Positions 1 through 64,000 of a stretch of 64,000 nt of DNA are shown piece by piece. The stretch is from the NCBI RefSeq assembly GCF_025398315.1, contig NZ_JAODOQ010000001.1, positions 4,464,001-4,528,000 of the forward strand, in the 5' to 3' direction. Position 1 is the stretch's first letter. Each line of letters opens with the position of its first letter. The notes below the pieces were generated by a model, which was not told where the DNA came from, did no database searches, and worked only from the letters and a program-made list of their open reading frames with translations. Source of the DNA: Shewanella phaeophyticola. Its GTDB lineage: Bacteria; Pseudomonadota; Gammaproteobacteria; Enterobacterales; Shewanellaceae. A program made the translations under genes and the position numbers.

Positions 1-488
1 TACTGCGTTTAAAAGCTAATTTACGCTCTGGTCAATTGCTTAAAAGTGATAATGCCAAAGTGTCTTTGACGCTTGAAGATGGCAGCACTTATGAGCATGA
101 AGGCACATTACAGTTTGCAGAAGTGAATGTAGACGAGACCACGGGCTCAGTGACGTTACGAGCAGAATTTCCAAATCCAGATGGCACGTTATTACCTGGC
201 ATGTATGTGCGTGCACAGCTCAATGCTGGCCAAGACCCTCAAGCGATCTTAGTGCCACAACGTGCGATTACCCGTAATAACAAAGGCGAGGCGGTTGCAA
301 TGTTGGTTGATAAAGACAGCAACGTCGAAATGCGCGTAGTTAAAACAGCTGAAGTTATCGATAACCAATGGCGTATTGTTGAAGGCCTAGCACCTGGCGA
401 CAAATTAATTGTTGAAGGGCTACAAAAAATCCGCCCTGGCGCACCGGTTTCACCACAAGTATTAACGGCTGACCAACCACAAAAATAG
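1..488 (+). CDS. RND efflux periplasmic adaptor subunit (MFP), 3' part
   Basis: The reading frame is open from the left edge, so the start lies outside the window. What remains is the C-terminal half of an AcrA/MexA-like membrane fusion protein, which bridges the inner-membrane RND pump to an outer-membrane channel. Visible family signatures are FPNPDGTLLPGMYVRA in the beta-barrel domain, ILVPQRAI, and the membrane-proximal ending with GLAPGDKLIVEGLQKIRPG. The permease follows after 9 bases with its own ribosome-binding site, so the two form an operon. The substrate cannot be read from this fragment. Confidence 0.9.
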   Translation, partial: LRLKANLRSGQLLKSDNAKVSLTLEDGSTYEHEGTLQFAEVNVDETTGSVTLRAEFPNPDGTLLPGMYVRAQLNAGQDPQAILVPQRAITRNNKGEAVAMLVDKDSNVEMRVVKTAEVIDNQWRIVEGLAPGDKLIVEGLQKIRPGAPVSPQVLTADQPQK

Positions 489-497
489 GGAAAAATT

Positions 498-3400
498 ATG
501 GCTCGCTTTTTTATTGATCGCCCAATTTTTGCCTGGGTGATCGCAATATTAATCATGCTTGCAGGTGTGTTGGCTATTAAAGGCTTACCGATTGCTCAGT
601 ATCCAAGTATTGCACCGCCAACGGTTGTGATCAGTGCATATTATCCAGGTGCATCTGCCAAAACCATGGAAGACACGGTAACGCAGGTGATTGAGCAACG
701 TATGACCGGGCTTGATCACTTACGTTATATTTCGTCCACCAGTGACAGCTTTGGTAACGCGTCAATTACCTTAACCTTTAATGCCGAAGCCGATCCCGAT
801 ATTGCCCAAGTGCAGGTGCAAAACAAATTACAAGCCGCAACGCCATTGTTACCTGCTGAGGTACAGCAACAGGGCGTGACAGTGAATAAGTCTACCGCAG
901 GCTTTTTGATGGTGCTTGGCTTTGTGTCTGAAGATGGCTCAATGGGCAAAAGTGATATTGCAGACTATGTTGCGGCTAATATTCAAGACCCCATGAGCCG
1001 AGTAGCCGGTGTAGGTGAAATTACACTCTTTGGTGCCCAGTATTCGATGCGTATATGGCTCGACCCACTAAAGTTAACCCAGTACAACTTAACCAGCATT
1101 GATGTTACCTCAGCAATTACTGAGCAAAATGCGCAAATATCGGCTGGTCAGTTAGGTGGTGCGCCATCAGTTGCAGGTCAAGAGCTTAACGCAACCATTA
1201 CGGCTCAAAGCCGACTACAAACCCCTGAACAATTTAGACGCATTATCCTTAAATCTGATCCGTCGGGAGCTAATGTTTATCTTGAAGATGTAGCCAAAGT
1301 TGAATTGGGCGCAGAAAGCTACGCGGTTGATTCGTACTACAACGGCAAGCCTGCTTCTGGTTTAGCATTTAGTTTAGCCACCGGCGCTAATGCGCTTGAT
1401 ACTGCTGAAGGCATTAAAGCCAAAATTAACGAGATGAAAGACTTTTTCCCGCAAGGGCTTAAAGTGGTTTATCCCTACGACACTACGCCATTTGTTGAGC
1501 AATCAATCGAAGGTGTTGTGCATACATTGCTTGAAGCCATTGTATTGGTTTTCTTGATTATGTACTTGTTCCTGCAAAACTTTAGAGCAACATTAATCCC
1601 AACCATCGCCGTGCCAGTGGTATTGCTTGGCACCTTTGCTGTGTTATCGGCATCTGGCTTTACCATCAATACCTTAACCATGTTTGCCATGGTATTGGCC
1701 ATTGGTTTGCTGGTGGACGACGCGATTGTGGTGGTCGAAAACGTTGAACGGGTGATGTCTGAAGAGAGCCTTAGCCCGCTAGAAGCCACGCGCAAATCGA
1801 TGGATCAAATCACTAGCGCCTTAGTGGGTATTGGTTTGACCTTATCAGCAGTGTTTGTGCCAATGGCATTTATGTCGGGGTCTACCGGGGTTATTTATCG
1901 CCAATTCTCGATAACGATTGTGTCGGCAATGGCATTGTCTGTGTTTGTGGCCATCGTATTAACGCCAGCCTTGTGTGCCACCATGTTAAAGCCGATTAAA
2001 AAAGGCCATACCCATGCTGACACAGGTTTCTTTGGCTGGTTTAACCGTAAATTCGATGCCATGACCTCACGTTACGAGTCGAGCGTTGGCAGTATTTTAA
2101 AACGCTCATTCCGTGTGATGTTAATTTACATTGGTTTAGTGATTGCAGTGGGTTGGATCTTCTTGCGTATGCCAACGGCATTTTTGCCCGACGAAGACCA
2201 AGGTATCTTATTTACCCAGGCTATTTTACCAACAAATTCAACCCAAGAAAGTACCGTTAAAGTACTTAAAGATATTAATGACTATTACCTCACAGAGGAA
2301 AAAGACATCGTTAATTCTGTGTTTACCGTAGCGGGCTTTAGTTTTGCGGGTTCTGGTCAAAATATGGGGCTTGCGTTTGTAAGCTTAAAAGATTGGTCTA
2401 CCCGAGAGGCGCCTGGTGAAGATGTGCAATCACTCGCTGGGCGTGCAATGGGGCGCTTTATGCAAATGAAAGAAGCCTTTGTGTTTGCATTTGTCCCCCC
2501 TTCGGTGATTGAGCTTGGTAACGCTACCGGCTTTGATGTGTACTTAAAAGATTTAAATGGCCAAGGTCACGACAAGCTGATTGAGGCACGTAATCAGTTG
2601 CTTGGTATGGCGTCGCAAAATCCTAACTTAGTGGGGGTAAGGCTCAACGGTCAAGAAGATGCGCCCATGTACCATATTAATATCGATCACGCCAAACTAC
2701 GTGCATTAGACATTGATATTAATAATGTGAATAGCGTGATGGCAACGGCGTTGGGCGGTTCTTATGTGAATGATTTTATTGACCGTGGCCGCGTTAAAAA
2801 GGTTTACGTGCAAGGTGAAGCAAAATACCGTATGCAGCCAAGCGACCTAGACACTTGGTATGTGCGTAACAGTCTTGGTGAGATGGTACCATTTTCAGCG
2901 TTTTCTTCGGGTGAGTGGCAAATAGGTTCTCCGCAACTACAGCGTTTTAATGGTGTGCCAGCGGTTAACATTCAAGGTGCTACCGCGCAAGGCTTCAGTA
3001 CTGGCGCAGCGATGGATACGCTAGAAGAAATGGCCAAACAATTGCCCCCAGGCTTTGGTTTAGAATGGAATGGGTTGTCGTACGAAGAGCGATTGTCTGG
3101 CAACCAAGCTCCGAGTCTGTATGCCTTGTCTATCTTGATTGTATTCTTGGTTCTTGCGGCATTATACGAGAGTTGGTCAGTGCCGCTATCGGTCATTCTT
3201 GTGGTGCCACTGGGTATTATTGGTGCATTGCTCGCCATGAATGGACGTGGTTTACCTAACGACGTATTTTTCCAGGTCGGCTTATTAACTACGGTTGGGT
3301 TGGCAACGAAAAACGCCATCTTGATTGTTGAGTTTGCTAAAGAATACTACGAAAAAGGCGCGGGCTTAATTGAGGCAACACTGCATGCGGTGAGAGTACG

Positions 3401-3653
3401 TTTACGCCCAATTTTAATGACGTCCTTGGCCTTTGGTTTAGGTGTAGTACCATTAGCCATTAGTTCTGGTGTTGGTTCTGGCAGCCAAAACGCCATCGGT
3501 ACTGCTGTACTGGGCGGGATGATGTCATCGACATTCTTAGGTATTTTCTTTGTGCCGTTATTCTTTGTGGTGGTTGAGCGTATATTCAATAAACGTGAAA
3601 AAGCCACTGAAGCAGATGATGAGCAAGTGGATAACGACAGAAAGTCGATTTAA
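498..3653 (+). CDS. RND multidrug efflux permease, HAE1/AcrB type
   Basis: Full-length 1051-residue inner-membrane proton-driven drug pump of the AcrB/MexB family. It starts [17 protein letters not shown], the usual N-terminus with TM1, and has two large periplasmic loops between TM1-2 and TM7-8. TM4 carries the proton-relay pair in [16 protein letters not shown], and [12 protein letters not shown] lies in the second periplasmic loop. A weak aggg lies upstream of the ATG. It is coupled to the adaptor gene upstream. No TolC-like gene is visible, so it presumably uses a channel encoded elsewhere. A terminator hairpin follows the stop. Confidence 0.95.
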
Positions 3654-3675
3654 TCGGTAAGTGATCATTGTTTAA

Positions 3676-3699
3676 AGCCCAGCCTAGCTGGGCTTTTTT
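3676..3699 (+). terminator. Rho-independent terminator after the RND permease
   Basis: The stem AGCCCAG/CTGGGCT with a five-base loop is followed by a run of six T, 22 bases after the permease stop codon. Confidence 0.85.
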
Positions 3700-4069
3700 G
3701 TACCTGTAACAATATAATCTGCTTATCAGATTAAAAGTCATTTAACTGGGCATAAATGATCTTTAAAGGCAGTTAATTGACTCTTTTATAAAGACTAAAC
3801 TTAAATTGTGTTTAAAAAACACCCTGATAGCTTTGCGTTTAGGTTATTGAAAAAGTTAATGATTAAAAAATTAACTGTGTAAATATCACCCAGGTACTCT
3901 ATTAAATTTGTGTTATGATTAAGATATTAATCAAAACAGATTTCTAACATCTATTTATGCCAACTAAGCACCTTTGTGGTTATTTTTTAGCGAAGTTATC
4001 GCCGATAAAGATGAACTTTTGATTAAATAATGATTATGATAGTGAATAACAATAATAAAGGATGTCACC
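3700..4069. other. AT-rich intergenic region, no gene seen
   Basis: About 370 bases of AT-rich sequence with short stop-rich frames on both strands. It presumably holds the promoter of the LemA-like gene; the ribosome-binding site AAAGGA lies just upstream of that ATG. Confidence 0.5.
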
Positions 4070-4609
4070 ATGCAGGCGCTGTTACTTAGCCTCACTTTAG
4101 CCACTATTCTGGCTTATCTTTGGTATGCCAGTTTACTCAAAAAACGCACTTCGGCTATTGAAGCGCTAAAAGTGATCGACTCAAAAATTGATAGAAGATT
4201 AACCCTGTTTACCGAACTATGTCGCGAAAGACAGTCATACCAGCATCCTTTAACTGCCGAACAACAAGCGCAACTTGCCCACTTAAAACACATACAACCC
4301 CAACATGATTGGAACCAACCCATTGAAGAGTCAAATGTGGCTGGTGGCTCATTGTCAGTGTCGATTGCCGCATGGCAACAAATTGATCAAGGGCTAGAGT
4401 CACTCTTAGCCACGGTGAATAAAGACAAACTGTGCACTGAACAACTCGCTGAGTATTTGCAACTTGAACTCGATTTTGTTCACGCCGAAGATTTTTATCG
4501 TAAAGCCGTGGATGAGTTAAACAGTGGGGTAAAGATTTTTCCTGGGTCGGCAGTGGCAAAATTTGCCCACATTGCCCCAATGCCCATTTTTGACCAAGTG
4601 CAGGAATAA
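4070..4609 (+). CDS. LemA-like membrane-anchored protein
   Basis: 179 residues. An N-terminal transmembrane helix (about residues 3-20) is followed by helical sequence resembling LemA: IDSKIDRRLTLFTELC parallels the LemA IDVQLKRRxDLIPNLV segment, and the C-terminus (FYRKAVDELNSGVKIFPGS) matches the family's FYNxAVxxYNxxIxxFPxN motif. LemA proteins have an N-terminal anchor and a four-helix bundle; their function is unclear. It sits 4 bases upstream of a lytic transglycosylase gene and is probably co-transcribed, which suggests an envelope role. Sequence similarity is modest, so the family call is likely but not certain. Confidence 0.7.
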   Translation: MQALLLSLTLATILAYLWYASLLKKRTSAIEALKVIDSKIDRRLTLFTELCRERQSYQHPLTAEQQAQLAHLKHIQPQHDWNQPIEESNVAGGSLSVSIAAWQQIDQGLESLLATVNKDKLCTEQLAEYLQLELDFVHAEDFYRKAVDELNSGVKIFPGSAVAKFAHIAPMPIFDQVQE

Positions 4610-4613
4610 GCCG

Positions 4614-5565
4614 ATGACATGGCGTAATGGTTTGGCGCTCTTGCTTATCAGCACCGTGTTGGCTGGGGTAACCGCTGAGGCCAAACAAGTGGTTTACCCA
4701 GAGGTTGAAGACGTCGTTAAGCCACAAATTAAAGCTAAATACATTGAAGAACAGCCAGAGCAAAAACCACAACGGTCACTACAACAGTCTACGGTGAGCA
4801 AGCCAACGCTTGAGCCTATTAATGTTATTAATCTAAACCCTGTTAAGTCGCTTAGTGATCAACTTGTGTTAGATAATAGCTACGTTAGCGATAAATCCAA
4901 GCCTCGTACATTAACCAATGATTACCCGCTTAAAAAATCTGCTGTAACGCCTAATAAACCCAGAGTTAAAGCGCAATATTCTGAAAACGGTATTGTGAGT
5001 GACTTAGGCGTCGAAAAACGTAGAGTGTATCAATACAAGCAAGCTAATGGGATTATGGTATTTAGCGATCATCAGCCGCAGGGTGAAGATTACCAAGTAC
5101 TCTTGTATGAATGCTTTGCCTGTCGTCCAGACTCCACTATCGACTGGTATAAAATCCCATTATTTACCTCGCACTTTGCCACCGATGTGGCGTTAGCAGC
5201 GCACAAATATCAGTTAGATCCGGCATTAATTAGAGCGGTGATTCATGCCGAATCGGCGTTTAAGCCCAGTGCGGTTTCAAAAGCCGGCGCCAAAGGCTTA
5301 ATGCAATTAATGCCAGGTACCGCCAGTGATATGGGGGTTGATAACCCCTTAAATGCCCAGCAAAATATTCGTGGTGGCAGTCGCTATTTAGCGCAACTGT
5401 TAGCCCAATTTAATGGTGATTTAGACTTAGCGTGCGCCGCGTACAATGCCGACTCCAAGTACCGTTACTCAATACAGTGGCATTCCGCCATACCCTGAAA
5501 CTCAGGCCTATGTGAAGCGCGTAAAAATATTATTCAAACGCTATCAAAAAGCATTAGCCAGTTAA
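4614..5565 (+). pseudogene. Lytic transglycosylase, SLT domain, frameshifted near the 3' end
   Basis: The chosen start (MTWRNGLALLL) gives a signal peptide; the longer frame from 4563 lacks one. A spacer and a DUF4124-like stretch (RVYQYKQANGIMVFSDH) are followed by a C-terminal SLT domain with catalytic Glu in AVIHAESAFKPSAVS, then AKGLMQLMPGTA and AAYNA. These enzymes cleave peptidoglycan to anhydro-muropeptides. After AAYNA the frame is lost near 5449-5455 and ends at 5498. The +1 frame restores the expected ending STVTQYSGIPPYPETQAYV and runs to a stop at 5565. One inserted base explains it. It may be a sequencing error rather than a dead gene. Confidence 0.85.
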
Positions 5566-5575
5566 TCGAGGTTAT

Positions 5576-7012
5576 ATGAAATATCTAATCCATAAAGCAC
5601 AGCCAAAGCGCGTTAAACTCAGCCCTAAAAGTGGTTATTGTTTAGCGGGCATGGCAGGGTTATTAATCCTAGGCGCTGCGACGGTTCCTGCTATGGGTGC
5701 AACCCCAGCAACCGCTGTTGCACCATCACAAGAAGACATGCGCTTATACGACATTGCTAACGCGCCAAAAGCGCAGCGTATCGAACAAGATATTCGCACC
5801 TTGGTTGATTTTGGCACTCGCCATACCTTGTCTGACACTCAATCCGACACCCAAGGCATTGGCGCGGCAAGGCGCTGGATAGAAGCCGAGTTTAAGCGGA
5901 TTTCAAAAGAGTGTGGTGGCTGCTTAGAGGTTGTAACGGTAGCAAACACCGTAGAAGGTAAGCGTATTGCTCAACCTACCGAAGTGGTCAACGTTATTGC
6001 CATTCAACGTGGTAAAACAGATCCCAAGCGTGTGGTGATGATGAGTGGCGATATTGATTCGCGTGTCACCGACGTGCTTGATGCAACTTCCATTTCGCCA
6101 GGTGCTAACGACAATGCCTCCGGTGTAGCTGGCGCATTAGAAGCCGCGAGGGTGTTATCTCAATATCAGTTTAACGGCACCATAGTGTACGCAGCACTGT
6201 CGGGTGAAGAGCAGAGCCTGTACGGCGGCAATATTTTAGCCGACTATGCCAAAGCACAAGGTTGGCAAGTGCAAGCGGTGCTCAATAACGACATGATAGG
6301 CAACATTGCCGGCATTAATGGCGTAATAAATAACAGCAGTGTGCGAGTGTTTTCGGAAGGCGTACGTTTTGCAGAAACCGCCGAAGAAGCCAAAGCGCGT
6401 TATTTTAGTGGCGGCGAAAACGATTCTGCCTCACGTAATCTAGCCCGTAAAATCAAATCGTTGGCCGACCAGTACATGACCAATCTCGACGTCATGTTAG
6501 TGTATCGCCTTGACCGATTTGGTCGTGGTGGACACCACTTACCGTTTAATCAGGCTGGTTTACCTGCAGTGCGCATTATGGAAACCAACGAGCATTACGA
6601 CCGCCAACATCAAGATATTCGAGTTGAAAACGGCATTGCTTACGGTGATGTGATTGAAGGTGTTGATTTTGACTTTACCGCCAAACTCACCGCATTAAAT
6701 GCAATCAGTTTAGCCGCACAGGCATGGGCACCAGCACCGCCAACTAAGGTGAGTATTGAGGGACAGGTGTCACCCAGTACCACATTAAGTTGGCAAAAAA
6801 GCACTGATGATACTGTGGTAGGTTATCGAGTGTATTGGCGCTCAACCACCACACCAGAGTGGACCCACAGCCGCTATGTGGGCAAGGTGGATAGGTTTAC
6901 TTTAGATAATCTAGTGATTGATAATTATTTATTTGGCGTAGCAAGTGTTGCTGCTAATGGCAATGTCAGCCCCGTGGTATTCCCTGGGGCGGCAGGCGCG
7001 TTTTTTAAATAA
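5576..7012 (+). CDS. Secreted M28-family metallopeptidase with C-terminal fibronectin-III-like domain
   Basis: 478 residues with an N-terminal signal sequence (hydrophobic CLAGMAGLLILGAA). The catalytic domain shows M28 zinc-ligand motifs: PGANDNASG (Asp), SGEEQ (Glu-Glu pair), NNDMIG (Asp) and NEHYDRQH (His). The usual first His in an HxD motif reads GDIDS here. The last roughly 85 residues look like a fibronectin type III domain (SPSTTLSWQKSTDDTVVGYRV). It likely acts as an exported aminopeptidase. The start has a GAGG ribosome-binding site a few bases upstream and lies 10 bases after the restored end of the lytic transglycosylase gene. Confidence 0.88.
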   Translation: MKYLIHKAQPKRVKLSPKSGYCLAGMAGLLILGAATVPAMGATPATAVAPSQEDMRLYDIANAPKAQRIEQDIRTLVDFGTRHTLSDTQSDTQGIGAARRWIEAEFKRISKECGGCLEVVTVANTVEGKRIAQPTEVVNVIAIQRGKTDPKRVVMMSGDIDSRVTDVLDATSISPGANDNASGVAGALEAARVLSQYQFNGTIVYAALSGEEQSLYGGNILADYAKAQGWQVQAVLNNDMIGNIAGINGVINNSSVRVFSEGVRFAETAEEAKARYFSGGENDSASRNLARKIKSLADQYMTNLDVMLVYRLDRFGRGGHHLPFNQAGLPAVRIMETNEHYDRQHQDIRVENGIAYGDVIEGVDFDFTAKLTALNAISLAAQAWAPAPPTKVSIEGQVSPSTTLSWQKSTDDTVVGYRVYWRSTTTPEWTHSRYVGKVDRFTLDNLVIDNYLFGVASVAANGNVSPVVFPGAAGAFFK

Positions 7013-7043
7013 AGGCAGATTCGCTCGTTATAAACAGAATAGT

Positions 7044-7080
7044 AAAAAGCCCGGAGTATCAACATGCACCGGGCTTTTTT
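7044..7080. terminator. Bidirectional terminator between the M28 peptidase gene and rlmJ
   Basis: Stem AAAAAGCCCGG/CCGGGCTTTTTT around a 14-base loop, with A and T runs on the two sides, so it can terminate both converging transcripts. Confidence 0.85.
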
Positions 7081-7104
7081 ATGACCTTGTAGGGGATAAT
7101 GCGA

Positions 7105-7950
7105 TTACTCGCCAACTTCCCATGTTACTGTCGTGTGGCCGTCAGCATGGCCTAATAGAGGCGCTAAGTAATCTAATGCTTCTTTGGCCAAAACATCCAT
7201 TTGCCACGGCGGATTAATTACCCATAAGCCAGCGGCGGTCATGCCAAATTCATCGCTATCGGCATGAATGGCTTGCTCAATACGCAGTTGTTTTTTTATG
7301 CCACTATTTTTAAGCAGTGTCAGCATGGCTTCAGTTTGCTCACGTTTTACCACTGGATACCACAGCATAAAAATCCCTGTAGCAAAGCGCTTGTGGGCTT
7401 TAATCAGAGTCTCTGCTACATCAATATAATCGGTTTTAATTTCATAACTTGGGTCAATTAAAATCACTCCACGGCGCTCTAATGGCGGCACCGCGGCAAT
7501 TAACCCTTGTAAACCATCACTGTTGAGTACTTTTACTTGCTTGTCTTGAATAAAGTAACTTTCAAGTAACTCATGGTCGGTTGAATGCAGCTCGTGTAAT
7601 ACCATGCGATCTTGTGGGCGTAGCTCTACATCAACAAACGCTGGTGAGCCAGGGTAAACCCTCAGCTCACCGTCATATTCGGCATTAAAGTGGTGTACCG
7701 CTTCAACATAATCAGCTAAGGCTACTGGGAGGTTTTCATGTTGCCACAGTTTGGCTACGCCATCTAAATACTCACCGGTTTTTTGCGAGTACTCATCGGT
7801 TAATGAATACGCCCCAGCCCCTGCATGAGTGTCGATATACACGTATGGTTTTGCTTTTTTCTGCATGGCTTTTAATGCTTGTATAAGCATTGAATGTTTA
7901 AGCACATCGGCATAATTGCCAGCATGGTAACCGTGGCGATAACTAAGCAT
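7105..7950 (-). CDS. rlmJ: 23S rRNA (adenine(2030)-N6)-methyltransferase RlmJ
   Basis: 281 residues from the chosen ATG (MLSYRHGYHAGNYADVLKH), matching the start and length of E. coli RlmJ; an in-frame ATG four codons upstream is less likely. SAM-dependent enzyme that methylates A2030 of 23S rRNA. Conserved blocks include YIDTHAGAGAYSLTDEY, YPGSP, ELHSTDHELL, KRFATGIFMLWYPVV and MTAAGLWVINPPW. The catalytic motif is usually DPPY but reads DPSY here (ILIDPSYEIKTDY). It is divergent from rsmJ, another rRNA methyltransferase. Confidence 0.95.
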   Translation of the reverse strand: MLSYRHGYHAGNYADVLKHSMLIQALKAMQKKAKPYVYIDTHAGAGAYSLTDEYSQKTGEYLDGVAKLWQHENLPVALADYVEAVHHFNAEYDGELRVYPGSPAFVDVELRPQDRMVLHELHSTDHELLESYFIQDKQVKVLNSDGLQGLIAAVPPLERRGVILIDPSYEIKTDYIDVAETLIKAHKRFATGIFMLWYPVVKREQTEAMLTLLKNSGIKKQLRIEQAIHADSDEFGMTAAGLWVINPPWQMDVLAKEALDYLAPLLGHADGHTTVTWEVGE

Positions 7951-8079
7951 GGGTATTTCCATTAACTAAATGAACAGTAAAAACTGTGTAATAGCATCAT
8001 TATAAGTTTTCTCAGGCGTGAGGTATAGGTATTCACTGTTGATGGCTTTTGGCATAATGGCGTTGTTTCTTACATTGGC

Positions 8080-8856
8080 ATGGTATTTATCTTGTTACAG
8101 ACACCGATCTTCTTTAATCAGCAGTACCCAACATTGGTTGATATCGCCAGCCGCTGGCAATTAGTGTGGGACAAAGACGCTGCGTTTGAATTGCGTTTTG
8201 AGCAAAATTGTTTGAGCCTGCATAAGCGTGACGAGCCGAAATTAGATGGTATTAATGTTGATTTTGTGTCTGGTGTTGTGGCGCATCGTCGCAAGTTTGG
8301 TGGCGGGCGCGGGCAGTCTATCGCCAAAGCGGTCGGGTTAAAACAAGGCGTAACGCCAACGGTTGTCGATGGCACAGCAGGGTTAGGCCGCGATGCATTT
8401 GTATTGGCAAGCCTAGGCTGCAAAGTCATTATGGTTGAGCGCCATCCTGTGGTTGCTGCGCTATTAGAAGACGGCCTACGTCGCGCCTACGAAGACGCGG
8501 AAATTGGCGAGTGGATGCAGGATTTGATGAGTCTGTTTCATGGCTCAAGCCTTAATGCACTAGCAGATGCTGCGCAATCCTCTGGTACTGAAATAGACGT
8601 AGTGTATTTAGACCCAATGTACCCACATCGCGAAAAGTCAGCCTTAGTTAAAAAAGAAATGCGCGTATTTCAAACCTTAGTGGGTGCCGACTTAGACGCC
8701 GACGGCTTATTAGCGCCCGCAATGGCGCTAGCCAGCAAACGGGTGGTGGTAAAACGCCCAGACTACGCTGAAGATCTCGATGGGGTAAAACCCAGTATGG
8801 TTATCGCCACCAAGAAAAATCGCTTTGATGTGTACGTGAAAGCCGCGATGAAATAG
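8080..8856 (+). CDS. rsmJ: 16S rRNA (guanine(1516)-N2)-methyltransferase RsmJ
   Basis: 258 residues, close to E. coli RsmJ (YhiQ). Diagnostic stretches are [18 protein letters not shown], the SAM-binding [19 protein letters not shown], and the catalytic-site segment [19 protein letters not shown]. It methylates G1516 of 16S rRNA. The first 15-20 residues are poorly conserved in the family, so the exact start (ATG at 8080) is less certain than the identity. Confidence 0.95.
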
Positions 8857-9024
8857 TGGTAAGTTGGCATTAACAAATTGTCGCTGAACCCATATATTGA
8901 CATAATGCAGCCATAGTTTGACAAATTTAACCCATCCAATGACATTTTGTTTTATATATTATTGATTCATGGATTAAAAATGTTTAACTCTAGTTTGGTT
9001 TTTTGTAGCTTTACGAGGGATTCG

Positions 9025-9441
9025 ATGAAAAATGAGCTACCAGATATATATGTAAAATTAGTCAATATATTTTTATTTTTGTCTTGGGTCGCTACAACCT
9101 CGGTAGTAGTGCTAGCACTATTTTCAAACTCCAGTACGAGTCAACTCGTAGTAGGACAAATAATTGAAAATTGGAGTACGACAATCTTACCAATTGTCTC
9201 AATATCTATTGTTTGTGGTTTTCCTTGGTTTAAACTTATCTTAACTGAATTCGACATCTGTCATGTTCCGCGAAAGATCGGCTTTTCAATATTTTCATTT
9301 TGTATCGCACTTTTTTTCTATGAACCTATTTCTAAAGCGCCTGCTGAAGGTGTTGTTTACAACACATTATTCTGTGTGTTGTTGATATTGATTGTGTATC
9401 CAATTACACGAATATTAAACCTCAGTGAGACTAATCCCTGA
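9025..9441 (+). CDS. Small four-helix membrane protein of unknown function
   Basis: I do not recognise a family. From the ATG at 9025, preceded by GAGGGA, it encodes 138 residues with about four hydrophobic helices (LFLSWVATTSVVVLALF, TILPIVSISIVCG, GFSIFSFCIALFFY, FCVLLILIVYPI). An upstream in-frame start at 8947 would add 26 residues but has no ribosome-binding site. The gene is AT-rich like the ankyrin gene downstream and unlike rsmJ upstream, which suggests acquired DNA. Confidence 0.65.
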   Translation: MKNELPDIYVKLVNIFLFLSWVATTSVVVLALFSNSSTSQLVVGQIIENWSTTILPIVSISIVCGFPWFKLILTEFDICHVPRKIGFSIFSFCIALFFYEPISKAPAEGVVYNTLFCVLLILIVYPITRILNLSETNP

Positions 9442-9702
9442 TAAAGCCATCTTACCTATTTACACATGTTGCAATATTTTCGAGCTAGGGTGCAGACTTC
9501 AACCGAAAATACAAAAACTAGTAAGTTAAAGAATAGATATAGTTTAAACAGTAATAAAAAATTTGATTATATTCGCTAGTCAAAATTTACTTAAAGCTTA
9601 AAATATTGTAGGGTTTTATTATCAGGGCTGTTTTTGCGATATTATCAAATCGCCAAGTCCATCATACTCATTTTACATATATGAATGATAGGCTGGCTTA
9701 AA

Positions 9703-11891
9703 ATGAAAATAATTAATCTATTTCTTTTTTATATTTTTTTTGTTTTTTTGCAAGGATGCGCTACGACCCTTATTCCCCAAGTGAATTAAATGGTACACCG
9801 CCACTTAATGCTGCAATTGTAAAAACTGATTATGAACAAATGGAAGAATTAGTAAAAAATGGGGTAAATATAAATCAAACCGACCCTCTCGGTAATACTG
9901 CTTTATTGACAGCGGTAAGTAATAACGATACTAGAGTAGTCAAATATTTACTACAAAACGGTGCACAGGCTAATGTTCAAAATAAACAGGATCTTACACC
10001 ACTACATTACTCTGTAAGACACAATAATCTTGAACTTTCATCATTGCTTATCTCTTCTGGAACGAACATTGAGACAGTCAATGTTGATGGGGTTACGGCA
10101 CTATTCTCCGCGATAATGCTTGGCTATGATGAAATCGTTAATCTATTACTAGTCTCGGGCGCAGATGTTAATCAACCAATGCCCAATTTAACATCCCCCA
10201 TAACTTATGCGATTGCACGTAACAATCCTGATCTTGTTGAAATGTTGATATCATATGGTGCCGATGTTAATTCGAAAGGCAGTAACGATATTACCCCTTT
10301 ACACTCAGCAACGCTTGAAACACAAGATACAACGAAGAAAACCATAACAAATCAAATTATGATTATAAGATCATTGATTGAGGCTGGAGCTAATGTCAAT
10401 GCTGTCAATACAGCTGAACATACACCTTTATTTCAATCTGCGAACTTCGGAAACTTTGAAGCTGTAAAATTGTTAGTGGAATCAGGCGCTGATATAAGTA
10501 AAGGTAAAAGTTTACTTCCATTGCATGCAGCAGCAGAAAATGGCCATGTCAACATCGTTAAATACTTAATATCTTCAGGTGCTGACATTAACACAACGAC
10601 AAAAAATGGTCATACCCCTTTAGCTTATGCTGTCTATTACAATCAGTTAGAAATGGTTGATTTATTAGTATCATTAAATTGCGACGTTAATACAGGTTCT
10701 CCGTTAACTATTGCTATAAAACAAGGACATCATGAGGTAGCTGAGCGATTGCTTAAGTCAAAAGTAGCCTTAGACAACATTATCGATGATCAAGGAAATA
10801 CCCCACTGCTTATCGCCTTTACTCATAATGATATTAAAGCAGCCATATTATTAGTGAAAGCTGGAGCTAATGTTAATCATGTTAATGATAAGGGAGAATA
10901 TCCCTTATCATTTGTGTACCCTAAAAATGGAAGGCCGCTTAATGAAAATGAGAAAAAGATAGAGGCTTTACTTTTTGCTCATGGTGTAAATGCTAATTAT
11001 AAGAACCAGACAGGAAAAACTGCTTTTGAGCAATATAGCGCGAGTGTTCAGGCATATATGATTACTGAAAATAAAAAAAGAGAAGCACAAATAAAAGCTG
11101 AATATGATCGACAAGTATGGGAGCAGGAAGAGCGTTTAACTCAAAAGCAAAAAGCATTAGAACAACGAGCCTACGATATACAAAACCCTAAGAAAAGTTC
11201 CTTTGAGATATTCGCCACAACACTTAATAGCGAATTAAAAAAAGGGTTAAAAGAGGTATCTCAAGCTAAAGAGGAGATGCTTGCTCAACAAAGACAATTA
11301 AATGCAGATCAACAAGCTTATTCTGAACAAGTACGTGCTAACAAAGAAAAAGTCCGTCGAGATAATGCTCAGTTTGCTAGTGATCGAGCACAAAGAATCA
11401 AAGAAAATGAAGCATTAGCAGCAAGTCAAATGATTGCACTGCAACAGCGTCAAAAAGAGATAGCATCCAAGAACTACAGCATTAATCAAACAGAAACTAG
11501 CTCTCATGATGTGGTCGTTACTCCAAATCAAGCAATAGAAAATGACACTCGTACAAAATATGTGGCATTTACGATTGAGGTAAATAGTGATTGGGGAAGT
11601 GATGAGCCGACGAAGCAAAAACTTAGGCAACGACTCAATGATTTCATAGCCCCGAACAGACTTAAAAGTCATTGTGCTAAGCTTTTTGATCGAACTAGCT
11701 CACGATTGATGCAAATTCAAAATGTCACTTATGAAAAAACAGCTGCTAATCGATATCATGGTAAAGCGAAGGCACTAGGTTATTGTGAGATAAAATCATA
11801 CTCAGAATCTTATCAAACAATAGATTGGTGTAGCACAAGTGGATTTAATTTTTCTTCTGTTTATGGATGTGCATTAACAACCCCAATTTAA
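9703..11891 (+). CDS. Ankyrin-repeat protein, probable lipoprotein with a frameshift after the lipobox
   Basis: The long frame (ATG at 9756, 711 residues) begins directly in about a dozen ankyrin repeats (residues 15-400, e.g. LGNTALLTAVSNNDTRVVKY), then a charged coiled coil (about 430-570) and a C-terminal domain with conserved-looking cysteines (SHCAKLF, GYCEIKS, DWCSTS). An ATG at 9703 in another frame encodes a complete lipoprotein signal ending LQGC, stopping at about 9789. Restoring one C in the CCC run at 9767-9769 fuses the two frames into one plausible lipoprotein; ATG 9756 has no properly spaced ribosome-binding site. The role is unknown; ankyrin repeats bind proteins. Confidence 0.75.
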
Positions 11892-12171
11892 TAATGTTTA
11901 ATGCAAATTGATTATATTAAGAGATAAGTCAGCTACTACAGTATAAGAAATTTAATCGGGTCAGATAAACTTTTAGAAAAAGTAATTATAAACAAAAGAT
12001 TACACAAATCGTTTATGTCCATTAATGAGTTACATCTAGCTTGCAATGTCCAAACTCAACTCTGAACTTGAGGTCGTTGAAGACTTTTTACATATGAATA
12101 CGTGAGTAGGCATAAGTACTCAAGTACAAAAACAAACACTAGGATCCCGGCTCAAAAACATTGCCGGAATA
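11892..12171. other. AT-rich junction between the ankyrin gene and the zrgA fragment
   Basis: No gene is seen in these 280 bases. The zrgA-like frame stays open a little upstream of 12172, but those codons do not resemble the family, so this region marks where foreign sequence replaced the 5' part of zrgA. Confidence 0.5.
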
Positions 12172-12549
12172 ATGACCATTGCGGTTGATAACAGCACTGT
12201 CGAGGTCACATTAACGACACCGACAGTTGACTTGGTGGATGATTTGTTTGTGCTTAATGGTGGTGCTTGTCAATTTGTGTCTCACACTGTGGATGCAATG
12301 AGTGTTGAGCACCCAGATGACCATGATGCCATCGAAGGCCACGTAGATGAACATACTGCCCAACAATTACATAGTGATGTGACAGCGTATTATCGGTTTA
12401 ATTGTGAAAAAATGTCTGAGCTTTCGAGCATTACTGTTACAGTATTTGCACTTTTTCCTCGTATTCACCAGATAAGCTCTATGTGGATTACCGATACTCA
12501 ACAAGGTGCGGTGACGCTGAGCGATAAAAACATGATTAGTTTGAGATAA
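12172..12549 (+). pseudogene. ZrgA-like zinc-binding protein (DUF2796), 5'-truncated
   Basis: The 125 residues from 12172 match the middle and end of DUF2796/ZrgA periplasmic zinc-uptake proteins: MTIAVDNSTVEVTL near the domain start, a His/Asp-rich middle (HPDDHDAIEGHVDEHTAQQ), AYYRFNCEKMSEL and the ending LFPRIHQISSMWITDTQQGA. The signal peptide and N-terminal HxHxH-type segment are missing, and no ribosome-binding site precedes the ATG. It lies 4 bases upstream of zur, a natural partner for zinc homeostasis. Probably non-functional, unless translated as a short cytoplasmic protein. Confidence 0.7.
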
Positions 12550-12553
12550 CGCA

Positions 12554-13015
12554 ATGAATAACATCGACACTATTATTGAATATGCTGAACAAAATTGTAA
12601 AAGCCATGGTTCACGCTTAACCACAAAGCGAAAACAAGTTTTATCTTTGCTTGCTCAGACAAATAAGGCGTTGTCTGCGTACGATTTAATTGATTTGTTT
12701 GTCAAAGAAAATGGCGAAAAAATCCCGGCGATGTCGGTGTATCGAATCCTCGATTTTTTAGAAGCAGAACACTTAGTCCATAAGCTTAAATTGGCTAATA
12801 AGTTTATTGCTTGCTCGCACATCACCTGTAAGCATGAGCATGGCGTGCCACAGTTTTTAATTTGTAGTGTGTGTAATGCGGTAAAGGAAATTATCGTTAA
12901 TAAATCAACGATTAATGAACTTAATCAGAGCGTGGAACAAGCAGGTTTTCAATTAGTGAGCCCGCAGCTCGAAATCAATTGTATCTGTAATGATTGCTTA
13001 GCCACAGCGGCATAG
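12554..13015 (+). CDS. zur: Zinc uptake regulator Zur (Fur family)
   Basis: 153 residues. An N-terminal winged-helix DNA-binding domain (LTTKRKQVLSLLAQ...PAMSVYRILDFLEAEHLVHKL) is followed by a dimerisation/metal domain with ICSVCNAV and a C-terminal CICNDC. The two CxxC pairs form the structural zinc site, typical of Zur. Zur represses zinc-uptake genes in zinc-replete cells. It directly follows the truncated zrgA-like gene. With that gene's 5' end replaced, zur may have lost its normal promoter. Confidence 0.92.
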   Translation: MNNIDTIIEYAEQNCKSHGSRLTTKRKQVLSLLAQTNKALSAYDLIDLFVKENGEKIPAMSVYRILDFLEAEHLVHKLKLANKFIACSHITCKHEHGVPQFLICSVCNAVKEIIVNKSTINELNQSVEQAGFQLVSPQLEINCICNDCLATAA

Positions 13016-13191
13016 CCATCAAGATTAACTATCACTCAAACACTGCAAGCTATCACAAATAAACTTGCTGTCTCACTATCATTTTTGTGTGTGAGCCGTT
13101 GTGTTACTTTGCCTAACCTGAATGTGTGAATGCTCGATAATGGAGCATTTCGTACCGAGTTATTATGCGGTGTATTCGGTGAACCTTTATG

Positions 13192-13531
13192 CATGTGAAC
13201 AGTTAAACAAAGTATCATCAATATCCTACCATCATTGCCTCACCGTCTCGACTTCAATTTTAAAGGCTCTATTGATGACTGATTTGCGCAATTTGGCTTG
13301 CAACGTAACGTTGTCGTGTCTGCTCTCTGTTTTTCGATGGTGCCTATGTACCCTGAAACAACCTACTCAATTGCTTTTTTACCCTCTTGAGCGATGAAAG
13401 GATTAGATGTAGTTACCCTTGAGCTTGAGCAATCGCCAGAGAGTGTTGATGTTATTGCCGCTTGGCATCCGCATTACCACGACGACCCGCTGCACAAGTG
13501 GGTGATATCTTTACTTGATGTTGAATCATGA
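13192..13531 (+). pseudogene. Decayed LysR-type regulator, C-terminal part
   Basis: Piecing frames together recovers the C-terminal effector domain of a LysR regulator: KYHQYPTIIASPSRL, then DFNFKGSIDD, FAQFGLQRNVVVSA, and an ending VIAAWHPHYHDDPLHKWV typical of the family. Lesions seen: TAA at 13204, a frame change near 13250, TGA at 13280 and TGA at 13388. The DNA-binding N-terminus is absent. This is an old pseudogene, unlike the single-frameshift genes elsewhere in the window. Confidence 0.75.
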
Positions 13532-13699
13532 GTGAGAAAATCGTGTCATATTGAGCAAAGGCTTAAGCCACTCATGAAATGCGGCATAGATTTTAGCAAT
13601 ACCGCACTATAGATACTGATTTGTAACGACGAAATCAGTCTCTCTGGCTGTTGCTTGGTTGCCGCGAATACGATTTCACGAAAACTATCCGATATAAAA

Positions 13700-13968
13700 C
13701 TAGGGTCTGTTGATCTTTGCTGTTTGAATTTTGTTCGAGTTAAAAACGTTTTAATCGAGGCGAATGGATTGATGCCTAGCAATCTAAGCAAAATCCATTT
13801 AACAAAGAGTAAAACGTTTTTAGCCGAACCCTTCGGGCAGCGTTTGTTGGCCATTTTTACTGCGTTATCGACTTTTTATGTAGAATAACTACACCTCAAA
13901 GTCTCTGCCTTGCACAAATGTCCAACAATTCGCTGCAAAAATAATCTTGAAAGATCAACAGACCCTAG
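13700..13968. mobile_element. MITE-like repeat, copy 1 (long form, 269 bp)
   Basis: Bounded by inverted termini CTAGGGTCTGTTGATC and GATCAACAGACCCTAG. It shares nearly its whole sequence with 38184-38463, and its right half with 15262-15406. It holds no plausible transposase gene, which fits a miniature inverted-repeat element mobilised in trans. The CTAG at each end may be target sequence. Confidence 0.85.
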
Positions 13969-14076
13969 GTATTTATGCCACTCCCAAAATGCCTATCTCA
14001 TTATGGTATGCTCAGTTAACCCCAAAGTGTTAACTGAGCAAAAGTGCATTAATGTCAGTGTAAACAAACTGGCTAT

Positions 14077-15120
14077 TTATGGATTTAAAATCATCAATTG
14101 CATAAACATCATTTGAAAATTTTCTTCCATATTCAGATTAACATTGCGAACACGACCAGCCCAACGGTCAATGAATTTAGCGGCTGACATTTTGGCGCCA
14201 TTAGTAATCATTTCCTTGTATTCCCAATGTTTAGCACCGTCAGCATAACGACTTTCAGTTTCTTTCATTAGCGCATGGAATGCTGGTGATTGAGCCACTT
14301 CAAATACAATGTTTTTCATGTCTTGTACTAATTCGTTGTATAGCTCCAAATGCGCTCTCGTTGCGACAATTCGTTCATGGCCAGTGACCATAAAGTTAAA
14401 GTCATAGGTGTCGAGTAATATTTGTGGCAACTGGAAAGCAAACATTGGGTTAGTCGCTTCACCGAAATGGATCCAGGGTGCGGCATCTGGATGGAAAGTA
14501 TCGGTTGCCAATAAAATTTTCTGTTGTGGTGCATACCCTATGCTGTCTGACTGTGAATGCCAGTTTTCAGGTAAGTCATTAAACTCAAGGCGTAAGCCAC
14601 CGGTTTCTAAAACGTAACTGTCTTTCCAAACAATATCTGGCATTGGGCGTTTGGGATCATTTGCTCTTTTGAGAAATCGAGCGGTTTCATCATTAGATAT
14701 TTTGATTGCTGATTCAGGAAATAAGTACATGCCTTCTGCATGGTCGCGATGATGATGCGAATAGATAACATGGGTGATAGGTTTGTCTGTCACTTCTTTA
14801 ACGACTTCAAGTAAATAAGGGGTAACATCTGGCTTTGCATCGTAAACTACGACGCCATCGTCAGTGACAAAAAACACCATATTTTCAAAATCGTCATGGA
14901 CGAAGTATGCGTTCTCTGCAATCTTAAAATAATTGTATCCACGTTCGGGTAGTGGAGTATAAACATAGTCTCGGATACTGTATTTAGCTTTTACTGCTTC
15001 AACGTCAAAAGTGCTTTGCGCTGCACTTGCAAGCCCACTGAAAATGCACAGGGCTGACATTAACCACGCACATAATATGTGGTGTATGTTTGTTGAAAAT
15101 CGTCTTGTTAACTTTGTCAT
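14077..15120 (-). CDS. Secreted metallo-beta-lactamase-fold hydrolase
   Basis: 347 residues with a signal peptide (hydrophobic AWLMSALCIFSGLASAA). The zinc-binding motif HxHxDH is present as SHHHRDHAEG; further ligands are likely in ENWHSQSD, LLATDTFHPD and VTGHERI. The fold covers many hydrolases, so the substrate cannot be named. It lies between two MITE copies with an AraC regulator upstream on the same strand. With an intact active site and signal peptide, it is probably functional in the periplasm. Confidence 0.85.
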   Translation of the reverse strand: MTKLTRRFSTNIHHILCAWLMSALCIFSGLASAAQSTFDVEAVKAKYSIRDYVYTPLPERGYNYFKIAENAYFVHDDFENMVFFVTDDGVVVYDAKPDVTPYLLEVVKEVTDKPITHVIYSHHHRDHAEGMYLFPESAIKISNDETARFLKRANDPKRPMPDIVWKDSYVLETGGLRLEFNDLPENWHSQSDSIGYAPQQKILLATDTFHPDAAPWIHFGEATNPMFAFQLPQILLDTYDFNFMVTGHERIVATRAHLELYNELVQDMKNIVFEVAQSPAFHALMKETESRYADGAKHWEYKEMITNGAKMSAAKFIDRWAGRVRNVNLNMEENFQMMFMQLMILNP

Positions 15121-15261
15121 GATATATATTCCTCTCAGTACTATCTGTTAGGTAAAAATTGTTGTCGCTTGGAATATATTTTCGACTTAATGTCTTAACT
15201 TGTTAAGACACTCAACGCGGGGATAATGGCACTTTTCGCAGGTCGCTATTATTAACGATTG

Positions 15262-15406
15262 CTAGGGTCTGTTGGCCATTTTTACTGCGTTATCGACTTT
15301 TTATGTAGAATAACTACACCTCAAAGTCTCTGCCGCGCAGTTATATATGTGAGTAAAGACCAACAATTCGCTGCAAAAACAACCTTGAAAGATCAACAGA
15401 CCCTAG
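15262..15406. mobile_element. MITE-like repeat, copy 2 (internally deleted, 145 bp)
   Basis: It has the same CTAGGGTCTGTTG and GATCAACAGACCCTAG ends and the same orientation as the other copies. It jumps from the left terminus straight to the GGCCATTTTTACTGCG part of the long form. The missing segment is bounded by TGTTG in the long copies, consistent with a deletion between short direct repeats. It ends 2 bases from the stop codon of the AraC gene. Confidence 0.85.
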
Positions 15407-15408
15407 GG

Positions 15409-16350
15409 TTACTTAGCGGTGGTTGGGTGCTTTTGTTGATATTGCTGGCGAAATGCTATTGGGCTTATGCCTGTTTCTCGTTTAAAGAAACGTCCAAAAT
15501 AGGATGCATCTTCAAAGTTTAAGCTGTAACCAATTTCTGCCACTGTGGCATCGCTATGCACGAGTGAGCGTTTGGCTTCTAAGATCAGCTTTTCTCTGAT
15601 CATCGTGCCTGGGGCTGATCCCGTGACGGCTTTAACGGTGTCTTTGAGGTGACTGGTGCTGACGCCAATTCTTTTGGCGTAGTCTTGTACTGAGTGCTCT
15701 TGAGTAAAGTGTTCAGAGACTAATTGCTTAAATTGTCGTACTAAAGGTGACAAAATCGCAGAACATTCGCTGGGATGTTCAATCATATATAGGCGGTGAA
15801 GTTTTGTGAGCAAAATATGTAAATAAGCCCTTAAAACCGAAATACTTCTGTCCTTGTCACGGTAAAACTCATCAGCTATTGCCTCAAAAAGCCCATTAAT
15901 CATTGTGAAGTGCTCTTTATCGAGCGGTAAGTGTGGGCTATCTCCAACATAATTAAACACAGAAAAGTCATGTGTTCTGACGACCTTTGATGATGGAAAG
16001 CCTAAGAACTCCTCCGGGATCAGTAAAATATAGCCTTTTAATGGTTGGCTGAGTTGCCAGTAATGCACTTGTTCTTTTGATAAAAAAAACAGAGTGGGCG
16101 CCGCAACAGGGTAGGGAACAAAATCAATGGTATGGGTTCCTGCGCCTTCTGAAATGTATAACACTTGATAGCAATTGTGGCGATGGGGATAGTTTGCTTG
16201 AGCTATGTCTTGCATTAACTCAAATTTAGCCAGTACGAAAGGCATTTGGGGATCGAGTGACAGATGCGAGGTCTCATCTGGATGCTTAATGTAATGAATG
16301 GCTTCATCGTAATGATGGGTTGGTATATCACTCTTTTTTGCCATGAGCAT
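15409..16350 (-). CDS. AraC-family transcriptional regulator
   Basis: 313 residues. The N-terminal half looks like a cupin-type sensing domain (YPHRHNCYQVLYISEGAGTH), and the C-terminal 100 residues carry the two helix-turn-helix motifs of AraC regulators (VQDYAKRIGVSTSHLKDTVK; VAEIGYSLNFEDASYFGRFF). AAGGATGG precedes two closely spaced candidate ATGs (16350 and 16344). It likely controls nearby genes such as the metallo-hydrolase downstream on the same strand; this is inferred from position. A MITE begins immediately after its stop. Confidence 0.9.
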   Translation of the reverse strand: MLMAKKSDIPTHHYDEAIHYIKHPDETSHLSLDPQMPFVLAKFELMQDIAQANYPHRHNCYQVLYISEGAGTHTIDFVPYPVAAPTLFFLSKEQVHYWQLSQPLKGYILLIPEEFLGFPSSKVVRTHDFSVFNYVGDSPHLPLDKEHFTMINGLFEAIADEFYRDKDRSISVLRAYLHILLTKLHRLYMIEHPSECSAILSPLVRQFKQLVSEHFTQEHSVQDYAKRIGVSTSHLKDTVKAVTGSAPGTMIREKLILEAKRSLVHSDATVAEIGYSLNFEDASYFGRFFKRETGISPIAFRQQYQQKHPTTAK

Positions 16351-16371
16351 CCATCCTTACTGAACGACATC

Positions 16372-16425
16372 AATTAACTATACAGCTTTAATTAACTATA
16401 CAGCTTTAATTAACTATATAGCTTT
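16372..16425. repeat. Three tandem copies of an 18-bp unit upstream of the AraC gene
   Basis: The unit AATTAACTATACAGCTTT is repeated three times head to tail; the last copy has one change. It lies about 20-75 bases upstream of the AraC start, where operator repeats would sit. Confidence 0.85.
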
Positions 16426-17254
16426 TAAAATTAACATCATTGTTACAGCGCTTCAATCTAAAGCCGCTAGTTATCATTTATTGGTTAAATCCTTCTGTAT
16501 GCGTTTATTGTTGCTCGTTACTGTATTATGGTTTTTATCGTGTCTAGATTGCTTAGGGAATAACAGCGATCTTTATTTTACCTTGTATAACAATGGTATA
16601 ACCTAACGAAACATCTGTTTTGAAAGCCTCTAACCGTTCAACTTTCCCTTCACTATCCCATGCTGAATCTCACCACTCTCATGATGGAGCAAAATGTTAT
16701 CAAAAAGTGTACGAAAATCACTCTACATTAACTCAATAAATTTTTGTAAAAGACAGCCTTAATCAGTCCAATTTTACTTGCTAAATACCTTTCTGGCGGA
16801 GTATTCTTTTAAAATATACCTTTCTAGGAAGATAAATGTTTGTTGGGGGCTGTTAAACACAGTCGAGGGTATTTACCACTTGATGATATTTATCAAATGT
16901 ATAGCAATCTTTCGTGGGGATATTCTTATTTTAACGCTGGGAACCAATATACAAATTGCGATGCTATCGATATAGCTATTTTAATGAGCATACTGTTTCT
17001 GAATTAGCTGTATTGGGTATATCAATTTTTAATGTCGGCCATAACGGATGGATTATTAACCGTGATTGACAATGCGATATTTTGACTGAGTGCTTTCATT
17101 TTTTATCTAAATCTTGATAGCCAAGTAAATAATGTCACCACTAGAAAATGAAACAGCTCAAACTCTGCCAAACATTCAAGTAGTTAGCAATTTTGATATG
17201 TTTTATCAATCACTAACCTTTAGCAATATATCGACTAAGTAAGTGGAGTAAAGA
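16426..17254. other. Long AT-rich non-coding region upstream of katB
   Basis: About 830 bases with only short overlapping frames. A 65-codon frame at 16778-16975 has no ribosome-binding site and no recognisable family. The region may hold a decayed gene and the katB promoter; GGAG at 17244-17247 is the katB ribosome-binding site. Confidence 0.5.
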
Positions 17255-18711
17255 ATGACAAATCAAAATAAACTGACTACAAGTAACGGCGCGCCTGTCG
17301 TTGATAACCAAAATGTTCAAACTGCTGGTATCGTGGTACAATGTTATTGCAAGATGCGTGGTTTCTAGAGAAACTGGCCCATTTTGATAGAGAAGTGATC
17401 CCTGAAAGACGTATGCATGCGAAAGGTTCTGGCGCATACGGTACTTTCACTGTTACTCATGATATTACTCAATATACCAAAGCAAAAATCTTTTCAGAAA
17501 TCGGCAAAAAAACCGAGATGTTTTGGCGTTTATCTACCGTAGCTGGCGAACGTGGTGCTGCCGATGCTGAACGTGATATTCGTGGATTTGCAATGAAATT
17601 CTATACCGAAGAAGGTAACTGGGATCTCGTGGGTAACAACACGCCGGTATTCTTCCTTCGTGATCCGTTAAAATTTCCAGATTTAAACCATGCCGTTAAA
17701 CGTGATCCTCGTACCAACATGCGTTGTGCAAATACTAACTGGGATTTTTGGTCAATGTTGCCAGAGGCGCTACACCAAGTCACAGTGGTTATGAGTGATC
17801 GTGGTATTCCTCGTACTTATCGCCATATGAATGGTTTTGGTAGCCATACATTTAGTTTCCTCAATGCTGACAATGAACGTTTTTGGGTTAAGTTTCATCT
17901 AAAAACTCAACAAGGTATTGAAAACTTAACTGATCAAGAAGCTGAAGAGTTAGTGGGTAAAAATCGCGAAAGCCATCAACAAGATCTTTATGAGTCTATT
18001 GAAAAAGGCGACTTCCCTAAATGGGATTTAAAAGTGCAAATTATGCCTGAAAAAGACGCATTAAATTATCATTTTCATCCATTCGATTTAACCAAAGTGT
18101 GGCCACATGCTGATTATCCGTTAATTGATGTCGGGGTGATGGAGCTAAATCGTAACCCAGATAATTATTTTGCTGAAGTCGAACAAGCCGCATTTAACCC
18201 TGCCAATATTGTCCCTGGGATTGGGTTCTCGCCTGATAAAATGTTGCAAGGACGATTATTTTCATACGGTGATGCTCAGCGCTATCGCTTGGGTGTTAAC
18301 CATGTGCATATTCCCGTTAACCAGCCTCGATGCCCTGTAAACTCTTATCATAGAGATGGTTTTATGCGCGTTGATGGCAATTACGGTAGCACTAAAGGTT
18401 ATGAGCCAAACAGCTTAGGATTGTGGCAACAGCAACCAGAATTTAATGAGCCACCATTACACCTTCAAGGTGATGCTTATAACTGGGATTTCCGCGAAGA
18501 TGATAGTGATTACTATACTCAGCCTGGTAACTTATTTAATTTAATGACTGCAGAACAACAGCAAGTGTTATTTGACAATACAGCACGAAGTATTGCTCCG
18601 GCATCATTAGAGGTTAAGCATCGTCATATTATTAATTGTTATAAAGCTGCACCAGCTTATGGCACAGGCGTTGCGATGGCGTTAGGGCTAGACATCACAG
18701 AAATCGTGTAA
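17255..18711 (+). pseudogene. katB: Monofunctional catalase KatB, frameshifted at the N-terminus
   Basis: The gene starts at ATG 17255 with GGAG upstream ([19 protein letters not shown]), a normal start for clade-3 catalases, but the frame is lost near 17329-17332. One missing base before ...[18 protein letters not shown] would join it to the long frame that runs to 18711. The long part is intact, with catalytic His in [12 protein letters not shown], Asn in [12 protein letters not shown] and the haem-ligand Tyr in [13 protein letters not shown]. It decomposes hydrogen peroxide. ankB follows, as in Pseudomonas katB-ankB. It is either a sequencing error or a recent inactivation. Confidence 0.9.
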
Positions 18712-18728
18712 TTTACAACTGCAGTAAT

Positions 18729-18764
18729 GCAGGCCTATGAAGTGTCGATATAGGCCTGCTTTTT
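18729..18764 (+). terminator. Terminator after katB
   Basis: A perfect 10-bp stem GCAGGCCTAT/ATAGGCCTGC with an 11-base loop and T5 follows the catalase stop by 17 bases. It separates katB from ankB. Confidence 0.85.
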
Positions 18765-18805
18765 ATATTTATGTCATTGAGTATAAACGCTATTAAAGGC
18801 ATTTT

Positions 18806-19303
18806 ATGACAGCTTGGAAAGAGTATAAAAAAACCTATCGAGCAGAAGCCGATATTTTTGATTTTGCGCGAGTTGGCGATCTTAGAGGCCTAGCAAACAT
18901 GTTGTCTCAGCATGGTGAGTTAGATGTTGATGCTAAAAATAATCGAGGTTATTCAGCATTAATGTTGGCCGTTTATAATAGTGAAAACGACTTTTGTGAA
19001 ACCTTATTAAGATGCGGCGCCAATGTTGATTCAACAGATGCTGTCGGCAACACAGTGCTAATGGCCGCAGCGTATAAAGGTAACCTTGATATATTAAAAT
19101 TGCTGTTGGAATACGGTGCAAGCTTAACACTTAAAAACAAAACCAATATGGATGTAAGAGATTGGGCGTCTATGTTTGGCCGCAAAGAAATCTTACAATA
19201 CCTCGATAGCGTTTATCCTAGCAACACCACCCCATCCCGATTAACAAACATCGGCAGGTTTTTAAAGCTTGGGTTTTGTTTGCTTTTTAGCAAGCTAAAA
19301 TAG
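18806..19303 (+). CDS. ankB: Ankyrin-repeat protein AnkB
   Basis: 165 residues with about three ankyrin repeats (residues 25-125, e.g. RGYSALMLAVYNSENDFCET and VGNTVLMAAAYKGNLDILKL). The C-terminal end is basic and hydrophobic. In Pseudomonas aeruginosa, AnkB encoded downstream of katB supports full catalase activity; the same order here supports the name. A terminator lies between the two genes, so ankB may have its own promoter or depend on read-through. Confidence 0.85.
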   Translation: MTAWKEYKKTYRAEADIFDFARVGDLRGLANMLSQHGELDVDAKNNRGYSALMLAVYNSENDFCETLLRCGANVDSTDAVGNTVLMAAAYKGNLDILKLLLEYGASLTLKNKTNMDVRDWASMFGRKEILQYLDSVYPSNTTPSRLTNIGRFLKLGFCLLFSKLK

Positions 19304-19433
19304 CCATCGTCGCTGGTGGTCTGTGTAAAAGACCAGTCCATCTGTAATAGGTGAGTCAGCCGAATTGCTTGTATTGATATATCCTTTGGGTAAACATATT
19401 GGTTGTATATGGTTTAACATCAAGGAGTGTGAC

Positions 19434-19655
19434 ATGAGTGATAAAATGAGTGAGTCTGCATTACAGGCATTAAAAATTGCGTTTACTTATATGCCTAAAG
19501 CAATTGAAGTCACTAAGTATGAATATGGCGATGACTACCAAAAAATATTAGATCATATTGAAACTGTCAGGGAAATGTTATTGATCAATGATGTCGACCC
19601 AGAAGAGGTTTACGGCGACATTAATCCTGAAAGCACTCCTAATTCAACGTATTGA
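19434..19655 (+). CDS. Small acidic protein of unknown function
   Basis: 73 residues from ATG 19434, which has AAGGAG seven bases upstream; the frame extends to 19365 but that start has no such site. Sequence MSDKMSESALQALKIAFTYM, then an acidic helical part (KILDHIETVREMLL). No signal peptide and no known domain recognised. It is followed by a perfect palindrome. Confidence 0.6.
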   Translation: MSDKMSESALQALKIAFTYMPKAIEVTKYEYGDDYQKILDHIETVREMLLINDVDPEEVYGDINPESTPNSTY

Positions 19656-19662
19656 TAAAATG

Positions 19663-19693
19663 TAACAAGCTATGGTTTAACCATAGCTTGTTA
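19663..19693. terminator. Perfect palindrome between convergent genes
   Basis: Two 15-base arms (TAACAAGCTATGGTT and its complement) surround a single base. T-runs are weak on either side. The position between converging genes suggests a bidirectional terminator. Confidence 0.55.
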
Positions 19694-19715
19694 GCAAACT
19701 CTCAAGTCACCACTA

Positions 19716-20261
19716 TTACGCGACAGACTGCTCTACTGGATGGGCGTTACCGTCATGTTTTGGATGATACAGCTTAGCAAACATCTTCATGAGTGATTCG
19801 CGGCGGATAACTCCACATAAGCGACCGTTTTCAACAACAGGGTAAACACTCGGAACCGCAGCAGAGGCTTCACGTAGGCGCTCTTCATAACTTTGATAAC
19901 CACCGCTGATATACATGCCTGAGTCGGTTACAGGGAAAAGCTTTTTCTTATCGACCACCATAAACTCAAGTAACTGGGCAACTTTTTCAGTTGGCGCTAC
20001 GGTGAGCATTTTCGTTTGCATCACCTCTTTGATTGTTGTGGGTAAGTTGGCAGAAAACTCTTCTGACCACAGTGAGCGCAGTAGATCTTGCTCTGAAACA
20101 AAGCCCAATAACTGATTATTTTGGTCAACAACCGGGGCACTGCGAATGCTTTGTGCGGCGAGTAAATCTAGCGCTTGATAAATCGTGTTATCAACGTTAA
20201 GTGTGCCAGGATTAGTGTCCATTAATTCGCTAACGATAAGTTTGTCAATTTTGGTTTTCAT
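19716..20261 (-). CDS. CBS-domain pair protein
   Basis: 181 residues from ATG at 20261, which has AAGGAC upstream; a longer frame to 20357 overlaps sequence belonging to the transporter gene. Two CBS motifs: ELMDTNPGTLNVDNTIYQAL...SIRSAPVVDQNNQLLGFVS and VMQTKMLTVAPTEKV...VYPVVENGRLCGVIRRESL. CBS pairs bind adenine nucleotides and regulate attached or partner proteins. Directly downstream of a formate/nitrite transporter gene on the same strand, so it may regulate that channel; this is inference from position. Confidence 0.85.
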   Translation of the reverse strand: MKTKIDKLIVSELMDTNPGTLNVDNTIYQALDLLAAQSIRSAPVVDQNNQLLGFVSEQDLLRSLWSEEFSANLPTTIKEVMQTKMLTVAPTEKVAQLLEFMVVDKKKLFPVTDSGMYISGGYQSYEERLREASAAVPSVYPVVENGRLCGVIRRESLMKMFAKLYHPKHDGNAHPVEQSVA

Positions 20262-20444
20262 GGTTAAGTCCTTATGACTTGAATGAGAGTGAGTTGATGT
20301 AATAGTTGAAGACTGAAACAGTGCTGATGCCGATAAATGTTGTGGCTGTTGCTGCACTTGAGGCCGTCATGTTGGCGAGTTTGGCCTTGTTCAATAGGGC
20401 TAATGTGTAGTTGTGCGACGTGATTGCTGCTTGGGTTACGATCG

Positions 20445-21314
20445 TTAATCCAAAAATACCCAAGGCTGCACAAATACTGCACCGCCAACAATGTTGCCTA
20501 GGGTGACCGGAATTAAGTTATGCACGATAAAATTGCTAATGGTGAGGTCGGCAAAGGCTTGTGGAACCACGCCGAGTGCCATGAAGTATTCACTACCAAT
20601 AAAGTGCTCAATAGTAATGCCTAAAGGCACCATAAATAGGTTAGCAATGCTATGTTCAAAGCCGCTTGAGACAAACATCGCCACTGGCAATATCAATAAT
20701 ATTGATTTGCCTAAGGCGTCTTTGCAGCTAAAGGTCATCCACACCCCTAAGCACACCAACAAATTACATAAGGTGCCTAGAGCGAAGGCTTGGCTCCAAT
20801 CATGGTGAATTTTATGTTGTGCGACATGCAAAGCGTTGAGACCCCAAGCGCTGCCGTTAAGGTCATACATTTTAGACATCATCACTAATAGCAATATCAA
20901 CATTGCGCCACAAAGGTTGCCTAAATACACCCTTGTCCAACAACCTAATAATTGTTTGGTGGTGACGCGTTTTTGCGCCCAGGCAATCGCGCTTAATACG
21001 GTGCTGGTAAACAGTTCTCCTCCGAGTACCACAACCAGAATTAAGCCTAAGCTAAAGGCGATACCACCGCTAAACCGCACCAGCCCCCACGAGCCAGGTG
21101 CAGCTCCTGTGGTCACGGTGAGATAAAACACAAAGGCCAGTGCAATGAAAGCGCCAGCAAATACTGATAAGCCAAATGATTGTGCAATATGCTTTGTCAC
21201 TTTGGCGTGTCCGTATTCAGCGGCTTTTTCAAATGGGCTCATTGCTGCAGAGCTATCTACGACAGCGAGATGGCTAACAGGTCGAGTCGCCTCGTGGGCG
21301 TCAAACTGTTTCAT
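20445..21314 (-). CDS. Formate/nitrite transporter (FNT) family channel, C-terminus frameshifted
   Basis: 289 residues with six hydrophobic segments and FNT motifs: FGLSVFAGAFIALAFVFY, GGIAFSLGLILVVVLGGELF, GNLCGAMLILLL, SSGFEHSIANLFMVPLG and NLIPVTLGNIVGGAVFV. FNT proteins are pentameric channels for formate, nitrite or similar anions. After GGAVFV the frame ends quickly (QPWVFLD). The next frame continues SLGYFWINDR, matching the usual last transmembrane helix (FocA GLTYWVIYLR), so one extra G near 20471 is likely. That frame then stays open to 20264. Confidence 0.85.
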   Translation of the reverse strand: MKQFDAHEATRPVSHLAVVDSSAAMSPFEKAAEYGHAKVTKHIAQSFGLSVFAGAFIALAFVFYLTVTTGAAPGSWGLVRFSGGIAFSLGLILVVVLGGELFTSTVLSAIAWAQKRVTTKQLLGCWTRVYLGNLCGAMLILLLVMMSKMYDLNGSAWGLNALHVAQHKIHHDWSQAFALGTLCNLLVCLGVWMTFSCKDALGKSILLILPVAMFVSSGFEHSIANLFMVPLGITIEHFIGSEYFMALGVVPQAFADLTISNFIVHNLIPVTLGNIVGGAVFVQPWVFLD

Positions 21315-21842
21315 GACGCGCCCCGTAAAGTGCTACAGGCTCCCAATCGTGGCGTGACTCGATTGTTGCTTACATACATTGATGACTCCTTAATGTGGTT
21401 TCTAAATGTTGGATTTATATTCAGAATACACATTAAAAAGTTAAATAATATTGAATGTTTATTAAGCTATGTATCAATTAAATTGATGCTTTTTTTAAGC
21501 GAAAACCGGCTTTTTTGCCGTTTTTAGATAAAAATAAGCCTAGGAAGGCAAGTTGGTAGGTTGTTTTATGAGCTGTCGTGAGAAAATTACTTAATGCGTC
21601 ATTACGTGAATACTGAGGGTGATTGAGAGTATCAATTTTGTCGATATGTGTGCGTGAATGACAATAAAAACAGGCTTTAGCATAATGAAAAGCCTTGTAA
21701 TCTGTTGCTTTTAAATGGTTTTATTTCTATTTGGTATGAATGCTGATATAGGTTGGTAACATTGAGCGATTTTGTGCTTAGTGCTCACAAGGTCAGTAAA
21801 GGTAATTTGTGCTAAATGTCAAAAACATGATCCGGCTCAATT
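21315..21842. other. Divergent intergenic region
   Basis: About 530 bases between the divergently transcribed transporter and receptor genes. No gene is supported on either strand. Confidence 0.5.
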
Positions 21843-21861
21843 GATAATCACTCTCATTACC
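21843..21861. promoter_or_regulatory. Fur-like box upstream of the TonB-dependent receptor
   Basis: The 19-mer GATAATCACTCTCATTACC matches 14 of 19 positions of the Fur consensus GATAATGATAATCATTATC. It lies about 40-60 bases before the receptor start, fitting iron-repressed expression. Confidence 0.6.
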
Positions 21862-21902
21862 ATTAATATTCGCTCATAATATATCCCATGGAGATAAACA
21901 GA

Positions 21903-24065
21903 GTGAAGCCAACGTACATAGCAGCATTATTAGCCGTAATCCTTAGTCCGCAAATGGTATTGGCAGAAGAGTCCTCTACTCCCGATGTGGAAAATATTGA
22001 ACGTGTAAGTGTGATGGGGGTAAGGCAAAGACTAGAGCAAGCCGGTACTTTAGCTAACACCATCATGAAAACCGAAGTGATAAGCGCTGGCACTATCGAA
22101 AATAAAAATGCCGTTAACTTATCAGAAGCTATTGATAACTCGCCAGGTGTAAAAGTTTCTAACGAATGTTCTATGTGTGGCGTAAAACGCATCATGCTCA
22201 ATGGCATGAAAGGCGAGCAAACAACCATTCTGGTTGATGGCTTACCCGTACACACTATGATTTCTGGTTACTATGCTGTGGATGCGATCCCAACGACCGG
22301 CATAGACCGCATTGAAGTTGCCCGCGGCGCTGGGGCATCGTTAATTGCTCCAGAGGCCATTGGCGGCACGGTAAATATTATTAGTTATGAGCCCACTGAT
22401 AACGGCGCAGAATTTGATGTGGCAGTCGGTGAAAATGGCTATAAAAAGATGGGTTTCTTAGGTAAAGGTGTCAGTGAAGATGGCCGCACTCGTGCCACTT
22501 TAGTTGCCCAATATGATGATAGAGACCAGTATGACGCTGACGACAATGGCGTGAATGAAGCCCCACAACAAGAAAACCGCAGTCTTACCGCGAGAGTGTC
22601 GCACGATGTAACAGACACCGACAACATTGTATTGCGCATAGCCAATATTCAATCTGAAATTTTTGGCGGCTCAATGTTAGATGAAACCTTTGCTGATGGT
22701 CTTGCAAGTTCTACCGGCACTGTGCTGTCAGGTTATGACGATGATGCCACAGCGACTCAAGAGTTATTTGAAGACGGTGACGTGCGCAATGACTATACAG
22801 GTAAAGCTTGGGAAACGTCTGAGTGGATTAAAACCGATCGTAACGAAGCCTCATTAACTTGGTTAAGAGAATTAAACGATGATTGGAACATGCATTTAGC
22901 GACTAGCTATGCAGAGCATGATCAAGACTCTTTTTACGAAGGCTTTGATTACACAGCTAATGACGTAATGTGGTTCTTTGATGCACGTTTTAACTATTTG
23001 CTTAACGACACTCAATTACTGACCTTTGGTATAGACCACCGCACCGAAGAAATGCGTTCAAACTCGCGCTCTGGCAGTGCAAACCCTGATTATGTTTCAG
23101 ATTCATTTGATTATGATGTGACGGGTATTTATGTCCAGGATACTTGGCAGGTAACTGATGAACTTGAAGTTGCAATGGCATTACGCTATGACAACGTTGT
23201 CGCCGACTTTACAGATCCAAACAAACCAGGAACAGAACTCGATGAGTCAATTTTATCTCCTCGAGTCGATATTCGTTTACGTCATAACGATGAGTGGGTG
23301 TCGCGTTTATCTGCCGGACGCGGTTACCGTGCGCCGTTATCATTCTTTGAAACAGACCACGGCATCTTAGATGGTTCACTGGGTTTTGATATTGATATTG
23401 ATGAATTAGAGCGTTCAAACTCGGTTAACTACGCCTTGAGTTATGAAGGTGACAGACTGACATCTACGGCCTCTCTTGCCTGGACTGAAGTTGAAAACTT
23501 GGCGCAATTAACCACCAATGATCAAGGTATTCCACTACTGACTCAGCTTGATGAAAAAGCCAGTGTTGTCACTACCGACATCGCTTTAGGCTATCGTTTA
23601 ACTGACGATCTAACCCTGAACCTAACCGGTGAAGTATTTGATTATGATTCAGTATTTCAATCATCTTATGCTGTAGCGCCAATAGAAGAGCGCATTACAT
23701 TATCTGCCGATTGGGACATCAATGGATGGGACTTATTCGCCAATGTGGTGTGGGTAGGCAGCCGTGATTTATCTGACTATGGCTACGAAGGCTATAACCG
23801 ACTACTGAGCACTGGCGAAGTTGACCCTGACTCTGAAAAAAGCACCGATGCACCGTCTTATTTCACTGTTGATTTGCGCGTCAGTTATGAGCTTAACGAC
23901 TACCTTTCACTTTATAGCGGTGTGACTAACCTACTTGATTACACCCAAGCAGGTGATGAAGATACCCCGTTATTTTATGATGCAGACGGCGCTTATGATG
24001 TGGGCTATATCTATGAACTACTTCGCGGTAGAGAAATCTACGCTGGCATGAAGTACACATTCTAA
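21903..24065 (+). CDS. TonB-dependent outer-membrane receptor
   Basis: About 720 residues. GTG at 21903 is preferred (GGAG upstream; gives signal peptide MKPTYIAALLAVILS...VLA); an in-frame ATG at 21888 is possible. The plug domain (about 50-165) contains TTILVDGLPVHTM and GIDRIEVARGAGASL, with an unusual CSMCG pair in SNECSMCGVKRIMLNG. A 22-strand barrel follows, ending in RGREIYAGMKYTF with a terminal aromatic. It imports a metal chelate or similar ligand with TonB energy. A Fur-like box lies upstream and a thioredoxin-like gene overlaps its stop codon. The ligand is not identifiable. Confidence 0.92.
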   Translation: MKPTYIAALLAVILSPQMVLAEESSTPDVENIERVSVMGVRQRLEQAGTLANTIMKTEVISAGTIENKNAVNLSEAIDNSPGVKVSNECSMCGVKRIMLNGMKGEQTTILVDGLPVHTMISGYYAVDAIPTTGIDRIEVARGAGASLIAPEAIGGTVNIISYEPTDNGAEFDVAVGENGYKKMGFLGKGVSEDGRTRATLVAQYDDRDQYDADDNGVNEAPQQENRSLTARVSHDVTDTDNIVLRIANIQSEIFGGSMLDETFADGLASSTGTVLSGYDDDATATQELFEDGDVRNDYTGKAWETSEWIKTDRNEASLTWLRELNDDWNMHLATSYAEHDQDSFYEGFDYTANDVMWFFDARFNYLLNDTQLLTFGIDHRTEEMRSNSRSGSANPDYVSDSFDYDVTGIYVQDTWQVTDELEVAMALRYDNVVADFTDPNKPGTELDESILSPRVDIRLRHNDEWVSRLSAGRGYRAPLSFFETDHGILDGSLGFDIDIDELERSNSVNYALSYEGDRLTSTASLAWTEVENLAQLTTNDQGIPLLTQLDEKASVVTTDIALGYRLTDDLTLNLTGEVFDYDSVFQSSYAVAPIEERITLSADWDINGWDLFANVVWVGSRDLSDYGYEGYNRLLSTGEVDPDSEKSTDAPSYFTVDLRVSYELNDYLSLYSGVTNLLDYTQAGDEDTPLFYDADGAYDVGYIYELLRGREIYAGMKYTF

Positions 24066-24526
24066 TGTTACGTCTCGCCAGTTTGATAATACTGTTATGC
24101 GCCGCGCCCTTATCTGCGGCGCAACTCACGGTTGATTACCAATTTAAAGACCTGCGCGGGCAAACCACCAGCAACCTTGCGCATTTACATGGTAAGCCGG
24201 TCGCGATGATGTTTTTTGAGCCAGAGTGCCCATGGTGTATCAAACAGGCCAAAGTCCTCAAGAAGCTACACCAAGAATGCGAGCAACAGCTGCATCCAGT
24301 TGCGCTAGGTATTAACGGCGATAATGTGAGGTTAAAACGTGCGTTGTTTCGGCTTAACTTTCCGTTTGAAGCCTACCGGCCACCCTCTAATTTAGTGCAA
24401 GATATGGGCGGGATCCCTGCTACACCGATTTTACTTTTGTTAGATGAAAATGGCGTGCTTATTAAAGGGTATCGTGGCTATACCGCCATGGGTGAACTTA
24501 AAGCGCAACTTTGTCCAACGGCATAA
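24065..24526 (+). CDS. Exported thioredoxin-fold (TlpA-like) protein
   Basis: 153 residues: signal peptide (MLRLASLIILLCAAPLSAA) and thioredoxin/TlpA fold with active-site CPWC in MMFFEPECPWCIKQAKVL and the cis-proline loop GGIPATPILLLLDENG. Its ATG overlaps the receptor stop codon (TAATG), so translation is coupled. This links a periplasmic dithiol oxidoreductase to a receptor that has a CxxC in its plug. It probably reduces or forms a disulphide in the periplasm; the partner is inferred from the coupling. Confidence 0.88.
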   Translation: MLRLASLIILLCAAPLSAAQLTVDYQFKDLRGQTTSNLAHLHGKPVAMMFFEPECPWCIKQAKVLKKLHQECEQQLHPVALGINGDNVRLKRALFRLNFPFEAYRPPSNLVQDMGGIPATPILLLLDENGVLIKGYRGYTAMGELKAQLCPTA

Positions 24527-24544
24527 TTATCCAGCGTTCAGGTT

Positions 24545-24570
24545 AAAGGCACTAAGCAAGTGCCTTTTTT
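24545..24570 (+). terminator. Terminator after the receptor/thioredoxin operon
   Basis: Stem AAAGGCACT/AGTGCCTTT with a five-base loop, extending into a T-run. Confidence 0.85.
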
Positions 24571-24759
24571 ATGCCTAATACACAGACAAACCGCCGCCAA
24601 CAGCCATGATAAACGCGCCGATAGCCAAATGGGCAGACAGTTGGAGCAAAACTTTAGCCGTTCCGGCTTTTCCGCAATATCGCCTTGGAAGTAACGTTGC
24701 CAAGACTGTCTTTAACAAACATCACCAGCCTCAACAACGATTATCAATAAAACTGATGC

Positions 24760-24817
24760 TATACCAATCCGCATTTAAATTTGCTCTTTAAGCAAAAATG
24801 CGAATAAGGATTGATAT
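24760..24817. repeat. Short imperfect inverted repeat (ATACCAATCCGCATT type)
   Basis: TATACCAATCCGCATTT on the left and AAATGCGAATAAGGATTGATAT on the right form an imperfect hairpin of about 58 bases. The left arm resembles the end of the element at 58421-58687 (TATACCATTCCGCATTAATA), suggesting a related repeat. Confidence 0.6.
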
Positions 24818-24854
24818 TATTTGGGGAGGCAAGCTTGCAGTGCTGACGCATTTG

Positions 24855-26063
24855 TTAGCTAACCGACTTATCCAAGGTGGTGTTTCTGCCGCCACCGAAG
24901 CCGCATAATGCACACAATAGCGCAGCAATAATGCATAGCCACAGTAGCCCTTTCCAGCTGTCAGTTGAGGTGTGCAATGCTCCCGCCATCATAGAGCCTA
25001 CCGCCGCTAATAAATAACCCACACTTTGTGACATACCAGAAAGCGAAGCAGCTTGATGCGGGTCATCTGTGCGTAAACTAATAAATGATAGCCCTAAGAT
25101 AAAACAGCCTCCAGAGCAAAATCCCAACATTATCGTCCAGAAAAACGCTAAGTCAGGCATGTATAACAGCCCCATTGCACTGCCAGCACTGAGCAATCCC
25201 AATATAAGGCTCAGCCCGCTTTGATCTTTTAACTTAGCCAACAGTGGTATTAATACTAAGCCGGGTATAGCCGTCGAAATTTGAAATGCGCCATGATATG
25301 CCCCTGCTTCAACCGCTGAATGCCCTGTATCAGTTAATATGCTTGGCAGCCAGGTAATGATGATATAAGTCAAAAAAGAGTTTAAGCCTAACAACAAAGT
25401 AATTTGCCATGCTAAAAAATAGCGCCATACACTTTTTGACGATGAAGCAAATTGCGACATGCTCGCCGGTTTTGTGTGTTTACTCAGTTGTGCTAGCCAA
25501 ACAATTAAGCCGGCAACGGTTAATATTGCCGACGAGCCCAATGCCAATTGCCAACCCAAACCATTAAGCTGACTCAGCGGAAATACCAAAGCAGAAAAGC
25601 CACCGGATGCCACCCCCATGGTAAGGACATAAGCAGAAGTCATGAGTGCCACTTTGGTGGCAAAATCGCGTTTGATTAAACTTGGTAATAGCACGTTTGC
25701 AATGGCGATTCCGATACCAATAACCGCAGTGCCTACAAATAGCATAATTGATGAGTCGAACACTCTTGCTAAAATGCCTAATAAAATCAGTATTAATGCG
25801 GCAAATAAGCTTTGCTCTAGGCCTTGTCTTCTGGCAAACATGGCTGCCATAGGTGAAATAATCGCAAAAGCAATAAGCGGTAGTGTGGTGATAAAGCCTG
25901 CCTGTGAACCGCTTAGCGTGTAGTGATCAATAATTTGCTCTAACACAGGGGCAATGCCAGTAAACGGCGCGCGTAAATTAGCCGCAATAAGCAAGATCCC
26001 TATCACCAGTAATACGCCTGCGAAGCGCGATTGCAGTTTGTTTTTATCAGTTGGTAACGTCAT
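24855..26063 (-). CDS. MFS transporter, CynX/NimT type
   Basis: 402 residues with 12 predicted transmembrane helices. The start LLIAANLRAPFTGIAPVLEQI is characteristic of the CynX/NimT (YeaN) branch, which includes the cyanate permease and the 2-nitroimidazole exporter. A decayed AraC regulator on the opposite strand upstream resembles NimR (YeaM), the partner of NimT in E. coli, which favours NimT over CynX. The substrate is not certain. Confidence 0.82.
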   Translation of the reverse strand: MTLPTDKNKLQSRFAGVLLVIGILLIAANLRAPFTGIAPVLEQIIDHYTLSGSQAGFITTLPLIAFAIISPMAAMFARRQGLEQSLFAALILILLGILARVFDSSIMLFVGTAVIGIGIAIANVLLPSLIKRDFATKVALMTSAYVLTMGVASGGFSALVFPLSQLNGLGWQLALGSSAILTVAGLIVWLAQLSKHTKPASMSQFASSSKSVWRYFLAWQITLLLGLNSFLTYIIITWLPSILTDTGHSAVEAGAYHGAFQISTAIPGLVLIPLLAKLKDQSGLSLILGLLSAGSAMGLLYMPDLAFFWTIMLGFCSGGCFILGLSFISLRTDDPHQAASLSGMSQSVGYLLAAVGSMMAGALHTSTDSWKGLLWLCIIAALLCALCGFGGGRNTTLDKSVS

Positions 26064-26145
26064 TTTGTGCTTTAGAGTTCACTTAATCATGGTCGACAGT
26101 ATAAAGCGTTTTCTGTTGAGATAATCTAGATTAACGATCTAAAAA

Positions 26146-26385
26146 ATGGATCAGCCAGCGAGTGATAGAAAAACCTGGCTGCAACGGGCCGATAAGTTTG
26201 CATTAACAGGACGCATATTGGCGCGCTTAATCAAAAAAGAAACCAGCATGACATTTGGCAAGTGGCGCACTCAAATTGCGATTATTACTGCGCTGCAAAC
26301 CTTTCTGACAAGCAAAGTGTGCCATCGATTTTTTACAGGTAAAAGAATTATACCGTTGCAAAGACAACCTCAAGTAAAGCCATAA
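26146..26385 (+). pseudogene. AraC-type regulator remnant (NimR-like)
   Basis: The segment LARLIKKETSMTFGKWRTQI followed by AIITALQ matches the first helix-turn-helix region of NimR/YeaM-like AraC proteins. The N-terminal sensing domain is gone and the second helix-turn-helix is out of frame or degraded. It is divergent from the NimT-like transporter gene, the usual position for its regulator. Confidence 0.7.
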
Positions 26386-26496
26386 AACGATTAGAAAGAT
26401 ATTTTTAACGCATTGCGATTAATGACTTATCCCACTGTATTTTTATGTATTAAACGTTATGATACGCCTAGGTTAACTAATCGTTAAAGGACTAAC

Positions 26497-28538
26497 ATGT
26501 ATCGCTTACTTCTCATCCTCTTGAGTGTGGGAACACTTATCTCTTGCGCTTCTACATCGACTCAACCCATCCCAGCCATAACTTCGCTTGAGCTTCAGCG
26601 TGGTGATGAACAACTACGTTTAGCCGAGTCATACTACAACGATAACCAGCCTGAAAAAGCATTAGCGCTTTACCAACAACTGGCTAAGCAAGGTCTCCCA
26701 AGAGCTCAGGGCGAGCTGGGATTGATTTACGATTTGGGCGTGTTAGGTGTTAAAGAAGATAATGCACTCGCGTTATATTGGTATAAAGCAGCGGCGAAAC
26801 AAAATGACCCACAATCGATGGTTAATTTAGCGTCTTTTTACCGTGAGGGTGAGTTTGTTGATAAAAATCTCGATACTGCAGTGTCATATTACCAACAAGC
26901 GATTAATCAACAGTTTGCAATGGCAAATTGTGAGTTAGGTTACCTGTATTTAGATGAACCCAATTATCAAGATTTGCACAAAGCTGAGCGTTACTTTCGT
27001 GCGGGAGCTGAGTCAAAACAAGTTTCTTGTTACTTGGGGTTGGCTTACTTGTATGACTTTGAAGTAAATGATCAAATAAAGGCTTTTCAATGGTACAAAT
27101 TAGCGGCTGACAGTGACTCTGCAATTGCTCAGTACAATATAGCGTTAAAGTATTTAAACGGTACTGGAGTAGATAAAAATCCTAAGCTTGGCCATGAATA
27201 TTTGGCTATTGCAGTTGAGCAAAACTACCCACTGGCCGTGGGGTATTTGGCTCAAATCTATGATTTTGGTTGGGGGGTAGCTGAAAATAAATTAGCAGCA
27301 GTTGAGCTTTATCATAAAGCGGCAGAGCTCGGTGATGCAGACTCTCAGGTCAATTTAGGCTTATTGTATGAAGAAGGTAAGCTGGTTCCTGAAGATATTA
27401 ATACCGCGTTGCAACTTTATACTTTGGCAGCCGATCAAGGTAATACCATTGCGATCAATAATATTGCCGGTATTTATTTACGCGGTGACAAAGTTGAGCG
27501 AGATTTGAAAATTGCATTGCCATTGTTTTACCAAGCTGCAGCATTGGGTAACCCCAATGCATTAACCAATTTAGGCACCATGTCACGCCTTGGTAATGGT
27601 GTTCCACAAGACGAAAAACAAAGCTTTTTATACTACAAACAAGCTGCTGACTTAGGTTTTACGCCTGCATATTTTCAGTTAGGCCAAAGTTATCACCTTG
27701 GGGTTGGTACAGAAAAAAACGATGAATTAGCCTTACCTTACTTGTTAGAGTCTACTGAATATGATGAGAGTGCGGCTTTTTATATCGGCATCATTTACTC
27801 AAAAAGCCCTTCTGTTACGCCTGATTTTGATAAGGCTATTTCATATTTTGAAAAGGCTTATGAGTTAGGTCGTCAAGATGCAGCCTCTTACTTAGGCTGG
27901 ATTTATGAAATCAAAAGCCCAGCGCATCATGATATTGACAAAGCCGTTTATTGGTATCAACAAGGCCTTTCGAATTCATATTCTTGCATGAGGTTGGCTC
28001 GATTATATTTACAAGGTAAAGGCGTGCCCCAAAATATCGATAAGGGGTTAGCGCTGTATCATGAGTACGCCAAAATAAAAAAATACGACATCGATGAGCT
28101 TATTGGCAACTTATATTTTTTTGGTGAAGTGGTCGATCAAGATTATCAAAAAGCCCTTTTTCACTATGAGAAGGCGGTCGCCAATAATCAAAGTCAAGCC
28201 GCCAATAACCTAGGCGAAATGTACCGATTAGGCCATGGTGTGGCTAAAGACATTGATAAAGCGATTTCACTTTACCAGGCATCTACCGAATGGGGGGCGT
28301 GGTATCCATGGCCAATTTAGGTGAAATTTATTTAAATGGTGAAGGTGTTGCGGTTGATCGCGAGCTTGGTATTAGTTGGTTAACTAAAGCGGCAGAGCGA
28401 GGACAAAATGATGCCCAATATCTTTTAGGGCAAGGCTTAATTACCAATCAACAACAAGCTGCTGGTGAACAGTGGATTAAAAAAAGCGCAGAAGCGGGCA
28501 ATAAAAAAGCCATACAATATCTAACTGAACATCAATAA
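26497..28538 (+). pseudogene. Sel1-like repeat lipoprotein, frameshifted near the 3' end
   Basis: The protein begins with a lipoprotein signal (MYRLLLILLSVGTLISC) and continues with about 15 Sel1-like repeats of 36 residues (e.g. AQGELGLIYDLGVLGVKEDN, SQVNLGLLYEEGKLVPEDIN). The first frame ends at 28320 after TEWGAWYPWPI. The next frame carries on perfectly (VVSMANLGEIYLNGEGVAVD) to a stop at 28538. Position 28292-28297 is a run of six G; seven G would restore TEWGGVVSMANLG. Sel1 proteins are envelope or signalling scaffolds; this one has no obvious partner. Confidence 0.85.
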
Positions 28539-28600
28539 TACGGTTTAGCCGCTATTTAGTTAACATCAGGTTTTACCTCAGCTAGGTGATGGAGAGAGAA

Positions 28601-28921
28601 GTGAATTGGTTCAATGTATGTTTAGGTGCAGTGTTAATGCTGATGTCTGTGCCTGTTGTGGCGTCTGAATTACCGACCCAAGATATCAGTGAGATTATTT
28701 CTAAAGAAGAGTTTTTGTCTTATGAAAATGTCGCTGATTTTATTGAACACTCGCCTAAAGTGACCGAGTTTGTGGCGCCTGAGGCTGATGATATAGAACA
28801 ATACGGCAGTGATGTGATGAAAACCCTAACCGGCTCTGACTGTGACAGAGACGGAAAAATGGACAGCAACCCAGAATGTAATGCGGTGTTCTATAAATTG
28901 TGGATGAAGTACCAGCTATAG
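28601..28921 (+). CDS. Small exported protein of unknown function
   Basis: About 106 residues from GTG 28601, chosen because GGAGAGAA lies just upstream and it yields a signal peptide (MNWFNVCLGAVLMLMSVPVV, cleavage near ASEL). Upstream in-frame starts at 28586 and 28589 are alternatives. The mature part is acidic. A DCDRDGKMDSNPECN segment looks like a calcium-binding loop flanked by two cysteines. No family recognised. It follows the Sel1 gene on the same strand. Confidence 0.6.
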   Translation: MNWFNVCLGAVLMLMSVPVVASELPTQDISEIISKEEFLSYENVADFIEHSPKVTEFVAPEADDIEQYGSDVMKTLTGSDCDRDGKMDSNPECNAVFYKLWMKYQL

Positions 28922-28992
28922 CTGTCGACACATAAGCAAGGATGGTTGCAAAAAATAGGTAGCGCTTGATACCTACGAGTGCCGTTAAATTG

Positions 28993-29752
28993 TTACTTTA
29001 CAGGGGTTAATAAAACATCCTGCATGGCTTGAACGTCAAATTTCGCTAGGCCTCTGGTTGATAATGTCGCACCACTTTTTACCTTCGGGAGTATTATTAA
29101 ACGTGACGTGCAAGGTTTTATCTTGCACGATTTTGGGGTTCACTTGTAATAATGAGGCGACCTTAGCAATTTGCGGATCAGACTTTAGGTATTCAAATAC
29201 GTTTATATCCATGATGATGGCGTCGATTCGGCCTTTTGCAAGTTTTAGGATATTTTGTTTTTCATCGATGCCCGATTCAAATTTTTGGCTGCCATTGGCA
29301 ATCATTTCATCTATTTCAACGGTATTGATATAACCCTTCAGTACCCCCTAATTCATATCGATTTAAATCACTGACCTGATCCCAAATAATCGGATTACTC
29401 TTACGCTCTATCAGTACGATAGGGCTGGCACCTATGGGATCTGAAAACAATAACTCGCTAGAGGGATTATAGTAAGTGGGGTAATAACCTACGACTTGGC
29501 CTGTTTTTACTGTTCGGGAGGCTCGGTTCCAGGGCAAAACACCTATCGCGAGCGTGTGACCTTGATAACTCAATGCTTGAGTAATGATTTGACTGTTGAT
29601 GCCATGTTTGGGGAGAGCGCTACCAGTAAAAGGGGCCATTCTATGGTGGAAAGCTAGAGCGTATCGGCCTTTAGTCCTGCAGATAAACACAATGTGGTTA
29701 GGATGATGCAGAGACAATATTGTTTCAGTTTTATTGGTACCGCATCCATCAT
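28993..29752 (-). pseudogene. Periplasmic solute-binding protein (SBP_bac_3-like), multiply frameshifted
   Basis: Three frames must be joined. From ATG 29752 a signal-like stretch (CLCIILTTLCLSAGLKAD) is in one frame. The body (AFHHRMAPFTGSALP, LPWNRASRTVKTGQVVGYYP) is in a second. The rest (GYINTVEIDEMIANGSQKF, GRIDAIIMDINVFEYLKS) is in a third, and the ending AKFDVQAMQDVLLTPVK needs a further shift near 29045-29056. The break at 29344-29348 is a run of five bases that should be four. The fold is that of small periplasmic substrate-binding proteins related to amino-acid ABC transporters. Confidence 0.7.
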
Positions 29753-30208
29753 TTTCACCAGTCCGTTGTGAGTTAGCTTTGAAGAACATTTTAATATAAG
29801 CATAAATTTTTTATAGTTTTATGGCATTTTTACAGAATGATTAGCTATATAAATCAATCTGTAAGCTTTTTAAAGCCGCCTCCAAATAAAAAATGCTGAT
29901 GATAAAAATAGTTGGAGTAAAAGCTTAAAACGTCTGTGCCAATGTTGGTACTAGCGATAACGCTCACTTACCGCGAGTGGTAGAAGCTCTTACGTATCCT
30001 GACGTTGTCGATTGTAATTAATTCAAACAAGATGCTGATTATTGGGTTTGTCCTGTGTAAATTCTAGTCTTTTTTAGGCTTGCATTGTTTTTTATCTGCT
30101 CTATGTTGAGTGCTCAGTTGTAACAAAACGCACGAAAGTGATAACAAAAACACAAACAAAAAATAACAATCTGTGTATTGCTGTAGCAGATAAAAATGAG
30201 GACAACCC
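29753..30208. other. Divergent intergenic region upstream of the lipase gene
   Basis: About 450 AT-rich bases with no supported gene; presumably holds promoters for the divergent solute-binding-protein and lipase genes. Confidence 0.45.
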
Positions 30209-31258
30209 ATGAAAAAATCGATGTTGTTGCTGTTAGCTGGTTTATTCAGTTGTGCAGCACAAGCGGCAGTGAGTGGCTATCCAGTCGTATTGGTGCATGG
30301 CTTTCAGCCGGATAACTTACAAAGCAAACCTACTGGGGCACAGGTGAGCAATAATGGTGCTGATTACTGGGCACAATACTGGCGCGATAGAGCTGACGAA
30401 CGTATCGACTGGCCATCACAAGAACGGGTCGCCGATAAGATCACTAGCCAATATGTTTGGCCAAAACTGCAACAAATGTCACGTGACGGCACCTGTGCTA
30501 ATGGTTGTGTGTTTGTGAGTCATTCAACAGGCGACTTAGTGACACGATATATTATCGATAACCAAGCATTATGGTTACAAAATGCGGGTCTACAGCCGCT
30601 GAATATTGTGGCAACGTTCGACTTTGCTGGTGCTGGCGGTGGTGTTGAGCTTGCTGACTTAGCGGTCAATGTGGCTAATGGTTCTGGTTTAATTAACTCC
30701 ACGGTTAAGCTTGCTGTGTCGTTATGGCTCGGTGCTACGCCGTCATCATCTAACATTGGGGTGTTAAATGATTTACGGGTGAATACTGCGCGTCAATTAG
30801 CTTCATTTCCAGATAGCCGGGTGCCGCGCTTACGTTTTGCTGGCGCAGGTTCTGACTTTTTAGGCACGACAGGGGCTTTTTTACCAGGAGAAGATGACGG
30901 TGTTGTCGCGAGTCATTCAAGTTGTGGTGCAGCCTCTGCCAGCAGTTATAACAGTTGTTCGCGCAGTGTTGCATTTGATGGCAAGTTAACCTCGGTTAAT
31001 GATCCAAATGCATTTATGCCTTACCATTATCCGATGTTGATGAGTGAAGGTTATAGCCACAACGACACCATTGGCAGCAGCGCTAAAGATGAAGTGACTA
31101 CCGCTAATAATAGCTCGGCTTACTTAAATGGTGACAACATCAAGTTTACCACCTATGACGAAAAACGTGGTTGGTGGATTTTTAGTTCGCGTTATAGAGT
31201 GGTGAGTAACTCTAGTCGAACCAGCATGTCGTCATTGGTTTATCAGGCCGCAAATTAG
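30209..31258 (+). CDS. Secreted alpha/beta-hydrolase lipase
   Basis: 349 residues with signal peptide (MKKSMLLLLAGLFSCAAQAA). Alpha/beta-hydrolase lipase features: oxyanion-hole VVLVHGF, nucleophile Ser in FVSHSTGDLVTRY (GxSxG-like, with Ser in place of the first Gly), probable catalytic Asp in LPGEDDGVVASHS and His in GYSHNDTIG. Cys pairs (GTCANGC; SSCGAAS...NSCSR) suggest disulphides. It likely hydrolyses extracellular triglycerides or esters. A membrane-anchored gene follows 27 bases downstream. Confidence 0.85.
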   Translation: MKKSMLLLLAGLFSCAAQAAVSGYPVVLVHGFQPDNLQSKPTGAQVSNNGADYWAQYWRDRADERIDWPSQERVADKITSQYVWPKLQQMSRDGTCANGCVFVSHSTGDLVTRYIIDNQALWLQNAGLQPLNIVATFDFAGAGGGVELADLAVNVANGSGLINSTVKLAVSLWLGATPSSSNIGVLNDLRVNTARQLASFPDSRVPRLRFAGAGSDFLGTTGAFLPGEDDGVVASHSSCGAASASSYNSCSRSVAFDGKLTSVNDPNAFMPYHYPMLMSEGYSHNDTIGSSAKDEVTTANNSSAYLNGDNIKFTTYDEKRGWWIFSSRYRVVSNSSRTSMSSLVYQAAN

Positions 31259-31285
31259 TCCCCACTCAATGCGGATTTAGCTATT

Positions 31286-32338
31286 ATGAAGCATAAAAAA
31301 AAGATCAGTATTGTTGCCCTGCTTGTTGGATGTGCAGGATATTGGTATCTCTTGTCTGAGCCGGCTCCCACGCTGGCTCAGGCAGTTGTTCCAAATCAAG
31401 ACTCTCAAAGCGTTACTCATCAACCCAGTGTGGTAAAGCCGATGCTGCCTAAGCAAGCTACTGTAAAAGAAACCGTACCTGAGACAGTGAGCGAGCGTTT
31501 TTCATTGCTTGCTAAAGCTTATGCACAAGAGCTTTCTTTGCCTGCGTATTCGGTGCCACTTGGGATTGATGATGTTCATTTGTTAAACCCTAATCGTTAT
31601 GTGCCACAACCTGTGATGTTAGAAGGTGGTGCAAGCGCTAGCATAGTGTTGCCTAAATATCGCTTTAGTTTCCCTGAACCCGTCACGGTGACGTTAGAGG
31701 TTAATGGACTATCGGTTAGCGGTGTCAACGCCTTGATTAACAGTGAAACCGATGCCAGTCAGGTGTTGGCTGAAGATGAGATGTTAGGGCAAAACGGACG
31801 CTGGACAGTGCAACTCGATGCCACAGAAGAATGGGATGACTCGATGGCGGTCAATGTTAGCTTTAGCGCTAATGGTAAAAAGCAGACTTTAACGACGGGC
31901 ATTGAATATAGCTACCCAACAGCGACGATCACCGGTGTGGGTGAAGTACGAGCTGAAGGGCATGATATGTTAATCCCACTAAAAATAACGGTCGAAAAAG
32001 CCGGTTATTATCGAGTAAGAGCCAATCTGTATACTACAAATCAACAACCTGTAGCGCTGTTAACCGCTTCTGACAAGCTGTCTGAAGGTGAGGTTGAAAT
32101 GGAGCTCAAAGCCTACAAGGGTGTGCTGCCTAAGCAAGATGGTGAGTTTACTCTGGGGAGTTTTGTATTGGAACGTCGCCCTGCAGTACCTGGTGAGTTA
32201 ACACGTTATGGTCGCAGTAATGAGTCTAACTATGAGTTAGGTGAATTTGCCGTTGAACAATTGTCTGATGAGCCTTGGCAGCCTGATGAGCAAGAAATGC
32301 AGCGACTGCAATTTTTGCAAAAAATGGCCAATGAATAA
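31286..32338 (+). CDS. Membrane-anchored periplasmic protein of unknown function, downstream of lipase
   Basis: 350 residues: a short basic start, one N-terminal helix (ISIVALLVGCAGYWYLL), a Pro/Gln/Val-rich linker and a beta-rich body resembling Ig-like domains (VTVTLEVNGLSVSGVNALIN; GYYRVRANLYTTNQQPVALL). The position next to a lipase and the anchor-plus-linker layout recall lipase-specific foldases, but I do not see the foldase signature RxxFDY. It could belong to the DUF4785-like exported proteins; I cannot confirm this. It is probably co-transcribed with the lipase. Confidence 0.6.
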   Translation: MKHKKKISIVALLVGCAGYWYLLSEPAPTLAQAVVPNQDSQSVTHQPSVVKPMLPKQATVKETVPETVSERFSLLAKAYAQELSLPAYSVPLGIDDVHLLNPNRYVPQPVMLEGGASASIVLPKYRFSFPEPVTVTLEVNGLSVSGVNALINSETDASQVLAEDEMLGQNGRWTVQLDATEEWDDSMAVNVSFSANGKKQTLTTGIEYSYPTATITGVGEVRAEGHDMLIPLKITVEKAGYYRVRANLYTTNQQPVALLTASDKLSEGEVEMELKAYKGVLPKQDGEFTLGSFVLERRPAVPGELTRYGRSNESNYELGEFAVEQLSDEPWQPDEQEMQRLQFLQKMANE

Positions 32339-32555
32339 GTGTAAAAATGATGATCCAGTTAATGTCAGTTAACCTTGCGGTAAACTTAAAGTGAATATCA
32401 TATTTTGAAATGAGTAATTCTCTTTTATGTAAGTGTGAATATTCTCTGTTTTTTTACTGGATTGAAGTGTACTTTTTTTAAACAGTCTTATACTCAATAT
32501 ACCGCCCAACTTATTTTTATACTCACAAGGGTTATGGCGGAAATCGGGAGGATAC

Positions 32556-32940
32556 ATGTTCTTAGACTACTTTGCGCTAGGTGTGCTTTTTTTTGTCATC
32601 ATCTTTATTTTCTACGGCATTATTGCCATCCACGATATTCCCTATGAGATTGCCAAAAAACGCAATCACCCCCAACAAGATGCCTTGCATATTGCTGGTT
32701 GGGTTAGTTTATTCACCTTGCATGCCATTTGGCCTTTTTTATGGATATGAAGCTACCTTATATCGTGAAGATAGAGGTTGGGGGTTTAGCGATTCTCGCA
32801 AACGAGAATTAATACTAGAAGGAGAGGTAAAAGAGTTAATTCAGCATGTGAGCGCGTTAAACGAACGCTTAACAGCGTTAGAGCAACCCGTCGCAGTGGG
32901 CAAACCGCCCCAATCAGACGATAAACCACAAGAGGCATAA
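32556..32940 (+). pseudogene. yiaW: DUF3302 inner-membrane protein (YiaW-like), frameshifted
   Basis: A strong ribosome-binding site (GGGAGG) precedes MFLDYFALGVLFFVIIFIFY, very close to E. coli YiaW including HDIPYEIAKKRNHP and the second helix AGWVSLFTLHAIWPFLWI. The frame then stops at 32750, while the other frame continues ATLYREDRGWGFSDS as expected. One extra base at about 32749-32751 (TATGAAGCT for TATGGGCT or similar) explains it. The C-terminal part is a short coiled coil. It lies 2 bases upstream of the yiaV-like gene. Confidence 0.85.
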
Positions 32941-32942
32941 TC

Positions 32943-34087
32943 ATGGACTTATTACTCATACTGACTTATGCCGCCATTTGTATCGCGATTTTTAAAATAT
33001 TTAAGATCCCCTTAAATAAGTGGATCGTGCCGACGGCTATTCTTGGCGGTATTGTGTTAATTGGGTCTTTATTGATGTTGATGAACTATAACCATCCCTA
33101 CACTCGATTTGCTCGGGAGTATTTTGTCACTATCCCTATTGTACCTGCCGTTAAAGGATTAGTGACAGAGGTGAATGTAAAGGCTAATTCGCCGATTAAA
33201 AAGGGTGATGTGTTATTTAAAATTGACCCTACACCTTATCTTGCGGTGGTTAAACAAAAACAAGCTGCGTTAAAAGAGGCTGAGTTACAAGTGCCGCAAC
33301 TTGAAGCTGCATTTAACATAGCTGCTGCCAAAGAAGAGCAGGCCACAGCAGATAAAGACCGCACAGAGTCTGCGTATAAACGTTATGAAGAGGCCATAAA
33401 AAGGGTGGGCGTAACTCGCCTTTTACTGAGTTAGAGCTCGATAATCGTCGTCAATTGTTTGTTTCGGCCTCTGCACAGCTTAATGCCGCAAGTGCAGAAG
33501 CGTTACGTACTCGCTTAGCTTATGAGTCTAACCTGGATGGCGTCAATACAAAGGTTGCTGGGCTTCAGGCTGATTTAGCTAAAGCTGAGTATGACTTACA
33601 ACAAACGGTAGTGAGAGCCCCGTCTGATGGTGTTGTGACACAACTTGCACTACGCGAAGGTGCCATGGCAGTACCATTACCCTTGCGCCCAGCGTTGACT
33701 TTTATTCCTGCTGAAACTCGATACTTTGCTGGCGCTTTTTGGCAAAACTCATTGTTAAGGCTAAAAGAGGGAGATGACGCTGAAGTGATTATTGATGCAA
33801 TGCCTGGGCGAGTGTTTAAAGGCAAAGTGTCTAAAGTTTTACCGGCAATGGCTGAGGGTGAGTTGCAATTTAGTGGTAATTTACAGTCGTCTGATAGATT
33901 GTTTCAACGTGGTCGAGTGTTAGTGTTGATTGAACTAGAAGATGATGCTTTAAGGGAGTCATTACCTGCTGGTGTTGCTGGCCAGGTGGCGGTTTATACC
34001 GACCACTTTAGCCATGTCGCTGTTATGCGTAAAGTCTTGTTAAGAATGCAAGGTTGGTTAAATTATCTGTTTGCCGAAGGTCATTAA
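32943..34087 (+). pseudogene. yiaV: HlyD-family membrane fusion protein (YiaV-like), frameshifted
   Basis: Two N-terminal hydrophobic segments are followed by a biotinyl-lipoyl-like domain (VTEVNVKANSPIKKGDVLFK), a coiled-coil hairpin and DLQQTVVRAPSDGVVTQLAL. The first frame ends at 33434 and the second starts SPFTELELDNRRQLFVSASA. The break at 33397-33405 sits in runs A5 and G3. Removing one base from each run gives EAIKGGRNSPFTELEL, so two homopolymer insertions fit. YiaV/YiaW-like pairs are uncharacterised inner-membrane export components. Confidence 0.85.
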
Positions 34088-34147
34088 CGTCTATAGAAAT
34101 ACATTTTTGATTTAAAACGTGCGGCCGCTAATTTGTTTATATTGTGT

Positions 34148-35071
34148 TTATTGCACTTTATTGCGGCCGCCATGTTTAGCGCTATATAAGGCTTTATCTG
34201 CACGACAAAACAACTCGTTCATTGAGGTGTCACCCTCAGTGAGCGTGCTACAACCAATTGATATGGTAATATTAATCCCCTTACTGGTTTGCGCCACATA
34301 AAATGAATGTTGAGCTATTTGAGCCCTAATTCGCTCGGCAATCACCTTGGCTTCATTTTGATCTGTCATCGGTAAAATCGCGGTGAATTCTTCACCACCA
34401 ATGCGTGATAACGAGTCCGATTGGCGCAATAATTTATCGCAGGTTTGGGCAAATTCTTTGAGTATCTGGTCTCCGCCTATATGACCATAACAGTCATTAA
34501 TCGCTTTAAAGTAATCGATGTCGATAACCAGTAAAGAAAGTGGTTGATTAAACCGAATTGCGCGGGCGCATTCTTGTTTAGCAATTTGATTGTAAGCTCG
34601 GCGATTGTGTACGCCAGTGAGTTGATCAGTATTAACCAGACTTTCAATATGTTGATGGGCTTCTTCTAAGGCTTTTTGGGTATTTTTTAATTCGGTAATA
34701 TCTACGCCCATAATGACAGTATTGCCACTGTCGAGATTAATTCTGGTCATTTTAAACCAGCGGCCATCTGTTAAGTCGGTTTCATATTGATTAAGCGCTT
34801 TGTCTGAATGCAGCTTATGCAGGTTTGCAAGCCATTGATCAAAATTGTCGGCGTTGATAATGACGCCTTGTTTGGTTTCCCAAGCGTTACGCAATAAATC
34901 GGCCGACTTTTTGCCCGTTGCATTCTGTACAGTAGTACCAAATATGCTGGCAAAATGTTGATTGCAATATATCACTTCCTTGTCACTGTTGATTATCCCT
35001 AAGCAGTTGGGCGTAATTTTTATTGCTTCTAGAAAAATAGCTTCCAAATTAGCAGGTATACTTTCGGGCAT
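34148..35071 (-). CDS. PAS-GGDEF diguanylate cyclase
   Basis: 307 residues. An N-terminal PAS domain (about 10-130; VIYCNQHFASIFGTT, DGRWFKMTRINLDSGN) is followed by a GGDEF domain with the active-site motif RIGGEEFTAI. An RxxD inhibitory site (RQSD) lies five residues before GGEEF, so product inhibition by c-di-GMP is expected. It makes the second messenger c-di-GMP. No transmembrane segments are evident, so it is probably cytoplasmic. Convergent with the yiaV-like gene. Confidence 0.93.
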   Translation of the reverse strand: MPESIPANLEAIFLEAIKITPNCLGIINSDKEVIYCNQHFASIFGTTVQNATGKKSADLLRNAWETKQGVIINADNFDQWLANLHKLHSDKALNQYETDLTDGRWFKMTRINLDSGNTVIMGVDITELKNTQKALEEAHQHIESLVNTDQLTGVHNRRAYNQIAKQECARAIRFNQPLSLLVIDIDYFKAINDCYGHIGGDQILKEFAQTCDKLLRQSDSLSRIGGEEFTAILPMTDQNEAKVIAERIRAQIAQHSFYVAQTSKGINITISIGCSTLTEGDTSMNELFCRADKALYSAKHGGRNKVQ

Positions 35072-35274
35072 AGAATACTCAAGGATATGAAGATGTATAT
35101 TGACAATTATAAGTTAAATTATTCACTTATTATTAACAATTAGTAGGTTAGTATAATATTATTTTTAGCGAGCATTGTTTGTGACTGTTTTTGCTCATTT
35201 TTTAAAAAGTGTAATATGAGTAAATTAATTCACGTGTCAGCCTTTAGGGTGATAGCTGGTGGCGTTTTGGTTAT

Positions 35275-35311
35275 AAAAAAGCCGACTAGTATGATAATAG
35301 TCGGGCTTTTT
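35275..35311. terminator. Terminator downstream of the molybdenum hydroxylase genes
   Basis: Imperfect stem AAAAAGCCGACTA/TAGTCGGGCTTTTT with terminal A and T runs, located just beyond the large-subunit stop when read on the minus strand. Confidence 0.75.
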
Positions 35312-35343
35312 AAGTTATTAATTAAACTTACTTGGCATATTGA

Positions 35344-37649
35344 TTAAATACTCGTGAGCTTACTTTTAAGATCGTTTGGCTTCATTGGTAACTTGCGTAA
35401 ACGCACGCCAACCGCATTATAAATTGCGTTGGCAATGGCTGGTGCTACGGGCGTTACTGCTGGCTCTCCTAATCCTGAAGGTGGTTGAGTGCTTGGAATA
35501 AACTCAATTTTTATTTCAGGGGTTTGGTAAATACGTACTGGCGTATAAGTACTAAAGTTTGAGTCTTTATATTGGCCATTAACGATCTCGGTGCCTTCAT
35601 GAATAGCCATTGATAAGCCCCATAGCGCCGCGCCCTGACACTGTGCTTCTGCGCCATTAGGGTGCACAATAATCCCGGCATCAATCGCAATATACAGTTT
35701 TTGTACGTCAATGCTGCCACGGTCTTTGTCTACTTGCACTTGAACGGCACAAGCCACCCAGGTGGGCATATCGCGCTCTTGACCAAAGGTAGAGGCAATG
35801 CCCAAACCGGTGTTTTCGGCTTGAGGTTTGCCCCACTCAATCATTTCAGCCGCTTTTTTCAGTACCGCAGCCTGACGTGCGGCACCACCAGCAGCAACAG
35901 GTGTGGTACCTGCATTTCGACCTTCGGCGATGAGCATGTCGAGACGGAATTGCAGTGGATCTTTACCGGCATGATGCGCGGCTTCGTCCATAAAACTTTC
36001 AACCGCCCAACCAGTCCAACCTGTACTCTACTGAACGTAACCAACCCGGTCTAAAAGTGGCAATGGCTAAATCGTTAGACACGGCACGTACTTTTTGTGC
36101 GCCTACGCTGTACCAGTGATCGGCACCTGCAATGGAGAATGGATCAAATGGTTGACCATTGATTCCTTTAGGCATAAAGCCGGGCGCTAAAACTTGTGTT
36201 GGCCAACCTGCTGTAGCGTGATGTTCCATCGCGGTCACCGCTTTGTTGCCATCGAAAGCCATTTTTAATTGCTGTACTGAAACAGAGCGCGCACTGTCAA
36301 ATTGCATATCTTGCGGGCGCATCATCACCATTTTGACTGGCTTACCGCCCAATGCTTTAGAGGTGAGTGCCGCTGGAATGGTGTAGTCGCCGTTAAGTCT
36401 GCGGCCAAAGCCACCGCCTAACATGTAACTACGGATAACAATGTTGGCTTCATCTTCTGCAAGCGCTGTCGCTAGCACAGGCAGGGTAAGTGATTGCCAC
36501 TGACATCCTGAATGAATTTCCCAAATGCCGTCTGGGTTTTTAAATACCAAAGCATTTAACGGTTCCATCTGCGCATGCAGTACGGTGCTGGTGATGTACT
36601 CTTCGGCAATAGTGCTTTTTGCGCCGGCAAACGCTGGCTCAGTTTCAACATTACCTGTGTCTAAAATGCCGCCTTTGCTGGCGTCGTTGAGTAACGTTTT
36701 ACCGTGGGCAATAATGTCAGCTTCAGATACGTTAGCGGTTTCACCTTCATCCCAGGTTACTTTAACCAGCTTTGAGGCTTTTTGTGCAGCAAAAAAGCTG
36801 CTGGCGATTACCATTAACCAACCTGGCACACTGCCACTGGCATCATCTAACACGATTGTTTGTTGATAGCCTTTAACCGATTTGGCAGCTGAGTCGTCAA
36901 ACTTAACCACTTTTGAGCCATAGCGGGTTGGCGGCAAAATCGGGTTGGCGTACACCATACCATCTACTTTAGCGTCGATACCAAATACGGTTTTACCATT
37001 GGTTTTATTGGCAATATCAAGTGAGGTAACTTGTTGGCCAACCAATTTAAGATCAGCATTGGGTTTAAGCGGCAGTTGCTTGAGTTCTTCTTCGGTAAAT
37101 TGACGGGTTAAGCCCATTTCGACCAATTCGCCAAACGACAATTCGCCTTTGCTTGATACGATTTTACCGTTACTGGCTTTACAGTCAGCAGGTGCAATGC
37201 CCCATTTTTTAGCTGCAGCTTCAATTAGTGCCGTACGACCAGCGGCGCCCGCTTGGCGGTACACCGGCCAGCTTTGCGAAATAGACCAGCTACCTCCCGT
37301 GACCATATAACCCCAACGTGGGTCGCTGTCTACGTGGATAATTTCAATATCATCCCACGAGGCTTCAAGCTCATCAGCTAAAATACGCGCAATAGCCGTA
37401 CCCACATGTTGGCTCCATTTCTGAGCGCATAATGTTGACTTTAATTTTGCCGGCAGTGTCGATTGAGTACCATAAAGACGGCTCGTAAATGTCGCCTTCA
37501 CTTGGTAGTACTTTGCCGTCTGGGCTAGCGGGATTCATGGCAGCCATTAAGTGGCGAGGAAACCCAAAGCTGACACCAACCGCTGTCATGGCAATTAAAA
37601 AACCGCGGCGGGTCATGCCTGCCGATCCACGTTTAGGCAGTCTGCTCAT
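35344..37649 (-). pseudogene. Molybdopterin-binding aldehyde/isoquinoline oxidoreductase-type large subunit, two frameshifts
   Basis: It starts MSRLPKRGSAGMTRRGFLIA with AAGGAG upstream and has a twin-arginine-like signal. The body matches IorB-type large subunits of the xanthine oxidase superfamily: GGSWSISQSWPVYRQAG, GGGFGRRLNGDYTIPAAL and the catalytic-Glu region GLGEPAVTPVAPAIANA. The frame breaks at about 37414 (one extra base; expected EMGQHVGTAIARIL) and about 36025 (one extra base; expected VETGWTGWAVESF). The three pieces together give normal length. It would oxidise aldehydes or N-heterocycles in the periplasm with a molybdenum cofactor. Confidence 0.88.
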
Positions 37650-38112
37650 CGTTACTCTCCTTGATTGAGTTTGCAGCTTCATGAATGGCACTACGGATAC
37701 GCACGTAGGTCATACAGCGACATAAGTTTCCGCCCATTACCGCGTCAATATCTTTATCGGTCGGTGCTGGGTTGTCTTTTAATAATGCGGCGGCTTGCAT
37801 AATTTGCCCAGATTGGCAGTAACCACATTGCGGCACTTGCAGTTTTTGCCAGGAAATTTGTAAAGGATGATCGCCGTTTTCAGATAGGCCTTCAATCGTA
37901 GTAATTTCAGCGCCTTCGACTGACGATATTGGGGTAATGCATGAGCGTGTTGCTTGGCCACCAATATGTACGGTACATGCGCCGCAGGTACCAATACCAC
38001 AACCAAACTTAGTGCCGGTCATGTTGAGTTCATCGCGGATCACCCACAAAAGCGGGGTGTCGCTTTCTACGTCGGCAGTCATCGGCTTGCCATTTAAAAT
38101 AAATTTTGCCAT
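37633..38112 (-). CDS. (2Fe-2S)-binding small subunit of molybdenum hydroxylase
   Basis: 159 residues. The N-terminal ferredoxin-like domain has GCGIGTCGACTVH, and the C-terminal four-helix domain has the second cluster motif CGYCQSGQIMQA with GNLCRCMTYV. It passes electrons from the molybdenum centre. Its end overlaps the large-subunit start by 17 bases. It has no signal of its own, so it is presumably co-exported with the Tat-signal-bearing large subunit. Confidence 0.93.
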   Translation of the reverse strand: MAKFILNGKPMTADVESDTPLLWVIRDELNMTGTKFGCGIGTCGACTVHIGGQATRSCITPISSVEGAEITTIEGLSENGDHPLQISWQKLQVPQCGYCQSGQIMQAAALLKDNPAPTDKDIDAVMGGNLCRCMTYVRIRSAIHEAANSIKESNDEQTA

Positions 38113-38183
38113 TGGTCACTTCTCCAGTGAATTAATGCTCAAACTTGGGCTTGATAACTATCTCACCCACTTTTTAGTTTTGG

Positions 38184-38463
38184 CTAGGGTCTGTTGATTT
38201 TTGCTGGTTGAATTTTGTTCGAGTTAAAAACGTGTTAATCGAGGCGAATGGATTGATGCCTAGTCATCTAAGCAAAATCCATTCAACAAAGAGTAAAACG
38301 TTTTTAGCCGAGCCCTTTGGGCAGCGTTTGTTGGCCATTTTTACTGCGTTATCGACTTTTTATGTAGAATAACTACACATCTAAGTCTCTGCCGCGCACT
38401 TGTATATGAGTAATGGCCAACAATTCGCTGCAAAAATAACCTTGAAAGATCAACAGCCCCTAG
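38184..38463. mobile_element. MITE-like repeat, copy 3 (long form, 280 bp)
   Basis: Same termini and internal sequence as 13700-13968, with scattered base differences and a few extra bases in the right part. The right terminus has one mismatch (CAACAGCCCCTAG). It lies 71 bases upstream of the small-subunit start, so it may have displaced or supplied promoter elements. Confidence 0.85.
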
Positions 38464-38492
38464 GTGTTTCCCCAGCTGATTGACGCTCAATA

Positions 38493-38669
38493 CATCACGA
38501 AACCGCTCATAGCAATGCTATTGGACGTATGGCGGTTGCTAACTCTATCGAGTATTACGTTGTTAAGGGAGTTGGATCATCTCAATACGCTGCATGGTTG
38601 GCCTTTAACTCATTGATCATTAATGCAACCTAGCGTGACCAAGGTATTACTTGGTTAGATAAACTTTGA
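38493..38669 (+). pseudogene. Unidentified gene remnant
   Basis: A stretch reads like real protein (HHETAHSNAIGRMAVANSIE, then AAWLAFNSLIINAT, TAG, RDQGITWLDKL). The TAG sits where a Trp codon would fit. No start or ribosome-binding site is present, and the MITE ends just upstream, so the 5' part may have been lost to that insertion. I do not recognise the family. Confidence 0.4.
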
Positions 38670-39211
38670 TGAGTCATGACCGTGCTTGGCTGAGTGACAA
38701 GGTATATCATGGGTTGCCAAACCGTTATCACTGCTAAACCTAATATTACTGCGCCACATACGTTGTTCTCGATGGGTTTTAGCATTTAGGTTGCCTTGTT
38801 TTCTACACGTAAAGTGCAATAAACAAGGGAATATCTCATCGTACGCTCCCTGTTCGAATCTTTATTTATATCTGGTTATTATTTAAGCCTAAGCAATGCT
38901 TATTACTTTGTAAAGAAATCAATTGTCCGTAAATTAGTTATTAATAATACAGTAAGTTGAAAATGGAATACATGAGATTTTGTTATCACAAGTTTTATGT
39001 TAATGCTTTGTTTAGTAATCGATTTATTTCGTTTAAGTGTTGTTGCGGCAAGCTTCTCGTTTGTCACGTTAGCGTTTAATTGAGCGACGAATCGATGGCG
39101 TTATTATCGACACTCATGGGCGATAGCGCTATTCGATGATGGTATAGCCTAATAACGTACGTTTGGTTCGATATTATGCTTGTATTTACAGCTGTGATTT
39201 ATAATAATGAA
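38670..39211. other. Non-coding region upstream of the iron-uptake operon
   Basis: About 540 bases with no supported gene; probably further remains of the decayed locus plus the promoter of the DUF3325 operon. Confidence 0.45.
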
Positions 39212-39226
39212 TGAAAATTATTATCA
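39212..39226. promoter_or_regulatory. Fur box upstream of the DUF3325-DUF3649-PepSY operon
   Basis: TGAAAATTATTATCA matches the 7-1-7 Fur motif TGATAATNATTATCA at all but one defined position. It lies 23 bases before the first start codon, so repression by Fur-iron is very likely. Confidence 0.75.
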
Positions 39227-39248
39227 TTTGTATTTAAGGCTGGTAAAT

Positions 39249-39566
39249 ATGGAACTCATCAGCGTTTCTTCTCTATGGCTAGGGTGTTTGTTTGCTTATT
39301 TGGCGTCAGACAAACAACAGCTTATCGGTTTGCCGTTTCCTAAACTGCTTGCGTGGAGCTTAAGTTTTGCTGCCATGTTATTTGCAGTGTGGGGATTTAG
39401 TCACACATACAGTTTACTTGTGTCTAGTTTATTAGTGATCATTTGCGTGATGACTATGTGGATTTTGTTGGTGTTACTCGCCGCACACTTTAAAGGTCGT
39501 AGCATGTGGGTTAGCTCATTAGGCTTTGCCTTATTTGTCAGCATTATGATGGTTGGCGTTAAATAA
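39249..39566 (+). CDS. DUF3325 inner-membrane protein
   Basis: 105 residues from ATG 39249 (MELISVSSLWLGCLFAYLAS) with AAGG upstream; a start at 39207 would place the Fur box inside the gene. It has about four hydrophobic helices. DUF3325 proteins occur with DUF3649 and PepSY proteins in siderophore-uptake clusters, as here. Molecular role unknown. Confidence 0.75.
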   Translation: MELISVSSLWLGCLFAYLASDKQQLIGLPFPKLLAWSLSFAAMLFAVWGFSHTYSLLVSSLLVIICVMTMWILLVLLAAHFKGRSMWVSSLGFALFVSIMMVGVK

Positions 39567-39577
39567 GGTTAAATCAA

Positions 39578-39838
39578 ATGTGGTTAAAGTCGCTTGCCGC
39601 CTTTGCTTGGGGGGTATTACTGGCAATTTGCATCGTGTTGTTGTCATTTCACCTGTTGCCGTTTGCTGCTGGTTTAAAATTGTTTATCGGCTTGCTGTTG
39701 GGCTTTTGCGTGTGGGTTACTGTTATGGCGTATTGTTATAGCCGTAATACTACCAAGGCCGCAAATATGGTTTGTGGTAAATGGTTTGCCGTCACAGCCG
39801 CTGCCAATGTGTTGTTGTTTTATATTCCGGTCTATTAA
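39578..39838 (+). CDS. DUF3649 inner-membrane protein
   Basis: 86 residues with three hydrophobic segments (AAFAWGVLLAICIVLLSFHL; LKLFIGLLLGFCVWVTVMAY; FAVTAAANVLLFYIPVY). It fits the DUF3649 family of small iron-uptake-associated membrane proteins. Twelve bases downstream of the DUF3325 gene; its stop codon overlaps the ATG of the PepSY gene (TAATG), so translation is coupled. Confidence 0.75.
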   Translation: MWLKSLAAFAWGVLLAICIVLLSFHLLPFAAGLKLFIGLLLGFCVWVTVMAYCYSRNTTKAANMVCGKWFAVTAAANVLLFYIPVY

Positions 39839-41438
39839 TGAACTCTTCAATGAACTCTCAGACTCAAGCACCACACAAAGTGATTAAAAATCTGCTCGAG
39901 GACTTCACAGTTGGCTTGGGTTGATTATTTCGCCTTTGTTGTTTTTGATATTTTGGGCAGGCGCGATCACGCTATTCCATGACGAAGTCGCACAGTGGGC
40001 TATTACGCCACATCATCCAGTACAACATAGCCAGCAAGACTTGCCACTAGGCAGCATTGTTGAGCACAAGCTCGCGGAATATCCGGTTGATCAAGATGGG
40101 CGTTTACGAATCAATATGCCCACGACATTAGTACCTTATTATATTTTCTATTTAGACATTATTGACGAGCTGGCCGAAAATGGTCGTCAGACTATGCTCA
40201 TTCTTGTTGATCCTAAAACAGGTGAAACGGTAGCAGGCATAGATGACTTCGTATTATCGCAGTTTATTTATCATCTGCATTACAACTTTAACTTACCCGG
40301 CGGCAGTTACCTTGTTGGTATTGTGGCTTTAGTGTTTTTGTTTGCCTTGGTGTCTGGTGTGTTTATTCATGCCCGCAAACTGTTCAAACACTTTTTTCAG
40401 TATCGAGTGGATAAGCAGCGGCGCGATAAGTTATTAGATTTACATACTGTGGTCGGCGTAATGACGCTGCCGTTTACCTTAATGTATGCACTTAGCGGGT
40501 TAATCCTCAACTTAGCCATTGTGTTTCAGCTGGCTTTTGCGATGTTTATCTATCAAGGCGATCAACAAGCGTTGTTAAATGACGCAGGCTTTGAGCGTGT
40601 GGTAGAACCGCGAAGCTCAAATCCGATGGTGATGGACAATGCCTTTAAGCTAATTGAAGAGGCTCGGCAGCAAGACGATTTTGAATTACGCAATGTGATT
40701 TTTCATCATTACGGCGCCGCTAATGCAACAGTGCAAGTGCGGGGTAGCGATACCGCAAGATTTGCTCAGCGTGATGAAGTGACCTATCGCATTGCCAATG
40801 GCGAAGTTGTTAATCAAGTGAATGCTGAACAAAATAATGCATTCCGTCAGGGGCGCGATGTTTTTGTTAGCCTGCATTTTGCTAACTTTGCCGGTATGGA
40901 AGTGCGGATGCTGTTCTTCATTTTAGCAATGGCCATCAGCGCAATGATAGTGACAGGTAATATGTTGTGGATTAATAAACGCCAAACATTGCGGCAATCT
41001 TCTCCGCGTAGTATTGCCATTGCAAGTGCCGTAACCCTTGGTGGATGTGGTGGCATTATTGTGGCTACCGCCGTTGGTTTTTTATTTGAGCGACTATTGC
41101 CGGCTTCACTCATTTCACGAGGTGATTGGCTTATTGGCGGTTTTGTCGCAACGCTGCTTGTGGTTATCGTAATGAGCATTAATGTGACGAATATTAAGCG
41201 TCATATTAGCCGCTTATTACTGCTTACCAGTGCACTGTTATTAATAACCGTGATGGCCGATTGGCTGATGTTTGCCGAGCAGATTATTACTCTGTGGCAA
41301 GACGGCTTTACTGCAGTGATTGGTGTGCAAGTGGCAATGGGTTTTATGGCTGCAATTGGCGTATTTAGTGCACTAAAGCTAAGAGACGTTGAGCAAGCTA
41401 ACGCCCCAGAAAATTTGAATCATCCTATTAGCAATTAA
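39838..41438 (+). pseudogene. PepSY-associated transmembrane protein (iron-uptake reductase-like), frameshifted near the start
   Basis: From ATG 39838 the frame gives MNSSMNSQTQAPHKVIKNLL and stops at about 39924. A second frame continues IISPLLFLIFWAGAITLFHD to 41438. A missing base near 39902-39905 would give LLEDLHSWLGLIISPLL, the usual start of TM1 in this family. The rest has four or more helices, conserved His residues (LHTVVGVMTLPFTLMYALSG; LHFANFAGMEVRMLF) and PepSY-like periplasmic sequence. Members are thought to reduce ferric siderophores at the inner membrane. Confidence 0.85.
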
Positions 41439-41508
41439 TCACTTTTGTGCGTGATAAAATACACGCCTGCCGGCGATAGCATTTTCACAGGCAGCAAGAG
41501 TGCGAGCA

Positions 41509-42204
41509 TTAAGATAAATCAAACAACAGTGCAGTAGACTGGTCGTCTAATGAATTTTTTAACGTAATAGTTTGTAGGTCAGTAATTTTAGCGCCATCAC
41601 CGGCAGTGAGTCTTTCTGACTCGATTTTTAGCTCACCAGCAATTTGATGCACATACACTTTTCGCCCAGGTGCAATGGTGTACGTTAACTCTGAATGCGG
41701 TGCTAAAATCAATTGCGATAAGGTCGCATTTTGCTTTATGTGCAAGGTACCATTTGCACCCGTTGGCGTGGCAATAGTAGTTAATCCTATAGCTTGGCCA
41801 AAGTTTTTTTGCTGATAGTCAGGTGGATTCCCTAAGGTGTTAGGCTGGATCCAAATCTGTAAAAAGGTCAATGGGTCGGTTTTAGATGCATTGTATTCAC
41901 TGTGGCTAATGCCGCTACCCGCCGACATCAGCTGGAACTCTCCTGCGGGCAATACCTCAACATTACCTTCACTGTCTTTATGGGCAATTGAGCCTTGCAG
42001 CACATAGCTAATAATTTCCATGTCACGATGACCATGAGTGGCAAAACCTGCGCCGGGGGCTACTGTGTCATCGTTAATAACTCGAAGGGCAGAAAACCCC
42101 ATTTGCTCCGGGTCGTAATAACTGCCAAATGAGAAACTGTGCTTGCTGTCTAACCAGCCAAAGTTGGCGGTGCCACGCTCATTTGCAGGACGTAAAGTGA
42201 TCAT
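41509..42204 (-). CDS. Pirin-family protein (YhhW-like bicupin)
   Basis: 231 residues beginning MITLRPANERGTANFGWLDS, with AGGAGA before the ATG. The first cupin has the metal-binding pattern in FATHGHRDMEIISYVLQG and GSGISHSEYN. E. coli YhhW shows quercetin 2,3-dioxygenase activity in vitro. The gene lies downstream of doxX on the same strand, and a LysR gene is divergent from doxX; this pirin/DoxX/LysR grouping is common in proteobacteria and linked to redox or electrophile stress by inference. Confidence 0.9.
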   Translation of the reverse strand: MITLRPANERGTANFGWLDSKHSFSFGSYYDPEQMGFSALRVINDDTVAPGAGFATHGHRDMEIISYVLQGSIAHKDSEGNVEVLPAGEFQLMSAGSGISHSEYNASKTDPLTFLQIWIQPNTLGNPPDYQQKNFGQAIGLTTIATPTGANGTLHIKQNATLSQLILAPHSELTYTIAPGRKVYVHQIAGELKIESERLTAGDGAKITDLQTITLKNSLDDQSTALLFDLS

Positions 42205-42233
42205 GGTGTTCTCCTAACGCTTAATGTAGCTTG

Positions 42234-42269
42234 ATACCAATCAGATGTGTGTTTGGATCTGATTGGTAT
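42234..42269. repeat. Perfect hairpin between the doxX and pirin genes
   Basis: 13-base arms ATACCAATCAGAT/ATCTGATTGGTAT around a 10-base loop. There is no T-run, so it may be a processing or attenuation hairpin, or a dispersed palindromic repeat like other ATACCAAT-ended repeats here. Confidence 0.65.
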
Positions 42270-42304
42270 TATCGAAATGTAGGTTTGCTAATTTGAGCTG
42301 AAAA

Positions 42305-42751
42305 TTACTTAGCTAATCGACGGGTAAGCGCGTTATCTAGTGCCGCTTTACCTGAGCCAGATAAAGCCAATGACACGCTAGCGGCTAATAATGCTAAAGC
42401 ATACTCATAACCGTGGTTAGACATAAATAAACCGTTACTTAGGTGAACACTGGCAATGGCAACTACCATAGTAAAGGCCAGTGCGACAGCCGCTGGACGA
42501 GTCAGTAAACCCAGTAGAATAAATAAGCCCCCAAAGAACTCAGCACTGCCAGCCATTAAGGCCATTAACACTCCAGGTTCCATCCCCATTGATGCCATCC
42601 ATTGCCCAGTACCTTCTAGGCCATAACCACCAAACCAACCAAATAATTTTTGGGCACCGTGAGCTATAAATATAATCCCTACAGGCACACGCAATGCTAA
42701 TGTGCTAACGCCTGCAGTAGAGTGTGTAATGCGTTTAATCAGTGCTTTCAT
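42305..42751 (-). CDS. DoxX-family membrane protein
   Basis: 148 residues from ATG 42751 (MKALIKRITH; GAGGAC upstream). Four transmembrane helices with DoxX motifs: VGIIFIAHGAQKLFGWFGG, AEFFGGLFILLGLLTRPAA and ASVHLSNGLFMSNHGYEYAL. DoxX-like proteins are poorly characterised and linked to redox stress. First gene of a likely doxX-pirin operon opposite a LysR gene. Confidence 0.9.
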   Translation of the reverse strand: MKALIKRITHSTAGVSTLALRVPVGIIFIAHGAQKLFGWFGGYGLEGTGQWMASMGMEPGVLMALMAGSAEFFGGLFILLGLLTRPAAVALAFTMVVAIASVHLSNGLFMSNHGYEYALALLAASVSLALSGSGKAALDNALTRRLAK

Positions 42752-42909
42752 GGTAGTTGTCCTCAATATTTTTAAACTATTCTGTGATGGCTTATAAAGG
42801 TTTAGTAAGTCTGTATCAGCGATTGATGATGAGTATATTGAGACTTGATTGAATAAAAAATCGGAATAAACTGAGTTAATAGTTCAAATTATTTGAATAA
42901 GGAAAATTC

Positions 42910-43807
42910 ATGCACCATGCGATTACCATCGATGCACTACGAGCCTTGGACGCCATTGAGCGCAAGGGCAGTTTTGCTGCCGCAGCGGCATCACTGTACC
43001 GCGTGCCATCAGCATTAACCTATACCATCAAAAAACTTGAAGACGACATGGGTACCGCGTTGTTTGACCGCAGCAAACAACGGGCACAGCTTACCCCTGC
43101 AGGCAAGTTGGTGTTAGAGCATGGCCGCGATATTTTATTGGCCACAAATCGGTTGATTGACTCTGTGCTGCAGTTAGAGTCTGGCTGGGAGCGTGAAATC
43201 AGGCTTTCACGTGATACGGTGATCCCACAAGCACCGCTGTTTCAGTTAATCGAGCAATTTAATCAGCTCGAACACTCGGTAGACATTACGATTGATGTTG
43301 AAGCGGTCGGTGGTGGCTGGGATGCGTTGCACAGTCGCCGTGCCGACATTGTGATTGGTGCTTCTGGCGAGTTACCTCGAGGTGTATTTAAAACCCATAA
43401 AATAGGTGAAATCGAGTTTGTGTTTGCGGTAGCACCACATCACCCATTGGCATTTGTCGATGGTGTATTAGAAGCCGACAAGCTGACAGAATATGCCTCG
43501 GTGGTGGTAGCCGATACGGCGCAAGTGTTACCGACTCGCAGCAGTGGTCTGTTTAAAAGCAAGCAAGTGATTAAAGTGAACACCATGGAAACCAAAATAG
43601 CGGCCTCAGCGCCAAGGTCTGGGGATTGGTTTTTTACCTCGGCACATGGTGCAAGGTTACTTTGATAGCGGTGAGTTGATTGAAAAACAATGCTCAATAC
43701 CACGACCTAACCAGAGCTTGTATCTTGCCTGGCATAAAGAGCATCAAGGCCGCGGATTTGAGTGGTTTATTGAGCACTTGCCTAGAATTGATTGGGGCTT
43801 GAGCTAG
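42910..43807 (+). pseudogene. LysR-type transcriptional regulator, frameshifted
   Basis: N-terminal helix-turn-helix (ALRALDAIERKGSFAAAAAS; PSALTYTIKKLEDDMGTALF) and effector domain. The frame fails at about 43604 and ends at 43665. The next frame gives the expected ending QGLGIGFLPRHMVQGYFDSG ... LYLAWHKEHQGRGFEWFIEH to a stop at 43807. One extra C (GCCTCAG for GCTCAG) accounts for it. Divergent from doxX-pirin, which it likely regulates. Confidence 0.88.
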
Positions 43808-44074
43808 GTAAATCTGAAAAGGCTCAGGTTTGCGCACAGAAATAAGCTTGATCATTTTTAATTGATTTTTTGACAGCTCTAAATTTATGCAATGATGAAT
43901 TTTCAGAGTGGGAAAGCTAGTTTCATCCAATATTTAAATTAAGGATAACTTTATTAGGTTTAATCATCTTATTTAGAGTCAATCCATACCCTCAAAAAAG
44001 GTTATATTTAGAAGCAATTATTTGAATACTTTAGTAAAGTGAAAATCTCAATGACCATGGAAGGTGCAACCACG

Positions 44075-45424
44075 ATGCTTAACGAACCAACGCCATATCA
44101 AATAATCACAATATTATTGATTATTTTTACCACACTAAACCTTTTTTTTATTTATTCTAATTCCAAAAAGCGTGTGCAAATTACCAATGAAATTGGGCTT
44201 ATAGAGAAGTTACTTGAAAATAAATCTGTGGAAGAAATAGTTAGTGAGATGAAGAAGTCGTTTCAAGACGTTCAACAGAAAAAATCTGCAGGCCAATCCG
44301 TTTTTCAGCAGTTAACAGAATCATTACAACATAACAAAGATAGACTTGCGTTTATTGATGCTGGGTTATTACCTCCAGCCTTTAAATTTGATGACACTGA
44401 GTTATTAAAAGAGCAGATCAATCAATGCAGAGAGCAACAATTGATCTTGATATTGCGGGGAGATGCAACAACTGCTTATTCAAGTTGGACTTGGTACGGT
44501 AGTAAGAGCAAGGGTACTGAAATGGTTATTGCTTACCAAAACTTGTTGCTTAAAGCATTTAATGCTGAATTCGATGTAATTAGACGGCAAATGCGCCACT
44601 CTACGTATGAAACGGCTCGCAAGAAACTGCTAAGACTTGAAGAGCAACTAGCAAAGCTTGGTGAAACAACGAATGTTTGTATTTCGAATGAATACGTTGA
44701 TCTTAAAGTACATGAGCTACTGACTTGGCACAAAGAGTTAGAGCACAAAGAAGAATTGAGCCAGCAAAAGAAAGCCCAACAAGCTCTTTTACGTGAACAA
44801 GCCAAACAATCAGGCCAAGATACAGAAGATCTTGAGGACGAGATTTATTATCGTAAATCTGATTTGAAAAAAGCCAAAATGCTTGCTCTCAAAATGCATG
44901 GCGCTAATGCAGTTGATATGGGGATCAAAATTAGCAAAATGCAAAAGGAAATTGAGAGAATAGAAGCTAAGTTTGAAAGAGCTACTTCACAAGCTCAAAT
45001 CACTAGAGTGGGTTATATCTATGTGATATCTAACATTGGTAGTTTTGGTGAGGGTGTTGTTAAGATTGGCATGACACGCCGACTTGAGCCCATGGATAGG
45101 GTAATCGAATTGGGCGACGCTAGTGTACCTTTTAGGTTTGATGTTCACACCTTAACGTTTGTCGATGATGCGCCTCGAATAGAAAGATTGCTTCATCAAA
45201 AATTTAACGACAAGCGTGTAAATGTTGAAAACTATCGAAAAGAATTCTTCAAGGCCACACCACAAGAAGTATCAAATGCCATGAAAGATCTTGGTATCGA
45301 ATGTGATTGGTATTTTGATGTAGAAGCTAAGGAATACAGAGAAAGCATATTAATACGAGAGGCTATTAAACAAGAACATTCGTCAGTTAACACTATGTCT
45401 AGCAAAATGCCTGAATTTATCTAA
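44075..45424 (+). CDS. Membrane-anchored DUF4041-like / T5orf172 (GIY-YIG-type) protein, paralogue 1
   Basis: About 449 residues from ATG 44075 (GGAAGG upstream); in-frame starts at 44039-44057 are possible. Order: N-terminal transmembrane helix (ITILLIIFTTLNLFFIY), a DUF4041-like helical region (LLKAFNAEFDVIRRQMRHST, LAKLGETTNVCISNEYVDLK), a long charged coiled coil, and a C-terminal T5orf172/MUG113 domain with GYIYVISN, VVKIGMTRR (catalytic-type Arg), RIERLLHQKF and NYRKEFF. T5orf172 is a GIY-YIG nuclease-like fold seen in phage and bacterial proteins. Its tandem partner starts 12 bases downstream. A nuclease role at the membrane is inferred. Confidence 0.75.
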   Translation: MLNEPTPYQIITILLIIFTTLNLFFIYSNSKKRVQITNEIGLIEKLLENKSVEEIVSEMKKSFQDVQQKKSAGQSVFQQLTESLQHNKDRLAFIDAGLLPPAFKFDDTELLKEQINQCREQQLILILRGDATTAYSSWTWYGSKSKGTEMVIAYQNLLLKAFNAEFDVIRRQMRHSTYETARKKLLRLEEQLAKLGETTNVCISNEYVDLKVHELLTWHKELEHKEELSQQKKAQQALLREQAKQSGQDTEDLEDEIYYRKSDLKKAKMLALKMHGANAVDMGIKISKMQKEIERIEAKFERATSQAQITRVGYIYVISNIGSFGEGVVKIGMTRRLEPMDRVIELGDASVPFRFDVHTLTFVDDAPRIERLLHQKFNDKRVNVENYRKEFFKATPQEVSNAMKDLGIECDWYFDVEAKEYRESILIREAIKQEHSSVNTMSSKMPEFI

Positions 45425-45436
45425 AGGATTAGAATT

Positions 45437-46678
45437 ATGTATATTGTTATCGCTATATCCGTATTTTTATTAATATCTACATACTTCCTATTTAATTCAC
45501 GGTCAAAATTAAATGAAGTGAGCTTAAAGCATTCAACATTACAAAAGATTTATGACCCAGCTGCTCTTGAAGAAAAAAAACTCTTAGAACTTTCAAGTGA
45601 GTATAGTGAATTGCAATTTAGCTATCAGACTAAACTAGTAGAATTGAGACAAAGCGAAATTCGTTTATCTCAATACTATTTAGGAGTTGGTACTACTGAT
45701 TCAGTCGCATACAGTCACTTGGTTAGCAGCGAAGATGTTGATGATATTGAGCTTCGGCTGGCTGATGTTAAAGACTCGCTAAAACGTTTAGTCAGTAACA
45801 AGGAAGCTTGTGTATGTAAAATGGGAAATAATGTTGTAGTTAATGGCAGGAGGTCTGAAGCCAAAAAGCTGATAAACCGAGAAATAAAATTACGTCTTCG
45901 TTGCTTAGACAATGAGTTTAAAGCTGCCGCAGCGATGGTGGATTGGAATAATATCAACCGGTTTATAGATAGAGCCAGAGATAAATTCAATGAGATTAAT
46001 CGTTCAGGCACAATTGTTGAAACTTACCTCAAAAGTGAATATCTAGAGCTAAAAATAGAAGAACTAAGGTTATCATACGAGCTAAACCAAGCTAAACAAG
46101 ACATCAAAGAATATGAAAGAGCAGAAGCACAATTAAAACGAGAAGCCGAACGCGAAGATAAACGAATTCAATCGGCAGTGTTGAACGCTGAAAAAGAACG
46201 TAAAATGATGGAAAAATTAGTGGCTGAAGAATTGGCTAAGCTAGAATCTGGTGCAGAAGAACAAAAAGCATTGTATGAACTTCATAAGCAACAGCTAAAT
46301 GAGTTAATTGAAAAAGAAAAGAGAGCAATATCTTTAGCTCAAACTACGCGTGCTGGCTACGTATACATCATCTCAAATAAGGCATCATTTGGGGGAGATG
46401 TGGTTAAAATAGGTATGACTCGTCGTGCAAATCCAAATGAGCGTGTCAAAGAACTCGGGGATGCATCGATCCCTGAATTGTTTGATGTCCATGCATTTGT
46501 GTTTACTGATGACGCCCCTACATTAGAAAAGTACCTACACAATAAGTTTGCTGGTCAGCGTGTGAATATGGTTAATGGTCGTAAAGAGTTTTTCTACGCT
46601 GACCCGAATGATGTATTACGTGAATTATCAGATTATGATGGGAAATTCGAATTAGAAGTTTTTGACGAAGCAAGCTAA
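45437..46678 (+). CDS. Membrane-anchored DUF4041-like / T5orf172 (GIY-YIG-type) protein, paralogue 2
   Basis: 413 residues, AAAGGA before the ATG. Same order as paralogue 1: N-terminal helix (MYIVIAISVFLLISTYFLF), helical DUF4041-like region with REIKLRLRCLDNEFKAAAAM, a very charged coiled coil (about 210-300), then a T5orf172 domain (GYVYIISN, VVKIGMTRR, TLEKYLHNKF, NGRKEFF). The C-terminal domains of the pair are roughly 60% identical, whereas the middle parts have diverged, and this copy has CVCKMG where paralogue 1 has a Trp/Gly-rich loop. Tandem duplication with specialisation is likely. Confidence 0.75.
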   Translation: MYIVIAISVFLLISTYFLFNSRSKLNEVSLKHSTLQKIYDPAALEEKKLLELSSEYSELQFSYQTKLVELRQSEIRLSQYYLGVGTTDSVAYSHLVSSEDVDDIELRLADVKDSLKRLVSNKEACVCKMGNNVVVNGRRSEAKKLINREIKLRLRCLDNEFKAAAAMVDWNNINRFIDRARDKFNEINRSGTIVETYLKSEYLELKIEELRLSYELNQAKQDIKEYERAEAQLKREAEREDKRIQSAVLNAEKERKMMEKLVAEELAKLESGAEEQKALYELHKQQLNELIEKEKRAISLAQTTRAGYVYIISNKASFGGDVVKIGMTRRANPNERVKELGDASIPELFDVHAFVFTDDAPTLEKYLHNKFAGQRVNMVNGRKEFFYADPNDVLRELSDYDGKFELEVFDEAS

Positions 46679-46712
46679 TCAAAATTAACCCCGCATCAGT
46701 CTGAAAAATAAA

Positions 46713-46746
46713 ATAAGCTGCTTAGCTCAACACTAAACAGCTTATA
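46713..46746. terminator. Possible terminator after the T5orf172 pair
   Basis: Imperfect stem TAAGCTGCTTA/TAAACAGCTTA with one mismatch and a nine-base loop, followed by TATTTA; it lies between converging genes. Confidence 0.45.
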
Positions 46747-46827
46747 TTTAAACTGATTTTGCTTTTTTGTAAGGCCTATCTTGAGCTAACTAGATTTGTT
46801 GTAAGCAGCTCGAGCGAAGGTCATCTA

Positions 46828-48018
46828 TTATGCTGCTGCCCGAGATACCGCAGCGCTATTGGTTTTATTGTCTAGTGAGCCACTGTAGCGTGTTAACGCT
46901 AATGCCAACAATACAATCACCGCGCCGACCCATGGGGTATGCATTAAGCCAGCTTGTTCAACAATGATTCCGCCGCCCCATGCGCCTAATGCTATGCCCA
47001 CATTAAACGCGGCAATGTTAAGGCCAGATGCCACATCCACCGAATTAGGTGTATGCTCTTGTGCTAGTTTAACCACATAAACTTGTAAACCCGGTACATT
47101 ACCAAATGCAAATGCGCCCCACACCAAAATGGTGATAACCGCTGCAATAGGGTTAACCGCAGTAAAGTTAAATACCAGTAAAATGGCGGCTAAACCGATG
47201 AAGATAATACTTAGCGCTTTGATTGGGCCTAACTTGTCGGCCATTTTGCCACCCCAAATATTACCGATAGCCACCGACACGCCGTAAACCAACATAATTA
47301 GACCAATCGCGTGAGACTCAAAACCAGACACTTGCTCTAAAATGGGCGCTAAAAAGGTAAACGCGACAAAGGTGCCACCGTAGCCTAAGGCGGTAATGGC
47401 ATACACTAATAATAAGCGTGGTTGAGTTAACACCTTAAGTTGAGCTGATATTTTAGTGGCCGCAGGTTGCTGTAAATTGTTTGGCACCAATAAACTGCTG
47501 CCTATCAATGCAATAAGGCCTAACAGCGCTACCGTTAAAAAGGTGGCTTGCCAACCAAATGTTTGCCCAATATAGGTACCTAATGGCACGCCTGTCACCA
47601 ATGCCACGGTTAAGCCAGTAAACATAATCGCGATAGCGCTGGCGGCTTTTTCTTTGGGCACTAATCCGGTCGCAATGGTTGAGCCAATAGAGAAAAACAC
47701 CCCGTGAGCCAACCCGGTAATAATGCGCGCGACAATTAAGGTTTCATAACCGGGGGCTTGCCAGGCCAATACATTACCTGCCACAAACAGCGCCATAACG
47801 GTTAATAACACATGTTTACGATTCCATTTACCTGTTAATGCCGTTAATACCGGTGCACCAATGGCAACACCTAGAGCATACAAGCTAACCAGTAAGCCTG
47901 CTGAGGGTAATGAAACATTAAGGTCTTGAGCCATGGTGGGCAGTAACCCCACAATGACAAATTCGGTGGTTCCGATGGCAAAGGCGCTTAGCGTCAATGC
48001 GAGTAGGGCTAACGGCAT
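46828..48018 (-). CDS. MFS transporter, DHA1 family (AraJ/YdhP-like)
   Basis: 396 residues, 12 transmembrane helices. It begins MPLALLALTLSAFAIGTTEF and has the motif-A-like GKWNRKHVLL between helices 2 and 3, plus GLAHGVFFSIGSTIATGLVP and VTGVPLGTYIGQTFGWQATF, all typical of AraJ/YdhP-type efflux proteins for sugars or drugs. A LysR gene is divergent and likely controls it. Substrate unknown. Confidence 0.9.
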   Translation of the reverse strand: MPLALLALTLSAFAIGTTEFVIVGLLPTMAQDLNVSLPSAGLLVSLYALGVAIGAPVLTALTGKWNRKHVLLTVMALFVAGNVLAWQAPGYETLIVARIITGLAHGVFFSIGSTIATGLVPKEKAASAIAIMFTGLTVALVTGVPLGTYIGQTFGWQATFLTVALLGLIALIGSSLLVPNNLQQPAATKISAQLKVLTQPRLLLVYAITALGYGGTFVAFTFLAPILEQVSGFESHAIGLIMLVYGVSVAIGNIWGGKMADKLGPIKALSIIFIGLAAILLVFNFTAVNPIAAVITILVWGAFAFGNVPGLQVYVVKLAQEHTPNSVDVASGLNIAAFNVGIALGAWGGGIIVEQAGLMHTPWVGAVIVLLALALTRYSGSLDNKTNSAAVSRAAA

Positions 48019-48167
48019 GATGTGTTCCTCGGTTTCAATAATATGGATGGGTGTTGCTTAATGCTGGCTATTATTCACGGTAATTTAGTTGTAAAAAATA
48101 GTGTCTTTAGCAAATGATATTTGTGTAAAATGAATGTAATTAAGCAGTGTGTTAACCCGAGGTGTGT

Positions 48168-49049
48168 ATGCTGACTCGCTCAGATGATCTTGATATTTTA
48201 TTAACTGTGGTCGACAGTGGCGGCTTTTCTGCGGCGGCTGATACGTTAAATATTCAGGTGGCGCGCGTGTCGCGGGCTGTGAGTAAAATTGAGCAACAGC
48301 TTGGGGTGACCATATTAAACCGCACCACCCGGCGTATTGAGCTGACCGACGAAGGCCGGCAATTTGTTGAGTCAGTGAGAACGGGCTTACTGCAATTACA
48401 ACGGGCAGAAGATGAGCTAGTGAGCCGAGGTGAATTACCGCAAGGGCGATTGCGTGTTGATGCAGCAAGCCCATTTGTGTTTCATCAGTTAGTGCCACTC
48501 ATGCATGATTTTAGGCAAGCGTATCCAGATATTACGCTAGAACTCACCTCTAACGAGGGTTATGTCGATTTACTTGAAAAACGTACTGATGTGGCGATTC
48601 GTATTGGTAAATTAAACGACTCCACTTTATATGCTAGGCCATTAGGTAACAGTGCTTTACACATCGTCGCCTCGCCAGATTACATTGCTCGACGAGGCGC
48701 GCCGCAAAAAGTGGCCGACTTAGGCGGGCATGAGTTGTTAGGGTTTACCGAGCCAAAAGTGCTTAACCAATGGCCACTAAAAGGCGGTGAGGATATTACG
48801 CCGACGATCAGTAGCAGTAATGGTGAAACGCTGCGCCAATTGGCATTGAGTGGCAACGGTATTGCGTGTTTGTCGGGCTTTATGATTAACGACGATTTGG
48901 CCGCTGGGCGATTAGTCACCTTGCTAAATCACGACAAAATTAATGTTGCCGAACGCGAGCAAGTGAGTGCGATGTATTACAAATCATCTACTGTGGCGCG
49001 CCGGATTTCTGCATTTATTGAGTTTATTCAGCCCAGATTAACTTTGTAA
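48168..49049 (+). CDS. LysR-type transcriptional regulator
   Basis: 293 residues from ATG 48168, preceded by GAGG; a GTG two codons upstream is less likely. N-terminal helix-turn-helix (DILLTVVDSGGFSAAADTLN, RVSRAVSKIEQQLGVTILNR) and a full effector-binding domain (TDVAIRIGKLNDSTLYARPL, LALSGNGIACLSGFMINDDL). CrgA/DsdC-like group by pattern. Probably regulates the divergent MFS exporter. Confidence 0.9.
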   Translation: MLTRSDDLDILLTVVDSGGFSAAADTLNIQVARVSRAVSKIEQQLGVTILNRTTRRIELTDEGRQFVESVRTGLLQLQRAEDELVSRGELPQGRLRVDAASPFVFHQLVPLMHDFRQAYPDITLELTSNEGYVDLLEKRTDVAIRIGKLNDSTLYARPLGNSALHIVASPDYIARRGAPQKVADLGGHELLGFTEPKVLNQWPLKGGEDITPTISSSNGETLRQLALSGNGIACLSGFMINDDLAAGRLVTLLNHDKINVAEREQVSAMYYKSSTVARRISAFIEFIQPRLTL

Positions 49050-49151
49050 TCAGCGGCAATAAATTAACATCAGTTTATACAAGATGCGTAGTTTACTGAT
49101 TGGTGATATTGTGGCGTTTGTGAATTTCTCTCTATCTCAGCCGATGACATC

Positions 49152-49664
49152 ATGATTAAACATTTAATGGACTACTTGCGTTTAGTGCTGTTTGTTTGTG
49201 GCGTATTGATTGGTATTCAAGTTCCTGGTTTTGTCGATCAATATGGCCAACGCTTAGAAGCGCATCAGCTAGAAGCCAAGCAAAGTTTGGCCGAATTTCA
49301 ACACGACGCCGACCGTTTTTTCGGTGGCGATATCAGCAAGCTCATTCACCATTATCGGCAAAATAATGATCCTGTTTTTAGCGCGGGTGGTGAAAGCATT
49401 GAATCAATTTATCAACGTTACGTGGCGTTAACTGATGCATTAACACGTTTTCGTCAACACAGTTATAGCCCATATCAGCAAGTGATCCTTGCACCGCAAA
49501 CAGACATTCAAGCTGAAGTATGGAAAAATTATTCGCATGTGATTTTATTAAAGCCCGAAGCCATTGCTATAGGTATGTTACTTGGGCTGTTGATCTCAAT
49601 TTTGTGTGAGTCAGTATTATCCATTCTGTACGTGGGTTGCCGTAAAATATTGGCTCCTAGATAA
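49152..49664 (+). CDS. DUF2937 family membrane protein
   Basis: 170 residues. An N-terminal helix (LRLVLFVCGVLIGIQVPGF) is followed by FVDQYGQRLEAHQLEAKQSL, the typical DUF2937 opening, then a periplasmic helical part and a C-terminal helix (AIAIGMLLGLLISILCESVL). Function unknown. On the same strand as the peroxiredoxin gene 25 bases downstream. Confidence 0.8.
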   Translation: MIKHLMDYLRLVLFVCGVLIGIQVPGFVDQYGQRLEAHQLEAKQSLAEFQHDADRFFGGDISKLIHHYRQNNDPVFSAGGESIESIYQRYVALTDALTRFRQHSYSPYQQVILAPQTDIQAEVWKNYSHVILLKPEAIAIGMLLGLLISILCESVLSILYVGCRKILAPR

Positions 49665-49689
49665 CCGATTTATTCACCCTTAAGGAAAT

Positions 49690-50169
49690 ATGATTATGAT
49701 CGCTAAAGGACAATCTCTACCAAAAGCTACATTAAGCCAACTGACTAAAGACGGTATGGTTAATCACGATGTAACTGAATTATTTGCCGGTAAAAAAGTG
49801 GTGTTATTTGCCGTACCAGGTGCCTTTACGCCAACCTGTTCAGAAGCGCATTTACCTGGCTTTGTGGTACTAGCTGACGAGTTTAAAGCCAAAGGTGTTG
49901 ACCTGATTGCCTGCGTGTCAGTAAACGATGCATTTGTAATGAAAGCATGGGGCGAAGCGCAAAATGCCTCTGAGTTAATGATGCTAGCCGACGGCGATGC
50001 AAGCTTTACTAAAGCACTTGGTCTAGAAATGGACACCGCAGGTTTTGGCGGCGTGCGTTCACAACGTTACGCGATGATTATCGACAACGGCGTGGTGACA
50101 TTATTGAATGTTGAAGCACCCAAATCATTTGAAGTGAGTACCGCAGAAGCGGTAATGGCTGCACTGTAA
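49690..50169 (+). CDS. Peroxiredoxin, Prx5 type
   Basis: 159 residues. Thioredoxin-like fold with the peroxidatic Cys in PGAFTPTCSEAHLPG and the conserved Arg in GFGGVRSQRYAMII. Prx5 enzymes reduce hydrogen and alkyl peroxides using glutathione or thioredoxin. An ATG two codons in (49696) may be the true start. A terminator hairpin follows. Confidence 0.93.
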   Translation: MIMIAKGQSLPKATLSQLTKDGMVNHDVTELFAGKKVVLFAVPGAFTPTCSEAHLPGFVVLADEFKAKGVDLIACVSVNDAFVMKAWGEAQNASELMMLADGDASFTKALGLEMDTAGFGGVRSQRYAMIIDNGVVTLLNVEAPKSFEVSTAEAVMAAL

Positions 50170-50196
50170 GCCAGCTTTTAACTTGATTGAATCAAA

Positions 50197-50226
50197 ATGG
50201 GTGCCCAATGTGGCGCCCATTTTTAT
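50197..50226. terminator. Terminator between peroxiredoxin and chemoreceptor genes
   Basis: Stem ATGGGTGCC/GGCGCCCAT with a T5 run after it and A4 before it; it serves both converging genes and overlaps the last codons of the chemoreceptor gene. Confidence 0.75.
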
Positions 50227-52193
50227 GGCGTAGAGAATGGCGCTTTGGTTTCGCCAATGCCGAGGTTTTGTTCAATATTGTCGACGCTGTTACTGACCTC
50301 ATGCGCGATGGTTTCGTTTTGTTCAAACGCATCTTTAGCGCGGTGCATTAAGCTGTCCATCGCCTGTACGAACTCATCGAGATAATGCACTTGCTGCTTA
50401 GCGTGTTCGCTGCCCTGGCTGGCACTGTTTGCCATGTCACTGGCTTGTTGCTGTACCTGTTTAGCCACGGTTAGCAGACTTTGGGCACGTGTTTTTTGTT
50501 GCTCAGAGGCGGCGCTAATGTCATTGACGCTTTGGCTTAGTGCCTCATTTGAACTGGTGAGCTGAGTTAATATCGCCATAATATCTTTGAGCGACAACTG
50601 GGTGCGTTGCGATAAATTACGCACTTCATCAGCAACTACAGCAAAGCCGCGACCTTGTTCGCCAGCTCTGGCCGCTTCAATGGCCGCGTTTAGTGCCAGT
50701 AAGTTGGTTTGTTCGGCAATATTGCCTATCACGTCAACAATTTTAGCCGCGTCATTCACCGAGGTGCTTAGCTGGTTAAGTGAGTGGTTACATTGATTTA
50801 CCGTAGACAATGTATGTTCGGTTGCCGTTAATACACCCTGAGCTTCTTGCTGGCTGGCTAACATGTCGGTCATGGTTTGTTGAGCGCGAACGGTCAGCTC
50901 ACTAGACGACTGGTTTACTTGGTTGGCTAATTCAATTAAATCAGTTGTTTGCCCTTGAGCCTGTTGTACTACGGTTTGTGTTTTTTGGGTACTATTTGAC
51001 AGCGAGCCAATTTGAATGACTAAGTCGCGTAATGACTTAGAGACGACAGCCATATTGTGTTTTTGCTGCTCGTCCTCTTGCTCAAAACGTTGTAATAAAC
51101 GATTAAAATGCGCGGCAATTTGCCCCGTTTCACATTGGCTGGTAACCGCAATCGGTTCACGTTGATTCGATTCGCTTAACATCGAAAATGCGCGGTTTAA
51201 GCGCCTTAATGGCGTGACCACACGACGCTGTTGTAACACAAAGTAACTTATGGCAAACAGTGCCAATAAGCCCACCATGCCATACAGTAACCATTGTAAG
51301 TTGAGTTTTAATTGTTGGTCTGTTTGGTTTTGCATGTCGGCTAATGCCACGAGTTGTTGCTCTACTTGGCTGGTGGCATTAATAAGGGCGTTTTGTACCG
51401 CCTGGTTTTCGCTGAGCATGTTCTCGGTGTTGCTCACTTCTTTACTGTAGCGCAGGCTTAAACTTAGTAGCTCAGCTCGAGGTGTTTCGCCTATTTCAAT
51501 TTGCTCTGGTTCATCGTTACCTAGCGCAAACTCGTCGACTTCTTCGGTGCGATAAATACCGAGTAAAGGCAGTTGCTGCAATTGATCGTGCCAGGTGTTG
51601 AGTGTTTCTATGGTGAAATTTACGCTGTTGCTAACACCGGTATCTTTATCAATTAATAAGGATTGAGTGAGCTGCGATAACTGATACACCAGGCTGGGTA
51701 ACTCTGTGCTAAGAGCAAGATATTGTTGTGCCACGCTATTATCTTGCGGCGCCGATTGTGCGTAACGGCTTAAGCTGCGGCTGTAACTGAGCATTTCAGA
51801 TTCGGCAAACGCCAGCAATTGACGCGGGTTACCAGCTAATTTTCCCGCAGCGCGATATTTTGTGTCTAAATCTTGCGTAAGCTGCACCATTAATTGGGTT
51901 AGCGAGGCGCTGTCGAGTTGTGGGTGTGCTTGTTGTAATGCACTGATACTGTCGGTAATATCGCTTATATCTGTTCGGGCTTGTTCTAGATAATTGCTTT
52001 GACCGGTTTGCAAATATTTATCGATATTACGGCGCACATCATATTGAAATGTATGCTGAATACTTTGCAAGTTTTGATTGAGTTGTTCACTCACTTGCCG
52101 TTGCTGATTACTCCACAGCACGGTTGCAGCCAGGGAGGCGGCGAGGATCAGTAATAACGCAGAAGCTCCCAGCGATAAGGTTGATATTTTCAT
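50223..52193 (-). CDS. Methyl-accepting chemotaxis protein
   Basis: 656 residues. TM1 at residues 7-27 and TM2 at about 305-325 bracket a helical periplasmic sensing domain of about 275 residues. A HAMP domain ([19 protein letters not shown]) and the cytoplasmic signalling domain follow, with the hairpin tip [20 protein letters not shown]. It passes ligand binding to CheA. No chemotaxis kinase genes are nearby, so it is a stand-alone receptor; the ligand is unknown. Confidence 0.93.
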
Positions 52194-52508
52194 TCAAGCT
52201 AAACTCAGACAATTTTCATTGTGAGTATTTTATGTCACAAATATGACAGTTTATCGTGCGGGGTGAGACTTATTACCTAACATAAATATGAGTATTTTTG
52301 TGTTAGCTATCAGTTGATTGCGGTATTGTTTTGTTAGTGGGTGCAAAAGTAAAAGAGAGAATGATGTGGTGGTTAGGTGTTAAGCAGTGCAATTTAATGA
52401 GTGATAATTAGTCGGTTGTCATAGATGAGTCACATAAGTGCGCGGCATTGACACATTGCTTTATATTTAGCATAACAGCACGGTAACACGTATCCCAAAT
52501 AGATAGCA
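52194..52508. other. Intergenic region between the chemoreceptor and envZ genes
   Basis: About 315 bases without a supported gene; it contains the chemoreceptor promoter region. No clear T-run terminator hairpin was found for envZ. Confidence 0.45.
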
Positions 52509-53852
52509 TCAACTGTCAGCGAGTTTTGTATCCATTAATGGCAACCAAACCTCAGCTTTTAATCCTCCCTCGGGGCGGTTAGACAGTTCTACTTTGCCAT
52601 GGTGTCGGTCAATAATCCGCTTAATAATCGCCAGTCCTAGGCCAGAGCCTACACTGCCACGAGCAGAGTCGCCTTGAGTAAACGGTTGAAATAACAGCTC
52701 GACCTTAGACTCATCAATACCTGAGTCATTATCTTCGACACTAAAACAGACAGATTTTTTCTGGCGATACGAGCTGATTTTGATCCAGCCATTGCCATAA
52801 CGAAACGCGTTTTCTACTAGGTTACTCAGCACACGTTTAATCGCAACGCTATTCATGGCAATGTCTGGGCAGTTGCCGAGTGACAGCTCTATGGTTTCTT
52901 CACGGTGCGATTCTTGTTGGCTGATCTCTTGGATCAAGCGGTTAATCTGATCAGGCTCGCGAACACCTTCACGATCGTTGCGAATATAGGTAATAAACTG
53001 GTTAATAATGGCATCCATGTCTTCAATGTCGGTAACGATGCCTTCTTTTAAATATTGGTCTTCTTCAACCATCATTTCAGACGCTAACCGAATACGAGTC
53101 AGTGGCGTGCGTAAATCGTGGGAGATTCCTGCCATGAGTAAGGCGCGGTCTTGCTCAAGTTGCTTCATGCTATGCGCCATTTGATTAAACGCATGGGTTA
53201 CTTCAACAATTTCAGTTGAGCCGCTTAACGGCAATGTCGGCGGAAAGTCGCCCTGAGATACTGCAACGGCGGCTTTTTGTAAGCGTTTTAGTGGCCTGTT
53301 TTGCCTACGGGCAAATAACCAGCCGCCGGCGACACTAAGCGCACCAATCACTAATAAATATAAGGTTAAAGGTGATAAGTCAGACTCGTTAATGCCGGTT
53401 AACGGCACTTTAATCCATAATGTGGGGGCTTGCGGTGGCTTAATCCACACGTTGAGATTTTCGCCCTGAGAAAAGCGCACTTCTGCTTCACCGCCTAAAT
53501 AAACCGACATTTGTTCAGACAAAAAGCTGTAATAAGTGGCTTGGCCGAGTCCGGCCTCCTGGGCTTGTTTTTGATTGTACACTGTCATGCCATCGTCACG
53601 TACCTTGGCATTTAAAGCGTCAACCATAGTGAGATGTTCGCGGCCTACATCAACACCATCAACAAATAATATGTTTATTTGGCGGGCAATCAGTTGGTTA
53701 ATTTGCTCGTAACTGGGTTTGATAAAGTAAACGGCGACTGACCAATACGACACTAATTGATTAATCAGCAATAAGCTGCCAATCAATAATACCGTTTGGC
53801 TAAACGCGCTTCGAGGTAAGAAGCGCTGCCACCATTTTAACTTGAGTTCCAT
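52509..53852 (-). CDS. envZ: Osmosensor histidine kinase EnvZ
   Basis: 447 residues: TM1 ([21 protein letters not shown]), a periplasmic loop, TM2 ([19 protein letters not shown]), HAMP, H-box with the phospho-accepting His in [19 protein letters not shown]-box ([15 protein letters not shown]), G1 (VEDNDSGI) and G2 ([15 protein letters not shown]). It phosphorylates and dephosphorylates OmpR in response to osmolarity. Starts 3 bases after the ompR stop; standard ompR-envZ operon. Confidence 0.95.
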
Positions 53853-53855
53853 GAA

Positions 53856-54599
53856 TTACTTTCGCGTGGCGCCGTCGGGTACAAACACATAACCTAAACC
53901 CCAAACCGTTTGAATGTAGCGTGGGTTGGCAGCATCTTTTTCAATTAAACGACGTAGACGTGACACTTGCACATCAATAGAGCGCTCAAGGGCAGAGTAG
54001 TCACGGCCGCGAGCAAGGTTCATTAACTTGTCGCGTGATAAAGGCTCACGTGGGTGGTTAACCAGCACTTTTAATACGGCAAACTCGCCACTAGTCAAGG
54101 CAATGCTTTCGTCACCATGAAACATCTCGCGCGTGGCTAAATTTAGTGAAAACTCACCAAACTCAATCATTTCTTCTTGCTGTGCAGGCGCGCCCGGTAC
54201 TTCAGCAGTTTGGCGGCGCATTACCGCTTTAATCCGCGCTAATAACTCACGTGGGTTAAAGGGCTTAGGTAAGTAGTCATCGGCGCCCAGTTCAAGGCCA
54301 ATAATCCGGTCGACTTCATCGCCTTTCGCGGTGAGCATCACAATAGGAATTGGGTTTTCTTGCTGGCGTAAACGGCGGCAAATTGATAAGCCATCTTCAC
54401 CGGGTAGCATCAAGTCGAGTACTAAAAGGTGAAAGTTTTCGCGCTCAAGTAATCGGTCCATTTGTTCAGCATTGGCAGCGCTACGTACTTGAAAACCTTG
54501 TTCAAGCAGGTAACGTTCTAATAATGAACGTAATCTCATGTCGTCATCGACAACGAGGATTTTAGAGGTTTCTTGACCTATGGAATATCCTTTAAACAC
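53856..54599 (-). CDS. ompR: Osmolarity response regulator OmpR
   Basis: Receiver domain with phospho-accepting Asp in LLVLDLMLPGEDGLSICRR and a C-terminal winged helix (SALERSIDVQVSRLRRLIEK). The sequence matches E. coli OmpR from GQETSKILVVDDDMRLR. At the position of the family's initiator Met the codon is ATA (54581-54579), with AAAGGA at normal spacing upstream. The coordinates given extend to an in-frame GTG at 54599, which has no good ribosome-binding site. Either the true start codon was mutated or misread (ATG to ATA), or an extended N-terminus is made. Confidence 0.93.
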   Translation of the reverse strand: MFKGYSIGQETSKILVVDDDMRLRSLLERYLLEQGFQVRSAANAEQMDRLLERENFHLLVLDLMLPGEDGLSICRRLRQQENPIPIVMLTAKGDEVDRIIGLELGADDYLPKPFNPRELLARIKAVMRRQTAEVPGAPAQQEEMIEFGEFSLNLATREMFHGDESIALTSGEFAVLKVLVNHPREPLSRDKLMNLARGRDYSALERSIDVQVSRLRRLIEKDAANPRYIQTVWGLGYVFVPDGATRK

Positions 54600-54698
54600 T
54601 AAATTGATACCAGCAATGGCTCAGTATGAAGTGTAATCACTTGAATTTGAATAGCTGATTGCAGCAGAAATTGTAACTAAATAGCTGTAAATACCGCT

Positions 54699-55509
54699 TT
54701 ATTGCTTAAAAAGCGGCAAATGATCAGTGGTGTGGTCGATATCTTGGTCAAAAGATAATGCCAGTTGTTGACTTTGCGGGTGGTAAATAATTCTGGTAAT
54801 AGCATTTATTGGGTTTAATGTAAGTTGTGGATGGCTATCAAAAATGGGTTCACTAAATCCTTGTAGTCCTTCAAAGCGGCCCCATTGTAGGTGAGTAATG
54901 TGGGAATCGGTATGTGGATCCTGATGCAAGTTAATGTGCACTGTGGCGTAATAACCGTTGTTTAGCAGTACTAAGCTACTCAACGCGGGAGTCGACAATT
55001 GGTGCCACACGCCATAGACGGGGTGGGTTGTGTTGCGGTTATAACGATATTGTTTATCAGTAACGCTATCGGCATTGCTATCGACATTGAGCAGTAAGGC
55101 CGTATTGCTTTTTGTGAGTGTCATTTGGTGTGCGGGGTGGGTAATTTGATACGCCACCAAACCCTCGCGTGGATTATTAGTATAACTGGCAATAAAGCGC
55201 ACGCTATTAGGCGTAATAGCGAGTCTGGCCCCATTCGGCCACGCTGTGGTGTGGTGCTAGCAAGTTAAATTCAATGTGTAAGTAGCTTTGGTTTGGGTTT
55301 AGCTGTAATAAGCTAATCCGCTCAGGCGTGTCGATTATCCAATTGCCCACAATAGGCTTGAGTGAAGTGGAGGGGATTGATTGTGATGTGGCTTGCAGTG
55401 GGCTGAACGGCAATAAATACAGCACAAGATACAATGGGCGTAATCGTAACAAACTGATAATTTGAATAAATTGTTGTGTGGGCAACATGCCTGTTAGTGC
55501 AATAAACAT
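54699..55509 (-). pseudogene. Exported protein of unknown function, frameshifted
   Basis: The first frame (55509 down to 55207) has an N-terminal hydrophobic stretch like a signal sequence (LRPLYLVLYLLPFSPLQA) and IVGNWIIDTPERISLLQL. It breaks at about 55239. The other frame continues ARLAITPNSVRFIASYTNNP, then HPVYGVWHQLSTPALSSLVL to 54699. Removing one C from GGCC restores one 270-residue protein. The family is not recognised; the beta-rich pattern suggests a periplasmic or surface protein. Confidence 0.65.
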
Positions 55510-55966
55510 AATGTCCCTTTATGTTTTAGGTTGAATGTTAAAAGAAATAGCACCACGTACGGTAATTTGAACGAGGTTTAACTGTAGTCAACAATGCTGG
55601 TAAATCAAATTAACGCCAAAGTTTCAGGTGGTTTTAAATAACAAAACGTGGACTATTTTAGTGACAGATTTTGACTTTCAACGGGCTGAACTATATTCTG
55701 TGTCGCTGCTTTGAGTTGCACCTGTGTAGTCAAAGCGAAACCTTATGCATGTAAAGTCTTGCATGTCATGAACATAAGCTGCATTCGTTAACCCCTTCCT
55801 AATTGGATTATGACAATCCATTTGTAGTGGCAGTTTGCTTTACCTCATATTTGATAGCATCTCGTTGCATGACGGATCGACACTTTAGAAGCTGTAGCGA
55901 CATTGCAGTTTCAAATAAGCACGTACTATTGAAATAATTGACTGAATTTTAAACAGAGTGAATAAC
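55510..55966. other. Intergenic region upstream of the SulP transporter
   Basis: About 455 bases between divergent genes. No supported gene. Contains ATGCATG-type short palindromes near 55745 but nothing I can assign. Confidence 0.45.
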
Positions 55967-57457
55967 ATGATACAAACCATGAAAAAAGAATGGTTCTCTA
56001 ACATCCGCGGAGACCTTTTAGCCGGTCTTGTGGTTGCGCTGGCGTTAATTCCTGAGGCCATTGCCTTTTCTATTATTGCTGGTGTTGACCCTAAAGTGGG
56101 GCTTTATGCTTCGTTCTGTATTGCGGTAGTGATTGCCTTTACCGGTGGCCGCCCAGGGATGATCTCTGCGGCAACGGGGGCAATGGCACTGTTAATGGTG
56201 ACCTTAGTCAAAGAGCACGGCCTTGAATACTTACTGGCCGCCACCTTATTAACCGGTGTATTCCAAATTGCAGCAGGTTACTTAAAGCTGGGTAACTTAA
56301 TGCGCTTTGTGTCGCGCTCGGTGGTGACCGGCTTTGTGAACGCCTTGGCAATTTTAATCTTTATGGCGCAAGTGCCTGAGCTGATTGACGTGACCTGGCA
56401 TGTGTACGCCATGACCGCTACAGGCCTTGGGATTATTTACTTATTCCCACTTATTCCGGTTATTGGTAAGTCCTTGCCGTCACCGTTAGTGTGCATCGTC
56501 GGGTTAACCATTTTTGCTGTATTTATGGGTATTGATGTGCGCACCGTAGGCGATATGTGCCAACTGCCAGACACCTTGCCTATCTTCTTGTGGCCAGAAG
56601 TGCCATTAACCCTTGAAACCTTAATGATCATCTTGCCTTATTCAGCAGGCCTTGCGGTGGTTGGTTTGCTAGAATCAATGATGACAGCCACCATTGTTGA
56701 TGACTTAACCGACACTCAAAGTGATAAAAACCGTGAGTGTAAAGGCCAAGGTATTGCCAACATTGGTGCCGGCTTAATGGGCGGCATGGCAGGTTGTGCC
56801 ATGATTGGGCAGTCGATTATTAACGTTAAATCGGGCGGTCGTGGGCGTTTATCTACGTTTTCTGCCGGATTGTTTTTGCTGATTCTAATCGTATTTTTAG
56901 GTGACTGGTTAAAGCTTATCCCTATGGCCGCTTTGGTTGCGGTAATGATCATGGTGTCTATCGGTACTTTCTCTTGGGATTCAATCCGTAACCTTAAACA
57001 TCACCCAATGTCGACAAACCTTGTGATGGTGGCCACGGTTGTGGTTGTTGTTGCTACCCATAACCTGGCGATTGGGGTATTTGTAGGGGTGTTGTTGGCT
57101 TCGTTATTCTTTGCCAATAAAGTGGGTCAATTCATGGTGGTTAAAAGTTCAGAGATTACCGCTGAAACTGGCCGTCATTATAAAATCGTTGGCCAAGTGT
57201 TTTTTGCCTCGGCAGATAAGTTTAGCCAATCATTTGATTTTAAAGAAGTGGTTGATAAAGTCACTATCGACTTATCACTAGCGCACTTTTGGGATATCAC
57301 CGCAGTATCGGCGCTCGATAAAGTGGTGATTAAATTCCGCCGTGATGGTACCGAGGTTGAGTTAATTGGCTTAAATGAAGCCAGTGCAACCATCGTTGAT
57401 AAATTCGGGGTGCACGATAAACCTGAAGAAGTCGAAAAAATGATGTCGGGTCACTAA
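55967..57457 (+). CDS. SulP-family anion transporter with STAS domain
   Basis: About 496 residues from ATG 55967 (an in-frame GTG lies three codons upstream). Ten or more transmembrane helices with the SulP signature [20 protein letters not shown], then [20 protein letters not shown] and [21 protein letters not shown]-terminal STAS domain follows ([20 protein letters not shown]). SulP proteins carry sulphate, bicarbonate or other anions; the substrate is not readable. A universal stress protein follows 31 bases downstream, suggesting the two work together. Confidence 0.92.
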
Positions 57458-57488
57458 CCCTGAGCAACACCACAAAAGGAGAACAATA

Positions 57489-58337
57489 ATGACAAATGTG
57501 ATTGCTTGTATCGACGGTTCAAAAGCCACCTTAGCGGTATGTAATGCCAGCGTGTGGGCGGCCACCCAAATGGATGCGCCAGTGACCTTGTTACATGTGT
57601 TAGATAAATCTGTGTATCCAACACAGTTGAATTTATCTGGCAGCATTGGTTTAGGCACGCGTGAACACCTACTCGACGAAATGGTTGAGCTTGAAGGCCG
57701 CAGAAGCAAACTAGCACTCGAGCAAGGTAAATATATGCTCGAAGATGCTAAAACCTGCGTGAATAAGCAACAAACTAGTGTCGCGGTAGACACCTTACAG
57801 CGCCATGGCGATTTAATTGAAACCTTGTTAGAACAAGAGCCTAATGCACGCTTAGTAGTGATGGGACGCCAAGGTGAACAACACCAGGATCATCCAATTG
57901 GTAGCCATATTGAGAGTGTTATCCGCACGCTTAAGCAACCGATTTTAGTGGTTATGCCTGAGTTTACCGCACCTAAGCGTTTTATCTTTGCTTACGACGG
58001 CAGTGCTACGGCGAAAAAAGCCCTTAATCAAGTCGCAACGAGTCCACTGTTAAAAGGCTTAGAGTGTCACTTGGTGATGGTGTGTGACAATCAAGTGCAA
58101 GCAACAGCTGAGCTGGCGACCGCAGTTGAGTCATTAAGTGACGCAGCGTTTTCTGTGACCACAGCTGTGTACCAAGGAGATGTGCAAACGGCGTTAGAGG
58201 CTTATCAAGTGACCCATAAAATTGACCTCATGGTTATGGGCGCATATGGTCATTCGCGTATTCGTGAATTTTTTGTGGGTAGCAATACCACCAAAATGAT
58301 CAGCAAAAGTAATATTCCATTGTTATTGTTGCGATAA
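57489..58337 (+). CDS. Universal stress protein, tandem UspA domains
   Basis: 282 residues with two UspA domains. The first (MTNVIACIDGSKATLAVCNA) has a degenerate nucleotide motif near RLVVMGRQGEQ. The second (FIFAYDGSATAKKALNQVAT) ends with LMVMGAYGHSRIREFFVGSN, which fits the ATP-binding G-2x-G-9x-G-S/N pattern. AGGAGA precedes the ATG. Pairing with SulP suggests it controls or couples to anion transport; this is inferred from the operon. Confidence 0.92.
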   Translation: MTNVIACIDGSKATLAVCNASVWAATQMDAPVTLLHVLDKSVYPTQLNLSGSIGLGTREHLLDEMVELEGRRSKLALEQGKYMLEDAKTCVNKQQTSVAVDTLQRHGDLIETLLEQEPNARLVVMGRQGEQHQDHPIGSHIESVIRTLKQPILVVMPEFTAPKRFIFAYDGSATAKKALNQVATSPLLKGLECHLVMVCDNQVQATAELATAVESLSDAAFSVTTAVYQGDVQTALEAYQVTHKIDLMVMGAYGHSRIREFFVGSNTTKMISKSNIPLLLLR

Positions 58338-58359
58338 TCGTTAATTTAACTGCTGGAAA

Positions 58360-58396
58360 GCGCTATACAGAAATGAACGCTGTATAGCGTTTTTTT
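58360..58396 (+). terminator. Terminator after the sulP-uspA operon
   Basis: Stem CGCTATACAG/CTGTATAGCG with a nine-base loop and a run of seven T. Confidence 0.88.
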
Positions 58397-58420
58397 ATAT
58401 AAATTCTTAAGTTTGGCCTT

Positions 58421-58687
58421 TATACCATTCCGCATTAATAAGTGACCACTCAGAATGCGTCCAGCGGTTTTTGATTAAGGCGTCGCTATGTCGTAATGGT
58501 TGTTCCCTTTCAAATAGCGAGAACGCAGAGCAAAAGCTGCTGGGACATTCCTTTCAGGCGAGTTTTTAAAGGGCTTACACTGCGTTGCATGACTTCGAAA
58601 GAGAACAACTATTCATTCAGTCATACGCCTTGTTTAAGCCCTTTTAAATTCTCGCTGAGAGATCATTTACTAACGTGGAATGGTATT
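58421..58687. mobile_element. Second MITE-like element with TATACCATTCCGC ends
   Basis: Imperfect inverted termini: TATACCATTCCGCATTAATA on the left and TAACGTGGAATGGTATTA on the right, with further pairing (AAGTGA/TCATTTA). An inner pair AAAGGGCTTA/TAAGCCCTTTT is also present. No transposase is encoded. The 67-codon frame inside has no family match. Related arms occur at 24760-24817. Confidence 0.65.
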
Positions 58688-58734
58688 AGATTTCCGTTCG
58701 AGTAATAGTGTCACTTTTTATATTTAAAAGTTAG

Positions 58735-58908
58735 TCATCGATCTGTTAGCCCTAGCGAGATAAGCGCTTCATCGGCATATTGTAACCAAGTACCTACGGG
58801 TGTTTTAAGAATCCAAGGAGCAATAACAAATGATCCTGTTGTTTCTTTGCCATCTTGCATAAAGTATAAGCAATAACGTATAACAATTAATCTAAACAGG
58901 TTATCGAT
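58735..58908 (-). pseudogene. Short unidentified coding remnant
   Basis: A 57-codon open stretch on the minus strand reads YFMQDGKETTGSFVIAPWIL, then TPVGTWLQYADEALISLGLT and a stop, which looks protein-like. It lacks a plausible start and ribosome-binding site. Family not recognised; it borders the repeat element at 58421-58687, so it may be the end of an interrupted gene. Confidence 0.3.
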
Positions 58909-59053
58909 TTAGTCCAACAAACAGTTTATTCCTTTGAAAAAATGCAAGGTACAAATACTAAAATGTTTCGTGTTTATTATTTTGAAAGAGGTGTCACTTT
59001 TTGAAGTGTTTAGTTAGCAGGGTTGTTGGATTTTTTTGCCCTTGATCTTTAAT

Positions 59054-59290
59054 ATGCAAGTGGCACTTGATGCAGATTCTATGGTGGAGAAGGCTTTCAT
59101 TCTATTGATGACGCTAGGCCTTGTGATTTTTCTAGAATATCAATTGTTTAACAGTCGAAAAAATGGCGAGATATATTTTCGAGGGATCATTTCATCAAGC
59201 GATAGTTTTAGCTTTAATTCTGCTCAGATAAGTTATGCTGTGATGAGTGGTTTTATTGTGTCATACATTCTGCTGTTGATAGTGAAGTAA
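59054..59290 (+). CDS. Small two-helix membrane protein of unknown function
   Basis: 78 residues from ATG 59054; the frame also contains upstream TTG starts from 59036 and an ATG at 59081. Two hydrophobic helices (FILLMTLGLVIFLEYQL; YAVMSGFIVSYILLLIV) flank a polar Ser-rich loop. No ribosome-binding site is convincing, so whether it is expressed is uncertain. Confidence 0.45.
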   Translation: MQVALDADSMVEKAFILLMTLGLVIFLEYQLFNSRKNGEIYFRGIISSSDSFSFNSAQISYAVMSGFIVSYILLLIVK

Positions 59291-59387
59291 AATCAGCCTG
59301 TTACAAAACTAATCACAGAATGCTTAACCACCTTTATTGACATCAATAATCAGCAGATTTTTACAGTGTTTATATTATGGGGAATTT

Positions 59388-59819
59388 ATGCAAACTTTAA
59401 GATTGTTCGCGTTAACTTGGCTATTAATATTTACTCCTTTTGTTCATTCTAACGAACTGACAGAGCCTCATATTCAAACCGTTGAACGCTTTATTACTGC
59501 TTTTAATCAGCACGACAGTAATGCGATGGCAAAATTCGTTGCAGATGATATTGAGTGGCTAAGTATTGCTGATGAGCAGCTCATTGCAGAAGCAAGAGGC
59601 AAGCAGAACTTAATTGACAGTATGAATGCTTATTTTACATCTTGTCCTACATGCCGTTCGGTACTTTCTGATGTATTTTCGACAACAAATAGAGTGAGCG
59701 CAGTAGAGGTTGCTAGCTGGCAAGGGCAAGATGGTCTCAAGTCGCAGCGGGCTATATCTGTATATGAATTCTCTGAAGGATTAATTAACCGTGTCTACTA
59801 CTTTCCCGCAGAAAAATAG
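59388..59819 (+). CDS. Exported NTF2/SnoaL-like protein
   Basis: 143 residues from ATG 59388 (GGGGA upstream). Signal peptide (MQTLRLFALTWLLIFTPFVH) then an NTF2-like fold: VERFITAFNQHDSNAMAKFV, DDIEWLSIAD and a CPTC pair. SnoaL-like proteins bind small ligands or act as isomerases or hydrolases; no specific function is inferable. Followed by the DUF4937-like gene on the same strand. Confidence 0.75.
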   Translation: MQTLRLFALTWLLIFTPFVHSNELTEPHIQTVERFITAFNQHDSNAMAKFVADDIEWLSIADEQLIAEARGKQNLIDSMNAYFTSCPTCRSVLSDVFSTTNRVSAVEVASWQGQDGLKSQRAISVYEFSEGLINRVYYFPAEK

Positions 59820-59894
59820 AATTGAAAATAATGTGGATGTTAATTAAAAAAATAACCTAATAATCAACAGTAAATCGAATATTAAGGACTTCAT

Positions 59895-60545
59895 TTGACG
59901 ATTGCGAAATTGATTATTTGTGGTGTTGATGACAACAAGAAAGATGATTTCTCTACTAGTCAATGTTCGTGGCATCAACTGTCTAATTGTGAAGGATTTT
60001 GTGGGCAAGCGGGTGGATGGGACATTTCATCAAGTACGGCAACGATTCTTGGTTTTTGGGCGTCTCAAGCCCATGTGGATGAATTTATGAAAACCACCCA
60101 TGATGAGATCTTTGAACACAATAAACAGCAAGGTACCTATAACAATTGCGCTGTTAATTACTACAAATTAATGTCTACCACTTTAGGGGTAAATGTAGAC
60201 ATTTTTCATGGTGGGTTATTGAGTATTACCCACTGTTCTGGAGTCAGCAGCATGGATCCGTTTACTCAAGAACAACAGATCATGTGTAACCCTCAACTAT
60301 CACAGCAACTTGGCATATTAAGCGCTCGTATTTGGCGGCATATTACTCTAGAGGATAACTATATGCTTGTAACGCATTGGGTATCTAAGCAGGCTCATGA
60401 GCAATATCTTAAGGGGCAGCTTTTTACATTGAGATCGCCAACAAGCTCGCCAGATTGCTTAGAAACAATATCCAGTAGCATCATTGAGCTTGAAACATTA
60501 TGGAGCGTTGCGCCAAACAAATCGATTAACTGGAAAGCGCAATAA
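59895..60545 (+). CDS. Tandem dimeric alpha-beta-barrel protein (DUF4937/YdbC-like)
   Basis: 216 residues from a TTG start at 59895, which has AAGGA at correct spacing and no closer ATG. Two halves each resemble the DUF4937/YdbC ferredoxin-like fold: first half SWHQLSNCEGFCGQAGGWDI with ILGFWASQAHVDEFMKTTHD, second half ARIWRHITLEDNYMLVTHWV. Such folds form dimeric barrels in monooxygenase-like and stress proteins. The duplicated gene may form a barrel within a single chain. Function unknown. Confidence 0.7.
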   Translation: MTIAKLIICGVDDNKKDDFSTSQCSWHQLSNCEGFCGQAGGWDISSSTATILGFWASQAHVDEFMKTTHDEIFEHNKQQGTYNNCAVNYYKLMSTTLGVNVDIFHGGLLSITHCSGVSSMDPFTQEQQIMCNPQLSQQLGILSARIWRHITLEDNYMLVTHWVSKQAHEQYLKGQLFTLRSPTSSPDCLETISSSIIELETLWSVAPNKSINWKAQ

Positions 60546-61034
60546 GCTGCAGGCTCTAATTAGACGCAATTAGGTCGTGTTTATGTTTACGGTAGCTTAT
60601 TGTTCTAATTAAAAATAGATGTAGCAGTGGATAAACATTATTTTGAATGATTTAGTGCTTTAAGATGAGTCGAGTCTTGAATCAATTTTGTTATCTGTAT
60701 TTGGGTTTTATATAGGTTTGAATTTAAACACAATGATAGAGGCTGAGGATAATCTAGTTTCGCTAACTTCTTTATTTGATGCTTTTTTATTCGCTGTTAA
60801 GATAAAGATCTTATCAGTATTTTCAATATGCATTTAAAAATATGCGGCTATTAAATCTGCAATTTATGTAACACACCCCTTGCTGTGTTTGAGGTTTAAA
60901 CTTACACTGGTATCAGAGTGTAATTTTAATATCTTGCTGTTTTTTATTGATATTTTATAAGAGTAAATCAAGCGAAATAAAATGAAGTTAAAGTAAGTTA
61001 ATACCGTTCACCATAAAGGATTTAGGGTATAGAT
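60546..61034. other. Intergenic region upstream of the second RND operon
   Basis: About 490 AT-rich bases without a supported gene. AAAGGA lies before the adaptor start; no divergent regulator gene is present. Confidence 0.5.
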
Positions 61035-62258
61035 ATGACAAACTTTTTCATCCCCAAAACTCTCTCCATTGCGCTGCTCGTTTCTGCTGCGATATTGTCA
61101 GGCTGTGAAAAGCCAGTACCTATGATCACGCCTAAATTGGTCGTTGTCGAACAAGTTCATACTGCTACGGTTCCTTTATTCGGCAACTATGTAGGCGTAA
61201 CTCAAGCTTCATTAGATGTTGAGGTTAGGGCTCGAGTGGATGGTTTTGTACAAAATAAAAGTTTTATTGAAGGCAGCCCAGTTAAAGAAGGTGATCTGTT
61301 ATACAGCATTGATAATCGTCCTTATTTAGCGGTTGTAAATAGGCTCAAAGCCAATGTTGAATCACAGCAATCTGTGTTAGATAAATCCAGACGAGATGTT
61401 GAACGTTTAAAGCCACTTTATGAACAAGATGCAGCTAGCCAACTTGATTTTGATAATGCTATCTCAATTCTCTCGCAGGCAAAATCAAGTCTTGCAGCTA
61501 GTAAAGCTGAACTTGACGAGGCTGAACTAGAGTTAAGTTATACCGAAATAACTGCACCTATTTCTGGACTTGTTAGTCGCTCAGAAGTGGATATTGGTGC
61601 TTTAGTTGGTAGCAGTGGTCAGTCTTTATTAACTCGCGTAAAGCAAGTAGATCCAATATACGTCACATTTAATATGTCAGCTTTGGATTATCTCAATGCT
61701 CGCCGACGTTTTACGAGCAACTCCGCGCAGAAAGTAGCCGAGGCAGAGGGCAAAGCCGTCGAAGGTTTTGTCACCATTACACTTCCTGACGACACCCAAT
61801 ATCGTTATCTGGGTGATGTTGGTTTTACTGATCCCTCTGTTAATCCAGAAACAGGTACATTTCAAGTAAGAGCTGAATTACCCAATCCCAATAGAGAGTT
61901 ACTTCCTGGTCAATATACGAATGTGCGTATGAAGCTCAATGAAGTGCATAACGCGATTGTTATACCGCAAAAAGCCACTCAAGTAGAGCAAGGTGGGGTT
62001 TATGTTATGGTGGTTTTACCCACTAATAAAGTTGAGCGTCGTTTTATTGTAATTGAACATCAGGGCAATATGGGTGTTGTGGTAAGGAGCGGTTTAAAAG
62101 CGGGTGAATTAGTTATTGTAGAAGGTATGCATCGTGTCCGCCATGGTCAACTGGCTGAGCCATTAACTGCGGAGCAATATCATGAAAGAGAAGATATTAT
62201 TTTAAAAGAGCAAGCGCTTAAGCAACAGGCATTAGAGCAAGAACAGGAGCAAAACTGA
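61035..62258 (+). CDS. RND efflux periplasmic adaptor (MFP) lipoprotein
   Basis: 407 residues. Lipoprotein signal with lipobox LSGC (ALLVSAAILSGCEKP). Lipoyl domain halves (VDGFVQNKSFIEGSPVKEGD and LSYTEITAPISGLVSRSEVD) flank a coiled-coil hairpin. The beta-barrel motif is LPNPNRELLPGQYTNVRM. A Gln/Glu-rich tail (EQALKQQALEQEQEQN) is unusual. The stop codon overlaps the permease ATG (CTGATG). Together with an outer-membrane channel encoded elsewhere they form a tripartite pump. Confidence 0.95.
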   Translation: MTNFFIPKTLSIALLVSAAILSGCEKPVPMITPKLVVVEQVHTATVPLFGNYVGVTQASLDVEVRARVDGFVQNKSFIEGSPVKEGDLLYSIDNRPYLAVVNRLKANVESQQSVLDKSRRDVERLKPLYEQDAASQLDFDNAISILSQAKSSLAASKAELDEAELELSYTEITAPISGLVSRSEVDIGALVGSSGQSLLTRVKQVDPIYVTFNMSALDYLNARRRFTSNSAQKVAEAEGKAVEGFVTITLPDDTQYRYLGDVGFTDPSVNPETGTFQVRAELPNPNRELLPGQYTNVRMKLNEVHNAIVIPQKATQVEQGGVYVMVVLPTNKVERRFIVIEHQGNMGVVVRSGLKAGELVIVEGMHRVRHGQLAEPLTAEQYHEREDIILKEQALKQQALEQEQEQN

Positions 62259-64000
62259 TGGCTCAGTTTTTTGTCAATCGTCCTGTTTATGCTTGTGTGA
62301 TCTCAATAGTCATCGTATTACTTGGCCTTATCGCCATGTTTCAATTGCCTATTGATCAATATCCCTACATTACCCCACCACAAGTTAAAGTGTCTTCGTC
62401 ATATCCTGGTGCAACATCGACAACGGCAGCGGAGTCGGTGGCCACACCATTGGAGCAAGAGCTTAACGGCTTGCCCAATATGATCTACATGAGTTCAAAA
62501 AGCACAAATTCGGGCAGCGCCAATGTCACTATTACGTTCGATGTTGGTACGGATCCCGACCTTGCTGCTGTCGATGTACAAAATTCAACTCAGCAAGCAA
62601 CCGGCAGCTTACCTATAGACGTACAAACCGAAGGCGTTTCTGTATCTAAAGAAGCTTCTGTTGAGCTGCTTAAGCTTGCTTTGACTTCTAGTGATGAGCG
62701 TTATGATGAAATTTATTTGAGTAATTATGGCACGATTAATATTGAATCAGCTCTTAAACGTATTCCTGGCGTGGGGCGGGTTCGTAATACTGGCGCACGA
62801 AGTTATTCAATGCGTGTCTGGTTGCGACCAGATACCATGGCCGGTTATGGCTTAACCACTGCAGATGTTATCAGTGCTATCAAAGCACAAAACAAAGAAT
62901 CTCCAGCGGGGACTATTGGCTCTCAACCTAATAGTGATGCGCTCAGCATGACCATGCCTATTACGGCAGAGGGACGCATGAACAGTGTTCCTCAGTTTAA
63001 CGAAATTATTGTTCGAGCCAATAATGATGGTTCACTCATTCGTCTGCGAGATATTGCTCAGATAGAATTAGGTTCATCTTCTTACACATTACAATCACAA
63101 CTCAACGGGGCTAATGCAACCGTCTTACAGGTGTATCTATTACCTGGAGCAAATGCCTTAGAAGTCACTAAAAATGTTAAGAAAGAGATGGCTAAACTGG
63201 CTGAAAAATTTCCACAAGGTATGAATTGGGAAGTCTTTTTCGATGCCTCCATTTTTATCGAAAACTCAATCAATGAAGTGGTAAAAACGCTGGTTGAAGC
63301 ACTTTTTCTGGTTATCTTGGTGGTATATCTGTTTTTACAGAACGTGCGCGCAACGTTAATTCCTGCGATTGCAGTTCCCGTATCGTTAATTGGCACTTTA
63401 GCGGCTTTGCTGGCCTTTGGATTTACCATTAATACGGTGAGTTTACTGGCTCTGGTGCTGGCCATTGGTATTGTTGTTGATGATGCTATTGTGGTGGTTG
63501 AGAACGTAGAACGATTAATGAATGAAAATGGCCTCTCGTCAGTTGAGGCCACACGAGCCGCGATGGAAGAGCTTTCAGGTGCGCTGATTGCGACAAGCTT
63601 AGTGCTGGCTGCAGTGTTTGTTCCCGTGTCATTCTTGGCTGGGATCACCGGTATTATGTACCGTGAATTTGCTGTTGCAATAACCGTGGCAGTGTTAATT
63701 TCTACGATTGTTGCACTCACGCTCTCACCTGCGTTATGTGCCTTATTGCTTAAACCTGACGATAAACCCACATCTGGATTCTTCAAATGGATGAACGACA
63801 AACTTGATAGCAGTACCCGTAAATATTCCGCGCTAGTATCGCTTACTACTAAGCATGCAAAACGCAGTTATTTGTTGTTTGCGCTGATGGTTGGCGGTGT
63901 TTATCTCATTATGTCTACTTTGCCATCAAGCTTTATGCCGGATGAAGATCAAGGTCGATTTTTTATCGATATGACTTTACCGGATGGCGCAACCGTCAAT
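62258..64000 (+). CDS. RND efflux permease, HAE1/AcrB type, 5' part
   Basis: 581 codons are open to the right edge. MAQFFVNRPVYACVISIVIV is the canonical start. TM4 has [20 protein letters not shown] with the proton-relay Asp pair; loop PYITPPQVKVSSSYPGATST is typical. Different from the permease at 498-3653 in the periplasmic loops, so this is a second pump of the same family rather than a recent duplicate. Translation-coupled to the adaptor gene. Confidence 0.95.
   Translation, partial: MAQFFVNRPVYACVISIVIVLLGLIAMFQLPIDQYPYITPPQVKVSSSYPGATSTTAAESVATPLEQELNGLPNMIYMSSKSTNSGSANVTITFDVGTDPDLAAVDVQNSTQQATGSLPIDVQTEGVSVSKEASVELLKLALTSSDERYDEIYLSNYGTINIESALKRIPGVGRVRNTGARSYSMRVWLRPDTMAGYGLTTADVISAIKAQNKESPAGTIGSQPNSDALSMTMPITAEGRMNSVPQFNEIIVRANNDGSLIRLRDIAQIELGSSSYTLQSQLNGANATVLQVYLLPGANALEVTKNVKKEMAKLAEKFPQGMNWEVFFDASIFIENSINEVVKTLVEALFLVILVVYLFLQNVRATLIPAIAVPVSLIGTLAALLAFGFTINTVSLLALVLAIGIVVDDAIVVVENVERLMNENGLSSVEATRAAMEELSGALIATSLVLAAVFVPVSFLAGITGIMYREFAVAITVAVLISTIVALTLSPALCALLLKPDDKPTSGFFKWMNDKLDSSTRKYSALVSLTTKHAKRSYLLFALMVGGVYLIMSTLPSSFMPDEDQGRFFIDMTLPDGATVN

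What the first reader, a model, noticed from the sequence alone, without database searches (positions are those of the whole stretch)
44075..46678. Tandem membrane-anchored DUF4041-like/T5orf172 pair: candidate undescribed two-gene system
Two adjacent genes share one architecture: an N-terminal membrane helix, a helical DUF4041-like region, a long charged coiled coil and a C-terminal GIY-YIG-type T5orf172 domain. The nuclease-like domains are about 60% identical while the middle parts have diverged, which suggests duplication and division of labour. They are 12 bases apart. T5orf172 domains are common in phage and in mobile or defence-related bacterial loci. A pair anchored in the membrane could form a hetero-oligomer that acts on incoming DNA. 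The nuclease, defence and hetero-oligomer roles are inference.
Basis: partly seen in the sequence, partly recalled or inferred. Interest (0 to 1): 0.75.

Follow-up and report, generated by a model that had tools for sequence, protein, structure and literature searches.

The report
Paired membrane nucleases that block phages
Two neighbouring genes in a Shewanella-type bacterium each encode a membrane-tethered DNA-cutting protein of the recently described SNIPE phage-defence family; that defence is described as one gene, but here two different versions travel as a fixed pair, which suggests an unreported two-part form.

Summary
Genes A (44075-45424) and B (45437-46678) each have an N-terminal membrane helix, DUF4041, a long helix and a GIY-YIG (T5orf172) nuclease. 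They are not an undescribed system: both match PADLOC PD-Lambda-1 (2e-106, 3e-92), now called SNIPE (Nature 2026), a membrane nuclease that cuts siphophage DNA during injection. I did not find the pairing in print. I gathered 20 A-B pairs (18 lineages below 90% identity), always A upstream, gap -4 to 14 bases. Of 17 B-type loci from a B-based scan, 16 have A next to them and one starts at a contig end; 7 of 7 A genes from family-wide searches have B; none of 62 single SNIPE genes from the scan has a partner in the DNA held. A and B are each one clade (support 100), distances co-vary (r 0.97), and 9 of 10 checked nuclease positions are invariant in all 40 rows. The 13 clade-fixed A/B differences lie in or beside DUF4041 and in the long helix, none in the nuclease. 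Relatives with an empty site show a ~3 kb low-GC insert. Best reading: a two-gene SNIPE variant, perhaps a heteromer; heteromer and defence activity of this pair are inferred.

The parts
44075..45424 (+). Gene A: SNIPE-type protein, 449 aa, keeps the C-terminal tail (alternative GTG start 44039)
   Evidence: PADLOC PD-Lambda-1 2.2e-106; phrog_1847 7e-100; AlphaFold2 pLDDT 82.8
44099..44155 (+). A: predicted membrane helix, about residues 9-27
   Evidence: Kyte-Doolittle mean 2.26 over 19 residues; helix 7-49 in model
44543..44707 (+). A: DUF4041, residues 157-211
   Evidence: Pfam PF13250, 45.1 bits over cut-off 27
44687..45007 (+). A: long charged helix, residues 205-311 (model helices 205-273 and 277-311)
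45011..45286 (+). A: GIY-YIG / T5orf172 nuclease domain, residues 313-404; E370 (45182-45184) aligns with SNIPE catalytic E414
45329..45418 (+). A: C-terminal tail helix, residues 419-448; this tail aligns with the tail of single-gene SNIPEs and is absent from B
45425..45436 (+). 12-base A-B gap with AGGA ribosome site; -4 to 14 bases in the other 19 pairs
   Evidence: window and 16 loci; three further pairs read from the ORF table (13, 10 and 2 bases)
45437..46678 (+). Gene B: shorter SNIPE-type protein, 413 aa, without the tail
   Evidence: PADLOC PD-Lambda-1 2.7e-92; AlphaFold2 pLDDT 84.3
45440..45496 (+). B: predicted membrane helix, about residues 2-20
   Evidence: Kyte-Doolittle 2.46; helix 2-80
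45887..46054 (+). B: DUF4041, residues 151-206; B-specific invariant Cys156 at 45902-45904; Cys125 at 45809-45811 lies upstream of the Pfam match
   Evidence: Pfam 26.3 bits, just under cut-off 27, in the protein scan and 31.3 in the six-frame search; both Cys columns 20 of 20 B, 0 of 20 A
46034..46351 (+). B: long charged helix, residues 200-305
46355..46621 (+). B: GIY-YIG / T5orf172 nuclease domain, residues 307-395; E364 (46526-46528) aligns with SNIPE E414
   Evidence: structural matches to Slx1 (6seh_C Z 7.7, model residues 303-412) and At-HIGLE (7wme Z 7.5)
46713..46745 (.). 14-pair hairpin with a T run on the - strand; likely terminator between B and the MFS gene
   Evidence: 4 terminator-like sites found, 1.9 expected from shuffles
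43827..46827 (.). Insert holding A, B and flanking DNA (GC 36% against 45% in flanks); absent at the same site in three relatives

Best explanation
A and B are two paralogous SNIPE proteins (PD-lambda-1 family) that form a dedicated two-gene variant of SNIPE. Both sit in the inner membrane by one N-terminal helix, with DUF4041, a long helix and the nuclease in the cytoplasm. As in E. coli SNIPE, DUF4041 would bind DNA and the phage tape measure protein when a siphophage injects its genome, and the GIY-YIG domains would then cut the entering DNA. Two different versions are kept together because they act jointly, most simply as a heteromer through the long helices: two nuclease sites but two different DUF4041 faces, and one protein (B) without the C-terminal tail. 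Shown here: family, predicted architecture, kept catalytic-type residues, purifying selection, strict pairing in the samples taken, shared inheritance, insertion as a unit. Taken from the E. coli protein: membrane topology, tape measure binding, DNA cutting. Inferred: joint action and heteromer. I put SNIPE-type defence at about 0.85 and functional interdependence of A and B at about 0.6.
For: PADLOC, Pfam and PHROG matches. The Glu equivalent to E414 is present in 20 of 20 A, 20 of 20 B and 110 of 110 other homologues; of 10 nuclease positions checked, 9 are invariant in all 40 A and B rows and one Tyr is Phe in 2 of 20 B. Same predicted architecture in both. B to A: 16 of 17 B-type loci of the B-based scan have A directly upstream, the 17th begins at a contig end; 0 of the 62 other SNIPE loci of that scan has a second copy in the DNA held. 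A to B: 7 of 7 A-type genes found by searches with A or with the family profile have B. Gap -4 to 14 bases in 20 of 20 pairs. A and B each one clade, SH-aLRT 100. Distances of A against B: r 0.974 for 20 pairs (0 of 2000 permutations as high), 0.967 for 18 lineages (0 of 5000). dN/dS 0.124 and 0.106 against G046. Columns fixed in both clades: nuclease 43 same, 0 different; rest 14 same, 13 different. Empty sites.
Against: No experiment on either gene. No complex could be modelled here, and 20 pairs are too few for contact prediction. The A-without-B test rests on only 7 A genes, because the other 13 were found through their B neighbour. Strict pairing could also come from hitch-hiking in one mobile cassette, and distance correlation is expected for any linked gene pair. 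Clear defence neighbours are few. Three scans of viral contigs found no relative (these rely on exact short peptide patterns).
Confidence: 0.6

Rival explanations
1. A and B are two independent SNIPE systems stored side by side, each with its own tape measure or host-protein target, so the pair simply widens the phage range.
For: DUF4041 and the N-terminal region, the parts thought to set specificity (PMC13190303 section 9), are where A and B differ most. Both keep the checked nuclease residues. Each is about the size of a one-gene system.
Against: Independent systems should often be found alone: no solo B among 17 loci (one cut at a contig end) and no solo A among 7, while the 62 other SNIPE loci of the same scan show no second copy in the DNA held. 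Fixed order and short or overlapping junction.
Confidence: 0.25
2. B is a regulatory or inhibitory partner of A (for example it holds A inactive until injection), with its nuclease kept mainly for DNA binding.
For: B lacks the C-terminal tail that A shares with single-gene SNIPE. SNIPE without its membrane helix is toxic through its nuclease and is proposed to be auto-inhibited at the membrane (PMC13190303 passages), so a partner that restrains it is plausible. B has its own invariant cysteines in and just upstream of DUF4041.
Against: The catalytic-type Glu and 8 other checked nuclease positions are kept in 20 of 20 B (one Tyr is Phe in 2), with purifying selection as strong as on A.
Confidence: 0.1
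3. The pair is not a defence system but handles DNA at the membrane for the cell itself, for example DNA uptake or chromosome upkeep.
For: Nothing positive beyond the general domain make-up; in most of the 16 pair loci sampled no clear defence neighbour was found.
Against: Patchy distribution (3 of 146 family genomes, 6 of 394 order genomes), a low-GC insert with empty sites in relatives, and near full-length profile matches to a tested anti-phage protein.
Confidence: 0.05

Closest known systems
SNIPE (PD-lambda-1), E. coli; Vassallo et al. 2022 PMC9519451, Saxton et al. 2026 PMC13190303
   Same: N-terminal membrane helix, DUF4041, long helix, C-terminal GIY-YIG with the same Glu (E414 = A E370 = B E364); near full-length profile matches
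   Different: SNIPE is described as one protein; here two divergent versions form a fixed two-gene unit, and B lacks the C-terminal tail. The A and B clades do not include E. coli SNIPE
Streptococcus thermophilus PD-Lambda-1 (PMC12322248; 12 of 16 passages seen)
   Same: Homologue (by the paper's naming) with measured anti-phage activity for one of two versions tested
   Different: No pair is mentioned in the passages seen; its sequence was not compared here
PADLOC candidate PDC-S57 and T5orf172-domain proteins of viruses
   Same: Nuclease domain (A 8.7e-21, B 1.2e-19; viral fold matches). The best viral fold match, a siphovirus protein named helicase (A0A8S5M6J8, 1.9e-22, 378 columns), spans nearly the whole of B and may itself be SNIPE-like
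   Different: Apart from that row, matches cover mainly the nuclease; scores are far lower than for PD-Lambda-1
Zorya, Kiwa (membrane defence systems acting at or near injection)
   Same: Works like: membrane-located defence at genome entry (PMC13190303 and PMC12904381 passages)
   Different: No Zorya or Kiwa model matched A or B at E up to 0.1; they are multi-gene systems with separate sensor and effector

Membership tests
SNIPE / PD-lambda-1 | Near full-length profile match | tested here: met
   PADLOC PDLC03976 2.2e-106 (A), 2.7e-92 (B), covering residues 44-437 and 31-400
SNIPE / PD-lambda-1 | N-terminal membrane helix | tested here: met
   Hydropathy peak in both proteins of 20 pairs; topology not measured. 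The SNIPE paper predicts it in 66% of homologues only
SNIPE / PD-lambda-1 | DUF4041 | tested here: met
   A 45.1 bits; B 26.3 bits in protein scan (cut-off 27) and 31.3 in the six-frame search
SNIPE / PD-lambda-1 | C-terminal GIY-YIG nuclease with catalytic Glu (E414) | tested here: met
   modest fold match to Slx1
SNIPE / PD-lambda-1 | Described as a single gene | tested here: not met
   In the genomes sampled A and B occur as two adjacent genes (B to A 16 of 17, one at a contig end; A to B 7 of 7). Hence 'variant', not plain member; whether one gene suffices in function is untested
SNIPE / PD-lambda-1 | Protects against siphophages, binds tape measure protein, cuts DNA at injection | not testable with these tools
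   Needs experiment
T5orf172 / MUG113 GIY-YIG domain | Profile over curated cut-off | tested here: met
   62.7/63.4 bits (A), 56.4/57.7 bits (B), cut-offs 20/22.3

The most novel reading that the evidence does not exclude
SNIPE has an obligate heteromeric form: two divergent membrane nucleases, spread as one cassette among gammaproteobacteria and perhaps beyond, that must assemble together so that two different DUF4041 faces read the injection complex and two nuclease sites cut both strands of the entering DNA.
Probability: 0.4. Interest if true: 0.62.

Novelty: new variant of a known kind. Interest (0 to 1): 0.5.

Why it matters
SNIPE is a recently explained defence that tells phage DNA from self DNA by where it enters. 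From the profile scores, annotation tools would be expected to report this pair as two PD-Lambda-1 genes, so a two-part form would be overlooked (inference). If A and B depend on each other, comparing them would show which DUF4041 face senses the phage and which handles DNA, and whether double-strand cutting needs two nuclease subunits; both can be tested in laboratory strains.

Tried and rejected
Undescribed system: rejected by the PADLOC match and the two papers. Recent tandem duplication or gene conversion of the nuclease: not supported; A-B nuclease identity is the same within a locus (62.1%, n 19) and between loci (61.6%, n 381). Separate origin of A and B: open; the first tree put A and B apart, but holding them together as one clade gave a higher likelihood and was not rejected (p-AU 0.78), so one ancient duplication is possible. 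Degenerate partner: not supported, B keeps its checked nuclease residues.

Phage- or plasmid-borne pair: not found, but not excluded. With B as query, 40 phage records matched, one place each, all below 60% identity; 186 plasmid records matched with 192 places, none covering 80% of B. With A, 186 plasmid records with 194 places, 12 covering 80% or more; the 15 listed rows are 32-37% identical. The few plasmids with more than one place were not inspected, and A was not searched in phages. Three viral-contig scans gave 7, 30 and 38 pattern matches and no relative.

Two-match genomes that are not pairs: G257 and G454 and G1030 look like pieces of one gene; G137 has two partial matches on different contigs. 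Rows dropped before the tree: ORFs under 330 aa or under 200 bits, and near-identical copies (187 to 150), then 45 of 110 singles drawn at random. Whole-model Foldseek for A gave no hit at E 0.001 in solved structures; the solved-structure sequence search gave 5 weak rows, mostly coiled-coil in type; the VIA list for B is dominated by long helices, so only the Slx1/HIGLE rows over the nuclease were used, and their Z is below 8. Promoter scan: 8 sites against 9.3 expected, uninformative. Net charge of the DUF4041 core does not set A apart from singles (0.95 and 0.92; B 2.4).

Paper searches for DUF4041 (3 papers), SNIPE/ManYZ/GIY-YIG (7, two of them relevant), PD-lambda-1 (12 papers), SNIPE/anti-phage/tape measure (2) and T5orf172/phage defence (0) listed no title or abstract start on a paired form; in the SNIPE paper 'tandem' occurs once (mass spectrometry) and 'dimer' not at all. 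Most of the 12 PD-lambda-1 papers were seen as listings only; supplements and papers outside the library were not seen.

Full report
OBSERVATION. Pfam finds DUF4041 and T5orf172/MUG113 in both; B's DUF4041 is just under the curated cut-off in the protein scan and over it in the six-frame search. AlphaFold2 models (33 and 34 aligned sequences; mean pLDDT 82.8 and 84.3, pTM 0.48 and 0.51) show the same build in both: N-terminal helix, helical DUF4041 region with short strands, long helices, and a compact C-terminal nuclease. The nuclease part of B aligns with Slx1 (Z 7.7, rmsd 2.9, 91 residues) and At-HIGLE (Z 7.5); Z values of this size are modest, but they agree with the sequence profiles.

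WHAT IT IS. Both proteins match the PADLOC model PD-Lambda-1 over most of their length (2.2e-106 and 2.7e-92). PD-lambda-1 was found by functional selection in E. coli (PMC9519451, passages seen) and is now called SNIPE (PMC13190303; outline, abstract, sections 8 and 9 and passages seen). That paper reports an inner-membrane protein whose nuclease cuts phage DNA during injection, whose DUF4041 contacts DNA and tape measure proteins, and whose E414A mutant loses defence. In the alignment E414 corresponds to A E370 and B E364; this Glu is present in 20 of 20 A, 20 of 20 B and 110 of 110 other homologues gathered here. So the single parts are known, and 'undescribed' does not hold.

THE PAIR. What I did not find in print is the pairing (searches; word search of the SNIPE paper). 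In 146 genomes of the family, 22 had a match to A and 3 had an adjacent pair. In 394 genomes of the order, 35 had a SNIPE match at E 1e-20 and 6 had a pair. In samples of 369 class and 398 phylum genomes only the window's own genome had one. Of these, 17 are B-type: 16 have an A-type gene directly upstream, and the 17th begins at a contig end. The other 62 hold SNIPE genes with no second copy in the DNA held, which is up to 6 kb a side and less at contig ends. Pooling all sources and dropping duplicates gives 20 pairs and one further B, in 18 lineages at 90% identity.

Hosts are mainly gammaproteobacteria: Shewanella, Vibrio, Alteromonas, Marinomonas, Motilimonas, Pseudoalteromonas, Idiomarina, Colwellia, Aeromonas, and bins labelled Glaciecola, Oceanospirillaceae and Pseudomonadales; many of these are marine (recalled). 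Single metagenome bins labelled Robiginitomaculum (pair), Kordiimonadaceae (B only, at the contig end) and Opitutales (pair) also appear; their labels could reflect mis-binned contigs.

The order is A then B in 20 of 20 pairs, and the gap is -4 to 14 bases (window and 16 loci; three more from the ORF table). In a tree of 86 rows (20 A, 20 B, 45 of 110 singles drawn at random, and E. coli SNIPE) A and B are each one side of a branch with SH-aLRT 100. This quick tree sets A and B apart, but an AU test does not reject A+B as one clade and found it more likely (p 0.78), so one ancient duplication is possible. Pairwise distances of A and B co-vary (r 0.974 for 20 pairs, 0 of 2000 permutations as high; 0.967 for 18 lineages, 0 of 5000), as expected for genes inherited and transferred together; this alone does not prove contact. 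Median identity is 50% in A and 49% in B. Both evolve under purifying selection (dN/dS 0.124 and 0.106 against G046).

DIVISION OF LABOUR. Of columns conserved to 90% in both clades, the nuclease has 43 with the same residue and 0 with different residues; the rest of the protein has 14 and 13 (Fisher p 4e-7; columns of related sequences are not independent, so the p value is a guide only). The 13 lie in or just beside DUF4041 (9) and in the long helix (4). B lacks the C-terminal tail of A and of single SNIPEs. B has two cysteines that are fixed in 20 of 20 B and absent from 20 of 20 A (Cys125: also 6 of 110 singles; Cys156: 0 of 110). So the pair kept two equal nuclease domains and split the parts that, in E. 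coli SNIPE, bind DNA and the tape measure protein.

SETTING. In G091 (95-98% DNA identity in the flanks), G125 (87-92%) and G058 (77-81%) the same flanking genes lie next to each other with no pair; in G091 and G125 the two aligned flanks are 57 bases apart. The pair is thus a ~3 kb insert (about 43827-46827) with GC 36% against 45% around it; besides A and B it holds no ORF of 100 aa or more. I scanned 61 of 118 neighbouring ORFs (110 aa or more) of 16 pair loci against PADLOC and traced 26 of them singly. Found: a CBASS cyclase, a 2TM effector and DRT8 beside the Vibrio penaeicida pair; a bSEFIR match beside an Oceanospirillaceae pair; a candidate PDC-S39 gene beside the Idiomarina pair; a partial MkoA match beside a Pseudomonadales pair. 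Helicase-type matches at the Pseudoalteromonas locus and a sigma-54 activator at the Marinomonas locus look like ordinary genes. A PDC-S31 match was not traced, and one search showed only 25 of its 92 families. No background was measured, so no defence-island habit is shown or excluded.

MECHANISM. My best reading is a two-gene SNIPE: two membrane-tethered nucleases acting at the point of phage DNA entry, dependent on each other and perhaps joined through the long helices. Membrane place, tape measure contact and DNA cutting are carried over from E. coli SNIPE; interdependence is inferred from strict pairing; the heteromer is a further inference. The main rival, two stacked independent SNIPEs, is weakened by the absence of solo B genes (17 loci) and solo A genes (7) but not excluded.

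Noticed in passing
window 42910-43665: The LysR-type regulator just upstream of the pair is frameshifted in the window (251 aa), while four relatives carry an intact gene of 297-298 aa. It could be a real pseudogene or a sequencing error.
   Followed up: partly
window, B residues Cys125 and Cys156 (45809-45811, 45902-45904): Two cysteines fixed in all 20 B proteins, absent from A and rare or absent in single SNIPEs; possible metal site or redox switch in or beside DUF4041.
   Followed up: partly
L088:7556-11009 (Vibrio penaeicida): The pair is followed directly by a CBASS cyclase, a 2TM effector and a DRT8 reverse transcriptase gene.
   Followed up: partly
L094:7703-9448 (Idiomarina zobellii): A candidate defence gene of the PDC-S39 type follows the pair (2.5e-37).
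   Followed up: no
L075 / L072 (G1030): A single SNIPE gene appears split in two by a transposase-like insert read on the other strand; identification of the insert is by eye.
   Followed up: partly
L154 and L155 (same contig CATOSB010000015.1): Two equally scoring single SNIPE genes about 15 kb apart on one metagenome contig; a real duplication or an assembly effect.
   Followed up: no
L080:11126-12112 (G114): A transposase-like ORF lies upstream of the pair in this genome of the window's genus (label by eye from the sequence), where the pair sits at a different site from the window's.
   Followed up: no
window 1-64000: Of 43 other window proteins scanned, one matches the PADLOC candidate PDC-M72A (2.2e-84) and one an ankyrin model; 14 of the 43 scanned singly were neither, so the genes were not located.
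   Followed up: partly
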